A stretch of DNA of 48,904 bases, taken from IMG/VR virus record IMGVR_UViG_3300031603_000008, positions 1-48,904 of that record, one strand, 5' to 3'. Positions 1 to 48,904 of this stretch are shown piece after piece (within the stretch, counting starts at the first letter, position 1; each line of letters starts with the position of its first letter). The notes below the pieces were generated by a model. The model made no database searches and had not been told where the DNA came from. It was given only the letters and a program-made list of their open reading frames with translations. Made by a program: the position numbers and the translations under genes. The stretch is from a virus.

Positions 1-772
1 CTCCGGTATTTGCAATTGCTCCTGCTTCTGAGGAGTGATATGTAACCGTTGATGCTCCTGTTCTTCTTACAAAAAGTTCTGTTCCAACAGCCTGATCAGT
101 TCCAGATTTAACCAGAAATAAAGTTCCATTTCTAAACCCTGTAGGTAAAGTTGCAGTAGTACCACTAACTGATATATCAGGAATACCAGATCTGTTATAA
201 GCTCCCGGAATTGGAGTAGGATAAAATAATAGTGCCTGCGATGAAAGATCAGTATCTCCTGCTGCAAAGTGCTCAGCATTATACTTATGTCCTATCTTTT
301 CCCATAATATAGGATAATTAGCTGTACTAATTGCATTGTCAAAGGCTATTTGTTTTAAGCCTTCTGCCGATCTATCTCCCGATGTAGCTGCCTGTAGAAA
401 ATCACCTATTGCTAATTGAGAACCTTGATTTACTGTAGGTTCTGGTAGACCAATACTTATGTCTAATTCAGTAGCTGATATAGCAACACCTACTGAAACA
501 ATATACTCAGATGTAGTGATAGATCCCTTAACTATTAACTCTGCTGTGTTACCTAAGAAGTATTGAGTTCCAATAGTTAATCCGGTAAACTCATCAAGTG
601 AACCACTAGACTGTATGGTAACTGCACCATCAAGTACTGCATCGTTAGTTGCAAATCCTGATAGTATAGACTTACCAAGTTCTCTGTTATCACCCAGCAT
701 TACTTTTCCATCTGTAAAGAAAAATACTAATTCACCAGCTGAAATAGTTTCTCCAGCTATACCAACTACTGT
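1..772. repeat. Long direct repeat, left copy (fibre 1)
   Basis: This stretch aligns without gaps to 47957-48728. By hand count there are 22 differences in 772 bases, about 97 percent identity, and the first 86 bases are identical. Both copies lie inside minus-strand tail fibre genes and encode the same domain, beginning around residues GIAGETISAGELVFFF. The exact match at the window edge is what an assembler leaves when it stops inside a repeat. Confidence 0.95.
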
Positions 773-1674
773 TCCAGATGCTCCACCTGTCTTAACTGAC
801 TCCCAATCACCACCTTTAGGTATAAGGATAATTGCTGATTCTCCAGATAGTTCAAGTAAGCTTGCTGCTTCTATATCTATAGTCTGGCTAGAAACAGTAG
901 TGAATGTAACGAGTCCTGCACCATCGCCACGTCTTTTTATAACCTGCTGATTCTCTGTTGAATTAGAATCAGGTAGTGCATGTACTTCATCACTTGCTGT
1001 AGTGATAGTGTATACTGTTGTATCTGCTAAAATATCAAGAGAGTCTAATCCATCTAAAAGTTCCGAGTCAGCTGCTTTGGCTCCTACTAACAAAAAGTCT
1101 GTTGCCTCTAATCCATCTAAAAGTTCCGAGTCAGCTGCTTTGGCTCCTACTAACAAAAAGTCTGTTGCCTCTAATCCATCAAGCTTATCTGCATCAAAAC
1201 CATTACCTGATCCTTGCTGTATACCATGTGCAGAAACAGAACTTGTTATGTTAGTATTTCTATGCACAATATTAGCATCAACATCACTGGCTAAGTTATT
1301 CTTATACAACTCCCAAACAGTAAGCCTTCTTCTAAACTTAGCAGTTTCTTGAGCGTCTAAGTCAACATTAGTTGCTCCATCAAGAATTGTGATTATAGCA
1401 CTTGCATGTATGTTCTTAACTTCTACTTCATTACTATTGACAGCAAGAAATGTTTGAGTAAGATCGTAATTAGCATCTGTCTCTATCCTTAGAATATCAT
1501 CAAAAGGTAAAGAGTTATAACCTGTTGACCCATCACCAATCTTGGTTGGATTTCTTACTGCACCAGTTATACCTGTGGCAATTACCCTTTGTCCATCACC
1601 AAGTATAGAGTTGTTAGTTGTTAAAGTTGAATGTGCCTCTTGTAGTGCTAGTAACACTATATCCTTATTAGCCA
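1..1674 (-). CDS. Tail fibre 1, C-terminus missing at window edge
   Basis: Large tail fibre protein, 558 codons visible with no stop before base 1. The ATG at 1674 follows an AGGAG site. The N-terminus (MANKDIVLLALQEAHSTL) is unlike fibre 2. Next comes a repeat region with LDGLEATDF and LVGAKAADSEL units, a common phage fibre pattern. A module containing VIKRRGDGAGLVTFTTVSSQ follows, then the domain shared with fibre 2. The VIKRRG-type module lies before the shared domain here but after it in fibre 2, so the fibres are built from rearranged parts. The gene follows the tail-tip gene closely. Presumed role: host recognition or virion decoration. Which end binds the receptor cannot be told. Confidence 0.85.
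1044..1180. repeat. 63-bp tandem repeat inside fibre 1
   Basis: Two identical 63-bp units (1044-1106 and 1107-1169) are followed by the first 11 bases of a third. Each unit encodes 21 residues, roughly LDGLEATDFLLVGAKAADSE. Perfect identity suggests a recent duplication or active slippage or recombination. The length is a multiple of three, so changes in copy number keep the frame. Confidence 0.95.
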
Positions 1675-1685
1675 TTTATAATCTC

Positions 1686-3608
1686 CTATGGGTATATAGA
1701 TGCAAAAACATCACTATATGCTTTTTCTCTTAATCTTATATGATTAGTCTGTAGTGTATAGTCAGGCTGTGTGCTTATCACTTGACCTCTTACTGTACCA
1801 AAATATTCATCACCAACTAATTCTGATAATACTCCGTTGAGTACTTCTTGAAATATCTGAGCTGTAGTAACAAGTTCAATTAGTTCATCAGTAGCACCAA
1901 TAGTATCTATATAAGTATCTCTATGTGTAACAACTAAAGTCTGTAATGACAGATCAAGCTCTATTACATCATAAATATTAATGTCCAAGTACTGTGCACC
2001 TAGCAATACTACATCAAACACCTTGTGTATTCTGTAATAGTCATCAGCTTGAATTAAAGCTCTCTGTGTGGCTAATGCTAAAGTATATAGACCACTTATC
2101 TTATTGTACACCTTCTCAATTTTATACTCAGCAAATGATTCATCAAAGTAGTCAATGTTCTCCACTCTTGGTGCTGTATCATTAAGCACTGATCTATTAT
2201 AACCTATATAAACTTTGTTGTAAACATCTTCCTTATTAGATTCTGCAACAACATCCTCTATGTTTTTTATTCGGATAGATGGCACAGAAAATGATAAGTC
2301 TCTGTTAGGGTTATCTACCTTAATGACTCTTTTATTATCTGCTGTATTAGTGTATCTGAACCCAACAGTAGATAAGGATTGTATCTGTCTTATCCACTCA
2401 AACACGTCCTGTGTACTATCCATGTATAAAGAGATAGGACTTAAGTAAACTTCTTCAAGTGCCCAAGTGACTAGATCATATCCCGAAGCATCAAAGTTAT
2501 AGCCAAGAAACCTTTCATTTAAGTCAACTACTATATCACTAGCATAAGTATTCTCTACACCTTTAACATTCGCTTTAACAGGAAATGCACTATAAGTACC
2601 ACCACTTACAGTCTCAGCACCATTAACAGTGACAATACCTGTTGATGAATTAACAGATACACCTGTTGTTTGCAGAATCCATACATCATCAGAGTTCTTT
2701 ATCCATACTTCAATATCCGAAGCTACTGAGTAGGATAATACCTCTAAGAATAGGAAGTCTGGTTTAGTCGTACCATCCAAGGCTAAACCATTAACAAGTA
2801 ATCCGGGAACATCATGTGTAAACTCATCAACTGGTGTGTAAGCAAAGGGTATAGTCTTACCTACTGCTGTGTCATCAAGATAGGGATAGTCAGTCACATT
2901 AAGTATCTTATTAGGTACTTGTGCTGTAAGAGTCTTTCTTATATCCTGTATGTCAACAGTAAACTCAGACGCTGAAAAGTTATAATCATCAACAAAATAA
3001 TTAGCTCTTTCAACTAAGTCTGAGTACTCATCACCTTCATTACCAGTCTTAATAGTTACCTTGTTACCATATAGAGGAACGTCCTTAAACTGATTAAAGA
3101 AGCCTGTATTATTATCAAGTATCAAAGTATCTACAATAAATGCCATTTGTCCATAATTGAACTTATCCACAAAAGTTGCTATTTGGGGAAAACTTATTAG
3201 ATATGGATAGTAAGGCCTATTCTCAAAGTATCTAATTTTATCATCTGTAAGTCCTACAGCAATACCTATATCAAAGTTAGGATCAGTGTAGTCTATATGA
3301 TGTAATTGAGCATAATGTATGTATAGTACTTGCTCTGCATTATCCCAGAAGTAACTTTGTGAGTCTACTAGACAGTCAGCTAGAGATTCTTTGTTAGAGT
3401 AGTTGAAAGCATTAGCATAAACAACACCTGTAACATAAGTTCTTAAAGTAAGAGGTTCAGTTACACCTAAGTCAGTAGTCCAGAAATCAGCTATCTCTTC
3501 ATTTGCAGCACCATAGTAAAACTTAAATGAGACAACAAATGGGTGTCCTGTTGGAGCATAGTAGTTAGAGATTGCTTTTAGTCTTGTTATTTCTGTTACA
3601 ACGTACAT
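1686..3608 (-). CDS. Tail tip / baseplate-like structural protein
   Basis: 640-residue protein in the tail module, beginning MYVVTEITRLKA. It has no family motif that I can name with certainty. It is rich in Tyr, Asp and Val with no membrane segment, as expected for a beta-rich virion protein. It lies after the tape measure protein and two smaller tail proteins and before fibre 1, where siphophages encode the tail-tip or tail-associated hub protein. Its stop overlaps the ribosome site of fibre 1. Role inferred from size and position. Confidence 0.6.
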   Translation of the reverse strand: MYVVTEITRLKAISNYYAPTGHPFVVSFKFYYGAANEEIADFWTTDLGVTEPLTLRTYVTGVVYANAFNYSNKESLADCLVDSQSYFWDNAEQVLYIHYAQLHHIDYTDPNFDIGIAVGLTDDKIRYFENRPYYPYLISFPQIATFVDKFNYGQMAFIVDTLILDNNTGFFNQFKDVPLYGNKVTIKTGNEGDEYSDLVERANYFVDDYNFSASEFTVDIQDIRKTLTAQVPNKILNVTDYPYLDDTAVGKTIPFAYTPVDEFTHDVPGLLVNGLALDGTTKPDFLFLEVLSYSVASDIEVWIKNSDDVWILQTTGVSVNSSTGIVTVNGAETVSGGTYSAFPVKANVKGVENTYASDIVVDLNERFLGYNFDASGYDLVTWALEEVYLSPISLYMDSTQDVFEWIRQIQSLSTVGFRYTNTADNKRVIKVDNPNRDLSFSVPSIRIKNIEDVVAESNKEDVYNKVYIGYNRSVLNDTAPRVENIDYFDESFAEYKIEKVYNKISGLYTLALATQRALIQADDYYRIHKVFDVVLLGAQYLDINIYDVIELDLSLQTLVVTHRDTYIDTIGATDELIELVTTAQIFQEVLNGVLSELVGDEYFGTVRGQVISTQPDYTLQTNHIRLREKAYSDVFASIYP

Positions 3609-3609
3609 T

Positions 3610-4410
3610 CTAAGCAGTCCTTTCCCAGATCCTTATTGACATATTTACTGGTCTTGTTTCTGCATCCCCACCTGTTGATGGATTTCCAGATGTTTTTGTT
3701 CCTAAATCTGTAGATAAGACAAATCCACTGGTAGCAACTCCAACTCCTCCGGACCTATAAATAGATGGACCGGAGGTACCATAAGAGAATTCATTAAAAT
3801 TGTGTGCATGTGCTCCAATGACAGTATTATGTGTATGTGCTTTTAAGTCTGTTGAAAAAGCTTGTTCTCCACTTTCAAAAGCAGCTGCATTTCCGCCCTC
3901 TGCTCTAAAGAAGTCACCTGCAAATGATGAGCTTATGTTAGTCCACACTCCGGGAAGTCCAAGGTCAGCTGGACTTAACTTTGTAGGGTACTGTGTATAT
4001 GTAAAGCCTATGGGCATCAGTAAGCTAGCCAACTCACCATACTTTGTGTTCACAGAGCTAATCTTTATTTCACTAAACAAATACAGATTATCCGAAGTAT
4101 CATAGTAACCATTCCAAACTTTATTCCAATTAACACCTGTTAGTGTAGTAACAAAAGAAGGAACAAGAGTAGTTCCACTCACTGTTAATTTAACATAGTC
4201 ACTTTCTGTACCTGTTATAGCAGTGTCAGAATCAGCATAAAATACAATACCACCAACTTGAAAGGTTGCACCCTGTGGTATGTTTGTTCCCACTACCTGT
4301 AATGGATCATTAACATTCTGAAAACTCTTAGATACAAGAGATACAATCTTTGACCAATCTCCTGCCAATGGATTTGGTACTGTTGGAAATACTACTTCAT
4401 TTATGGCCAT
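3610..4410 (-). CDS. Tail collar/fibre-like protein
   Basis: 266 residues. The C-terminal half has the pattern of short phage tail-fibre or collar domains: LPGVWTNISSSFAGDFFRAEGG, a His-rich AHTHN...GAHAHNFNEF segment that may bind metal, Gly/Ser-rich loops, and the ending ETRPVNMSIRIWERT. That ending is typical of collar-domain fibres. The start codon overlaps the stop of the preceding gene by one base (TAATG), so translation is probably coupled. Likely a tip-associated fibre or receptor-contact protein. Confidence 0.65.
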   Translation of the reverse strand: MAINEVVFPTVPNPLAGDWSKIVSLVSKSFQNVNDPLQVVGTNIPQGATFQVGGIVFYADSDTAITGTESDYVKLTVSGTTLVPSFVTTLTGVNWNKVWNGYYDTSDNLYLFSEIKISSVNTKYGELASLLMPIGFTYTQYPTKLSPADLGLPGVWTNISSSFAGDFFRAEGGNAAAFESGEQAFSTDLKAHTHNTVIGAHAHNFNEFSYGTSGPSIYRSGGVGVATSGFVLSTDLGTKTSGNPSTGGDAETRPVNMSIRIWERTA

Positions 4411-5114
4411 TATTTGGCCTCCTTAACTGAAAATCTTAATAGTGTTAGTTCATTTATTCTTGTTGTTAAATAGTTAGATACAAAAGCACAGAACATTTGA
4501 TCTTCTGTATCTTCTGTTCTATCCATCCAAAATGTCTTACCCTTATGTACATAGCTAAATGCAGCTATAAACTCATCAACTTGGTCATCATCTATCTTCA
4601 TACTCTCTACTGTAAAGGCTTGCAGAATAAATCCTGTTCTGTAAAGGAACTGCCCACCACTTGTTTGTGTGTAGGCAGACGAGTCCACATACTCTACTTC
4701 AATAGGAAGTCTTACATTATACACTTCTGCATACTTGCCACATGATACACCGCCAATAAAAGCAAGTACTTCTGAGGATGTTAAGGTTATCTCTATAGAC
4801 CTTACAGTAGTAAGCTCATCAATGTACTCTTTGGCATTGCTAGCTGGGCTAGAGAATGTCACAGTGTCCAGAACAGTGCCTACACTATTCTTAAATACAA
4901 ATACAGTACTGCTTAGGTTGTGAAAACCAAAGAACAGGCTGTCCACTATCTGATCAGATGCAAAAGCTATAGTAATCACTGAACTACCTGTAGATGCTTT
5001 ACATATAGCTTCTAAAGCATTGTCATAAATATTTTCTACAGGGTAGTTAATATCACTATTAGTCATACCTATGCCATCATGACTCTCTATAATATTGTTA
5101 GTTAATATTCTCAT
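4410..5114 (-). CDS. Putative distal tail protein
   Basis: 234 residues, beginning MRILTNNIIESHDG. No membrane segments and no motif that fixes a family. It lies directly downstream of the tape measure gene with a 4-base ATGA overlap, the usual place for a distal tail or tail-tip component. It couples to the collar-like gene by TAATG. Function inferred from position only. Confidence 0.5.
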   Translation of the reverse strand: MRILTNNIIESHDGIGMTNSDINYPVENIYDNALEAICKASTGSSVITIAFASDQIVDSLFFGFHNLSSTVFVFKNSVGTVLDTVTFSSPASNAKEYIDELTTVRSIEITLTSSEVLAFIGGVSCGKYAEVYNVRLPIEVEYVDSSAYTQTSGGQFLYRTGFILQAFTVESMKIDDDQVDEFIAAFSYVHKGKTFWMDRTEDTEDQMFCAFVSNYLTTRINELTLLRFSVKEAK

Positions 5115-8100
5115 ATCTTCACCTGTCCATTTCTATAGTATTTTGCTGAGTTAGTAGCTACAACTCTTCCATCTAGCACAGTTTGTATAGTAATATATAT
5201 AGGCTGATCATCCTGTGTCATTTGATCATACACTGTATCCTGTTGTGCTCTGTTAAGTATCAGTTCTCCTGCATTAGCAGATACATCTGTACTATCACCT
5301 TTGTAAGAAGATCCGGGAACTATACCACCATCTGCAAACTGCTCTCTTACAGGCTCAGCTTTAGTTGCTGCTGCATACTGAAAAGCTGTTACTCCAGCCA
5401 TACCAGCTGCAATAGCCCAACCATAAGGTCCGGCTGACCAAGCCTTCATTGTTGCGACTGCACCGTTAAGTAGTATACTTAGTCTACCTAGTTCCCACTC
5501 ATTCTTGGCCTGATCATAGTTAATATCACTAATCTTGTCAGCTAGTTCGTCAGCTGCATTAGATGTGGCAGTGTCATATGCGTCCTGTGCAGCTTCCTTT
5601 CTGTCTAGGTAGTCTTGTGATATATCATAACGTGCAATTGCAGTTATTAAATCTTGTTCCTTTAAGTAGTCATTAGCGACCCTAGCTGCTTCAAGACTAG
5701 CCTCTAATTGCTCACGTTCAGTCTTTTCCTGAACACCAGCTGCAACTAGGGCAGCTTGTAACTCTTTATCAATATCTGCTAAATTAGCTGCAAGTTCATC
5801 ATCGCGTATACCTTGTGCTTTAAGAGCTTTTTTCTCTAGTATTCTAATCTCTTCATCAGCTGCTGCTCTCTGGTAATCTAGTACACTGTCTACTACATCT
5901 ATTGCTAAATTGCCATAAGTGTCAAGCATATCTGTTGACTTAACGAACCAACCAGCTTCTCTTTTTTCAAGCTCATCATAGTATGCGTCTATAGCAATAA
6001 GTGTTTCCTTATAAACCTCATCTGTTATTTTACCTCTATCACGTTGGAGTTTTAGACTATCTGTTGCATTTTTCCTTTCTGCATTGACTCTGTCCCCTGC
6101 ATCATAGTCTAGTGCTTTTAGTTTTTCTTCATATTCACCAGCTAGGTCTATCTGTGCTTGGTCTAAGTCAAGATTTGCTCTAAGTTCCTTGTTGTACGCT
6201 TTAATAGCAATAATCGCTTCTGCATCAGTGCCAGCTTTTATAATTGCTGCTGCCTCTTCTCTATCTATTTTCTCAAGTTCTGTCTCAGTTAGTTCTAATA
6301 GCTTATCTTGATACTCCTGTGTCAAAGTTAACTTTTCTTCCATCAATAAGGCTATCTCTGGATATTTATCAAGAATCTGCTGTATATCTGCACCTTCATA
6401 CTCAAACTCTTCACCAAGCAGCCCATTGATAGTATCTATTAAAGCTTGTCTATCCTCTAGTGTTTTGTTATAAACTTCACCCTTCTCCTTAGCAAATATC
6501 TCTAACTGTACATTTTCTTTTAGCCTAGAAGCTAATCTGGATTGTGCTGCAATGATCTTTTCTTTGTCAGTTAGGTCTTCTTTACTTAGGTCAATTACAA
6601 TGTTGTACTTCTCTTGCAAAGTATCGAACAGCTCTATCTGATCCAGCATACCCTTATCTTGTGATTTAACACCCTGATTTACTAACGTTTTTAGAGACTT
6701 ATTGTATATGTCCACTAGGTAAGCACTCTGATCAAACTCATCACCAAATAACTTCTGTAGCTCTACGGATCTTTTAAAGGCTGTCTCCAATCCCTCAGTT
6801 GCTTCACCTTCTGCCTTAATCTGAGCTAATCTACGTTGGTAGTATGCTGTAGACCGATTTCTACTCTCCTTCTCAAATTCAGTTAAGGCATAAGCCTGTA
6901 ACCATCTATCTCTTTCTGCCTTAGCTAATTTTTCCTCAGCTTCTACCTGCAATAGTATCTCTATTACTAAATCACCTGACGTTTTTATGAGTTCCTTGTT
7001 AGCCATAGCTAAGTCAATAACTTGTTTCTCAGTTAGTCCATACACCTCAGCTAATCTTTTTACTTCTTCTCTGAAAAGTTTAGTACTACTAACACCTAAC
7101 TGTCCCATCTTAAGTAACTCAGAACTCAGATTACTAAGTCTAATAGATACCTTCTCAACCTCTGTTCCAGTTGCACCCATTTCTTCGGCAATACTACCAA
7201 ACTGATCAACAGCTTTGTCAATACCGGCATTATTTAATGCTATAAGACCAGCTGTCAGTGCAGCTACAGCTCCAACAGCAATAGTTGCTGGAAGTGCTAT
7301 AGCAGCTAAAGCTGCAATAACAGGTGCAATAACAGCACTTGCCATAGCTAATTTTAAAGCAGTAAAAGCTACAGTTAATGTTGTAACTACTGCTGCTAGA
7401 GTTATAAACACACTACCAGCTGCAAGAAAAGATTCTGGAGCCTTATTAACTGCTAATAGTATACCTGTAATTGTATCAACCAGCACTCTAAGTGTAGGAC
7501 TTAACTGCTTGCCAACACTAATCTCTAGTGCTTCTTCTGCATTTCTAAACTTGTCAATAGAACCCTGCAATGTATTCATCTGAATATCCATTGCTTCGAA
7601 AGCTCTAGTAGTTCCTGTCACAGATTCAGTTAACTCTATCATACCACCTTCAGCATCACTAGCCACTGATATAAGTGAAGCTAACTGTACACCTGATACT
7701 TTACCAAATATAGCTGCGGCATTTGCAGCATTTACACCATTCTCTCTAAGTGTATCAAATATGTCAGCAAGCTTATTAGTTGCAGGGTTAACATCAGCAA
7801 AAGCTATGTTAAGCTTACCTAGTTTTCTAGTAACAACGCTAGTAGAGTCAGCTAAGTCAACGAGTATACTTCTTAATCCACGACCTGCCTTTTCACCACT
7901 AAAACCTTTATTGTAAAGTAGTTCCAAAGCACCCGTAGTCTCTTCAACTGTTATACCCAGTCCAGCTGCAATCGGCCCGACATACTCAAATGACTTAGCT
8001 AGCTTATTCATTGTTGCAAGAGAATTAGTTATTGCAGCAGTAAATGTATTAGCAATATCTGTAGCTGCATCAGTCTCTAGTCCATACTGCCTAATAGTTG

Positions 8101-8608
8101 TAGCTACAGTTTCAGATGTAGAGGCTAAATCAGACTGTGTTGCAATAGCTAAAGCATTAACACCATCAAGTGCACCAATAGATTCAGTTGCACTAAAACC
8201 AGCAGATGCTAAGAAGTATAGTGCATTTGCTGCCTCACTTGCAGTTGATCTTGTAGTTGCACCAACTCTTCTAGCAGCTGCTTCCATTGCATCAAGTTCT
8301 TCTGTACTTGCTCTTGCAACTGATTGTGTATTAGCAAGTGACTGTTCAAAATCAGCATAAGTACTGACCATATCTTTGAATGTGTTAGTTACTGCTCTAG
8401 CCATCTTAATTGCAGCAACGGATATAATTAGAAACCCAGCTTTCCAAGCAGCAGCTGTAGCTTTAGCACCATCCTGGCTTTGCTTAGTGGTGTTATCAGT
8501 GAACTTCTTTATCTTAGCATTTGCATCTGCAATACCTGTATTAAGTGAGTCCAGCTTGAGTATTATCTCTGCATTTATCTTATTTTGTGCAACTGATCCT
8601 ATGGCCAT
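5111..8608 (-). CDS. Tail tape measure protein
   Basis: 1165 residues, the longest gene in the window. The N-terminus is predicted helical with many Ala, Lys and Glu. Residues about 120-330 resemble the TP901-type tape measure core (for example GFSGEKAGRGLRSILVDL). A hydrophobic block around residues 395-475 could form membrane segments. Long charged coiled coil follows. Tape measure proteins set tail length; at about 0.15 nm per residue this would imply a tail of very roughly 170 nm. The gene starts by TAATG overlap with the chaperone-like gene. Confidence 0.9.
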   Translation of the reverse strand: MAIGSVAQNKINAEIILKLDSLNTGIADANAKIKKFTDNTTKQSQDGAKATAAAWKAGFLIISVAAIKMARAVTNTFKDMVSTYADFEQSLANTQSVARASTEELDAMEAAARRVGATTRSTASEAANALYFLASAGFSATESIGALDGVNALAIATQSDLASTSETVATTIRQYGLETDAATDIANTFTAAITNSLATMNKLAKSFEYVGPIAAGLGITVEETTGALELLYNKGFSGEKAGRGLRSILVDLADSTSVVTRKLGKLNIAFADVNPATNKLADIFDTLRENGVNAANAAAIFGKVSGVQLASLISVASDAEGGMIELTESVTGTTRAFEAMDIQMNTLQGSIDKFRNAEEALEISVGKQLSPTLRVLVDTITGILLAVNKAPESFLAAGSVFITLAAVVTTLTVAFTALKLAMASAVIAPVIAALAAIALPATIAVGAVAALTAGLIALNNAGIDKAVDQFGSIAEEMGATGTEVEKVSIRLSNLSSELLKMGQLGVSSTKLFREEVKRLAEVYGLTEKQVIDLAMANKELIKTSGDLVIEILLQVEAEEKLAKAERDRWLQAYALTEFEKESRNRSTAYYQRRLAQIKAEGEATEGLETAFKRSVELQKLFGDEFDQSAYLVDIYNKSLKTLVNQGVKSQDKGMLDQIELFDTLQEKYNIVIDLSKEDLTDKEKIIAAQSRLASRLKENVQLEIFAKEKGEVYNKTLEDRQALIDTINGLLGEEFEYEGADIQQILDKYPEIALLMEEKLTLTQEYQDKLLELTETELEKIDREEAAAIIKAGTDAEAIIAIKAYNKELRANLDLDQAQIDLAGEYEEKLKALDYDAGDRVNAERKNATDSLKLQRDRGKITDEVYKETLIAIDAYYDELEKREAGWFVKSTDMLDTYGNLAIDVVDSVLDYQRAAADEEIRILEKKALKAQGIRDDELAANLADIDKELQAALVAAGVQEKTEREQLEASLEAARVANDYLKEQDLITAIARYDISQDYLDRKEAAQDAYDTATSNAADELADKISDINYDQAKNEWELGRLSILLNGAVATMKAWSAGPYGWAIAAGMAGVTAFQYAAATKAEPVREQFADGGIVPGSSYKGDSTDVSANAGELILNRAQQDTVYDQMTQDDQPIYITIQTVLDGRVVATNSAKYYRNGQVKI

Positions 8609-9330
8609 TATTTTTTACCACCACGTATCCAATTCATTCCACCCTTAGACTTAACACTTTGTTGTTCTCTAAAGTCAGCTACTAAAGTAAGTGCTGTAAC
8701 ATCAATGTCTACTTCTTGTTTTGGCAAGAAAGTACCTTCTATATATGATGAAGGTCTTGTATTGTATTTTTCACCTAAGAAGCCAGCCTGTAGCAATGTG
8801 TTTCTAGTAAGCTTATCTAGGTCTGTGGCTTCTCTTTGTAGCAATACTGTTACTATATATGCTGTAAAATCTTCTGGTACTAAAAAGGATATTGACAATT
8901 CTAATCTGTTAAGCACTATCCTATGTCTATTCTTATCCTCTTCACTTGTAAGAGTATCTATAAGCTTTTTAATATCTTCTATTTCTTTAACTGACTGTAC
9001 ATAAAAGTCCTTTAGTTCTAGGTGTGTTGTAAGTTCATTAAACGTTGGATGAACTAGGGCTAACTTTAGCATGTTCTCATGTATGTTTTTAGTCTTTATT
9101 ACATTTTCTGTGTCATTAGTCCTAGATTTATCATCCTCATCTAATATAACACTGGATACAGTATTAAACTCACCACAAGAGGTAAGTGCAACACTATCCA
9201 ACATTCTAAGGGTAACAGGAATCGGTTTACCATTCCAAGGTGCTATTACAACAACCTCTGTGTGCATGTCTATAATATCAAATAAATCTTCATTGCTTAG
9301 TATTTCTATTCTGTTAGTTAATTTTTTCAT
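8608..9330 (-). CDS. Putative tail assembly chaperone
   Basis: 240 residues from the ATG at 9330 (MKKLTNRIEIL). An upstream TTG at 9375 is in frame, but AGGAG directly abuts it, leaving no spacing. It lies between the major tail and tape measure genes, the fixed place of the tail assembly chaperone. The protein is acidic, soluble and helical. No second chaperone frame (the usual frameshifted extension) is visible, because the gene runs straight into the tape measure start. Its end, GGT-AAA-AAA-TAA-TG, carries an A6 run. Function inferred from position. Confidence 0.55.
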   Translation of the reverse strand: MKKLTNRIEILSNEDLFDIIDMHTEVVVIAPWNGKPIPVTLRMLDSVALTSCGEFNTVSSVILDEDDKSRTNDTENVIKTKNIHENMLKLALVHPTFNELTTHLELKDFYVQSVKEIEDIKKLIDTLTSEEDKNRHRIVLNRLELSISFLVPEDFTAYIVTVLLQREATDLDKLTRNTLLQAGFLGEKYNTRPSSYIEGTFLPKQEVDIDVTALTLVADFREQQSVKSKGGMNWIRGGKK

Positions 9331-9340
9331 ATTATAAATA

Positions 9341-9372
9341 GAACAGGATACCCAAGAAATAGTACCCTGTTC
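9341..9372 (-). promoter_or_regulatory. Hairpin between ribosome site and chaperone start
   Basis: On the minus strand GAACAGG pairs with CCTGTTC, with an inner GTA/TAC extension. AGGAG (9380-9376) lies just before the hairpin and the ATG (9330) ten bases after it. Folding would bring the two to about 13 bases apart. It also sits right after the highly expressed major tail gene, so it may stabilise that transcript or attenuate transcription. There is no strong T run. Confidence 0.6.
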
Positions 9373-9392
9373 CAACTCCTTTTTTAACCTTT

Positions 9393-10367
9393 TTAACCTA
9401 CGGTAATGCCCAATGTATCAAACTGAGTAAGACTTAAAAAGTCTTCTGTATAACCTGAGTATTTAACACCACTAAGTGTATACTCTCTTACTCTTAAGTT
9501 AAACTGGTAAGTTGCCCATGCCTTAACATCATCGCTCATATCACCTTCAAAACCATTACAGTTGTTGAAGTTAAGCCTTTTGTAACCACTCATGTTATTA
9601 CGAAGGTTTGAACCTTTGTCATACTTAGCTTCATAAGCTTCACCTGCAAATCCTGGCAAGTAAACCTGACTTGTAGTAGGTGGTGTGTATCTGTTGCTAA
9701 CACCTGTTACAGACTGATCATTAGATCCACCCTGAATAAGTTCTTTAAGTTCCCACAGCTCATCAGTAAGTGCCAAGGAAGGATTAAGACCTTTGAGTAA
9801 TGCAGCAGATACCATAGACAGAGTTGATCCATCACCAGACTCCACTTCAATCTCTTCAAAATCTTTAATCTCTTTAGGAAGTCCAAGTGCACCAGAGTTA
9901 TCAAAACAATCTACAAAATGTGTTCCAAAACCAGTAGTGTTACTTTTAAACGAACCAAGGCCAAGTGCACCCACAATGTCTTCTACAAGACTTGGGCCGA
10001 ACTCAAGGTAAGTTGCTGTAGCTGCTGTTTCTATAATCTTTAGTCTGCTGCTGTCTGCATCTAGCGATGCTGTGAATACTGCACTAAAGTTTGCATTTAA
10101 GTTAAGACCAGTAACTGCTTCTGCCACAGTCATAGCTGAATCATCAACAATAGTCATAGCGACAAAGTTTACGACTATCTCTGTAAATGCACCAGTAGCA
10201 CCAAGTCGATAAGACATTGTAGCTGCTGCTGTTAATGATGACACATCCGATGTGCCTAAGAAACCAATCTGTCGATCTACTGCTGGATAAGTTCCATCAG
10301 GATTAAGCCTTCTCCATCTTGAGCCTTCAATGGAAAAGGAAGTTTTGTTGTCAAATGAATAACCCAT
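9393..10367 (-). CDS. Major tail (tube) protein
   Basis: 324 residues, soluble, rich in small and beta-forming residues (for example MSYRLGATGAFTEIVVNF). It lies between the neck genes and the chaperone/tape measure pair, which is the standard siphophage place for the tube subunit. There is no sheath gene next to it, consistent with a non-contractile tail. The gene is followed by a stable hairpin, as is the capsid gene. No single motif proves the family. Confidence 0.7.
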   Translation of the reverse strand: MGYSFDNKTSFSIEGSRWRRLNPDGTYPAVDRQIGFLGTSDVSSLTAAATMSYRLGATGAFTEIVVNFVAMTIVDDSAMTVAEAVTGLNLNANFSAVFTASLDADSSRLKIIETAATATYLEFGPSLVEDIVGALGLGSFKSNTTGFGTHFVDCFDNSGALGLPKEIKDFEEIEVESGDGSTLSMVSAALLKGLNPSLALTDELWELKELIQGGSNDQSVTGVSNRYTPPTTSQVYLPGFAGEAYEAKYDKGSNLRNNMSGYKRLNFNNCNGFEGDMSDDVKAWATYQFNLRVREYTLSGVKYSGYTEDFLSLTQFDTLGITVG

Positions 10368-10606
10368 TATTTATTCTCCTTCTTTCTCTTTTTATTAAAA
10401 GTATCCTTATGTACTTCATAATTATCTTCGGCTTCTTCAACCTCTTCTTTCTTAGGTATAGCTTTAGCCACTAACACCTCTGGTTCACTATCATCCACCT
10501 TGAGTTTTAAGTACTTCCATATTGGATACAATTCAAGATTAAATGTTATTGGTGAATCAGACTCACATAATAGTCTACCACGCTGATCGTAATACTTATA
10601 CTTCAT
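10367..10606 (-). CDS. Small hypothetical protein in neck region
   Basis: 79 residues. The N-terminal part (MKYKYYDQRGRLLCESDSPI) is beta-like; the C-terminus is highly charged and Lys/Glu-rich (EEVEEAEDNYEV, then KKRKKENK). It overlaps the next gene by one base and the preceding gene by four. Unknown function; position suggests an accessory head-tail or tail assembly factor. Confidence 0.6.
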   Translation of the reverse strand: MKYKYYDQRGRLLCESDSPITFNLELYPIWKYLKLKVDDSEPEVLVAKAIPKKEEVEEAEDNYEVHKDTFNKKRKKENK

Positions 10607-11034
10607 CTGCCCCTCCTAGGTACAAAGATTCTCCTATATCTACTTATAGTTCCATCATCATTACCTCCTGAGATACTTTTATCATCATTAGGTTCTGACA
10701 TAATGCCTATGTTCATTGTAACCTCTACCTGAAAGTTATACAGTCCTTCATCCAAAAGTCTCTTTCTGTGCAAAAGTCCCACAAGTTCATACTCTATATA
10801 CTGATCTAGCTCTAAAATATTACCTACCGGAAAGTGAGCTTCAACCACATATGGAGATACAGTATTATTTACCTCATAGTAAGCATTGATAGGGTAATCA
10901 TCATACACTATTACATATGGAGTAGCTAGTTCATTACTGTTAAATCCATTAAGGTATGCTAAGTAGTTACCTCTAGTAAATACAGTAGTAATAGATCCTG
11001 TCTTTAGCTGTGCTATAAGTGCCTGCTTTATCAA
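10603..11034 (-). CDS. Putative tail completion / tail terminator protein
   Basis: 143 residues, beginning MIKQALIAQLKTG, a helical start typical of small tail terminator proteins, followed by beta-rich sequence. It lies between the gp10-like neck protein and the tail tube with ATGA-type overlaps on both sides. This is the usual slot for the tail terminator. Inference from length and position. Confidence 0.5.
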   Translation of the reverse strand: MIKQALIAQLKTGSITTVFTRGNYLAYLNGFNSNELATPYVIVYDDYPINAYYEVNNTVSPYVVEAHFPVGNILELDQYIEYELVGLLHRKRLLDEGLYNFQVEVTMNIGIMSEPNDDKSISGGNDDGTISRYRRIFVPRRGR

Positions 11035-11420
11035 GATTCATCTCCATATAAAAGTTTTACATCTCTTATAATAAGAGGTGCTATTTTTGCTACAAGTGAG
11101 GGTAAAGAAGCAAATCTCCCTGAATGTCCCTCTTCAAGAAACTCTACATAGCTAGCTATTCTTTTATTAAACTCCATGTTCAAAACTAACTCATTATCTC
11201 TCTTATAAGCTTCTGCAAAAAATGCTTTTACAGCTTTAAAAGTATGATTAGTCCAGTAAGCACCTTTACTTTCTTTTGGTGCACTTCCCTGTACTGACAA
11301 GAAGTATACTACTACTTCTCCTGCATAAAACTCAAATATCTTTAAAAGTTCTTCCTCTTTACTAGCTAACTGACTTTTCAGTGCATCACCAAGATTATTA
11401 TTTATAACAAATTGTATCAT
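11031..11420 (-). CDS. Neck protein, HK97 gp10-like by position
   Basis: 129 residues with a long N-terminal helix (ALKSQLASKEEELLKIFEFYAG) and the central GAYWTNHTFKAVKAF segment, resembling HK97 gp10-type neck proteins that join head and tail. Start and stop overlap neighbouring genes by four bases. Assignment is tentative. Confidence 0.5.
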   Translation of the reverse strand: MIQFVINNNLGDALKSQLASKEEELLKIFEFYAGEVVVYFLSVQGSAPKESKGAYWTNHTFKAVKAFFAEAYKRDNELVLNMEFNKRIASYVEFLEEGHSGRFASLPSLVAKIAPLIIRDVKLLYGDES

Positions 11421-11608
11421 TTATTAAGATCTATCTGAACAATAATATTAGCTGCCATTTGTAAAGCTTCACTTCTTGGTATGGAGACTACATTTCCATT
11501 TTGTAAGCAGTCATTTGACAATACTATACTAACATGCTTACTTGAGTCTTCTACTATGTTAATTTCTTCTTCTTCTCTGTCATTTATCATTTCAAGTATT
11601 GCTGCCAT
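11417..11608 (-). CDS. Small hypothetical protein in connector cluster
   Basis: 63 residues (MAAILEMINDREEEEINIVE...). Acidic start, then a segment with SIVLSNDCLQNGNVVSI. It fits the tight gene order with ATGA overlap to the next gene and one base between it and the preceding stop. No family recognised. Confidence 0.6.
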   Translation of the reverse strand: MAAILEMINDREEEEINIVEDSSKHVSIVLSNDCLQNGNVVSIPRSEALQMAANIIVQIDLNK

Positions 11609-11609
11609 A

Positions 11610-12023
11610 CTAACTACTTACACTCCTACTTGTTACTTGTTCAAGATTACATATCTTGTATATAACATCGCCAAATGCAACTCTACTTTCTACTAGAAGA
11701 GTTCTGAACTTCTCACCATTATAAGCAAACACTAAACCTTTTTTTAGCCAGTCACTATCATAAGTTGCAAGAAGATAGTAAGAGTCTAAATAGTCATAAG
11801 GCGTTCTAGCATTAGTAACTATAGGATCAGGTAATCTTCTTCTTGCTACTCTTGCTGTACCTAGTACAGTTTCTACACCTGCCTGTGTTAAATCTGGTAT
11901 AGTTTCACCATAGCCATTATCAGTGGTTGGTTTTATCCACACTGTAATAACACAAGGATTCTCATTTACATATCTATTCCATGTATTTCTGAGTACACTA
12001 GATCTACTCATTGCTGCTTCCAT
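11610..12023 (-). CDS. Putative head closure protein
   Basis: 137 residues. The middle contains GTARVARRRLPDPIV and the C-terminal half is beta-rich with YNGEKFRTLLVESRV. Size and place, second after the capsid gene, match head closure or stopper proteins. It overlaps the preceding connector gene by 20 bases. No diagnostic motif. Confidence 0.5.
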   Translation of the reverse strand: MEAAMSRSSVLRNTWNRYVNENPCVITVWIKPTTDNGYGETIPDLTQAGVETVLGTARVARRRLPDPIVTNARTPYDYLDSYYLLATYDSDWLKKGLVFAYNGEKFRTLLVESRVAFGDVIYKICNLEQVTSRSVSS

Positions 12024-12369
12024 AATCTTCTGATATATTACCTACTGTGGACTTACTTACTTTTATTGCGGATGATCCAGAACCAGTTTTCATATCACAT
12101 CTTATGGCATAGTAGTCACCTTGTTTGTTACATGCAAGTTGCATAGTTCCAGGTTCGCTGTATACGAACTTCTCAGCACCTGTATCCATCTTCTGTAATC
12201 CATCCATCTGTAGACCAGTCTTACCACTTAGCTCATACCACAGTACACTTGCAGCACACTCAGGATATGTATAATCAGTAATATACTCCTCTAGCAAAGT
12301 CTCATCTGCTACTTCCTGATAGTAAGGAGCCATGAAGTGTTTAAGTTTTTCTAAGTTTGTCATAGCCAT
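12004..12369 (-). CDS. Putative head-tail connector (adaptor)
   Basis: 121 residues from ATG 12369 (MAMTNLEKLKHFMAPYYQEV). AAGGAG lies nine bases before it, better than the in-frame TTG at 12375. The helical N-terminus with DETLLEEYITDYTYPECAASVLWYE resembles the HK97 gp6-like adaptor fold. It is the first gene after the capsid gene, behind a hairpin. Confidence 0.55.
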   Translation of the reverse strand: MAMTNLEKLKHFMAPYYQEVADETLLEEYITDYTYPECAASVLWYELSGKTGLQMDGLQKMDTGAEKFVYSEPGTMQLACNKQGDYYAIRCDMKTGSGSSAIKVSKSTVGNISEDYGSSNE

Positions 12370-12398
12370 CTTCAAAACTCCTTATTTACTTTGTAAGA

Positions 12399-12426
12399 GT
12401 GAGGCACAGTGTATGCTATGCCTCAC
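12399..12426 (-). terminator. Intercistronic hairpin after the capsid gene
   Basis: GTGAGGCA (12399-12406) pairs with TGCCTCAC (12419-12426), eight base pairs with a 12-base loop, in the 59-base gap after the capsid stop. No T run follows on the minus strand, so it is more likely an RNA stabiliser or partial terminator that lets the capsid message outnumber the downstream genes. Confidence 0.7.
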
Positions 12427-12434
12427 AGATTATT

Positions 12435-13643
12435 CTACCAAGTTGGTAATGTAACTTTCTGAACAAAACTATCAATACCAATACTGTTGTATATAGCTTC
12501 GGAGAAGTACCATGCTCTCTGTTCCTGTGCAAGAGTATTCACATTAGGTGTAGCATCCATTTCCATCACAAGATTTCTTTTTATAGGTATTTTAAAGTAC
12601 CTATTAGGTTTAATCAAGTGAATAGTTCCGTCAGTACAGCCAGTGTAAGTTACTGATTCATTAGGCATATCAATTGTTTCACCCTCATAACCAATAAGCT
12701 TAGTGATCTGTGAAAGACCAGAATACTTTTCTGGAGTTGAATTACCAAGTCCACTCATAACATGTGCCAAGTGTCTCATGTCCTTGGAAGTACCAAGAGC
12801 AACAAGACCTTCACCAACAATCTTTCTACCGGTAATAGGATCTGTTCTATCACTAATATCATCAATACTATCCATCAGAGTGTTCATCAACAGTTCCTGA
12901 CGAAGTGTACCTACAGTAGATGCAGCAGTAGCTTTCGCACCTGCATAAGTACCTGAAAGTATTGGATAAATTGCAAGATCATCTTTCTTTGCTGCAAAAC
13001 CAAGTGCAACACCCTCAGTTAATCTTGACATATCATAGCTACCATCAAACAGTGCAGCAAGAAGTGTCCATATAAAACCAGCTGCATAAATCTTCATTGC
13101 AATAGTGTCATAAGCACCACCCAGATTTGCACCTTGTCTTACTGACTGACCTTCACCATTGTTTTCTTCAAATACAACACCATAAGGATATAACTCAGAA
13201 GGTCTTATATCTTTAGTAGCATTGGGCATCTGAACTTCACTATAGATAAACTGTCTTACAGTATTGTTTGCTTCTTTCTTAATGGTAAGATCCATTCTAA
13301 GTGCATCAAACAAGTCAGACCAGTTATCATTGAGTGTATTACCACTGGATGCAAAAGCACCACTTTTGATTCTATCAATTATAGAACCTCTTTTACCGAA
13401 CACATAATCAAGTCCATTCTCATACTTGCCTGACAATACAATACGTGCGTTATTTCCAAGAAACTTTGCACTATTGATCTGACTTAGACTAGTATCGTCT
13501 AGTATATGTCCACTCTTAGGTATAGAAGTACCGAATCTTGTATCTGCAATACTTACCGGATTCTTCACCATCAACTTATCACCATTCAACATTTTATCTT
13601 TGAATTTGGCATTAAGTATTTCTTTTGTAATTAACTCAGCCAT
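12435..13643 (-). CDS. Major capsid protein
   Basis: 402 residues, soluble, following the protease/scaffold and decoration-like genes, which is the standard head gene order. It contains segments typical of HK97-fold shells such as an N-terminal helical arm (MAELITKEILNAKFKDKML) and a C-terminal MEMDATPNVNTLAQEQRAWY region. The fold itself cannot be proven by eye. It has a good upstream site and is the only gene in this block with real gaps on both sides, consistent with high expression. Confidence 0.8.
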   Translation of the reverse strand: MAELITKEILNAKFKDKMLNGDKLMVKNPVSIADTRFGTSIPKSGHILDDTSLSQINSAKFLGNNARIVLSGKYENGLDYVFGKRGSIIDRIKSGAFASSGNTLNDNWSDLFDALRMDLTIKKEANNTVRQFIYSEVQMPNATKDIRPSELYPYGVVFEENNGEGQSVRQGANLGGAYDTIAMKIYAAGFIWTLLAALFDGSYDMSRLTEGVALGFAAKKDDLAIYPILSGTYAGAKATAASTVGTLRQELLMNTLMDSIDDISDRTDPITGRKIVGEGLVALGTSKDMRHLAHVMSGLGNSTPEKYSGLSQITKLIGYEGETIDMPNESVTYTGCTDGTIHLIKPNRYFKIPIKRNLVMEMDATPNVNTLAQEQRAWYFSEAIYNSIGIDSFVQKVTLPTW

Positions 13644-13649
13644 GCTATT

Positions 13650-14366
13650 TTACCTCCATAGTATAGTTACAATTCCACGTTCAGTGGCACTACCAGCTAT
13701 AATCTGTAAGCCGTTAGCATCAACAATGTCGTTAGTTAACAAAGTTGTTCTTGCGAGTGCATTGTCCACTGCACATATCATTGCACTTGTGATTGCCAAA
13801 GGTGTACCAGCATTTGATTTTAGTGTTACAACACCAGAAGTCTTTGCTGCTTTACACTCAACCATTACGTCTACGATCTTTGCACCAAGAGGAACAAGAC
13901 CTGTGAGTACGATTGCACTTGAGGCATCAGAATCAATTTCATACACAGAAGCTTTGATATCATTAACACCACCTGTTCTCTGTGCAAAAGGCATAAACTC
14001 AACAGAAGTACCGTTGTTGACTTTGGTGCATCTACCTACTGGCACTGCATCAGCAACATAAGCATCTCTCAGTACATCAGTTGCAAGAGTTCCCTGTGAC
14101 ACCAACCAAACTATACCATTAACAACAAATGTGTCAGTAATGTTAATCTGAGTTGTGCTGATTTTTCTGTTAGAGTCAATATTTAGTAAACCTGTTGCAC
14201 CATCAGCAATATCATCAAACTCAACAACTTCACCAAAGTACCCATCGAGTGCAACGAGTTCAAGGTGCGAAATAGTTCTACCAAGATTATTGGTAACTTT
14301 AACCTGATTTATGTCAACTTCACTTTCTTCAAAGTTGTAGTTAACCTTAGCATCAACCATAGCCAT
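13650..14366 (-). CDS. Putative capsid decoration / head structural protein
   Basis: 238 residues, beta-rich. The N-terminal half (VKVTNNLGRTISHLELVALDGYFGEVVEFDDIADGATG) resembles DUF2190-like small head proteins. The C-terminal half (IVLTGLVPLGAKIVDVMVECKAAKTSG) reads like a separate beta domain. It lies between the scaffold and capsid genes, a common place for decoration proteins. Family call tentative. Confidence 0.55.
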   Translation of the reverse strand: MAMVDAKVNYNFEESEVDINQVKVTNNLGRTISHLELVALDGYFGEVVEFDDIADGATGLLNIDSNRKISTTQINITDTFVVNGIVWLVSQGTLATDVLRDAYVADAVPVGRCTKVNNGTSVEFMPFAQRTGGVNDIKASVYEIDSDASSAIVLTGLVPLGAKIVDVMVECKAAKTSGVVTLKSNAGTPLAITSAMICAVDNALARTTLLTNDIVDANGLQIIAGSATERGIVTILWR

Positions 14367-14369
14367 ATC

Positions 14370-14834
14370 TTAACCCTCCATTACTTCGGGAATACTAGCA
14401 TTTTCTTCATCACTAGTTGCTGCTGCCGGTTTAAAACTTACTGAGCCAGCAAGCTTACCTTGAATTGTCTTGAACATCTTAAGTTCTGCAAGTCTATCTA
14501 CCTCACCAGTTATTGCTTCTGCATTGCCCTCTTTCAAAGCGAACAGTGGTGTAGCTATCTCAATAAGTTCTTCATCTTTAAACCTATCTTTGATACTTGC
14601 TTCTTTTAATGCAGTAAAAGTAGCTTCTCTGTCTGAAACAACACTTGCAACAAACTCATCAATACTTCCTACTTTACTTTCTACATCATTCAATCTCTTT
14701 AGAGCTAACTTCTGCTTTGCAGTCATCAAGTCGATACCTAGTTTTTCGGCTATTTCTGAAAACGCCAATTTACCGGAATCAAGCTGGTTCTTCAAAGATA
14801 TGAACAGCTCTACATTTGTGATTTTTTCACTCAT
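14370..14834 (-). CDS. Nested scaffold protein from internal start
   Basis: 154 residues, same frame and same stop as the protease fusion. The ATG at 14834 (MSEKITNVELF) is preceded by AAGGAGA with about seven bases of spacing, as good as the main starts in this genome. Making a free scaffold from the 3' half of the protease gene is known from phage lambda (C/Nu3) and Mu (I/Z). The existence of the product is inferred from the site. Confidence 0.65.
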   Translation of the reverse strand: MSEKITNVELFISLKNQLDSGKLAFSEIAEKLGIDLMTAKQKLALKRLNDVESKVGSIDEFVASVVSDREATFTALKEASIKDRFKDEELIEIATPLFALKEGNAEAITGEVDRLAELKMFKTIQGKLAGSVSFKPAAATSDEENASIPEVMEG

Positions 14835-15494
14835 GCGATTCTCTCCTTGTTCTTCATCCAAGTCATTACTTGACTTAAATGAGGTTATTATAATCTCTGC
14901 CTCTGAACCAGTTTGATCCGCTTCTACCAAGGCATTGGTTTGACCTTTGAGTGATTTCATTGCAAAGTATGTTTCTGTATAATCAGAATCATTTACAACA
15001 ATATCATATTCCATTACATCAGTTAATGATGTACTTAACATCTTAGCACTGATCTCTTTTAGTGTCTGGCTTATTAGTGCTTTCTGCTCTGGTGTTTCAC
15101 CTTCTGGAAGTGAATTACGAAGATATAGTGTATCACCCTTAACACTTGCACCTACTAAGTATCCATCAGGTATAGCACGTTCTTTAATCCCTATGCCTGT
15201 TTCTTTGTGCCCAGGAATGAACACAGGCTTAGGAACTTTGTTTACTTGTTCAGCAAATGAAGCTGCCCATTCCTCAGTCAATACTATATCAGTCCATCTG
15301 TCAAGTTCTGCTGGGTACTTTTCACCAAGCATAGTAATGCTTATGAACTCATGCTTTATAGAATCATTACTAAACAACACATCATAAGACTTCTTATTTC
15401 CAACAGGTATATCATCAACACTCTTTATAGCAGTGCTACTTTTAAACTCTGTCACTATAGAGGACTTAAAGGTCATCTCAGTTACTTTACCCAT
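14370..15494 (-). CDS. Prohead protease fused to scaffold domain
   Basis: 374 residues. Residues 1 to about 215 form a compact mixed domain (VFIPGHKETGIGIKERAIPDG, KEISAKMLSTSLTDVMEYDI) consistent with a Mu gpI-like or DUF2213-like capsid maturation protease. The rest is a charged helical scaffold-like region (ISLKNQLDSGKLAFSEIAEKL). It lies directly before the head genes. An internal in-frame start allows the scaffold to be made alone (see next entry). I could not identify the catalytic residues with certainty. Confidence 0.65.
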   Translation of the reverse strand: MGKVTEMTFKSSIVTEFKSSTAIKSVDDIPVGNKKSYDVLFSNDSIKHEFISITMLGEKYPAELDRWTDIVLTEEWAASFAEQVNKVPKPVFIPGHKETGIGIKERAIPDGYLVGASVKGDTLYLRNSLPEGETPEQKALISQTLKEISAKMLSTSLTDVMEYDIVVNDSDYTETYFAMKSLKGQTNALVEADQTGSEAEIIITSFKSSNDLDEEQGENRMSEKITNVELFISLKNQLDSGKLAFSEIAEKLGIDLMTAKQKLALKRLNDVESKVGSIDEFVASVVSDREATFTALKEASIKDRFKDEELIEIATPLFALKEGNAEAITGEVDRLAELKMFKTIQGKLAGSVSFKPAAATSDEENASIPEVMEG

Positions 15495-15741
15495 TTGTAG
15501 CTCTCCTCATTCCTTCATTCTGTGCATTTGCAATTGCTATCCTAAATATAGTAGTCCACACAACTATATTGTACTTCCATTTAATTTCATATAGCACCTT
15601 CATATCTGTAGGCACTGTACGTTGTACTGACTTAGGCAAGTTAGCAAAACCATACTTCTTTATCCAACCCTTAAGATCTCTCTTATAGTTGTCTCTCTCA
15701 ACAAAGAAATTAACAACCTTTCTAAACTCAGTCTTCAACAT
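15487..15741 (-). CDS. Small basic head-module protein
   Basis: 84 residues from ATG 15741 (MLKTEFRKVVNFFVERDN), overlapping the portal stop by 14 bases. A longer upstream in-frame reading exists to 15834 but would overlap portal by more than 100 bases. The protein is Lys/Arg-rich and helical, ending IAIANAQNEGMRRATNG. It may be a minor head or portal-associated protein. No family recognised. Confidence 0.55.
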   Translation of the reverse strand: MLKTEFRKVVNFFVERDNYKRDLKGWIKKYGFANLPKSVQRTVPTDMKVLYEIKWKYNIVVWTTIFRIAIANAQNEGMRRATNG

Positions 15742-17185
15742 CTTCGGTGTCACTCTCATCAGTTTTATCTGTTTCGGTGTCAGTATTCTCTTTTGTGCTA
15801 TCAGCAAGTTCTTTTGCCTTCTTGTCACGTTCAACTACCTCCTTATCTACTTCTACTTTGTGAGATTGATACGTTTCAAATAATTCAAGTACATCCATCT
15901 CTTTCATTGAGTTATACACTTCTTCTTTTGATACCACACTAGAAGCAAGCAATTTTTCAATAGCTGTAGCAAAGCCCTTAATTATCTCTGACTGTTCCAT
16001 AACAGATGCAAAGTTAGGTGTTGGCCATGTTATAGTAATATCATTCTTCAATGATCTCAAAGTGACAAAGTTGTGTATTCTCAGTATGATATCATATACC
16101 TGTAACCAAGGTTCTGTTCGTTCATACTGCTTAGCTTCTATCTTCTTAATCCATACAGGTCTGTACTCTTTGACACTTGCTAAAGAAGTACCAAGATTAG
16201 CTCCAAAGTTAATCTCAGGCGTTTCTGATCCCTGCACTATGTTTATGAATGTAGTTTCTGCAAGTGGTGTATAGTCACCTGTTGTTTTGGTAAGATATAA
16301 ATAGGATACATCATCCTTCTCACCATTAACAAACAAATCTCTATCATCCATTGATATCTTAGACTTACCTGTTCTTATAGCCTCATAGGAGCCTTCACCA
16401 AAGTTATTCTCCACCCACTGCCTAGGATTAGCCGTAGTAACCTTCATCTTTGGATGTCCATCTCTACTCTGTGCTGCTCCAGCTTCATAGGTCAGTTCAT
16501 GGTAAAATCTTAACTGTGGCTCAATAGGTTCAATCTCTGAATGTCCAAACTGTTCTAAAACATCCTTATCATTTGAAAAGTGTACCAATGGTATAATACC
16601 AAATACGTTCTTTACTCTTACTACTTCGTTTATAGCTCCTGAGATCTTTGTTACAACAACATCCTTAGTTACTATACATACTATGTCTACTTTCTGGTTT
16701 ATCTCTTCTGCTGTGTTATACTGTACCTGTTCTGTTAATTTGTATCCAGTCACTTCTTTTGTAATTGGATCAACAAACACTTCGTTCACTATGTCAACAG
16801 GAATTATTACATTTACTATCTTCCCCTGCTTGTCGTTCCACTGTGGCCAAACAAAAACACTTCCATCAATTTCTGCTGACTTGTGCACTCTTCTATAGTC
16901 TATCTTGGTATCTTCAATAACCTTAATGTTCTTCTTGTTACCTGACAAAGTTGGTATACCAATAAAGTTAACATTATTGTTTATTATAGGTCTAACCAAT
17001 TGACCTGCAAGTGCATAGTTCTTGTTTACATTGTGATAAATCTCTCTTGCTATCTTACGGTTAGCCTTTATGTTGTTTGTGTAGTCTCTATTGGCTACTT
17101 CCTGGCCAACAACATTAAGCACCACTGACCTTTCAGATGTACTCTTACCTGAAAACAGCTTATCTAGTATATCATTAAATGTCAT
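15728..17185 (-). CDS. Portal protein
   Basis: 485 residues. It follows the large terminase with a 4-base ATGA overlap and precedes the protease, the canonical portal position. Sequence features include an N-terminal ARKIAREIYHNVNKNYALAGQ-like helix, a mixed alpha/beta middle, and a very acidic Thr/Asp/Glu-rich tail (DTETDKTDESDTEDVED) seen in many portals. It forms the dodecameric DNA channel of the head. Confidence 0.8.
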   Translation of the reverse strand: MTFNDILDKLFSGKSTSERSVVLNVVGQEVANRDYTNNIKANRKIAREIYHNVNKNYALAGQLVRPIINNNVNFIGIPTLSGNKKNIKVIEDTKIDYRRVHKSAEIDGSVFVWPQWNDKQGKIVNVIIPVDIVNEVFVDPITKEVTGYKLTEQVQYNTAEEINQKVDIVCIVTKDVVVTKISGAINEVVRVKNVFGIIPLVHFSNDKDVLEQFGHSEIEPIEPQLRFYHELTYEAGAAQSRDGHPKMKVTTANPRQWVENNFGEGSYEAIRTGKSKISMDDRDLFVNGEKDDVSYLYLTKTTGDYTPLAETTFINIVQGSETPEINFGANLGTSLASVKEYRPVWIKKIEAKQYERTEPWLQVYDIILRIHNFVTLRSLKNDITITWPTPNFASVMEQSEIIKGFATAIEKLLASSVVSKEEVYNSMKEMDVLELFETYQSHKVEVDKEVVERDKKAKELADSTKENTDTETDKTDESDTEDVED

Positions 17186-18477
17186 CTTCTACCACCATAT
17201 GCTAATATACCACCTGCTATACCACTTGCATCTATATGTCCAACTGGACTATAATAGCAAAGTCCTACACCATCTGCTCTATCAGGTGACTTGTGTAGTG
17301 CATGTGTATGCTCAGCAAAATCCTTTTTACTTTCTATTTTCATAACCTCATAGCCACGTTTACCGTTAATGTACTCGTACTTTCTTGTATACAACTGTAC
17401 AGCAAGTTCCTCATCAAGTGGCAAGTCAATCTCTTCAAGCTGATCTTTCAACTCAAAGTATATCTCAGTTGCTACGTCTTCATAATGCTCTTTATCTTTA
17501 GGAGTCCCACCAAAGTTAATCCTATTTATGGTGTAACCATCCTCTTCCAGTATATCTGCTACAGCACATCCCAAGTGGCCATTGTCTATGTTTATAATGC
17601 TATTCTTAGTTGCAAACTCTTTCAGTGATCTTATAGTCTTATTTGCATTTTGATACTTAGCTACTTTCCAGTCAACAACCTTGTTATCAATTCTCTTGTA
17701 GAATGTTATCTCATCCCCACCTTGATGTGCTATATCTGCACCTATTACTGGAACCTTTGGTCTAGGCTTAGTAATGATACGTTGCATAGCACCTTCAACC
17801 AACTCTGCTGGACAAACAAAACTATCATTAGCGTCTGCAAGTTCGCCTTCCCATATGTGACGTGCCATGTTCTCATCACGTGCATAGTCAGCTTCCATCT
17901 CATCTTTCAAACTTTGTGGAAACCACCTATTGTCAGATGAAGTTAAGAACAGTGTCTTAGCTCTCTTGTCAGTGTTTCTTATGTAGTCTACATATACAGG
18001 ATCACTACTATATCTAGGATTAAAGTCCCACCAGAACACAGCATTGTCCTTTCTTATTGTTGGCCTTAGTATGTTTATTGACATACGAGATATACTTTGT
18101 GCTTCTGCTACCCAACACCTATCTGCACCTTCAAGTGACTTTATACTATCACTGTTGTGCTCGTGCAGTCCACTAAAAACAAATATTGTACCATTTGCAC
18201 CAACTATCTTGTTCTTAGTTACTTTGTAGAACCACTGCCATCCAAAGTGCTTTATCGTATCAACCAACAACTTCTGCACTGACAGTTCAATACTCTTCTG
18301 AACTTCACGTACACAAACTATAAACAATTCTTCTGTCATACCTTCCAACAACAGAATCCTTGCTATACTCCAAGAAGCACCTTTACCTCTTCCACCGTAA
18401 ACAATTCTATGTCGTGCTGTACAACCAGTAACTAACTCATCATACACCTTTTTAATTACTTCAACCTTCTGTTCCAC
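17182..18477 (-). CDS. Terminase large subunit
   Basis: 431 residues, GTG start overlapping the small-subunit stop (TAGTG). N-terminal ATPase: YGGRGKGAS (residues 27-35) is a deviant Walker A with the lysine shifted, and CWVAEAQ is the likely Walker B and coupling region. C-terminal RNase H-like nuclease: Asp in VIGADIAHQGGDE, IINIDNGH and SPDRADG. It cuts and pumps DNA into the prohead. The pattern fits the Terminase_3 / PBSX-like group. Confidence 0.9.
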   Translation of the reverse strand: MEQKVEVIKKVYDELVTGCTARHRIVYGGRGKGASWSIARILLLEGMTEELFIVCVREVQKSIELSVQKLLVDTIKHFGWQWFYKVTKNKIVGANGTIFVFSGLHEHNSDSIKSLEGADRCWVAEAQSISRMSINILRPTIRKDNAVFWWDFNPRYSSDPVYVDYIRNTDKRAKTLFLTSSDNRWFPQSLKDEMEADYARDENMARHIWEGELADANDSFVCPAELVEGAMQRIITKPRPKVPVIGADIAHQGGDEITFYKRIDNKVVDWKVAKYQNANKTIRSLKEFATKNSIINIDNGHLGCAVADILEEDGYTINRINFGGTPKDKEHYEDVATEIYFELKDQLEEIDLPLDEELAVQLYTRKYEYINGKRGYEVMKIESKKDFAEHTHALHKSPDRADGVGLCYYSPVGHIDASGIAGGILAYGGRR

Positions 18478-18776
18478 TATTTGCCAACCATAACGATTGA
18501 ATCAGGAACCAAACTCTTAGCCTCTTCTTCTTGCTTACCAAATCTTTCTTTGTATATTATGTTACCAAGGTCAATTGCTGCTTTCTGAGATACAGAGGGG
18601 TTTACAGAGTCAAGGTTTCTTAGCATAGGTTTCATGATCTTCTCTTTAATGATCGCATCCTGAAACTTAACTCTAAACATGAAAGACTCACTCGACAACA
18701 TAATCTTCTGATCAAGCATCGACACGTCTGCTTTGAGCATTGCAATATCCAAGTCATAAGACTGGGTATACTGCAT
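18477..18776 (-). CDS. Terminase small subunit
   Basis: 99 residues from ATG 18776 (MQYTQSYDLDIAML), which has GGAAGAGG five bases before it. The frame is also open upstream through ATG 18827 and 18833, but these lie at or before the expected transcription start of the promoter at 18834-18863, so a 116-residue form would need a leaderless message. Helical, with SVNPSVSQKAAIDLGNIIY, like small terminases that bind the packaging site. It is the first gene of the late unit. Confidence 0.7.
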   Translation of the reverse strand: MQYTQSYDLDIAMLKADVSMLDQKIMLSSESFMFRVKFQDAIIKEKIMKPMLRNLDSVNPSVSQKAAIDLGNIIYKERFGKQEEEAKSLVPDSIVMVGK

Positions 18777-18833
18777 AATGACCTCTTCCATGAGTTCTTC
18801 AAGATTTTTTACATTAAACTTGTCCATGTACAT

Positions 18834-18863
18834 AGTATATACACAGTATGTCTGGTATGTCAA
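18834..18863 (-). promoter_or_regulatory. Late-unit sigma70-like promoter
   Basis: On the minus strand TTGACA (18863-18858), 18-base spacer, TATACT (18839-18834). The -35 is perfect and the -10 matches five of six. Transcription would begin near 18827 and drive the whole leftward virion module. No other comparable promoter is seen within that module. Confidence 0.75.
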
Positions 18864-18910
18864 GTTTTACTTATCATTTAGTATCTTATATATAACATAT
18901 CTAATAGTAT

Positions 18911-19024
18911 AACTCTGGATGTTGCTAAAAGTTCTGTGAGATGTGGCTGGCAGGGAGTCCTGAGATGCCGGAGGCCGTATCCTATGTTTTATGTGCATAA
19001 AGAATATGTGTACACATCAGAGTT
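18911..19024. ncRNA. Possible structured RNA element in intergenic region
   Basis: AACTCTGGATGT (18911-18922) pairs with ACATCAGAGTT (19014-19024), 11 pairs with one bulged G, closing about 90 bases. Inside, GGCT (18945) and GGCA pair with TGCC (18966) and GGCC (18973), and TTTATG/CATAAA forms a third arm. The stretch is clearly more GC-rich than its surroundings. It matches no riboswitch or ribozyme I know. Both the strand and whether it is transcribed are unknown. Confidence 0.4.
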
Positions 19025-19140
19025 CATTGACTGAGTGGTGTTTAAGTCCAAAGTGCTGCTTGGATATGACCCTATAATAATGGTCATACGCCAATGACCG
19101 CATGATGATTAGTTGTATGTTGTGGGGTAGAGGTGTTATG

Positions 19141-19298
19141 GCATATGTGACACGTGTAATGGTAGTATTTGATATTTGACATGGAATATAGCATATGTGA
19201 CACGTGTAATGGGGTAGAGATAGTAGAGGCTATTTGGCATGGAATATGGCATATGGCGTATGGCGTATGGCATATGGCATATGTGACACGTGTAATGG
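19141..19298. repeat. Three 22-bp iteron-like repeats
   Basis: Identical copies of gcatatgtgacacgtgtaat plus gg lie at 19141-19162, 19191-19212 and 19277-19298. Each contains the palindrome ACACGTGT. The spacers carry related runs (tatttgacatggaatat and tatttggcatggaatat) and a string of catatggc/gtatggc units at 19245-19280. Such iterons are typical of replication initiator or repressor binding. An AT-rich stretch follows at 19421-19720. Confidence 0.85.
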
Positions 19299-19420
19299 TT
19301 GAAGTGTTGCTTGGGATATAGTGGTTAACACCTCTACATAGGGTGGGGTGTATATAGTCTTTGACATATATTGCGTACCACTTGTCAAATAACTAATCTT
19401 CTATACTTCACTAACTATTA

Positions 19421-19725
19421 TTGTTTATTGTGTTGTGTGCATTGTATATGCTATGTACTACACTATATTATATATGTTATGTACTCCAGTATTATATATT
19501 ATGTATTATATATTGTGTAATACACTGGACTATACTACACTTCCTATATTGTGCTACTCATTACATACTACCTATTATATACTGGCCAGCTGGACACACT
19601 GACTAACATACTACACTACTGTACTAACTGTTATAATATACATACTAATAGTATGTATGTAATAAACTGTGTAAATTATCTGATTTAATGTGGTATATAC
19701 TTTTATACACAGTAATTGATAGACA
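19421..19725. other. AT-rich low-complexity intergenic DNA with palindrome
   Basis: Noncoding stretch built of TATA, TGTACTAC and TATTATG-like runs, without a credible gene. A 10-bp-arm inverted repeat (TACATACTA / TAGTATGTA, 19638-19658) lies in it. Next to the iterons it could act as a DNA unwinding region of a replication origin. This role is inference only. Confidence 0.5.
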
Positions 19726-19775
19726 TACATACTGCGTCAATGTTACCCTATAAGACATAATAAGCCGATTATTAA

Positions 19776-19845
19776 GTATCATAATGATACAATATACATT
19801 GCTAAGTGTATATTATGTGTCAATATGATGCACTTAGCATTGTAT
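19776..19845. repeat. Palindrome and large inverted repeat upstream of early genes
   Basis: GTATCATAATGATAC (19776-19790) is a palindrome. Directly after it ATACATTGCTAAGTG (19794-19808) and CACTTAGCATTGTAT (19831-19845) form an inverted repeat matching at 14 of 15 positions, with a 22-base loop. The pair could be a cruciform or an operator for a dimeric protein controlling the divergent units. The rest of 19846-20059 holds only a weak candidate promoter. Confidence 0.7.
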
Positions 19846-20010
19846 CATATTGACTCATATTGATGTGTTACTGTGTATTAGCATTATACCATGCTTACAC
19901 TGTGTTAAATTGTAGTAGTATGCTTACTAATTGGCCTGATTCCTGCTATATATAAGTATGGAAGTAATAAAAAACATGTTTAATTGTAACACTAACACTA
20001 TTGATCAAAC

Positions 20011-20016
20011 TATAAT
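20011..20016 (+). promoter_or_regulatory. Candidate -10 box for the first early genes
   Basis: A perfect TATAAT lies 44 bases before the first early start codon. No good -35 is found at 16-18 bases upstream (aacact); TTGTAA lies 21 bases away. It may be an activator-dependent or weak promoter. Low certainty. Confidence 0.3.
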
Positions 20017-20059
20017 CAATGTATACAATTGAATTACATAATATAGAGGAGATATAAAG

Positions 20060-20224
20060 ATGGATGAAAAACTGTATACATATAGAATAATCTATACCGA
20101 TGATTTAAACCTAACTTACAAGAGAATGACAACAATTGCGCATAATTCAAACAATGCAAAAATTGTATGTATGGAAAGTAATAAAAAAATGGTTATTGTT
20201 GACTGTATAAGACTAGCAAAATAG
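20060..20224 (+). CDS. Small hypothetical protein, early cluster
   Basis: 54 residues (MDEKLYTYRIIYTDDLNLTY...), start behind tagaggagatataaag. The same leader is repeated almost exactly before the next gene, and both proteins begin MDEK, which suggests duplication of the leader. The sequence looks like a small beta-rich fold. Unknown function; small genes here often act in host takeover. Confidence 0.65.
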   Translation: MDEKLYTYRIIYTDDLNLTYKRMTTIAHNSNNAKIVCMESNKKMVIVDCIRLAK

Positions 20225-20237
20225 AGGAGATATAAAG

Positions 20238-20408
20238 ATGGATGAAAAGCATATGATCCAAATTGTTAACATACTTGACAGTAGTATAGACACAAGCAAT
20301 CTTACTTATCAGGAACTAGAAACAATCAGCGACAGACTAATAGACCAGCATAACGATAATGTACGCAAAACAAAAACTTTTGAATCTTATTATAAAGGAG
20401 ATATATAA
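20238..20408 (+). CDS. Small hypothetical protein, early cluster
   Basis: 56 residues (MDEKHMIQIVNILDSSID...), helical. The start has gaggagatataaag upstream, shared with the previous gene. The end of this gene carries the ribosome site (aaggag) of the next one, so translation is linked. No family recognised. Confidence 0.65.
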   Translation: MDEKHMIQIVNILDSSIDTSNLTYQELETISDRLIDQHNDNVRKTKTFESYYKGDI

Positions 20409-20410
20409 AA

Positions 20411-20548
20411 ATGAGTGATTACACACAAGCACAAGAAATTATAAATAAACCAGTTAGCACATTAGAATTACTAATGTTACTATCAAATAATGACTTGCAA
20501 TACTGCTTAATGGACGAAATAAAGGAGGATGAACAAAATGAATATTGA
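20411..20548 (+). CDS. Small hypothetical protein, early cluster
   Basis: 45 residues (MSDYTQAQEIINKPVSTLEL...), helical. AAAGGAG precedes the start and the 3' end overlaps the next gene by 11 bases, with its AAAGGAGG site inside this frame. Unknown function. Confidence 0.6.
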   Translation: MSDYTQAQEIINKPVSTLELLMLLSNNDLQYCLMDEIKEDEQNEY

Positions 20549-20939
20549 TGTGTACAATAGAATAAAAAAGAATAGCCTTCCACTACTGGAAGATTACAAA
20601 ACCGATTTGTTGCAACATGATTTTAAGCAAATAACAAGTATAGAATGGACTTCGTTTATACACTTTACCCGAAATAGTGGTACTCATTTATTAAAATTAT
20701 CAACTGTCGGCTATCCTAAGAAAAATGAAATTGTACCCTACTTGTTTAGTCAAGCCGATAGACTACATATATTAAAAGAGTTATATACTGTATTTGAAAC
20801 ATTGCAGGGAAGCGCACTAATTATTCAGTACTATGATTTTAATAATGATACTGTAAAAATAATCAGTTCGGAAAGTGCTGAAAGTTTGATTTTAAACTTT
20901 ACAAGAAATACAATAAAAAAATGGAGCGTAGAAAAATGA
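20538..20939 (+). CDS. Hypothetical early protein
   Basis: 133 residues from ATG 20538, which has AAAGGAGG nine bases upstream; an in-frame ATG at 20529 touches that site and is unlikely. The protein is mixed alpha/beta with no Cys motif or membrane segment. Its stop overlaps the next start (ATGA at 20936). Unknown family. Confidence 0.65.
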   Translation: MNIDVYNRIKKNSLPLLEDYKTDLLQHDFKQITSIEWTSFIHFTRNSGTHLLKLSTVGYPKKNEIVPYLFSQADRLHILKELYTVFETLQGSALIIQYYDFNNDTVKIISSESAESLILNFTRNTIKKWSVEK

Positions 20940-21262
20940 GAGATATTGAGGAAAAAATGGTAAGGGCTATACAAGATAAAAAGAGTTTTACTTTAGATAA
21001 TACTAAAGTAATCATACAAGATGACAATACTATAGAAGTATTATTGCATAATAATCTAATTGCTAGAATTAAAATTGATGGCAGTATGCTTTTGTTTGAT
21101 GGTGGATACCAAAGTAGTACTACTAAAAACAGACTTAATGCTTTGTTGTATGGTAGACCACAAAAAATATACCAGAAAAATTATTGTTGGTATGTCACAG
21201 ATACAATAAAAAATAAAACAATTCTTTTTGAGGATATAAATACATTAAACTTACAATTCTAA
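20936..21262 (+). CDS. Hypothetical early protein
   Basis: 108 residues from ATG 20936 (MRDIEEKMVRAIQDKK), chosen for its ATGA coupling to the previous gene and the GGAG upstream; ATG 20921 is an alternative. Predicted beta-rich, with WYVTDTIKNKTILFEDINTL at the C-terminus. Unknown function. Confidence 0.6.
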   Translation: MRDIEEKMVRAIQDKKSFTLDNTKVIIQDDNTIEVLLHNNLIARIKIDGSMLLFDGGYQSSTTKNRLNALLYGRPQKIYQKNYCWYVTDTIKNKTILFEDINTLNLQF

Positions 21263-21289
21263 TTTACAATAAAATAGGAGAATGAAAAA

Positions 21290-21589
21290 ATGAAAAATAC
21301 AGTAACATTAAACGATTTTAAGGACGCTTTTAAAGATCATGATAGACAAGATAGTTTTAGTTATGAGGGATTTGAGGCATTATTTGACTCATTAGAAGAA
21401 TATGAAAAAGATTGTGATATAGAAATTGAGCTGGATATTGTTGCTATTGATTGTGAGTATACAGAATATGAGAACTTCGAAGAATTACAAGATGTTTATG
21501 ATGATATTGAAAACATGGATGATTTGCGAGATAATACAATAGTTATAGAAATAGCAAATACTGACAGATTTATTATACAAGATTATTAG
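21290..21589 (+). CDS. Highly acidic small protein, possible DNA mimic
   Basis: 99 residues with about one third Asp or Glu and few basic residues. The pattern FSYEGFEALFDSLEEYEKD then IEIELDIVAIDCEYTEYENFEEL recalls a small acidic protein family that I have seen in phages and plasmids, with no agreed function. Its charge is compatible with DNA mimicry such as anti-restriction, but that is inference. Good ribosome site (aggag). Confidence 0.6.
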   Translation: MKNTVTLNDFKDAFKDHDRQDSFSYEGFEALFDSLEEYEKDCDIEIELDIVAIDCEYTEYENFEELQDVYDDIENMDDLRDNTIVIEIANTDRFIIQDY

Positions 21590-21597
21590 TATAATTT

Positions 21598-21630
21598 GAA
21601 CACTAGTATAATTGTATTAGTGTTCTTTGT
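21598..21630 (+). terminator. Hairpin, possible weak terminator
   Basis: GAACACTA (21598-21605) pairs with TAGTGTTC (21618-21625), followed by TTTGTTAT. It lies directly after the acidic protein gene. Confidence 0.6.
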
Positions 21631-21659
21631 TATCTTAATAATTAAAGGAAGGTGGAAAG

Positions 21660-21857
21660 ATGATCAAAATGGGAACAAATAGGGTTTATTGGAAAATAGA
21701 GTTTTTAACTAAGAAAGAAAATTGTGCTGTTGCATGCTTTAGCCCTAAGTTTTACGGTTCTTTTATAGACTGTAAAAAATGGGTAAACAATCAAGATTTT
21801 CTTAATTTCTATAGAAATAGTACAAAATTATATGAAAGAATAACTTTACAAGTATGA
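21660..21857 (+). CDS. Small hypothetical early protein
   Basis: 65 residues (MIKMGTNRVYWKIEFL...), basic, with aromatic residues spread throughout. Start has AAAGGAAGGTGG upstream. It lies between two hairpin terminators, so it is expressed almost alone. Unknown function. Confidence 0.6.
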   Translation: MIKMGTNRVYWKIEFLTKKENCAVACFSPKFYGSFIDCKKWVNNQDFLNFYRNSTKLYERITLQV

Positions 21858-21887
21858 GTATATTAAAACTACAATTACAATATTCTT

Positions 21888-21917
21888 ATAGTCCAGTGTT
21901 AACACTGGACTATTTTT
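21888..21917 (+). terminator. Rho-independent terminator
   Basis: A 26-base near-perfect palindrome (ATAGTCCAGTGTT, 21888-21900, then its complement to 21913) followed by TTTTT. As RNA it forms a long hairpin with a small loop. It ends the small 21660 gene. Confidence 0.8.
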
Positions 21918-21940
21918 CATGTTCAAAGGAGTAAACAAAA

Positions 21941-22015
21941 ATGATTGAAATAATAAAGGGCTTTTTATTTTTTATGGGCTTGTGTCTGGTGTTGATTATA
22001 TTCTTTCTATTATGA
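21941..22015 (+). CDS. 24-residue membrane peptide
   Basis: A tiny frame (MIEIIKGFLFFMGLCLVLII plus FFLL) with AAAGGAG upstream. It is almost entirely one membrane-spanning helix. The stop overlaps the start of another 16-codon frame. Small hydrophobic phage peptides often alter the host membrane, but no function can be assigned. Confidence 0.45.
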   Translation: MIEIIKGFLFFMGLCLVLIIFFLL

Positions 22016-22062
22016 AAGAAGTGTTAAATAAACTTGTCAGACTATTGACTATTATTAGTTAG
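22012..22062 (+). CDS. Possible 16-residue peptide
   Basis: MKEVLNKLVRLLTIIS, starting by ATGA overlap with the membrane peptide. Amphipathic and basic. It may be a leader peptide or chance; only the coupled start supports it. The 22063-22131 stretch after it forms a hairpin (aggttgg / ccaaacct) before the next gene. Confidence 0.25.
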   Translation: MKEVLNKLVRLLTIIS

Positions 22063-22131
22063 TATGATACACTCATATTAAGTTCAAGGTTGGTGTATGC
22101 CAAACCTAATAAAAACCAAGAGGGTAGAAAA

Positions 22132-22551
22132 ATGACAGAAGATAACAAAGCAGTAGAAGCACCAAAAGTATCAAAGTTTACAGAAAAAAGAAATGCAGCA
22201 AAAGCAACATTGAAAAAATACTTAGACACCAAACCAACCCTAACTCCAGAAGTTATGGACGCAATTAAATATATGGCTGGTTTGGGTGCAAGAAGTCAAG
22301 GTATGGTTGTTTCAAGTGCACTTCATGACTTGCTTGTAATTGGAAAACCTGTGCCACTTGTTGACATATTCACAAAGTTTGAATATGGTCGACCAACAAT
22401 GGAGAAAAAGGTAAGAGACTTTATCAAAGCTTCTCCAGAAAATAGAATATGGGTTGCTTTTGAAAATGGTGCATATGTACTTAAAGGTAAAGGTGCTGAT
22501 GCTCCAAGAGGTTGGACAGGATATCTCCCAACTGTTAAAGAAGAACTATAG
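22132..22551 (+). CDS. Hypothetical protein, likely abundant
   Basis: 139 residues from ATG 22132 (MTEDNKAVEAPKVSKF), with GAGGG upstream. Lys-rich N-terminus, then a folded part ending FENGAYVLKGKGADAPRGW, possibly a winged-helix-like or small beta domain. It is the last gene of the first early cluster and is closed by a very strong terminator, suggesting its own control and high expression. Family unknown. Confidence 0.65.
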   Translation: MTEDNKAVEAPKVSKFTEKRNAAKATLKKYLDTKPTLTPEVMDAIKYMAGLGARSQGMVVSSALHDLLVIGKPVPLVDIFTKFEYGRPTMEKKVRDFIKASPENRIWVAFENGAYVLKGKGADAPRGWTGYLPTVKEEL

Positions 22552-22575
22552 AATATTAGTTCTTACATACTAACC

Positions 22576-22609
22576 AAGCCCTTCCAGTTAACTCTGGAAG
22601 GGCTTTTTT
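22576..22609 (+). terminator. Strong rho-independent terminator
   Basis: AAGCCCTTCCAG (22576-22587) pairs perfectly with CTGGAAGGGCTT (22594-22605) around a 6-base loop, followed by a T run. It closes the first early cluster and insulates the repeat region after it. Confidence 0.95.
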
Positions 22610-22612
22610 ATG

Positions 22613-22724
22613 CACAGAGAGAGAGAGACACACACACATACATTCACACCTGCTATGTGCAGAGAGGCAGAGAGAGAGAGACACACAGACATGATCCAGA
22701 GAGGCAGAGAGAGAGAGACACACA
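22613..22724. repeat. Purine-rich GA/CA repeats
   Basis: Two identical 28-bp copies of cagagaggcagagagagaga plus gacacaca at 22660-22687 and 22697-22724. A shorter relative lies at 22613-22638, and a fourth partial copy at 23804-23824 on the far side of the control region. The strand bias of purines could allow triplex or unusual DNA structure. No coding frame here is credible. Confidence 0.85.
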
Positions 22725-22996
22725 TCCCTTAGCAAGAAGCGTGCCAACTCTCTAAAATGGCCATACCTCCAATATCTCCAAATCGAAAATTTTTTGCCCT
22801 TAGCTAGCTTGAGAGTGCAATACAGATTTACAACACACTAAAGTAACAAAGAAGTGAAATAAATAACTTTAAATGGTAAATGGGAGTCAATAAATGGTCA
22901 AATGTAACCACAGATGACCAATTGGCACGGACAAAATAGCGAAAAAAGTTCAAAATAAATTTCATAAATATCAATGTTTGTCAATAGCACTTAGTG

Positions 22997-23064
22997 TGAT
23001 CGTTTTACCCTCCAAATGATCGTTTCTGATCGTAAATAGCCCTTTTTGTGATCAAAAACGATCA
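22997..23064. promoter_or_regulatory. Clustered TGATCGTTT motifs
   Basis: TGATCGTTT occurs at 22997-23005 and 23017-23025, a variant TGATCGTAA at 23027-23035, and the reverse complement at 23056-23064. Another copy lies at 23657-23665. Regular reuse of a 9-bp motif in both directions, in DNA without genes, suggests binding sites for an initiator or repressor. Confidence 0.6.
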
Positions 23065-23167
23065 AATAAGCCCCTTTCATTAGATACGTCACTCTGATAC
23101 ATTATATACACAATCAGCGATATGGAGGAAATGGAGTTAAAATCCGCATTTTTATCTTCACGTGTTT

Positions 23168-23497
23168 TATAGAGTTACTGGAGATAACATATGCAAATGG
23201 ACATTTTTGGTGTATACTTTGTAACATGTTTGTCCCAAACGTGTATCAATGGATTTAACACATATAAGGGGCTGTACCAATATATAAACGTACTACACCA
23301 CCAAATATAAAATAAGAAGTGTAGAATACGGTGCGTTGTTACAAAGATGACAAAATATCTGTAGATTTTCAAAAAAAAAAAACGTAAAATCTCAAAAAAT
23401 ATATTGCCTGTATATTTGTATATTTTGTATCACACTCGAGTAACTCTATACAGCATATAGACTTACAGCATCCACTTTGGGACAAACGTGTTACAAA
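23168..23497. repeat. Interleaved inverted repeats in control region
   Basis: TATAGAGTTACT (23168-23179) recurs inverted at 23439-23450. TTTGTAACATGTTTGTCCCA (start of 23218-23239) recurs inverted at 23476-23497 with one mismatch in 22. The order is A, B, A-inverse, B-inverse, so the arms are not nested and cannot form one simple cruciform; paired protein sites are more likely. The DNA between them is AT-rich without genes. Confidence 0.75.
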
Positions 23498-23598
23498 CTT
23501 TTTCAAATATCGCCATAACACGCAGCAAACGGCAAATACGGCTCAACATACTAAACTTAACTCTATACCCTGTAACGACTTATACACCTAATATACAC

Positions 23599-23627
23599 TG
23601 TGACAAACTTCTCTTATGTTTGTCACA
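23599..23627. repeat. Perfect 10-bp inverted repeat, operator-like
   Basis: TGTGACAAAC (23599-23608) and GTTTGTCACA (23618-23627), nine-base spacer. The half site GTGACAAAC is close to the GGGACAAAC inside the larger repeats at 23218 and 23476, so all three may bind the same protein. The stretch 23628-23934 after it holds one more TGATCGTTT site and a partial GA repeat. Confidence 0.7.
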
Positions 23628-23934
23628 AAATTATTTTTCGTCAACATTCTTCAAAATGATCGTTTGGGGTCATAATTATTTTCAATTATTTTCATTAACC
23701 TCCAGCACGTATCAAGTCCTCCACAATCCTTCTCACCCGACATAATCCCCCACAATCCTCCAAAATTAGATCCATAACCCTCATAACACACCCGAATCTC
23801 CAACAGAGAGGCAGAGAGAGACGCATACCAATTAGTGATAGCAATACAGCATTTATCCATCAACAACGTCTCACAAGTCCACCAGTGAAGAGGTTTTATT
23901 GGTATCCGAATATCTGAAAATAGTTCTACCTCCC

Positions 23935-23963
23935 TTGACATTTAAATAGATATCTGATATATT
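23935..23963 (+). promoter_or_regulatory. Main early promoter, sigma70-like
   Basis: TTGACA (23935-23940), 17-base spacer, TATATT (23958-23963). It is the best plus-strand promoter in the window. Transcription would begin near 23970 and lead straight into the gene at 24016. It lies at the downstream edge of the repeat-rich control region. Confidence 0.8.
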
Positions 23964-24015
23964 GATTTATGAGCAAATGAGTACAGAACGTAATAAATAA
24001 TAAGGAGGTGATAAA

Positions 24016-24318
24016 TTGGAAGAGCTACTAAGCAGAAAGATATCAGTTGATGGAGTTGAATACTACAAAGTATCAACATTTGCAAAATTAACAAAGAGAT
24101 CTGAGCAATCAGTTAGATTGTTGGTCAATTCTGGAAATAGACTTCGCAAACTAAAGCATATAAAAATCGCTAGATCATTGTTAATTCCAGCAACAGAGTT
24201 GACAGATTATCCTTTCTGCTTGGTAGGCATTTCAAGAAGGATAGTAAGATTTGATGCAAAGGGAGTTGAATATATTGAGTCATTAGACAACTACACAAAG
24301 AAGCAGAAAAAGAAATAA
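24016..24318 (+). CDS. Small basic protein, possible DNA-binding regulator
   Basis: 100 residues, TTG start behind AAGGAGG. YYKVSTFAKLTKRSEQSVRL then LVNSGNRLRKLKHIKIARSL resembles a MerR/excisionase-type winged helix, in which the first segment would be the recognition helix. The C-terminus is Lys-rich. As the first gene after the main early promoter and its operator-like repeats it could regulate that promoter. Tentative. Confidence 0.55.
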   Translation: MEELLSRKISVDGVEYYKVSTFAKLTKRSEQSVRLLVNSGNRLRKLKHIKIARSLLIPATELTDYPFCLVGISRRIVRFDAKGVEYIESLDNYTKKQKKK

Positions 24319-24344
24319 TCAGTTAGATAAAGAGGTAAAAGATA

Positions 24345-24488
24345 ATGAAGAGCAAGGGCACAGTAACACAGCAGATTACAGCACTTAAAACTTCTATACG
24401 CAAGTTTGGTACGACCAGTGACAAACAAATAGCACTTAAAGACCTACAAAGTAAACTCAAGCAACAAAACTCAAAGAAAGAGGTGTAG
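24345..24488 (+). CDS. Small basic peptide
   Basis: 47 residues (MKSKGTVTQQITALKTSIRK...), strongly basic and helical, with AGAGG upstream and one base before the next start. Could bind nucleic acid; no family recognised. Confidence 0.55.
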   Translation: MKSKGTVTQQITALKTSIRKFGTTSDKQIALKDLQSKLKQQNSKKEV

Positions 24489-24489
24489 T

Positions 24490-24780
24490 ATGACAGTATA
24501 CTACGCAAAGAGTGACAAAACAAAGAAGAAGTTTTTGTATGTGGAGCTTAGCAAAGAGCAGGCTGAAAGTTTGGAAGGTAACATAATAAGAGAGGAAGAT
24601 GGACACAGAGTGCAGGCTAGAAGACAATTGCATGATCATGGTTGTCAATTTCATCTAACTACTGATGGTTCATTTGAGTTGTATTGTCATAAACGTAAAG
24701 AGACACCTAGAAAGGTATACATACTGGACACACAAAAACAACTTGATAAAGTACTTACAGTGTTAGGCTTCATCCTATAA
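24490..24780 (+). CDS. Hypothetical early protein
   Basis: 96 residues (MTVYYAKSDKTKKKFLYVEL...). Contains RRQLHDHGCQFHLTTDGSFE with several His and two Cys that might bind metal. AAGAGG ribosome site. Unknown family. Confidence 0.6.
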   Translation: MTVYYAKSDKTKKKFLYVELSKEQAESLEGNIIREEDGHRVQARRQLHDHGCQFHLTTDGSFELYCHKRKETPRKVYILDTQKQLDKVLTVLGFIL

Positions 24781-24820
24781 AGCATGACATGCAGACACAT
24801 ATAATGTAAGAGGTAAAGAA

Positions 24821-25045
24821 ATGAAAGATTTAATTGAAGACATAGCAAGTGCTATTGATGAGGGTGCACTCGAAGATGATGCTAAGGCAGAATTGCTTGA
24901 AGAGGCATGTAGAGAGTGGTTGTTACAGATTGCAGAGAGAGAGACAGATGAAGATGAGGTGTTGTGCAGTCATTGTAATGGATCAGGTGAAGGTATGTAC
25001 GATGGAACTAGGTGTACATCTTGTAAGGGTTCAGGAGTAGAATAA
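24821..25045 (+). CDS. Small DnaJ-type zinc-finger protein
   Basis: 74 residues. The C-terminus has two CxxCxGxG units (CSHCNGSGEG and CTSCKGSGVE), the DnaJ cysteine-rich pattern that binds one zinc ion. The N-terminal half is an acidic helix. No J domain is present. The next gene starts in its stop codon (TAATG). Confidence 0.65.
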   Translation: MKDLIEDIASAIDEGALEDDAKAELLEEACREWLLQIAERETDEDEVLCSHCNGSGEGMYDGTRCTSCKGSGVE

Positions 25046-25302
25046 TGTTTATAAAACTAAAGCTTAAGTCACAAGGGGCAAAGGTCGTATACATTAACAC
25101 AGATCATATTGAAGCCTTTAGCTTAGTAAACAATCACACATACGTAGCTACTAGAGATCAGGATGCACACTATGATGTGCAAGAAACACCAGAAGAGATT
25201 GTAAGGATGATTAAAGCAACAGAGTCCGACAAAAGGTATGATACAATGGAAGCACTTAAAGATATACTACAACAGGTAACCATTTACACACAAACCAGTT
25301 AG
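25045..25302 (+). CDS. Small FlbD-like protein
   Basis: 85 residues. The order VVYINTDHIEAF, then HTYVATRDQDAHYDVQETPEEI and VRMI, recalls FlbD-like small beta proteins found in many phages. Their phage role is unknown. TAATG coupling to the zinc-finger gene. Confidence 0.5.
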   Translation: MFIKLKLKSQGAKVVYINTDHIEAFSLVNNHTYVATRDQDAHYDVQETPEEIVRMIKATESDKRYDTMEALKDILQQVTIYTQTS

Positions 25303-25313
25303 GGAGTAAACAA

Positions 25314-25934
25314 GTGAAAAGTGAAGTAATACTAATACTTACTATAATGTTGTTAGCACAATTCAGTAACAGTATAACTGTGGACAAAGAACACAAAGTG
25401 GAGATTGCTCAAGTAAAGAGTGGTATAAGCTTAATGAGTAACTATCTGATAGTACAAAAGAACAAAGTATATAAGTATACTAAGCCTTTCAACATAGTTA
25501 AACCAACTTCACCCTTTGGGTATAGAGAGTTGTTAAACCCTTTCACAGGTGGTGTTACAACAGGTAGTCACATGGGTATAGACATTGTTGGTAACTGGCA
25601 TTGTGAAGTTAGTTCAATTGCAGATGGTGTGGTACTTGATGTATGGCCAGTGCCTAACTGGTACTACAAGGGGCATGAATTATTTGGTGGATATATTAGA
25701 ATTGAACATGCAGATGGGTGGATTAGTGGATATGGCCACTTATCATCTATATATGTGAAAGAGGGTGATGTACTTAAAGATGGTTTGTTTTATCGCAATG
25801 GAAAGTTGTTACCTAGCAAGGGAGTCATGGGAAGACAAGGTAACACAGGTATGTCAACAGGTGAACATCTGCACCTGTCAATACAAGATGCAGAAGGTGA
25901 GTTTGTTGATCCTTTAGAATATTTGGAGTTGTAA
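25314..25934 (+). CDS. Secreted M23 (LytM) peptidase
   Basis: 206 residues, GTG start. Residues about 4-20 form a signal peptide or anchor. The M23 zinc peptidase core follows: HMGID (H86, D90), GYGHLS, and HLHLS near residue 190, the usual zinc ligands and catalytic His. It cleaves peptidoglycan cross-links. Its place in the early replication unit, far from the late lysis cassette, is unusual; it may act in wall modification or superinfection exclusion rather than final lysis. Confidence 0.8.
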   Translation: MKSEVILILTIMLLAQFSNSITVDKEHKVEIAQVKSGISLMSNYLIVQKNKVYKYTKPFNIVKPTSPFGYRELLNPFTGGVTTGSHMGIDIVGNWHCEVSSIADGVVLDVWPVPNWYYKGHELFGGYIRIEHADGWISGYGHLSSIYVKEGDVLKDGLFYRNGKLLPSKGVMGRQGNTGMSTGEHLHLSIQDAEGEFVDPLEYLEL

Positions 25935-25935
25935 T

Positions 25936-26592
25936 ATGAAAGTATCAAAACAAGCCACAGTCAGAGGGTATGTGTATAGTATGATAGAGCACTATAAAGT
26001 CAAGGATACAGAATACGGCATACAAGATCTTGTAACAGAGGTATTAAGGAGGGCTAGGTTAAGACACAGCCAAGTACTTAAGTCATACTTAATAATGGCC
26101 ATTGCAGAGTTGATGTATGGAGTAGATCCCAATGCAGACTTTAGTAGTGATGCTGCAAAGTTCTTTTATGACAAAATAGACCATGTTATACTAAACATGG
26201 ACACACTTGAAAGATATGAACGTGGTAAACCACTTAAATTGAAAGTAAAACAAGTAAGCAGTAAGTCTTATCCTGCTAAGGTGATCACTACTATGTGCCC
26301 TGAGTGTAGAGGCACAGGCAGAGTGAGAGATAGAATGATGTACACTGAGTGTAGAGTATGTCAAGGGCAAGGGTCAATCCAGCAAGCAGCACCAGACTAC
26401 TCAGAGGGTGGTATAGTATATTCTAATACACCACTAGCAGAAGATTGGTTTGCACTAGAAGTATCACATGCCAAGTCAAGAAGAAAAAAGTATCCAGTAC
26501 ACAATGAGGAGGTAAGACTTAAAGTAAGTGTGCCAAACAAGAAGAGAAGGGTAGTGTTACTACTTAACAAAATAAATCAAGAAGAGGTATAA
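25936..26592 (+). CDS. Protein with DnaJ-like zinc motif
   Basis: 218 residues. A helical N-terminal domain is followed by CPECRGTGRVRDRMMYTECR then CQGQGSI, a paired CxxCxGxG zinc motif. The C-terminus is basic (SRRKKYPVHNEEV, NKKRRVVLL). Probably a nucleic-acid or protein-binding early regulator of a type common in phages. One base separates it from the M23 stop. Confidence 0.6.
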   Translation: MKVSKQATVRGYVYSMIEHYKVKDTEYGIQDLVTEVLRRARLRHSQVLKSYLIMAIAELMYGVDPNADFSSDAAKFFYDKIDHVILNMDTLERYERGKPLKLKVKQVSSKSYPAKVITTMCPECRGTGRVRDRMMYTECRVCQGQGSIQQAAPDYSEGGIVYSNTPLAEDWFALEVSHAKSRRKKYPVHNEEVRLKVSVPNKKRRVVLLLNKINQEEV

Positions 26593-26594
26593 AA

Positions 26595-26888
26595 ATGAAT
26601 ATTTTTAATAAGTACTACAATAAAGGTGAAGCAGAATTGAAAGCAGGAAGAGAGCCTATTGTGTTTAAGAAAGTTGGTAGAGGATTTGAGTCTGCAATTG
26701 ACCAGATGGAAGAAGAGAAGCTAAGTGTAGAGGAAGAGACTGAGAGAAGAAGAATAATGGTTGCTAATGGTGATGTTAGTGCTATCATAGGCATTGCAGA
26801 AAAGTTAGTAGAGCTTGAAGATATCAGGATGATTATGAAAGTACTCAGAGCTGAGAAAGTAAGCTTTGTGGGAGGGGATGTTAAATAG
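26595..26888 (+). CDS. Hypothetical helical protein
   Basis: 97 residues, with acidic helix EEEKLSVEEETERRRIMVAN then IIGIAEKLVELEDIRMIMKV. AAGAGG ribosome site. No known motif. Confidence 0.6.
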   Translation: MNIFNKYYNKGEAELKAGREPIVFKKVGRGFESAIDQMEEEKLSVEEETERRRIMVANGDVSAIIGIAEKLVELEDIRMIMKVLRAEKVSFVGGDVK

Positions 26889-26934
26889 ACTGCTGAGTAG
26901 AGGCAGTTTAAATATACTTAAAGAGGAGATCATT

Positions 26935-27252
26935 ATGAGACACTCAGGTATAGGACTACTGTTAGTACTTACTTTTCTGGTAGGAATAGTGTTAGCAGTG
27001 AATAGTCAAGAACTATTTGATACAAGCAGAATGTTTGTACTCTTTAATGAAACCAAGACAACCATCCAAGCACAGGTTACTACTGGTAGTCTAGTACTTG
27101 ACAGGGAGGTGGTAGTAGTTAGTTCTGCTATTAGTAAACAGGAAGTAGCCTTGTTAGTACTTACTATTATGTATTTACCAATTGCTTTGGTCACTATTAA
27201 CATTATAATAACGAAAAGGAGAAAGGACTTGCTTGATGCAAGCTACTCTTAA
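26935..27252 (+). CDS. Small membrane protein ending in ribozyme stem
   Basis: 105 residues from ATG 26935, which has AGAGGAG upstream; a GTG-type upstream extension overlaps the previous gene and lacks a site. Two membrane helices: near residues 5-22 (IGLLLVLTFLVGIVLAV) and 75-95 (ALLVLTIMYLPIALVTINII), with an extracytoplasmic loop between. Its TAA (27250-27252) forms part of stem I of the hammerhead ribozyme, so ribosomes finishing this gene would cover the ribozyme. Function unknown. Confidence 0.65.
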   Translation: MRHSGIGLLLVLTFLVGIVLAVNSQELFDTSRMFVLFNETKTTIQAQVTTGSLVLDREVVVVSSAISKQEVALLVLTIMYLPIALVTINIIITKRRKDLLDASYS

Positions 27253-27332
27253 CCAGTCTGATGAGTCCTTAAGGACGAAACCTGCACACCATAGTTTACA
27301 AGACCATGACCGGTGTGTGGGTCACTGGATAA
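27249..27332 (+). ncRNA. Hammerhead ribozyme (stem I open)
   Basis: All core elements are present in order. Stem I 5' strand CCAGT (27253-27257); CTGATGA (27258-27264); stem II GTCC/GGAC with TTAA loop (27265-27276); GAAA (27277-27280); stem III of 11 pairs (27280-27290 with 27312-27322, two G-U pairs) closing a 21-base loop; cleavage site GTC, cut after 27323; stem I 3' strand ACTGG (27324-27328). An A-A mismatch and three more pairs (TTA/TAA) extend stem I. Known family: self-cleaving RNA leaving 2',3'-cyclic phosphate and 5'-OH. It lies in a 102-base gap of an otherwise packed operon. Confidence 0.92.
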
Positions 27333-27354
27333 TAAACAGTAAGGAGATAAAGAG

Positions 27355-27564
27355 ATGAGGACTAAACAAATGATGAAAGCTGTACAGACAAGAAAACCTA
27401 GTACTAAGATTAGTAAGGGTGAAGAGTTTGCTAAAGTAAGTAATATTGAAAGGAGGTTGGAGGCTAGAGGTAAGCTAATAGATGTGGTAAGTACACACAA
27501 AGTACGTATGTCAAAGAAAGCAAGAAGGAGGGCAAGAAGTGAAAGAGTTGAAGACAATAGCTGA
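27355..27564 (+). CDS. Small basic protein downstream of ribozyme
   Basis: 69 residues, rich in Lys and Arg (for example MSKKARRRARSE). AAGGAG site lies between the ribozyme and the start, so a cleaved message would begin 31 bases before the ATG. Possibly nucleic-acid binding. Overlaps the next gene by 26 bases. Confidence 0.6.
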   Translation: MRTKQMMKAVQTRKPSTKISKGEEFAKVSNIERRLEARGKLIDVVSTHKVRMSKKARRRARSERVEDNS

Positions 27565-27838
27565 ATCGGGCATAGCAGACATATTTCATGTAACAAGTGA
27601 ACCTGGAGATGCAACAAGGTATGACTATTTTGGTTACATAGCTGGCAATAGTAACTTTAACTTCATGCCATGTGACAATACATTTAAGTATCCACAGCAA
27701 ATCAACTACTATAATGTGGCAGATCTAAACTTAGTAGATGATAAGGCTACTCTTATACTTATGGCAAGAGAGACAAACTGTAATATATTCACCTTGTTGG
27801 AGTGCATAAGAACAGTTAAAGAATTATCAGGGAGGTAA
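27539..27838 (+). CDS. Hypothetical protein
   Basis: 99 residues, GTG start with AAGGAGGG upstream inside the previous gene. Sequence MKELKTIAESGIADIFHVTS and GDATRYDYFGYIAGNSNFNF suggests a small mixed fold. No family recognised. Confidence 0.6.
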   Translation: MKELKTIAESGIADIFHVTSEPGDATRYDYFGYIAGNSNFNFMPCDNTFKYPQQINYYNVADLNLVDDKATLILMARETNCNIFTLLECIRTVKELSGR

Positions 27839-27842
27839 AGAA

Positions 27843-28985
27843 ATGAAAGATGAGAAAATAGTATTAACACTAAGTGTTAATTATGTAAGTCACTGGACAA
27901 TATATGATGCTCTAAGAGAGTTGTATCAGAACATATTTGATAGATATGCAGAGGATAGTAATGCAGAATGGAATAGCACAGATTGGGATATGGACGATGA
28001 AAATAAGATTGTTTTGTCACTAAGCAATCGGAATACAGTACTTGACAAGCGAACTCTAATACTTGGAGAAACAACAAAATCAGATAACAAAGATGCTATA
28101 GGTAACTTTGGAGAAGGATACAAGTTGGCTATACTTGTGCTATTAAGGAATGACATTGATGTATCAATAATAACAGAAGGTGGCACATGGACATTTAAGC
28201 TTGAACACAATGAACAATTTGACACTAAGATGTTAACTGTTTACATTGAAGATGTAATAAATACAGATGACTTAATCTTTATAATTAAAGGTATACCAAA
28301 AAAAGTATGGAATAGTTACAGTCAGCTCAACTTAAAGTTACAGAACGACTACAAGTTCATTCAAGCAGACAATTGTGAGATACTTACAGACCAAAGAAAC
28401 TTGAACAAAGTATTTGTAGGTGGTTTGTTTGTTAATGATTATGAAGGTTCCTCACTTTATGGCTATAACTTTGCACCTCACATATTCCAGTTAGGCAGAG
28501 ACAGAAAGATCATTGCAGGATGGGATGCTAACTGGCAAGCATCGAAGGCCCTTGTACAGGCTACAATGGAACATGCCGAAGTACTGAGTAAGCTTATAGA
28601 AGATAAGTTCAACACTTCTGATGCTTCACATGTACATAGGTTTGTACAGACATCAGATGTACTACTTGATGCTGTGTGGAATGAGTTTGATCGAGAATAC
28701 CCTGAATCATTACCCATTGACTACAACTATGAAAGAACAAACTTAATGACTAATTACTTAGACATAAAGACAGCTACAGTGTCAACTACTGTATGCGACA
28801 TACTTAAGCTATCATCAAAGTACACAGATAGGTTAAACAGTTTTGAAGAGAGAGAGCCACAGTTACAACCTCTTGAGGTGCTTAACAACTTCTTTGAGAA
28901 GTATTCAGATAAGTTTACTAAGGAACTTGAAGGTTTGTTTGTTACAGAGATCATGTCTAAAGCTGAGAATTGGGAGACTGTATAA
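27843..28985 (+). CDS. GHKL-like ATPase
   Basis: 380 residues. The N-terminal 130 residues carry GHKL ATP-binding marks: ALRELYQNIFD (N-box, E26 and N30), a lid-like LILGETTKSDNKDA and the glycine box GNFGEGYK (87-94). The overall order is like Hsp90/MORC-type ATPases. The C-terminal 230 residues match nothing I recognise and include DREYPESLPIDYNYERTN. It could be a DNA-compacting or defence-related ATPase. Function unknown. Confidence 0.6.
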   Translation: MKDEKIVLTLSVNYVSHWTIYDALRELYQNIFDRYAEDSNAEWNSTDWDMDDENKIVLSLSNRNTVLDKRTLILGETTKSDNKDAIGNFGEGYKLAILVLLRNDIDVSIITEGGTWTFKLEHNEQFDTKMLTVYIEDVINTDDLIFIIKGIPKKVWNSYSQLNLKLQNDYKFIQADNCEILTDQRNLNKVFVGGLFVNDYEGSSLYGYNFAPHIFQLGRDRKIIAGWDANWQASKALVQATMEHAEVLSKLIEDKFNTSDASHVHRFVQTSDVLLDAVWNEFDREYPESLPIDYNYERTNLMTNYLDIKTATVSTTVCDILKLSSKYTDRLNSFEEREPQLQPLEVLNNFFEKYSDKFTKELEGLFVTEIMSKAENWETV

Positions 28986-28987
28986 AT

Positions 28988-29071
28988 ATGGATTTATCAG
29001 TGTATCTACTACTCTTTGTAGTAGTTGGATGTATCATTATGATACTTAATGATAAGGATGACACACTTTAA
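28988..29071 (+). CDS. 27-residue membrane peptide
   Basis: MDLSVYLLLFVVVGCIIMIL then NDKDDTL: one membrane helix with a short polar tail. It fits exactly between two genes, three bases after the ATPase stop and directly abutting the next start, which supports it being real despite its size. The ribosome site is weak. Confidence 0.45.
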   Translation: MDLSVYLLLFVVVGCIIMILNDKDDTL

Positions 29072-29353
29072 ATGAAGTGGGAAGAGAGTGAGCTTAGAGT
29101 TGTGTTATCAAGAAGAAGGTCTAAGCTCAATACAGTGCAGGAGTGTAAAGTATGCCATGCACAGCTAGACAAAGGGACACATGTAACATCTTTCAGTGTT
29201 GTAGATAGAAAGTCTGGTACACTTGAAAGATGGTATATGTGTGAGGATCATGAGTATATGTTAAATTACAATTCAGTAGAAGATTGTGAGGTATACTTAC
29301 AGCAATACTTGTTAGATAGTAGATTTACTAATGAAGTATGGTTTGAGGAATAG
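29072..29353 (+). CDS. Small zinc-ribbon-like protein
   Basis: 93 residues. CKVCHAQLDKG followed by WYMCEDHEY gives a CxxC...CxxH pattern that probably binds zinc. Basic N-terminus (SRRRSKL). Start abuts the previous stop. Unknown partner. Confidence 0.6.
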   Translation: MKWEESELRVVLSRRRSKLNTVQECKVCHAQLDKGTHVTSFSVVDRKSGTLERWYMCEDHEYMLNYNSVEDCEVYLQQYLLDSRFTNEVWFEE

Positions 29354-29363
29354 GAGTTATATC

Positions 29364-29561
29364 ATGTTAAAAAACTTTTTAGAAGAATATGCACCAGTTG
29401 TAGGTGCTGTGACAGGTTTGGCTATCTCAAGTATATCCTACATGTGGGTTACTGCACCTTTAGACCTAACAGGTGGTGGTTTAGCAGGGGCAAGACTTTT
29501 ATTTGTTATAGTAGCACTTGCAGTAACAGCTATAGGCTATTATATAGGGGATGGTATATAA
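29364..29561 (+). CDS. Small two-helix membrane protein
   Basis: 65 residues from ATG 29364 (TAGGAG upstream). Two membrane helices, about residues 12-28 and 42-60, joined by a short Gly-rich turn. Holin-like in topology, but it lies in the early unit. TAATG coupling to the helicase gene. Confidence 0.6.
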   Translation: MLKNFLEEYAPVVGAVTGLAISSISYMWVTAPLDLTGGGLAGARLLFVIVALAVTAIGYYIGDGI

Positions 29562-31192
29562 TGACAGAATTAAAAAATTATCAACATCAAGAAGAAGCCA
29601 TTGAAATGTGCAAAGATTTGGAATATTCTGCTTTGTTCATGGAAATGGGGACGGGTAAGACTAGAGTGGTTATAAAAATAGCAGAGCATAAATACTTAAA
29701 GGGTGATATAGATGCTATACTACTCATAGCACCTAACCATGTGCATACGCAGTTTGTAACTGAACAGATGCCTACTCATTGCAGTGTGCCTTATACTTCC
29801 TTGATATGGAGTTCACAGAAAAAGAATAATGTGTCATATGTCAATAGGATGGATGACTTATTTACACCTAAGATGGATAAACTCAAAGTATTTGCAGTTA
29901 ATGTAGAAGCCTTTCAGTCCGATTCTATTGTACCATTTATTGCAACCTATGTTAAGCACAACAAAGTCTTTACAATAATTGATGAGGCCACAAGAATCAA
30001 AACTCCAAAGGCTAAGAGGTCAAAGACTATACACAAGTTAGAGAAGTATGGTCAAAGGTGTATACTTACAGGTACTCCAGTTACGAAGAGTCCATTCGGT
30101 CTGTGGTCAATGTTTGAGTTTTTAAAGCACAATTATTTTGGTGTGAACTTCTTCATATTTCAAGCAAGGCATGGTGTAATGATGCAGGGTGTCAATGAAC
30201 ACACAGGTGGACGATACAAGACACTTATTGATGAGAAAACATGGAATATCACACTTAACAAAATTAAAGCTTATGAGGAAGGCAGAGGTGAAGCAGGTTT
30301 GATGTTCACTGACTTTGAGGATGTTGCTTCGGAGATGAGCTTATCTGTAAAGAATGTACTGTTCATACACAAGCAGAAGGCATTTATTAAGTACAAAAGA
30401 CTTGATGAGCTAAAGGAGGCTATTGACTCTATCACATTTTATGCAAAGAAGAAGGATTGTTTAGACTTGCCAGACAAAATATATGAAACTGTGTTCTTAG
30501 AGATGGGTAAAGAACATAGAAGAGTGTACAACACATTAAAGAGTAAAATGCTTGTAGAGTATGAAGGAAAGGATTTAACTGTGCTTAACAAGGTGGCACT
30601 CACAACAAGACTCATGCAGATATGTGGTGGATACTTTCCATATGTAGAAGAAAAAGATATTGAGATAGGAAGTAATCTTATTACTATAGAGAAGAAGCAA
30701 GGTATGTTGATAGGCACGAAGAATATTAAGCTTGAAAGGATTAAGGAAGAGTTTGATGAAATGTCCAGCTTCCCTGTTATCATTTGGGCTAAGTTTGTAC
30801 TAGAGCTTGAGAACATATATAAGGAGTTGAAGAAAGACTACAAGTGTGCTTTGTATTATGGTAAGACCAGAACAGCAGAAAGAGAAACTATAATAGAAGA
30901 TTTTAAAGCAGGGGAATATGACATACTCATCATAAACCCCTCAGTGGGTGCATTTGGACTGAACCTACAAAATGCTACAACTCAATTTTACTACTCTAAT
31001 GGGTTCAATGTAGAGGAAAGGTTGCAGTCAGAGGATCGATCACATAGAATTGGAGTAAAGGGCAACTGTCTATACAAAGACTTTGCTTTTAAAGATAGTA
31101 TTGATGAGAAGATAACAAGAGCAATAACCACAGGTAGAGACATGAACGAGTTCTTTAGTGGTAACACATTAAGAGAGATATTGGAGGATTAG
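29561..31192 (+). CDS. SNF2-family helicase
   Basis: 543 residues from ATG 29561. Motif I MGTGKTR (about 29-35), motif II IIDEATRIK, motif III LTGTP, and the C-terminal QSEDRSHRIGVKG motif VI, with ADNAT-like LNLQNATTQF before it. This is the SNF2/RapA-type superfamily 2 pattern. In phages such proteins serve replication, recombination or displacement of proteins from DNA. Confidence 0.88.
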   Translation: MTELKNYQHQEEAIEMCKDLEYSALFMEMGTGKTRVVIKIAEHKYLKGDIDAILLIAPNHVHTQFVTEQMPTHCSVPYTSLIWSSQKKNNVSYVNRMDDLFTPKMDKLKVFAVNVEAFQSDSIVPFIATYVKHNKVFTIIDEATRIKTPKAKRSKTIHKLEKYGQRCILTGTPVTKSPFGLWSMFEFLKHNYFGVNFFIFQARHGVMMQGVNEHTGGRYKTLIDEKTWNITLNKIKAYEEGRGEAGLMFTDFEDVASEMSLSVKNVLFIHKQKAFIKYKRLDELKEAIDSITFYAKKKDCLDLPDKIYETVFLEMGKEHRRVYNTLKSKMLVEYEGKDLTVLNKVALTTRLMQICGGYFPYVEEKDIEIGSNLITIEKKQGMLIGTKNIKLERIKEEFDEMSSFPVIIWAKFVLELENIYKELKKDYKCALYYGKTRTAERETIIEDFKAGEYDILIINPSVGAFGLNLQNATTQFYYSNGFNVEERLQSEDRSHRIGVKGNCLYKDFAFKDSIDEKITRAITTGRDMNEFFSGNTLREILED

Positions 31193-31363
31193 ATGAAGTT
31201 TAATGTACCAGCCATATTGTATCCTGATCCACCAGAAAGGGAGTCTTATCCATGCCCTGAGTGTAATGGAAGAATGACAAGTGGAACAATGTCGGAGGAC
31301 AGGTACTTATGGGTGTGTAATAAGTGTAGCTATTCTTGGAATGAATTGGGTAAGGAGGATTAG
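31193..31363 (+). CDS. Small zinc-ribbon protein
   Basis: 56 residues. CPECNGRMTSG and WVCNKCSYSW make a four-Cys zinc ribbon of the transcription-factor type. Starts right after the helicase stop and abuts the next gene. Possibly a transcription or replication accessory factor. Confidence 0.6.
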   Translation: MKFNVPAILYPDPPERESYPCPECNGRMTSGTMSEDRYLWVCNKCSYSWNELGKED

Positions 31364-31630
31364 ATGGAGGTGTGGAAATATCAGCTTGAACTTAAAGATA
31401 AGCAGGTTTTATCAATGCCAGTAAAAGCAAAGATTTTGAATGTGCAAACCATACGTAATAGACCTTGGTTGTTAGCACTGGTTAACCCTACAACAGATAC
31501 TACAGATAGGATAGTTAGGGTATATGAGACTGGAGATACAATAAAAGGTGGTAAGTATGCTGGCTCGCATCAGGATGATACTGGCACTTTCTTGTATCAT
31601 ATTTTTGACGATGGTGAAAAGGAAGGATAG
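31364..31630 (+). CDS. DUF7352-like phage protein
   Basis: 88 residues. VWKYQLELKDKQVLSMPVKA, then VQTIRNRPWLLALVNP and a C-terminal GTFLYHIFD match my memory of a widespread phage family of unknown role (DUF7352-like). Single-base spacing to the Csx16-like gene implies shared expression. Confidence 0.55.
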   Translation: MEVWKYQLELKDKQVLSMPVKAKILNVQTIRNRPWLLALVNPTTDTTDRIVRVYETGDTIKGGKYAGSHQDDTGTFLYHIFDDGEKEG

Positions 31631-31631
31631 A

Positions 31632-31916
31632 ATGGAACAACTAATAATAACTAGACACTTAGCACTTGTACAGTACTTGAGAGAATCGGGCTTAGTAAGA
31701 CCAGATGCAAAGCATGTGTCATACGCTAAGATATCGGATGTAGTTGGAAAGCATATATTTGGTATACTTCCTTTGCATGTAGCCTGTCATGCCGAGAAGA
31801 TGACAGAGCTACAGTTAAGACTACCAGTAAACAAAAGAGGTGTGGAGCTTACTGTTGAGGAAGTAAAGACTTTCTGTTTGGAGCCTAAGACTTATTCTAT
31901 AAGAGAGGTGGACTAA
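31632..31916 (+). CDS. Csx16-like protein, candidate anti-CRISPR ring nuclease
   Basis: 94 residues from ATG 31632. The order IITRHLALVQYL, then KISDVVGKHIFGILPLHVAC, and LQLRLPVNKRGVELTVEEV reproduces the Csx16 pattern: a TRH near the N-terminus, a G-LP-H-A core and an RG-EL-EE ending. Csx16 is a type III CRISPR-associated family linked to breakdown of cyclic oligoadenylate. No CRISPR array or cas gene is near, so a phage copy would act as an antagonist of host type III immunity. Similarity was judged by eye; function is inferred. Confidence 0.65.
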   Translation: MEQLIITRHLALVQYLRESGLVRPDAKHVSYAKISDVVGKHIFGILPLHVACHAEKMTELQLRLPVNKRGVELTVEEVKTFCLEPKTYSIREVD

Positions 31917-32134
31917 TGAAGGATAAGAAGTATACTCTAACTGTGTCCCTACTTTGGAATAGTGAAAAAGGCAAGCAAGACCTAGGAGTATCACGTATCA
32001 ATGATGGTTTTAATGCGTATGAGGTACTAGGTATCTTAGCAGAAGCACAGGATGATATACTGAACCAGATGAAGGGGCATATTAAGCCGGATGTAGTAAC
32101 AAGACAAGTAATAGTAGATAAGGAGATGAACTAA
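31916..32134 (+). CDS. Small hypothetical protein
   Basis: 72 residues. Beta-like start (KKYTLTVSLLWNSEK) then helix (YEVLGILAEAQDDILNQM). TAATG coupling on both sides. No family recognised. Confidence 0.6.
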   Translation: MKDKKYTLTVSLLWNSEKGKQDLGVSRINDGFNAYEVLGILAEAQDDILNQMKGHIKPDVVTRQVIVDKEMN

Positions 32135-32673
32135 TGAAAGAGACACCAGATTTCTTAAAAAATCAGAAAGATGAGGGTATGACTGAAAAGGAGATGCAAA
32201 GTCTTGAAGATCTAATAAAGGGTTATGACGAAGCACAAGCAGAGGTGAAACGTATTGAGAAACTTCTTAAACTTGCTAAAGATAACTTTAATCATATTGC
32301 ACTAAAGCTAGTGCCAGACCTTCTTTTAACACATGGAATGTCCAAAATAAGTCTTACTGATGGTAGAGAAGTAAAAGTTAAAGAGGATATATCTGCAACA
32401 GTAACAGATGATATTGCCTTTAGACAATGGCTTAGAGACAGAAAGGAAGAGAGTATCATCAAGGTTAAGTACCAGTTTACAGACTTACAGACTGAGCAAA
32501 TGTCTGGTCTTACAGACTTCTTATTCAAAGAAGATCTTGACTTTGAGATTGATGAGTCTATACATGCACAAACTAAAGCTAAGTACTTTAGAGAATTGCT
32601 TAAAGTTATGGACAGAGAAGACCTTCCAGAGTGGGTATCAATATATGATATCAGGAAAGCAACAATAAAATGA
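32134..32673 (+). CDS. Hypothetical coiled-coil protein of replication module
   Basis: 179 residues. N-terminal coiled coil (LIKGYDEAQAEVKRIEKLLK) followed by LTDGREVKVKEDISATVTDD and a helical end. I recall similar proteins beside ssDNA-binding and recombination genes in phages, without known function. TAATG start. Confidence 0.55.
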   Translation: MKETPDFLKNQKDEGMTEKEMQSLEDLIKGYDEAQAEVKRIEKLLKLAKDNFNHIALKLVPDLLLTHGMSKISLTDGREVKVKEDISATVTDDIAFRQWLRDRKEESIIKVKYQFTDLQTEQMSGLTDFLFKEDLDFEIDESIHAQTKAKYFRELLKVMDREDLPEWVSIYDIRKATIK

Positions 32674-32852
32674 AAGTAATTATAAAAGATTGGGATGATA
32701 AAATGACTTCGATAACACCTACACTAAAACATTTTAAATTAGTCTATAAAACCTTTAACAAGGAATACAGCACTAGATACATAGCAAGTATTAAGTTTTG
32801 GAGGTACGTGAAGATGTATGCAGAGACAGTACTTAGAGGAATAGAGGATTAA
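32670..32852 (+). CDS. Small basic hypothetical protein
   Basis: 60 residues (MKVIIKDWDDKMTSITPTLK...), basic and aromatic. ATGA overlap with the previous gene. Unknown function. Confidence 0.55.
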   Translation: MKVIIKDWDDKMTSITPTLKHFKLVYKTFNKEYSTRYIASIKFWRYVKMYAETVLRGIED

Positions 32853-32855
32853 AAT

Positions 32856-32898
32856 AGTCACTCGTATGAGAGACTAAAATATATAGCACGAGAAGTGC
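32856..32898 (+). promoter_or_regulatory. Two hairpins in leader of ssDNA-binding gene
   Basis: AGTC-A-CTC / GAG-A-GACT (32856-32875, GTAT loop, one A-A mismatch) and GCAC/GTGC (32886-32898, GAGAA loop). The ribosome site AAGGAG follows at once. The octamer TATAGCAC here (32882) recurs after the minihelix at 33714. Such leaders can serve autoregulation by the encoded protein, as in T4 gene 32. Confidence 0.5.
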
Positions 32899-32914
32899 AT
32901 AAGGAGCCACCATT

Positions 32915-33664
32915 ATGGCTAAGTCAAAACTAGATTTCATTCACGAAGCAGAAGACACATTGGAAGGTTTTGAAGATATTAACTCTTCTACCAAAGCAAT
33001 TCCATTTCTTAAGTTGGCACAGGATCTTACACCCCAGACCAAGAAGAACAAACCAGAGTACATTGAAGGTTTGGAAGTAGGCCAGTTCTTTAACTCTGTA
33101 ACTGGAGATGTTTACGGAACAGAGATTGATGTGATCATTGCAAAGTTTGAGCACATGTATATTGAGTGGAAGCCAGACAGAGGAGGATTTGTACAGTACC
33201 TTACACCAGAAGTAGCAGAAAAAGAAGCTACAGATAAGTCAGTGTTTGGCAAGTGGAAAACTGCAAGTGGTAATGAGCTTAGAGAGTACTATGCTTACTA
33301 TACAATCATTGCTGGAAGAGAAGAAGAAGGCATACTAATAATGTCTCTCACATCAACAGCAATCAAAACTGCAAAGATGCTGAACAAAATGATGACTACT
33401 CATCTTATGGATGACGTAGATAAGAATGGCAAACCAACTCAAGTTAAAGCAAAACCTTTTTACTTAGTGTATACCCTTAACTCTGCACTACAGACCAAAG
33501 GTGCAAATGACTTTTATGGCTACAGGTTTACATTTAAGGACTTCATAAATGAGAAGCAGTATGCTGTAGTTGGTACTGAACGTGTGGCACTTCCAGACAA
33601 AACAGTTAACTATGCAGCACTTGAAGATCATTCTGCACAGGTCGTAGGTGAAGACGACTTTTAA
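32915..33664 (+). CDS. Putative ssDNA-binding / recombination protein
   Basis: 249 residues. AIPFLKLAQDLTPQ, EYIEGLEVGQFFNSVTGDVY and YIEWKPDRGGFVQYL are typical of a phage protein found in replication modules beside RecB-like nucleases. The acidic ending AQVVGEDDF resembles the protein-interaction tail of ssDNA-binding proteins. It is followed by the nuclease and primase genes. It carries structured RNA on both sides (hairpins before, minihelix after). Confidence 0.6.
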   Translation: MAKSKLDFIHEAEDTLEGFEDINSSTKAIPFLKLAQDLTPQTKKNKPEYIEGLEVGQFFNSVTGDVYGTEIDVIIAKFEHMYIEWKPDRGGFVQYLTPEVAEKEATDKSVFGKWKTASGNELREYYAYYTIIAGREEEGILIMSLTSTAIKTAKMLNKMMTTHLMDDVDKNGKPTQVKAKPFYLVYTLNSALQTKGANDFYGYRFTFKDFINEKQYAVVGTERVALPDKTVNYAALEDHSAQVVGEDDF

Positions 33665-33670
33665 GCACAC

Positions 33671-33715
33671 TAGAGAGGATGGCATACAGGGAAGGTTCGA
33701 GTCCTTCCCTCTCTA
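33671..33715 (+). ncRNA. tRNA-like acceptor/T-arm minihelix
   Basis: AGAGAGG (33672-33678) pairs with CCTCTCT (33708-33714), seven pairs. T-stem GAAGG/CCTTC (33691-33695, 33703-33707), five pairs. The loop is TTCGAGT with the invariant T54, T55, C56 and A58 of tRNA, and G53-C61. A further T33671-A33715 pair extends the end. A 12-base linker replaces the D, anticodon and variable regions. The dimensions are those of a minimal RNase P substrate (12 stacked pairs). No CCA is encoded. It fills the gap between two genes. Confidence 0.75.
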
Positions 33716-33742
33716 TAGCACATAAATTAAAGGAGAAAAATA

Positions 33743-34390
33743 ATGGGTTTACTTATCACACCAAGTTTGTTTGATTCTATTGACTGGTTGAACAAATGTC
33801 CAGCAAGCTACAAGAAAGGGGCATATAAACAGTTGTCTAATAGTCTTAACAGAGTATGGACACCACCAAACAAAGCAATAAAGAGAGGCATGGACTATGA
33901 GAAGAAACTATGTCATGGGGTAAGTCCTATAGATGATGTAGCACCCGATCTTCATGAGAAGTTTAAGAAAGCTTATGATAGGATACATGCAGAAGGATGT
34001 AACTTTCAACATAAAGCAAAGAAGAATATATTTATGGACGAAAAAGAGTTTACACTATATGGCAAGCTTGATGTATACTTTGAAGACAAACCAATTATAG
34101 ACATTAAGACTACTGGAAATTACAGAGGTAAAGGATCATACTTAAGCAAATGGCAACACAAGGTATATCCTTTCTGTACTGGCATAGCTGACTTTACATA
34201 TATTGTGTATGAGTTTGATAATGACTCTGGTCTTCTCATAAATATACATTTCATTGATTACCATGTTGATGATTTTGTAGCACTCGAAAAAGAAATAATG
34301 GACAATCTTGCTAAGGTAATAAAGTTTATACGTTCAGATGTTAAACTTAAAAAAGCTTACTTGAACACTTTCAATATGTACAATAATTAG
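33743..34390 (+). CDS. PD-(D/E)XK exonuclease, RecB-like
   Basis: 215 residues. YGKLDVYFEDKPIIDIKTTG gives the D...D-x-K nuclease motif. It is followed by YLSKWQHKVYPFCTG, the Q-motif helix typical of RecB-like phage exonucleases. AAAGGAG site 33731. It works with the preceding ssDNA-binding protein in recombination or end processing. Confidence 0.75.
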   Translation: MGLLITPSLFDSIDWLNKCPASYKKGAYKQLSNSLNRVWTPPNKAIKRGMDYEKKLCHGVSPIDDVAPDLHEKFKKAYDRIHAEGCNFQHKAKKNIFMDEKEFTLYGKLDVYFEDKPIIDIKTTGNYRGKGSYLSKWQHKVYPFCTGIADFTYIVYEFDNDSGLLINIHFIDYHVDDFVALEKEIMDNLAKVIKFIRSDVKLKKAYLNTFNMYNN

Positions 34391-34399
34391 GAGCTTAAC

Positions 34400-36010
34400 T
34401 TGGCTATATCGGAGCTACAATTAAACAACTTTAAAGATCTATTTGTAGGCAATACACTTAATTATGGTAGACATATGTATGCCTTCGCAAATAAGCAAGG
34501 TGATAAGGAGAAAGGAACTAACTCCTCTATAAAGAATAAGCTACTTACTATAAAGGAGTATAGACAACACCTTAATGGGGTGGAAGGTCTAGGTATTATA
34601 CCTATAGATGCTGACAATATGTCTAAGTTTGCAGTAATTGATATAGATGTGTACAACCAAGATTTTAAGCCATATCTTGAAGCTATAGAAAGGCACAATT
34701 TTCCTTTAGTACCCTTCTATAGCAAGTCAGGTGGACTGCATATATACGTGTTCTTTAGAGACAGAGTAAGATCTAAGGATGCTGTGGACAGACTAAAAAA
34801 GATATCCCGAATACTTGGAATAACTTTGTTTGTAAAACAACATAAAAATGAGGCACTTGAGATATTCCCTAAGCAAACTAAGCTAAGTGTGGGACAGATG
34901 GGTAATTGGATAAACTTGCCCTACTACAATGCAGAGGATACAAAACAATCTGTAATACTTAATGGTAAAGCCTTAGACTTTAATAGTGCTTTAATGCACA
35001 TGAAGAGTAAGTTAACATCAATTATTGAGCTAGATGAGCTACTAGATGACTTGCCTTATAATGATGCACCCCCATGCTTACAGACACTATATCTTTTAAG
35101 TATGCTAGGTGAAAATAATGGAAGGAACAACTATCTTTTTTCATTCGGAGTATATCTTAAAAAGAAGGATGAGAATTACTTTGAACAAGCTGTAATGAAG
35201 ATCAACAACGAACTTGAAGTACCACTTGAAACTAAAGAGGTAGAGGAAACTTTGTTGTCTTCTTTAAGAAAAAAGGACTATACATACATGTGTACTACTG
35301 CACCTTGTGTGGACTTTTGTGACAAGAAAGTATGCCAAAAGAGAGAATATGGCATAGGCCAAATGGGTGGTTACTTTAGTAATCTAATCTTTGGTGACAT
35401 GGTTCAGTACCAGACAGCATCACCCTACTATGAATGGGAAGTTAAGGGCCAAGATGTAGCTGAGTTTAAGATACTTAGATTTAAGAATGAAGATGAAGTA
35501 ATAAAACAGGATGTATTCTTAAGGCTATGTTTCAGGGAACTTAGGTTCTTACCTTTTAAGATGAAGCAAACTGAATGGTTTAAGTTAGTCAACCAAGCAC
35601 TTACCTCTATAAAGTTTAAGGATGTAGACAAAGAAGATGATACATCACCTGAGATAAGGTTCCATAATGCCTTTTATGAGTTCTTAACAGCAAGAGCACC
35701 AGCAACTACAAAGGATCAGATATTCGGAAAGAGGGTGTACTTTAGCCAGAGAGATGATAGATTCTACTTTAGGACTAAAGACTTTGTAACTTATCTGTAT
35801 GAGTACAAGAACTTTAGACTATTCTCTTCTGGTGAAGTACATGGTATGCTCAGAGATATAGGAGTACTAACTAAAGTACTTAGGACTGAAACAGGTAAAC
35901 AAATAAGGGTAATGGGAATTATAAAAGATAAGGTTCATGAAGAGTACAAGAGTGTGCCAGACAACTATGAAGTGGACTTTAGTGAGTATGAAGAAAAAGA
36001 GGAGTTTTAA
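34400..36010 (+). CDS. Archaeo-eukaryotic-type primase
   Basis: 536 residues, TTG start with TAGGAG upstream. FAVIDIDVY (DxD, residues 81-83) and SGGLHIYVFF (110-119) are the catalytic motifs of AEP primases. A later CTTAPCVDFCDKKVCQKRE segment is a four-Cys zinc site, as in primase zinc knuckles. The C-terminal 200 residues may be a helicase-loading or DNA-binding part. It makes primers for the DNA polymerase. Confidence 0.8.
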   Translation: MAISELQLNNFKDLFVGNTLNYGRHMYAFANKQGDKEKGTNSSIKNKLLTIKEYRQHLNGVEGLGIIPIDADNMSKFAVIDIDVYNQDFKPYLEAIERHNFPLVPFYSKSGGLHIYVFFRDRVRSKDAVDRLKKISRILGITLFVKQHKNEALEIFPKQTKLSVGQMGNWINLPYYNAEDTKQSVILNGKALDFNSALMHMKSKLTSIIELDELLDDLPYNDAPPCLQTLYLLSMLGENNGRNNYLFSFGVYLKKKDENYFEQAVMKINNELEVPLETKEVEETLLSSLRKKDYTYMCTTAPCVDFCDKKVCQKREYGIGQMGGYFSNLIFGDMVQYQTASPYYEWEVKGQDVAEFKILRFKNEDEVIKQDVFLRLCFRELRFLPFKMKQTEWFKLVNQALTSIKFKDVDKEDDTSPEIRFHNAFYEFLTARAPATTKDQIFGKRVYFSQRDDRFYFRTKDFVTYLYEYKNFRLFSSGEVHGMLRDIGVLTKVLRTETGKQIRVMGIIKDKVHEEYKSVPDNYEVDFSEYEEKEEF

Positions 36011-36011
36011 G

Positions 36012-37439
36012 ATGCAAGATAAAGAGGTGATATTTGGAGCACCCGGATGTGGAAAGACTACATACCTTCTTAACATACTAGAGAAGGAGCTTAAAGAGCA
36101 CAACTCAGATAGAATAGCCTTTGTATCTTTCACAAAGAAAGGTGCTAGTGAAGGCTTAACAAGAGCTATGGAGAAGTTTGATTATGAAGAATCAGACTTG
36201 CCTCACTTTAGAACTCTTCATTCGATGTGCTTTAGAGCTTTGGGCATGAAGAAAGCAGACATGCTAAGCAAGAATGATTATAGAATATTCTCTAAAGCTA
36301 TGAATATGAACTTTGTAGGTTACTACACAGAGGAGTTCTTTCACAATGATGATAAGTTTCTGTATATGTATTTCTTAAAGTTAAATAACTATGAGATGTA
36401 TAAGAAGATAAGAGATGCTACAAACATAGATGTAAACATGTTGAAGCACGTAGCACTTAACTACACAAACTACAAGAAGAAGTTCTTTAAGACTGATTTC
36501 ACAGATATGCTTACTATGGCAGTGGATCAAAAAATAAAGTTAGATGTGGATATAGCTATAATTGATGAAGCACAGGATCTTACAACACTACAATGGAAAG
36601 TTTGTGAGACACTATTTTCAGGTGCTAAGAAGGTGTATATAGCAGGTGATGATGATCAGGCAATATATGAGTGGAGTGGAGCAGATATAACATATTTCCT
36701 AGGTATAAAAGGTAAGCGAACTATTCTTGATAAAAGTTGGAGACTTAAATCTGAGTTGTTAGCTTTTGCTAAGAGTATAAGCTCTGAAATATCCAGTAGA
36801 GTAGAGAAAGACTTCCAGCCATATGAAGAGGGTGGTGAAATAGAGTACTACAATACCTTTGAAGGATTTAAGTTTAATCCAGATGAGTCCTACTACTGTT
36901 TATCACGTAATAATTACTTCTTGAAGAGGTACACAACTGAGCTGAGAAAACAAGTAAAGGTATACAAGCACAAAGGAAAGTTGTCAGTAGATCCAAAAGT
37001 AGTTGAGGCTATCAACAACTATAAAGATTACAAAGCAGATACGCTTGCACCAAAAGAAAGATACAACGTAGAGAGATTCTTAAGAAGGGATATAAAAAGC
37101 ATTGACAAGCTAAGTTGGTTTGAAGTATTCAACATTGATACAGATGAGTCCTTTTACTACAGAAAGTTGATACAGAACAAGGTTGACATAAATGACACAA
37201 ATGTAACAGTAAGTACTATACATGGTGTTAAGGGTGGTGAAGCAGATAATGTAGTTTTGTTTATGGATGTAACAAAGGCTGTGTACCAACAGTTGTATAG
37301 CCTCAGTGATAGTGAGCTTAGATGTCTTTATGTTGCTTGCACCAGAGCTAAGAACAAGCTACACATAGTACATGCAAGCTCTAAGTATAGTTACTCTACA
37401 ATACTATCAGATATTACAGGAGTAGACAATGAACTGTGA
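36012..37439 (+). CDS. UvrD/Rep-like superfamily 1 helicase
   Basis: 475 residues from ATG 36012. Motif I GAPGCGKTT (9-17), motif Ia FVSFTKKGA, motif II IIDEAQDLT, motif III GDDDQAIYEWSGA, motif V STIHGVKGGEADNV and motif VI YVACTRAKNKL are all present. It unwinds DNA with 3'-5' polarity in relatives. It follows the primase by one base. Confidence 0.9.
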   Translation: MQDKEVIFGAPGCGKTTYLLNILEKELKEHNSDRIAFVSFTKKGASEGLTRAMEKFDYEESDLPHFRTLHSMCFRALGMKKADMLSKNDYRIFSKAMNMNFVGYYTEEFFHNDDKFLYMYFLKLNNYEMYKKIRDATNIDVNMLKHVALNYTNYKKKFFKTDFTDMLTMAVDQKIKLDVDIAIIDEAQDLTTLQWKVCETLFSGAKKVYIAGDDDQAIYEWSGADITYFLGIKGKRTILDKSWRLKSELLAFAKSISSEISSRVEKDFQPYEEGGEIEYYNTFEGFKFNPDESYYCLSRNNYFLKRYTTELRKQVKVYKHKGKLSVDPKVVEAINNYKDYKADTLAPKERYNVERFLRRDIKSIDKLSWFEVFNIDTDESFYYRKLIQNKVDINDTNVTVSTIHGVKGGEADNVVLFMDVTKAVYQQLYSLSDSELRCLYVACTRAKNKLHIVHASSKYSYSTILSDITGVDNEL

Positions 37440-37671
37440 AAACGAGTTAAGAGAAGTACAAGCAGAACTTTCAGTGGCCAAGGGCAGAATAGAAGAACTA
37501 TCTAGTCTAAACATAGAACAAAATGCCAAGATTAGACAATTAGAACTAAACATTAAAGTTGAGAGAGAAGCTTGTGCAAAAGTTTGTGAATGTTTATTTG
37601 TGGGTCTTGGGAATACTGAAGATATCAGAGATATGTGTGCAGAAGCTATAAGAGCAAGAGGTGAAAAATGA
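37429..37671 (+). CDS. Small coiled-coil protein
   Basis: 80 residues. An N-terminal leucine-type coiled coil (LREVQAELSVAKGRIEELSS) is followed by EREACAKVCE and AEAIRARG, an ending common in phage accessory proteins. AGGAG site within the helicase end; ATGA-type overlap to the next gene. Unknown role. Confidence 0.6.
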   Translation: MNCENELREVQAELSVAKGRIEELSSLNIEQNAKIRQLELNIKVEREACAKVCECLFVGLGNTEDIRDMCAEAIRARGEK

Positions 37672-38099
37672 ATAAAATACAAGAAGAGTTCAATAAACAT
37701 TATGATGGGTTTAATGACAAAGAAGAAGAAATTAGAATGTATAATTGTTTTAAGGCAGGCTACAAATCAGCAAATATACTCCCAACGGAAAAAGTTTGTC
37801 CCGAGTGTGGTGGCAGTTGTGAACGTTCTCCCAGAAATGATCATGAGATGACACTAACAGCAGTTCCTTGTGAAACTTGTCATGTTACCGGCACAATACA
37901 ACAGTACTACACACCAGAAGATTATAAACGAATAACTGGAAAAGATTATCCAGATGATGCTTTAGTTTGGATATGGTTTACAGCAGTATCTGATTTTGTA
38001 CCTGACTTTTATAGAAAGTGTAAAACTGATAGGTTAATTATCTACATAGTTCAAACAGGTCAACCAGCACCAGAGGAAGATTGGAGGTGGAACGAATGA
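37668..38099 (+). CDS. Phage protein with split zinc motif
   Basis: 143 residues. CPECGGSCERSPRNDHE and CETCHVTGTI give two CxxC pairs. The following YYTPEDYKRITGKDYPDDAL segment is recurrent in phage hypothetical proteins. Likely an accessory, probably nucleic-acid-associated, protein. Confidence 0.6.
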   Translation: MNKIQEEFNKHYDGFNDKEEEIRMYNCFKAGYKSANILPTEKVCPECGGSCERSPRNDHEMTLTAVPCETCHVTGTIQQYYTPEDYKRITGKDYPDDALVWIWFTAVSDFVPDFYRKCKTDRLIIYIVQTGQPAPEEDWRWNE

Positions 38100-38350
38100 A
38101 ATATTCTAAAATAAAAAAGAAAGTAAAAAATATAGTTTGGCTTAAAAATAAACAGATGGAGATTGCAACGAGTATAAAAGAGAATGAAAACTTCTATACA
38201 TTTAAATGTTCTGTATATTTCAGTGGTTATGCTTTAGCAGAACTGAACAGAATTAAATATGATAGTAGATCAAATTATTTGGACAGGAAGTATGCACAAA
38301 TGAAAAGGCTCATTAAAGAGGCAGATTGTAAGGAAGGTAAAACAGAATGA
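38096..38350 (+). CDS. Small basic hypothetical protein
   Basis: 84 residues from ATG 38096, with GGAGGTGG upstream. Lys-rich N-terminus (KYSKIKKKVKNIVWLKNKQM). Couples to the next gene by ATGA. Unknown family. Confidence 0.6.
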   Translation: MKYSKIKKKVKNIVWLKNKQMEIATSIKENENFYTFKCSVYFSGYALAELNRIKYDSRSNYLDRKYAQMKRLIKEADCKEGKTE

Positions 38351-38622
38351 ACTATAGTGATAGAGTGGAGGTATACAAGGCACTCTGGTATAAACTTGGA
38401 ACATATCATCAAGTTGCTGCATCCATTGAAGAACTTTCAGAACTCGTGGTAGAATTGTCTAAACTTTTTCAAGAGGAATTAAACACTCCTAGGTTATTAG
38501 ATGAGTTGGCAGATGCTAAAATAATGATTGAACAGTTAGAATTGATATTTGTTAAGGATAAACTTGGCCATCAAGAATTAGTAAGTCGAAAAATAGACCA
38601 AGCTTATGATAAGTACTTATAA
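38347..38622 (+). CDS. MazG-like nucleotide pyrophosphohydrolase
   Basis: 91 residues, all-helical. SIEELSELVVELSKLFQEEL and LLDELADAKIMIEQLELIF carry the E-x2-E(L) and E-x2-D metal-binding pairs of the MazG/all-alpha NTP-PPase fold. It may cleanse the nucleotide pool or lower ppGpp-type signals. Full family assignment would need a search. Confidence 0.65.
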   Translation: MNYSDRVEVYKALWYKLGTYHQVAASIEELSELVVELSKLFQEELNTPRLLDELADAKIMIEQLELIFVKDKLGHQELVSRKIDQAYDKYL

Positions 38623-38782
38623 CCAGATAAGAATACTAAGTTATGCTTGACATAATCATTAAAAAGTTATTGACTTATAATGATTATATTTGAGAGGTAT
38701 TTGTGTATGCCTGATTATACAAACACATTCAGGTCAATGACGTATGATGTGTACATATAATAAATGTAGGAGGCTTTTCCAA
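38623..38782 (+). other. Intergenic gap with AT-rich promoter-like DNA
   Basis: 160 bases without a convincing gene. TTGACA (38646) and TATAAT lie 23 bases apart, too far for a standard promoter, though TTGACT directly abuts TATAAT. An imperfect inverted repeat, TTTGTGTA / TATACAAA, lies at about 38699-38723. It may start a separate transcript for the following genes. Confidence 0.35.
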
Positions 38783-39154
38783 ATGGGTTCAGTTATTCAT
38801 TATTGCATTATCTGTAACAAACAATTCATGCCATATAGATCATTTCATGAGGTGTGCAGTGATAGGTGCAGACTAATCAAAACAGAGAGGAACAATTATG
38901 GCTATACCAAGAAAAAGGACAAGACGAAGAAGTGCCCCAATTGTGGGACTGAGTTTGTCACGAACAACAAGAAGAAAGTATACTGCAATACTAAGTGTGC
39001 TGTGGAGTACAATGCTACTAGGCGTATAAAGAAAGAGACACAAACCCATGTTTGTGAAGTATGCCATTCTGAGTTTGAAACTACACACCACGCAAAGAAG
39101 TATTGCAGTACTGAGTGTTACAAAATAGCTAAAAGGAGAAGAGATAATGGATAG
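38783..39154 (+). CDS. Triple zinc-finger protein
   Basis: 123 residues from ATG 38783 (TAGGAGG upstream). Three tandem copies of a CxxC-x(n)-Cx3C unit: CIICNKQF...CSDRC, CPNCGTEF...CNTKC and CEVCHSEF...CSTEC. Basic linkers between. Probably binds DNA or RNA. It overlaps the start of the PAPS-reductase-like gene by eight bases, so the two may act together. Confidence 0.7.
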   Translation: MGSVIHYCIICNKQFMPYRSFHEVCSDRCRLIKTERNNYGYTKKKDKTKKCPNCGTEFVTNNKKKVYCNTKCAVEYNATRRIKKETQTHVCEVCHSEFETTHHAKKYCSTECYKIAKRRRDNG

Positions 39155-40037
39155 AACTTTAGAACCTTGGCAGTTAAAACAAAGACAAGGATTAGACCTA
39201 GAGGTAAAGATAAGACTTACAGAAGAAAGGCTAAAAGCATGGTATAGGTATTGGAATGGGGCAATATACATATCCTTTAGTGGTGGCAAAGATAGTACTG
39301 TGTTACTAGATATAGCTAGAAAGCTATACCCAAAAGTAACTGCTGTATTTGTAGACACAGGTTTAGAGTTCCCAGAGATAAGAAGTTTTATTAAAGAAAT
39401 AGATAATGTAGTATGGTTGAAACCTAAGATGTCTTTTACAGAGGTACTAAAAAAGTATGGTTATCCTGTTATATCTAAAGAAAATGCACAAAAGATATAT
39501 GAAATAAGAAACTCTAATTCAGAGTTTCTTGTTGAGAAAAGATTATTTGGTGATGATAAAGGCAATGGGAGATTACCATTCAAGTGGCATTATATGATAG
39601 ATGCACCTTTTAAGATATCAAGTAAATGCTGTAATGTAATGAAAAAAAGTCCTTTTAGTAAATATGAAAAAGATAGCAAGCTTAAACCTGTAGTAGCTAC
39701 TATGGCTCAAGATAGTTCGATGAGGAAAATGACTTACTTAAAGAATGGTTGTAACTCATTTGAATCAACCAGACCTATGAGCACTCCTATGAGTTTTTGG
39801 TTAGAAAAGGATGTTTGGGACTACATACATAAGAACAACACACCTTATTCTGAAATATATGATAAGGGGTATACTAGAACAGGGTGCACTTTCTGTATGT
39901 TTGGAATACATTTAAAAGAAGACAAAGTTGAAAACAGGTTTCAAAGGATGAAGAAGACACATCCTAATATGTATAATTATTGTATAAGTAAACTTGAAAT
40001 AGGTAAGGTGCTAGATTTTATGAACATAGAATATTAA
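39147..40037 (+). CDS. PAPS-reductase-like / PP-loop protein
   Basis: 296 residues. SFSGGKDSTVLLDIARKLYP is the PP-loop that binds ATP or PAPS. It is followed by FVDTGLEFPEI and two Cys pairs (SKCCNVMKK, TGCTFCMFG) that could ligate an iron-sulfur cluster. Similar phage proteins are annotated as phosphoadenosine phosphosulfate reductases and resemble DndC of the phosphorothioation systems. No other Dnd gene is present here, so the substrate is unknown. Confidence 0.75.
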   Translation: MDRTLEPWQLKQRQGLDLEVKIRLTEERLKAWYRYWNGAIYISFSGGKDSTVLLDIARKLYPKVTAVFVDTGLEFPEIRSFIKEIDNVVWLKPKMSFTEVLKKYGYPVISKENAQKIYEIRNSNSEFLVEKRLFGDDKGNGRLPFKWHYMIDAPFKISSKCCNVMKKSPFSKYEKDSKLKPVVATMAQDSSMRKMTYLKNGCNSFESTRPMSTPMSFWLEKDVWDYIHKNNTPYSEIYDKGYTRTGCTFCMFGIHLKEDKVENRFQRMKKTHPNMYNYCISKLEIGKVLDFMNIEY

Positions 40038-40042
40038 GTTGG

Positions 40043-40062
40043 CTAAGCTAAGCTAAACTAAA
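40043..40062 (+). repeat. Four tandem CTAAR pentamers
   Basis: CTAAG, CTAAG, CTAAA, CTAAA directly before the AAAAGGAG site of the next gene. A short spacer repeat; copy number could change spacing of the leader but nothing more is shown. Confidence 0.6.
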
Positions 40063-40075
40063 AGGAGAAGAGATA

Positions 40076-40381
40076 ATGAAGGATAGATATGTAGCTTTTT
40101 ATGCGTGCAATTGTGAGAGTGAAACATTTAAAACATTTGAAGAGGCTGAAAAATGGCTTTTAGAAGCATCCGATCCAGATGAGGGTTACTCAGAAGAAAC
40201 TATTAACGGTTTTGATTACATTGCTAAAATAACACACCGTTCAAAGTTTACTAAAACTGACAGTCAAGAAAATTATCATTTTCACACAGAAAATTGTCCG
40301 GAAGATTGTGATCTTGAAGAATGGCCTTATAGTAATGAGTTTGATTTTGTTGGTAACTTAACAATGGAGGAAGTGGAATAA
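40076..40381 (+). CDS. Acidic hypothetical protein
   Basis: 101 residues, acidic, with HFHTENCPEDCDLEEW, a possible metal site. The start has AAAAGGAG upstream; the stop overlaps the next start (TAATG). No family recognised. Confidence 0.55.
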   Translation: MKDRYVAFYACNCESETFKTFEEAEKWLLEASDPDEGYSEETINGFDYIAKITHRSKFTKTDSQENYHFHTENCPEDCDLEEWPYSNEFDFVGNLTMEEVE

Positions 40382-40929
40382 TGCAAAAAGAATGTAGTGT
40401 TGATGGATGCAACAGGCCAGTTCGTTCTTTAGGTTACTGTACTATGCACTATCAAAGATTCTATAATTGGGGTGATCCACTAAAATTAAAGATTAAAAGA
40501 AGAAGACAAGAGAATCATGGTATGAATAGAACACCTGAGTATATTGCATGGTCTAATATGATTCAAAGATGCACAAATAAAAATAGTGAGGGATACCACA
40601 TGTATGGAGGTAGAGGTATTGGGGTATGCTCAGGATGGAAAGTTAGCTTTACTCAATTTTTTAAGGACATGGGCAAAAAACCTTTTAAAAGAGCTGAACT
40701 TGATAGAGAAAATAATGATAAAGGATACAATAAAGACAACTGTAGATGGACAACAAGAGCCATAAACAGTCAAAATAGATCAGACAATGTAGTAAATATG
40801 TCTCAAGTTAGGGAGATAAGACTTAAGTATAAAGAAAAAGGGTGTACTCAAACAAGTTTATCAAATGAATACAATGTAAGTAATAGCCAAATAAGTGACA
40901 TTATAAACTATAGGAGTTGGTATGAGTAA
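40381..40929 (+). CDS. HNH-type endonuclease-like protein
   Basis: 182 residues. N-terminal zinc knuckle (CSVDGCNRPV...CTMHY). Middle section YIAWSNMIQRCTN, YGGRGIGVC, then ELDRENNDKGYNKDNCRWTT is the pattern of a phage HNH homing-endonuclease group (LDR...GY...NCRW). The C-terminus (SLSNEYNVSNSQISDIINYR) is a helix-turn-helix. It lies right before the DNA polymerase gene, a favoured neighbour of homing nucleases. Some members of this group lack activity. Confidence 0.7.
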   Translation: MQKECSVDGCNRPVRSLGYCTMHYQRFYNWGDPLKLKIKRRRQENHGMNRTPEYIAWSNMIQRCTNKNSEGYHMYGGRGIGVCSGWKVSFTQFFKDMGKKPFKRAELDRENNDKGYNKDNCRWTTRAINSQNRSDNVVNMSQVREIRLKYKEKGCTQTSLSNEYNVSNSQISDIINYRSWYE

Positions 40930-42841
40930 TAAAGATAACTATCCAGACATGAGCAAAAGTAAAGTAATAAGCTTAGATATAGAAACGTATGACCCATCCT
41001 TGAAGGAGATGGGCTCAGGTGTATACAGATCAACACCTCTTGACTTCTTAAATGGCTTTGGTTATATCCTAGGTGTGTCCTTTGTAGATGAGTTTGGAAA
41101 TAAAGGATACTACGACTTAGGCCACTATGATTGTTCAGAGGAACTAAGAGTAAAGAATCTTGAGTACATTAAACAAACACTGTCTACAGATGCAGTCAAG
41201 ATAGGTGCTAACTTACAGTATGACATTGACTGGTTAGAGAATTGGGCAATGATACCTGTTAATGGAGACATCATTGATATGCAAGTTGCAGAAGCATTGC
41301 TTGATGAAAATCAAAGGCATTATAACTTAGACTTTATGGGCAAGAAATACTTTGGTTCAAGAGGAGGTAAAGCAAAGGACAAGTTAGACAAGTTTTGTTT
41401 TGAGAATGGCTTAAAGGGTGATGTAAGAAAACACTTATGGAAAATGCCTTACTACTTAGTAGAGGAGTATGCTATACAGGATGTTGACCTACCTATGGCT
41501 ATATGGAAGATACAAGAACCTATACTTGTTGAACAAGAACTTAATAAACTTATGAGACTTGAGTGTGATCTTATACGAGTCTTAATAAAGATGAAGAAGA
41601 CAGGTGTAAGAATAGACAGTGCTCTTAGGGATAAGAGTGGTAATGAGCTAGAAGCAATAGTAACTAAGACACATTCTGATTTACAAACACAGTTAGGGAT
41701 GGATTTTAACTTTAACAGTACAAAACATCTTGCAGTGATAATGGATATAAACGGAATACCTTATCCATATACTGCACCATCCAAGACTTATCCTAATGGA
41801 CAACCATCCGTTAAGAGAGAGTTCTTGATTATGATAAGTAAGGGCACTGTTCAGGATGTGGATGGAAACTTTATAACTGATCCTGTAAAAATGAAGATTG
41901 GTTCAGACTTAGCAAACTTAAGAAGAGCTGAGAAAGTATTAAAGACCTTTATAAGAGGTAGTCTAACTAAGTTTATAACTAAAGGAAGTTTGATACACTG
42001 CCAGTTCTACCCTACATCCACAGATGATTATGGCACTAAGTCTGGTAGATTCTCTAGTGCTACACCAAACTTACAACAAATACCTTCACCCTCCAGAGAT
42101 GCGTATTATGGCAACATAGCTAGATCGCCTTTTGTTCCATTTGAAGATTGTATGTGGGGCAAGCTGGATTACTCTCAGGTAGAGTATAGATTTATGGCTC
42201 ACTTTGCAAAGGGTGATGGTGCAGACGAAGTAAGAAGAAGATACAATGATGATCCTAACACAGATTATCATAGGTACATACAGGACTTAACAGGATTAGA
42301 TAGGTCACATGCTAAGACTGTAAACTTTGGTGTAGCCTTTGGTATGGGAGCAACTAAAATGGCTAAAGAGAATCAGTGGGACTTGGACTTTTGTTATAAT
42401 GTACTCAATACATACCATGAAAATGCACCTTTTGTTAAGAGTACTATTAACGCTGTAAGTCATATAGCGAAAAAGAGAGGCTACATTAAGACTTACTTAA
42501 ATAGAAGAGCAAGACTTCTTGATCCTAACTTGGCATATACTATGTACAACAGACTTGTTCAAGGATCTGCTGCTGACTTAATGAAACTTGCTATGTACAA
42601 AGTGTTGGAAGCAGGTATACTTGATGTGCTACATCTACACTTAACTGTACATGATGAACTGGACTTTTCAGTACCAAGAACAAAGGAGGCAGCGGAAGCT
42701 TTTATTGAGACTAAGCATATTATGGAGACTTGCATGACATTGAGAGTACCTATAATAGCTGATATGGAACTAGGCACTAATTGGGCTAATGTAGAAGAAG
42801 TAAATAACAAAGAACATCTGTATAAGATGTTAGGAGTGTAA
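40922..42841 (+). CDS. DNA polymerase, family A
   Basis: 639 residues. Proofreading exonuclease: SLDIETYDP (D19, E21) and IGANLQYDIDWLENW. Polymerase: motif A KLDYSQVEYRF, motif B RSHAKTVNFGVAFGMG and motif C LTVHDELDF are intact. No 5'-3' nuclease domain. It replicates the phage genome. Start overlaps the HNH gene by eight bases behind AGGAG. Confidence 0.95.
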   Translation: MSNKDNYPDMSKSKVISLDIETYDPSLKEMGSGVYRSTPLDFLNGFGYILGVSFVDEFGNKGYYDLGHYDCSEELRVKNLEYIKQTLSTDAVKIGANLQYDIDWLENWAMIPVNGDIIDMQVAEALLDENQRHYNLDFMGKKYFGSRGGKAKDKLDKFCFENGLKGDVRKHLWKMPYYLVEEYAIQDVDLPMAIWKIQEPILVEQELNKLMRLECDLIRVLIKMKKTGVRIDSALRDKSGNELEAIVTKTHSDLQTQLGMDFNFNSTKHLAVIMDINGIPYPYTAPSKTYPNGQPSVKREFLIMISKGTVQDVDGNFITDPVKMKIGSDLANLRRAEKVLKTFIRGSLTKFITKGSLIHCQFYPTSTDDYGTKSGRFSSATPNLQQIPSPSRDAYYGNIARSPFVPFEDCMWGKLDYSQVEYRFMAHFAKGDGADEVRRRYNDDPNTDYHRYIQDLTGLDRSHAKTVNFGVAFGMGATKMAKENQWDLDFCYNVLNTYHENAPFVKSTINAVSHIAKKRGYIKTYLNRRARLLDPNLAYTMYNRLVQGSAADLMKLAMYKVLEAGILDVLHLHLTVHDELDFSVPRTKEAAEAFIETKHIMETCMTLRVPIIADMELGTNWANVEEVNNKEHLYKMLGV

Positions 42842-42842
42842 C

Positions 42843-43058
42843 ATGGAAGAAGCTAGAGGACTATACAAGAAGTATGAGGTAACAAAGTTAGAAGGTGTAA
42901 CCGAAGAGATAGCAGATTACTTCGTACTAAGACTTGACAAAGATCAACATGCAAGAAATGCAGCTTTTACTTATGCAATAAGTGTAACCTTAGACAATCC
43001 AGAGTTGAGTTTAGAGTTAATGAAGAGAGTAGAATCATATGAAGAGGAGAATGTATAA
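42843..43058 (+). CDS. Small acidic hypothetical protein
   Basis: 71 residues, helical (GVTEEIADYFVLRLDKDQHA...). One base after the polymerase stop and one-base overlap with the SSB start. Possibly a replication accessory factor by position only. Confidence 0.55.
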   Translation: MEEARGLYKKYEVTKLEGVTEEIADYFVLRLDKDQHARNAAFTYAISVTLDNPELSLELMKRVESYEEENV

Positions 43059-43456
43059 TGTCAGAAGATATGAATATGTGGAATGGTATAGGAAGAGCAA
43101 CAAAAGATTCTGTAGTAACTGTTACAGGTGGAGGGCTTACAATATGCAAGTTTAGCATTGCAGTTAATGGATATAAAGCAGATGAAGTATCCTTCTTTAA
43201 CTGTGTTATGTTTGGCAAGTTTGCAGAAGGAGTAGGTAAGTACATAACACAAGGTAAACGTATGGCTATAGGTGCAAAGCTAAAACAAGACAAGTGGATA
43301 GACAAAGCAACAGGCCAAAATAGGTACAGTGTAAGCTTGATGGTTAGCACTTTACAACTACTAGATGGGGGGACATCCTCACCAAGTCAACAAGCAAACA
43401 ACAAACCAATGTTTGAGGCTGTACATACAGAGTTTGATGAAGATGTAGTATTTTAA
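43058..43456 (+). CDS. ssb: Single-stranded DNA-binding protein
   Basis: 132 residues. OB-fold pattern of bacterial SSB: WNGIGRATKD, LTICKFSIAVNG, SFFNCVMFGKFAEGVGKYIT and KQDKWIDKATGQNRYSVSLM. The Gln/Asn-rich linker and the acidic tail EFDEDVVF are typical. It is distinct from the other ssDNA-binding candidate at 32915. It coats ssDNA at the fork. Confidence 0.9.
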   Translation: MSEDMNMWNGIGRATKDSVVTVTGGGLTICKFSIAVNGYKADEVSFFNCVMFGKFAEGVGKYITQGKRMAIGAKLKQDKWIDKATGQNRYSVSLMVSTLQLLDGGTSSPSQQANNKPMFEAVHTEFDEDVVF

Positions 43457-43467
43457 AGGAGACAACT

Positions 43468-43971
43468 GTGATTTCAAAGGGACTAAAATCATCTGAGGTA
43501 GCTAGTATTCTGGGCTGTTCAAGAGCTACAGTAGTAGTGCTAAAAGGAACTATGGGCTACTTAAAGGGAAGAAATATACTTGAGAGTGACCTAGATAGAG
43601 CAAAAGAAGTATATGCTAAATGGTTAGAAAGGAAGAAGCAAAGAAACTCTATATCATTTCACAAGGATCACTTTGATGAAGCAGTAAAGATAATTAAGGA
43701 AGAAGGTTGTATAGAGAAGCATAGACTACTTAAAATATTCAATACTACTAATATAGCTGCTGTTAATAGCTACTTTGATAAGACAGAAAATTATCTGTAT
43801 GATGAACCAATAAGTGTTGTACCTACAAATGAGAATTGTCGAAGAACACAATCAAGTGTATACAATCTTGTGAGTGAGTACTACAAGAGAGTAGATGAGG
43901 AAAATGCACTAATAGGGATAGGTCGTCCACCTAAGAATGGGCACATAAGAACTAATGCAAGAGGAGTATAG
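43468..43971 (+). CDS. Helix-turn-helix protein
   Basis: 167 residues, GTG start with AAAGGAG upstream. LKSSEVASILGCSRATVVVL is a clear helix-turn-helix at the N-terminus. The remainder is basic and helical. Could be a transcription regulator near the end of the early unit. Its last codons hold the ribosome site for the next gene. Confidence 0.6.
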   Translation: MISKGLKSSEVASILGCSRATVVVLKGTMGYLKGRNILESDLDRAKEVYAKWLERKKQRNSISFHKDHFDEAVKIIKEEGCIEKHRLLKIFNTTNIAAVNSYFDKTENYLYDEPISVVPTNENCRRTQSSVYNLVSEYYKRVDEENALIGIGRPPKNGHIRTNARGV

Positions 43972-43972
43972 C

Positions 43973-44374
43973 TTGATTGAATCTAAAATGAGTGCAAAGC
44001 TTAAGCAACTATTTCCATACATAATGTTTCAAAATATTGAGACTTCCACAGGTGTAGGAGTACCAGACATTATATACAGTCATGCAGATACACAAGGGTG
44101 GATAGAACTTAAAGAGTTATCAAGAAGACCTGTAAATATGTTTACTGTTCCGTGGAGGCCAGGTCAACTAGCTTGGTATACCAACTACACACGTAAATAC
44201 AAAAGTGCTAGTCCTTACTTATTAGTACTTACTATACAGGACTCTTGGTATTTTATAACTGATATTAAGGAAAAGTATTCTATGGTAGAGGTAGTTAGAT
44301 TTTATGTAGGGGATACAAAGGACTTGGCACACACAAAAGATACTATATTGCATGTGCTTTTTCCTACTAATTAA
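43973..44374 (+). CDS. PD-(D/E)XK nuclease (VRR-NUC-like)
   Basis: 133 residues from TTG 43973, six bases after GAGGAG; ATG 43955 is an alternative. TGVGVPDIIYSHADTQGWIE then LKE gives the PD...E-x-K nuclease core, and RPGQLAWYTNYTRK adds the Q-motif, as in VRR-NUC or Holliday-junction-resolving phage nucleases. Likely resolves branched DNA before packaging. Last gene of the early unit. Confidence 0.7.
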   Translation: MIESKMSAKLKQLFPYIMFQNIETSTGVGVPDIIYSHADTQGWIELKELSRRPVNMFTVPWRPGQLAWYTNYTRKYKSASPYLLVLTIQDSWYFITDIKEKYSMVEVVRFYVGDTKDLAHTKDTILHVLFPTN

Positions 44375-44380
44375 CAAACT

Positions 44381-44413
44381 AAGCCAGAGGGGTTATTCCT
44401 TCTGGCTTTTTAT
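44381..44413 (+). terminator. Terminator between convergent units
   Basis: AAGCCAGAGG (from 44381) pairs with CCTTCTGGCTT (to 44408), about 10-12 pairs with a small TTAT-type loop, followed by TTTTTATA on the plus strand. On the minus strand the end of the last lysis gene lies inside the hairpin and the T run is weak, so it mainly ends early transcription. Confidence 0.85.
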
Positions 44414-44902
44414 ATAGTCATATACTATTTTAGATGTAAGACCTAGCAAAGAAACAATACCCAGACCTAAGCCTAAATTAGTCTTCCATATCTGAGCTTT
44501 CAATTGTTTCTCTAAAAGTTTCAGTAATATCTCTGAGTTGGCCAACGACTCCAACAATAAGTCCATATCTTTTTTCGCCTGATCTAACTGACTCACTAAT
44601 ACTACTAAGTCCTTCTTCAATAGTGTTGCTTCGTTCAGTAAGCTCGTTGCTTCTTTTGACAACTCCTGTAGCTCCACTTTCAATTGTTTCGCTTCTTGTA
44701 CTAAGACTGGCAACTGTTCGCTCCATTCCATTATGTCCTTCTGAGACATCACTACCAATTGATTGAGCTGACTTAATTTCTGTTCGTATTGCTTCTGTAG
44801 TGTCCAATATTGGTCTAAGCTGGACTCTGCCAATAAAGAACCAGATGAGGCCAACAAGAATAATACCAGTAAGCATACCATAACCAAACTTTTCCATTTC
44901 AT
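44393..44902 (-). CDS. Spanin-like protein, frame A
   Basis: 169 residues. N-terminal signal sequence (K2, K4, then LVMVCLLVLFLLA and an LLAES cleavage-like site), long Leu-rich coiled coil, and a C-terminal membrane helix (LGLGLGIVSLLGL). This is the layout of a single-molecule spanin, though no lipobox cysteine is seen. Its ATG overlaps the stop of the holin-like gene (ATGA), so it can be reached by coupled translation. Most of it overlaps frame B. Confidence 0.65.
   Translation of the reverse strand: MKWKSLVMVCLLVLFLLASSGSLLAESSLDQYWTLQKQYEQKLSQLNQLVVMSQKDIMEWSEQLPVLVQEAKQLKVELQELSKEATSLLNEATLLKKDLVVLVSQLDQAKKDMDLLLESLANSEILLKLLEKQLKAQIWKTNLGLGLGIVSLLGLTSKIVYDYIKSQKE
44478..44897 (-). CDS. 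Spanin-like protein, frame B, overlapping
   Basis: 139 residues from ATG 44897, seven bases after GGGGGAG and five bases after the frame A start. N-terminal membrane helix (MLTGIILVGLIWFFIG), then a coiled coil rich in Glu, Ser and Arg (ERTVASLSTRSETIESGATG) to the end, the layout of an inner-membrane spanin. The whole frame lies inside frame A in another register. An upstream GTG at 44921 is in frame but has no site. Confidence 0.6.
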   Translation of the reverse strand: MEKFGYGMLTGIILVGLIWFFIGRVQLRPILDTTEAIRTEIKSAQSIGSDVSEGHNGMERTVASLSTRSETIESGATGVVKRSNELTERSNTIEEGLSSISESVRSGEKRYGLIVGVVGQLRDITETFRETIESSDMED

Positions 44903-45111
44903 TTCTCCCCCAACTTAGCACCTATAGTCTTAGCAATATTGCCTGTAATATTAACACCAAAATAGGCCATAAGTATCCACCAATATTCTTCCGGTGCATC
45001 TATTCCTTTAAACACAATTGTAGTAGCAATACATACTACTAACAACTTCTTGGGTATAACTTTGTTAAAGAAAAAGTCTACACCCTTACCAAACTCTGTT
45101 AGCTTACTCAT
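44899..45111 (-). CDS. Holin-like small membrane protein
   Basis: 70 residues with two membrane segments (KKLLVVCIATTIVFKG and YWWILMAYFGVNITGNI) and a charged end. It lies between the peptidase and the overlapping spanin-like genes, and overlaps both by four bases. Size and place suggest a holin, which would release the lysis enzyme. No family proof. Confidence 0.55.
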   Translation of the reverse strand: MSKLTEFGKGVDFFFNKVIPKKLLVVCIATTIVFKGIDAPEEYWWILMAYFGVNITGNIAKTIGAKLGEK

Positions 45112-45587
45112 AGTAACCTAGCCTTAACATATCTGTAAGAGGCTATAGTACCAATCCTTGCAGTCTTGCTGCCACCCAGCCAAGGATCAGCTAACACTTT
45201 GTCTGAATCCAAAGCCACCCATACAAAATGACCAACGAACTTTCTACCAATATCAGTAGTACGAGTAAAATAAGCCATCCTATAGTTATGCTTCTCATTC
45301 TTGGACACCTCTTTCATGTGAACTTCAATACCAGTAAAGGCAGAAACTAATTGTATGATGCCTGAAATGTTATTAACAAAACAAGTCTTACTCATATAAG
45401 GTATCTCTTTTCCTTTGGTGTCTATAGTATACGACCTTTGACTTTGAACATACACAGCATTTACTAGCTCGGATGTTATCTGATGTTGTGTAATATCTTG
45501 GTAAAAGTTGAGTGCTGTAATATACTTACAGCCCTCATCTTGTATATTTTGATTATGTTCTGGATCATTCTGGACTAGCTGTCTCAT
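45108..45587 (-). CDS. C39/papain-like cysteine peptidase, candidate endolysin
   Basis: 159 residues. EGCKYITAL (C20), VGHFVWVALD (H120) and LADPWLGG (D134) follow the Cys-His-Asp order of C39-like peptidases. The start MRQLVQNDPEHNQNIQDEGC recalls the DUF261 family known from spirochaete plasmids and prophages; that link is from memory. AAGGAGG site. In the lysis cassette it is the best candidate for the wall-cutting enzyme. Confidence 0.55.
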   Translation of the reverse strand: MRQLVQNDPEHNQNIQDEGCKYITALNFYQDITQHQITSELVNAVYVQSQRSYTIDTKGKEIPYMSKTCFVNNISGIIQLVSAFTGIEVHMKEVSKNEKHNYRMAYFTRTTDIGRKFVGHFVWVALDSDKVLADPWLGGSKTARIGTIASYRYVKARLL

Positions 45588-45596
45588 GTTGCCTCC

Positions 45597-45998
45597 TTAA
45601 AATCCTTTAACTTTACCCCAAATTAGAACACCTTGAATTACAGCATATATGATTGCAGGAGAAAGTAAACCAAGTGCAACAAACACCATATTTATCTTAG
45701 TAGTTATACTAGCATGCTCTCTGTCTTTATTGTATAGCGTAGATATAGAATCTTTGTTACGCTGTACTTCGTGGTTTATAAGACTAATTTCTGCAATTAG
45801 CTTCTCATCCTTTAATTGTTGTTCACGCTTCATATGCACAATCTCCAGCTTCAACAGTTCAGTATTACCTTTCATTTGTCCAGAAGTTTCTTTCGAATTA
45901 AGCTTTATCTCACTTATTTCTTTTTCAATCTCATCTAGCTTACTAAGTATTTGTTTAACATCTTCCTTATTTATTTCCACCTTCAAGTACTCCTTCAT
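45597..45998 (-). CDS. Coiled-coil protein with C-terminal membrane helix
   Basis: 133 residues. Residues 8-100 form a coiled coil (VKQILSKLDEIEKEISEIKL) and residues about 105-128 a membrane helix (MVFVALGLLSPAIIYAVI). This resembles XhlA-type lysis accessory proteins. It overlaps the lipase end by 32 bases. The ATG at 45998 has a weak site; a TTG at 45986 behind AAGGAG is possible. Confidence 0.6.
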   Translation of the reverse strand: MKEYLKVEINKEDVKQILSKLDEIEKEISEIKLNSKETSGQMKGNTELLKLEIVHMKREQQLKDEKLIAEISLINHEVQRNKDSISTLYNKDREHASITTKINMVFVALGLLSPAIIYAVIQGVLIWGKVKGF

Positions 45999-46572
45999 AT
46001 GTAGTATGATCTTTAATACTAAACTTCCAAAACCTTCTCTTGCTTCCTATATGTATTACTTTACCATAATGTCTATACCCAAACAACCAACCAGCTAGTT
46101 TAGTTACTATGTCATTTCCATTCTCTACTCTGGTGAAGTTTACAAATCTTTCTTTAAGATACTTTGAACCCCAAATACTAAAACTCATTGGTGTTCCAAA
46201 TCCTATGCCTACAACATCTTTTGTTACATTATACCAAACATCTTCAAAGTGTCGCTGGGCAAGTGCCGCTCCTTGTGAGTAACCTGACACAGTTACCTTT
46301 TTACCAAGTGCTACAGCTTCACCAACATCCTGCATTATATCATCCTTCACCGCTCTATACTTATTATCAAATCCAGCGTGAACAAAGAACAAGTGTTTCA
46401 TACCCTTGTAAGGAAGCTTCCAGAAAGAGAAGTTCTGTCGCCAGTCAAGCTTGCTACATGACCCCTGAAAAGTAACAGTGATAGAAGAGTCTGTCTCCTC
46501 TATCCTGTACTGCGTGTCTAAAGCTCCATCGATCCAAGGTCCTGCTACTGTGTTATTATAAGTATTATACAT
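45967..46572 (-). CDS. Class 3 lipase/esterase
   Basis: 201 residues from ATG 46572, overlapping the fibre 2 stop by one base (TAATG). VSGYSQGAAL (nucleophile S99), NGNDIV (D154) and KDHTTYE (H189) form the Ser-Asp-His triad in class 3 lipase order, with TFQGS as oxyanion region. No signal peptide. Between fibre 2 and the lysis genes, it could be a virion enzyme attacking surface lipids during entry or act on envelope lipids at lysis. Confidence 0.8.
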   Translation of the reverse strand: MYNTYNNTVAGPWIDGALDTQYRIEETDSSITVTFQGSCSKLDWRQNFSFWKLPYKGMKHLFFVHAGFDNKYRAVKDDIMQDVGEAVALGKKVTVSGYSQGAALAQRHFEDVWYNVTKDVVGIGFGTPMSFSIWGSKYLKERFVNFTRVENGNDIVTKLAGWLFGYRHYGKVIHIGSKRRFWKFSIKDHTTYEGVLEGGNK

Positions 46573-48875
46573 TATGCTATCTTCTCTATGAATACGGCTG
46601 TGTATATTTCTATAACACCGAAAGATGTAGCAACTCCAAAACCATTTATTGTTTTTGTAGTGAGACATCGGTGCTGTATTTCAAATACTTTCGTTCCTGC
46701 AATAGTCACAAGTGCATTAATGATTTTAGCATCGGTCTGTACGTTTTCTGCTCCTGCGGCTCCGTATGCGTTTATCCCAATTATATCATCTGTTGAATCT
46801 GTGATGTTGTATAACTTTATTTTGTGCCAATCAGTCTTTTGAGCTGGGGCGGAAGCTATTACTCTATATGTTCCTGCTGGGAGCGTAATCTGATTAGAAG
46901 ATAAACTTGCTCCTGTTATACTATTTTCTACAACAGTATTAAGAACTCTTGTTCTCCAAGCACCTGCAGTAAAAGCTCCACAAGCCGTTCCACTAGCCTT
47001 CTGATCCTGAACATGAAAAGTAAACCCATTCATATCCTTAACTTCCCACTTATCACCTACAGGAAGTAAAGTAATATCACTTTCACCTTTTAGACCCCAA
47101 GAGGAAGCTGGATTGCCATTTATAGTTTGGCTTGAAACAGTTGTAAAATTAACAACTCCTGCTCCTGCCCCTCTTCGCTTAATAAAATATTCTGTCAACT
47201 GAGTACTTGCATCTGGCAGAGTAAAAGTTTCATCTGTTGCAGTTGTTATGTCGTATACTTTCCTGAACCCTGTATCTGCGTATGTTGCTACTAGGTTTGG
47301 TTTGGTTATTACTACTTTGTAAAAATATGCATCACTAATTATAGATCTATCCTTACCACTACCTTGAGTATTTGATACTATTCCATCTTCTGTTATTAAA
47401 ATGCCATTTATACCTGTTTGTACAACTATTTGGTTAAGACTTCTTTGATACGGCATTAACCCTGTTTCGGTTGCCTGATCTGTAGAAAAATCAACCTCTA
47501 TTACTTTATCTTCATCTTCTACAGTATCTAAAATAATATAAAACTTTACTAATAGGCCTGCTAAACTAGTATTTAGATCATGATTGACTAATAGTTTAGC
47601 ATTAGTCCAATCACTATTAGCAACCCACTCAGTATCATACCTCAAAGCACTAATAGGCTCTCCACTTGTTGTAATATGTTCTGCTTTTATATAGCCGAAA
47701 GTAATAGATGTTTTAGGTCTTGTTTCGTTTGTTGTTCGTGCATCGGGTGAATCGGCAGAATCAAACGTGATAGAAGTTTGTCCCATAGCACCTGCACCAG
47801 CTGTTGCAATATTAGCTAATGCTGTTGATTTTAAAGCACCCGCAGGTCCTGTAGTTCCTCCATATACATCTATTCCACCACCAGTAATCTGTTGACCAGC
47901 ATCATCAAGATAAATCCCTTCTTGTGTTAGTATCCCTACTCCGGTTACCGTAATAGCTCCGGTATTTGCAATTGCTCCTGCTTCTGAGGAGTGATATGTA
48001 ACCGTTGATGCTCCTGTTCTTCTTACAAAAAGTTCTGTTCCAGCTGCCTGATCAGTTCCAGATTTAACCAGAAATAAAGTTCCATTTCTAAACCCTGTAG
48101 GTAAAGTTGCAGTAGTACCACTGACTGATATATCAGGAATACCAGATCTGTTATAAGCTCCCGGAATTGGTGTAGGATAAAATAATAGTGCCTGCGATGA
48201 AAGATCAGTATCTCCTGCTGCAAAGTGCTGTGCATTATACTTATGTCCTATCTTTTCCCATAATATAGGAAAATTAGCTGTACTAATTGCATTGTCAAAG
48301 GCTATTTGTTTTAAGCCTTCTGCCGATCTATCTCCCGATGTAGCTGCCTGTAGAAAATCACCTATTGCTAATTGAGATCCTTGATTTACTGTAGGTTCTG
48401 GTAGGCCAATACTTACATCTAATTCAGTAGCTGATATAGCAACACCAGCTGAAACAATATACTCAGATGTGGCAATAGATCCCTTAACTATTAACTCTGC
48501 TGTGTTACCTAAGAAGTATTGAGTTCCAATAGTTAATCCGGTAAACTCATCAAGTGAACCACTAGACTGTATAGTAACTGCACCGTCAAGTACTGCATCA
48601 TTAGTTGCAAATCCTGAGAGTATAGACTTACCAAGTTCTCTGTTATCACCCAGCATTACTTTTCCATCAGTAAAGAAGAATACTAATTCACCAGCTGAAA
48701 TAGTTTCTCCAGCTATACCAACTACTGTCTCTGTTGTAGCTACACTATTACACGCTAGATCACCATCAGAACTTATACTTGCAACCTGTACTCCATTAGC
48801 TTGAAATAGAATATTCTTCCCTGCACCATCTGCATTTATTGTGATATGATCTGCTGAACTTTTAATTATGCTCAT
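46572..48875 (-). CDS. Tail fibre 2
   Basis: 767 residues, ATG 48875 with AGAGGAG upstream. Short N-terminal part (MSIIKSSADHITINADGAGK), then the domain shared with fibre 1 (residues about 50-306), a middle region, and a YFIKRRGAGAGVVNFTTVSS module homologous to one found before the shared domain in fibre 1. The C-terminus ends NGFGVATSFGVIEIYTAVFI. Long beta-rich fibres like this contact the host. The lipase is translated directly after it. Confidence 0.85.
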   Translation of the reverse strand: MSIIKSSADHITINADGAGKNILFQANGVQVASISSDGDLACNSVATTETVVGIAGETISAGELVFFFTDGKVMLGDNRELGKSILSGFATNDAVLDGAVTIQSSGSLDEFTGLTIGTQYFLGNTAELIVKGSIATSEYIVSAGVAISATELDVSIGLPEPTVNQGSQLAIGDFLQAATSGDRSAEGLKQIAFDNAISTANFPILWEKIGHKYNAQHFAAGDTDLSSQALLFYPTPIPGAYNRSGIPDISVSGTTATLPTGFRNGTLFLVKSGTDQAAGTELFVRRTGASTVTYHSSEAGAIANTGAITVTGVGILTQEGIYLDDAGQQITGGGIDVYGGTTGPAGALKSTALANIATAGAGAMGQTSITFDSADSPDARTTNETRPKTSITFGYIKAEHITTSGEPISALRYDTEWVANSDWTNAKLLVNHDLNTSLAGLLVKFYIILDTVEDEDKVIEVDFSTDQATETGLMPYQRSLNQIVVQTGINGILITEDGIVSNTQGSGKDRSIISDAYFYKVVITKPNLVATYADTGFRKVYDITTATDETFTLPDASTQLTEYFIKRRGAGAGVVNFTTVSSQTINGNPASSWGLKGESDITLLPVGDKWEVKDMNGFTFHVQDQKASGTACGAFTAGAWRTRVLNTVVENSITGASLSSNQITLPAGTYRVIASAPAQKTDWHKIKLYNITDSTDDIIGINAYGAAGAENVQTDAKIINALVTIAGTKVFEIQHRCLTTKTINGFGVATSFGVIEIYTAVFIEKIA
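47957..48728. repeat. Long direct repeat, right copy (fibre 2)
   Basis: Matches 1-772 without gaps, about 97 percent identical. The copy continues to the left here into the fibre 2 C-terminal part, while the left copy is cut by the window edge. Confidence 0.95.
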
Positions 48876-48904
48876 ATTCTATCTCCTCTACTGTTAAATA
48901 AGTA

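Follow-up and report, generated by a model that had tools for sequence, protein, structure and literature searches.

The element at 33671-33716 of the window, by which we mean the whole stretch of 48,904 bases from a virus record that was analysed here, belongs with a probability of about 0.97 to a phage RNA family that appears not to have been described before and that imitates the elbow of tRNA in minimal form. Members are about 41 nt long and consist of a 5-bp stem (P1), a linker NNN-GGCANACA and a 6-bp T-arm (P2) closed by a TTCGAGT loop, with no D stem, anticodon arm or CCA. We regard this as a family in its own right among tRNA-like structures, and it appears to be new. No Rfam 15 match was obtained at gathering threshold over the window element or over the elements of eight element-rich loci, and no published description was found in the open-access literature; one may exist elsewhere.

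Structure of the window copy

The window copy was recognised by R1, a covariance model trained on 84 sequences that did not include the window. Positions 1-45 of this model matched 33671-33716 on the + strand at 42.4 bits (E 2.2e-12), and this was the sole match within the window. A broader covariance model, R2, gave a score of 46.2 bits, the window being one of its 142 training sequences. Read in tRNA register, the acceptor-like strands are AGAGAGG (33672-33678, +) and CCTCTCT (ending at 33714, +), the T-arm consists of GAAGG, the TTCGAGT loop and CCTTC on the same strand, the 12-nt linker (+) is ATGGCATACAGG, and an eighth outer pair, T33671-A33715, is present. The sequence-only reading had described an acceptor/T-arm mimic without D and anticodon arms at 33671-33715. 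This was borne out, the sequence being exactly as given with the eighth pair in addition, on the transcribed strand and after an SSB-like gene. Its claim of exact tRNA dimensions holds for this copy but not for most copies of the family, in which 5 + 6 = 11 pairs are stacked. The 12-base linker is also there, but it is no filler, as its GGCA.ACA is invariant and it has a base pair that covaries.

When aligned to the family model, all on the + strand, P1 pairs GAGAG (33673..33677) with CTCTC (33709..33713), which is followed by TAT, and the stem is lengthened outward by two pairs, A33672-T33714 and T33671-A33715. The linker, GAT-GGCATACA-G (33678..33689), contains the covarying pair (A33679 at model position 9 and T33685 at model position 15), the invariant D-loop-like GG (33681-33682) and one base inserted in this copy, G33689. 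The T-stem, P2, pairs GGAAGG (33690..33695) with CCTTCC (33703..33708) around the T-loop (33696..33702). With a perfect GAGAG/CTCTC P1 and the A33679-T33685 linker pair, the window copy has both of the pairing traits of the family.

The folding energy of the element is unremarkable when taken alone (z -1.7), and a T-loop consensus together with a 5-bp T-stem and a 7-bp acceptor was seen once in 40 simulated genomes. It is chiefly the family membership that decides against a chance origin. ARAGORN found no tRNA in the window, and a relaxed-threshold Rfam search over the span of the element gave only mascRNA-menRNA (RF01684) at 19.3 bits and tRNA (RF00005) at 18.1 bits, both below the respective gathering cut-offs of 42.5 and 29 bits. 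The 3' half of the element had no exact match in 84,980 genomes. A terminator scan of the window did not list the element, whose flank TATAGCACAT is without a U-tract.

Pairing and linker of the family

The best blastn match in named phages was located in an unannotated gap of Streptomyces phage Endor1 and had the same build, with a linker, GGCACACA, that resembles the GGCATACA of the window. From these two sequences we derived the search pattern GGCAYACAN{3,6}GGTTCGARTCC, which covers only the linker and the T-loop, and this pattern matched at least 119 IMG/VR contigs, many of them several times. P1, which is absent from the pattern, was present as a perfect 5-bp stem in 118 of the 123 distinct matches. 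In an ungapped alignment of 84 sequences, 99.4% of the cells were paired, against 68.5% after shuffling and at most 49.6% after sliding. Both sides change in 10 of the 12 pairs, the remaining two being fixed by the pattern, and covariation is seen in all five pairs of P1 across the family. RNAalifold recovered both stems unaided. The invariance of the linker core and T-loop is partly by construction, because the pattern fixes them; the evidence free of the pattern is that from P1, the outer part of P2, position 9 and the flanks.

Among the copies there are 22 G.U pairs and 2 A.C pairs, which indicates that the transcribed strand is the folding strand. The base preceding P1 is usually A (69%), the end pair of P1 is G:C in 91%, and the consensus flank contains no U-tract. 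P1 is followed by R (98%) and then by C (94%), a frequent trait of the family which is no part of the membership definition; it is missing in the window, where the aligned register gives T-A and the flank reads TAT (or ATA in the other register).

In the first set of sequences, A at position 9 was found with U at position 15, and G at position 9 with C at position 15. Before a new scan was made, we predicted that G at position 15 would be accompanied by C at position 9. The scan for GGCAGACA returned 107 contigs, and position 9 was C in 94 of the 96 copies with an intact P1. Since this prediction held, the linker folds on itself around N-GG-C-A. In this fold, P1 stacks on the T-arm, and the linker NNGGCANACA turns back by way of its own 9:15 pair and presents a D-loop-like GG. 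We infer by analogy that the linker GG docks into the T-loop, as G18-G19 do in tRNA, and the 9:15 pair may be likened to the tRNA 15:48 pair.

The family is wider than the search pattern. Some divergent members have GGTTTTC, GGTTTCAC or the like as linker in place of GGCANACA and were observed at the usual site after a stop codon (9485-9529 and 9871-9915 in locus L316, 12869-12912 and 14206-14250 in locus L317).

Genomic placement, neighbouring genes and hosts

The gene upstream of the window element is Pam3 gp34-like (PF23977, phrog_2402; 32915..33664, +), and its product has the kind of acidic C-terminal tail, GEDDF, that ssDNA-binding proteins carry. The TAA stop codon of this gene is separated from P1 by 8 nt. 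The downstream gene (33743..34390, +) starts 29 nt after P1, is preceded by the Shine-Dalgarno sequence AAAGGAG (33731..33737, +) and is weakly similar to Cas4-type nucleases (phrog_1706, 26.9 bits). It is followed by genes for an AEP-type primase, a UvrD-like helicase and a family A DNA polymerase. The primase (34400-36010, +) combines a TOTE-type archaeo-eukaryotic primase domain (PF22548) with PriCT-1. No integrase was found near the element among the 21 larger window proteins scanned.

For 222 copies with a P1, a same-strand stop codon was found 4-14 nt upstream in 131 (median 8), a range that includes the 8 nt of the window copy. A stop codon within -3 to 25 nt accompanied 62% of the elements, compared with 8% of random positions and 11% on the opposite strand. 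Downstream, a start codon preceded by a Shine-Dalgarno sequence follows at a median of 43.5 nt, and among the 156 copies for which a start was detected, 128 have it within 60 nt; given this distance, transcription must pass through the element. In annotated phages nearly all copies are found in gaps between small early genes. In many actinophages the element is immediately preceded by a small hairpin that contains the stop codon, and in many a further hairpin begins about 3 nt past P1. The genes upstream of the copies are unrelated to one another, and accordingly the suggestion that the element has a special role for the message of the ssDNA-binding gene is unsupported.

Individual phages carry several copies: 8 in Endor1, 9 strong ones in Endor2, 9 in Kamino, 13 in Send513 and 6 in Predator, with a maximum of 15 in one metagenome virus. 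The named carriers include phages of Streptomyces (Endor1, Endor2, Joe and Kamino), Mycobacterium (Send513 and Predator) and Gordonia, and, by blastn only, of Microbacterium. A search of bacterial and archaeal genomes totalling 257 Gb gave only 23 matching stretches. The strong matches were mostly in Actinomycetota (Nocardia, Jiangella, Amycolatopsis, Microbacterium and Galactobacter) and Bacteroidota (Tenacibaculum, Hymenobacter, Proteiniphilum and Petrimonas), presumably in prophages.

Searches with the gp34-like and exonuclease proteins found no close relatives of the window in IMG/VR, and blastn of the flanking genes gave no match in named phages. The nearest relative, locus L014, has 34-44% amino-acid identity across the shared genes. 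A scan for T-loop minihelices in 160 gene-relative loci was negative, and the covariance models found the family element in 0 of 100 such loci (1.07 Mb), all of them distant, with at most 44% amino-acid identity. Relatives that keep the flanking genes and lack the element had been named in advance by the sequence-only reading as evidence against it, and such relatives are what we found. However, the mobility of the element is clearly not coupled to that of the genes, and the absence from these loci therefore counts against a gene-bound function, not against the element.

Other strong hairpins are common after the gp34-like gene in the relatives, with z < -2 in 67% compared with 0-11% after other well-sampled genes. 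A stem of at least 6 bp was present in 37 of 69 of these junctions, at a median of 7 nt past the stop codon, 18 had a T-tract, and some of the hairpins are intrinsic terminators. As hairpins are found at the gp34-like stop codon of most relatives, this site habitually holds some 3' hairpin, which in the window is an elbow mimic.

Two further recurrent motifs after the gp34-like gene are candidate new RNAs, and neither had an Rfam match among the loci searched. One is a GC-rich stem around AAGCGAGAGTGGA or AACGGGAGACTGAA, without a U-tract, which precedes the primase gene (loci L034, L038, L039, L044, L054, L055, L063, L091, L093 and L158; for example, L054 6432-6520). The other has the form GGGG..GAAAGCGGATGC...GCAGCGAGTA..CCCC ACC (loci L045, L067, L101, L104, L110 and L111; for example, L111 5588-5660). 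Locus L111 also carries an int-alpA RNA (RF02996, 51.1 bits) at 7469-7533 (+), in a phage replication region.

A possible RNase P-type processing signal and its alternatives

The structure, covariation, strand, position between genes, multiplicity and host range of the family were observed directly. As the simplest and most likely reading of its mechanism, we propose that the element may serve as punctuation in polycistronic phage mRNA and be cut by RNase P, a proposal to which we would give about even odds. Host RNase P, measuring from the elbow to the acceptor end, would cut on the 5' side of P1, a few nucleotides past the stop codon. The upstream message would be freed, its 3' UTR being minimal, and the message downstream would retain a blunt, tRNA-like 5' structure resisting 5' nucleases. 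For the 3' side, RNase Z or the CCA enzyme may have a role. An involvement of RNase P and any consequence for message stability are presumed. A wider formulation, tRNA punctuation without tRNA, in which phages of distant hosts would place an elbow mimic after stop codons throughout their early operons for RNase P or a different elbow reader, RNase Z or the CCA enzyme for example, to cut, trim or cap, is tentative, and its chances are slightly short of even. In mitochondrial polycistronic RNA, tRNA-shaped units between genes mark the cut sites; those units are real tRNAs, whereas the phage unit is a tRNA-free mimic for which cutting is only proposed.

RNase P reads the G1-C72 pair, R73 and C74 of tRNA. 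The D-loop-like GG, the T-loop, the G1:C72-like pair and the 3' RC of the family support an RNase P-type processing signal. The window element has the T-loop and the stacked acceptor-like stem, a trait of RNase P substrates, and the model-substrate features claimed by the sequence-only reading are in place. A hairpin of acceptor stem, T-stem and T-loop is cut by E. coli RNase P RNA (PMC11143913), and for RNase P the D-loop is apparently dispensable while a T-loop or similar loop is needed (PMC4919913). Model substrates such as AT1 share the stacking of P1 on the T-arm, the G1:C72-like pair and the 3' R-C (PMC11143913). They are artificial, whereas the phage element is natural, stacks 11 pairs instead of 12, and has a conserved linker with its own pair and RC(U/G) in place of RCCA. 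Natural non-tRNA substrates of RNase P from phages include the phi80 M3 RNA and the phage-derived antisense C4 RNA (PMC11143913), which are single RNAs with no known family relation and are set beside the phage element by description. The mascRNA/menRNA elements (RF01684), tRNA-like 3' elements of MALAT1 and MEN beta, which are RNase P substrates (PMC4919913), have the same tRNA-like elbow with a T-arm just past the transcript body. RF01684 is also the nearest Rfam model to several members, although the best score, 26.3 bits in Endor2, is below the cut-off; in contrast to these RNAs, the phage element lacks both D stem and anticodon arm, measures about 41 nt and is present in multiple copies in phage operons. 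With tRNA itself (RF00005) it shares the T-loop TTCGA, a T-stem ending in GG..CC, a linker GG like G18-G19 and a linker pair like 15:48; it differs in having no anticodon, D stem or CCA, and its common C-G linker pair is unusual for 15:48.

Several features count against reading by RNase P. Most copies stack 11 pairs rather than the 12 (7+5) of tRNA, the 3' flank is RC(U/G) and not RCC (TAT in the window), and P1 is preceded by A in most copies whereas RNase P prefers a U before the cut site. The second hairpin about 3 nt past P1 in actinophages could also hinder reading of the 3' end.

Possible rivals to an RNase P signal are, in descending order, a passive stabiliser, a protein operator and an attenuator. 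As a passive stabiliser, the elbow would block 3'->5' or 5'->3' exonucleases after cuts made elsewhere and would be no RNase P substrate. The strong hairpins at the gp34-like junctions of relatives and the extra hairpins flanking the element in actinophages are consistent with this, but a stabiliser has no need for the invariant GGCA.ACA, the linker pair, the T-loop or the 3' RC, and we consider it unlikely. Less likely again is a site for a phage or host RNA-binding protein, or for another reader of the tRNA elbow, by which translation of the operon genes would be regulated as a regulon. That a genome has many copies, their core invariant and the genes after them different, and that start codons lie about 44 nt downstream would suit such a site; however, position is tied more tightly to the upstream stop than to the downstream start, and a single core shared by unrelated phages from Actinomycetota and Bacteroidota speaks for a universal host factor over a phage protein. 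A transcription terminator or attenuator is improbable. The hairpin does lie past a stop codon, and some homologous junctions are terminators, but the consensus has no U-tract, the next start is close in most copies, and 9 to 13 copies in one operon would halt transcription repeatedly.

Two explanations have still lower probability. A DNA-level boundary for gene swapping, by recombination or site-specifically as with integron attC, would account for one element per gene in arrays of small, changing genes. However, stem sequences are free while pairing is kept, the excess of G.U over A.C pairs shows that the mRNA-sense strand is selected, and the loop is a tRNA T-loop, an RNA motif, so that we hold this to be very improbable. 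Seven phage tRNA-Tyr genes have the exact 23-mer GAAGGTTCGARTCCTTCCCTCTC as their 3' half, and a remnant of tRNA-Tyr was a tempting explanation until it was abandoned upon discovery of the linker family. That the element is a decayed tRNA-Tyr gene or a tRNA-derived attP is scarcely credible, as the score is 42 bits with the family model and 18 with the tRNA model, the linker fits the family and no tRNA, both strands of P1 are conserved, and many phages carry multiple copies.

If RNase P does read the element, phages would exploit an essential host ribozyme as mitochondria use tRNAs, and the element would be the smallest tRNA-elbow fold in nature and would allow the requirements of RNase P to be tested directly. 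Independently of function, this is a widespread RNA family outside Rfam 15, with strong covariation and a base pair that was predicted and then confirmed, in well-studied laboratory phages.

A tRNA-Tyr-like 3' end with CCACCA, at which ARAGORN calls no tRNA, was observed at 2706-2733 (+) of locus L166 and is possibly an attachment site. Annotated or ARAGORN calls of tRNA-Arg and tRNA-Ala overlap elements at 44378-44460 of Endor2 (L292), 6613-6706 of L173 and 8124-8206 of L209, and these are probably no true tRNAs. Several of the tRNAs annotated in element-bearing phages are probably elements of the family, which is a warning for annotation. Part of the family has been seen before under a wrong name, since the Endor2 call is a GenBank 'tRNA-Arg' that overlaps a family member.
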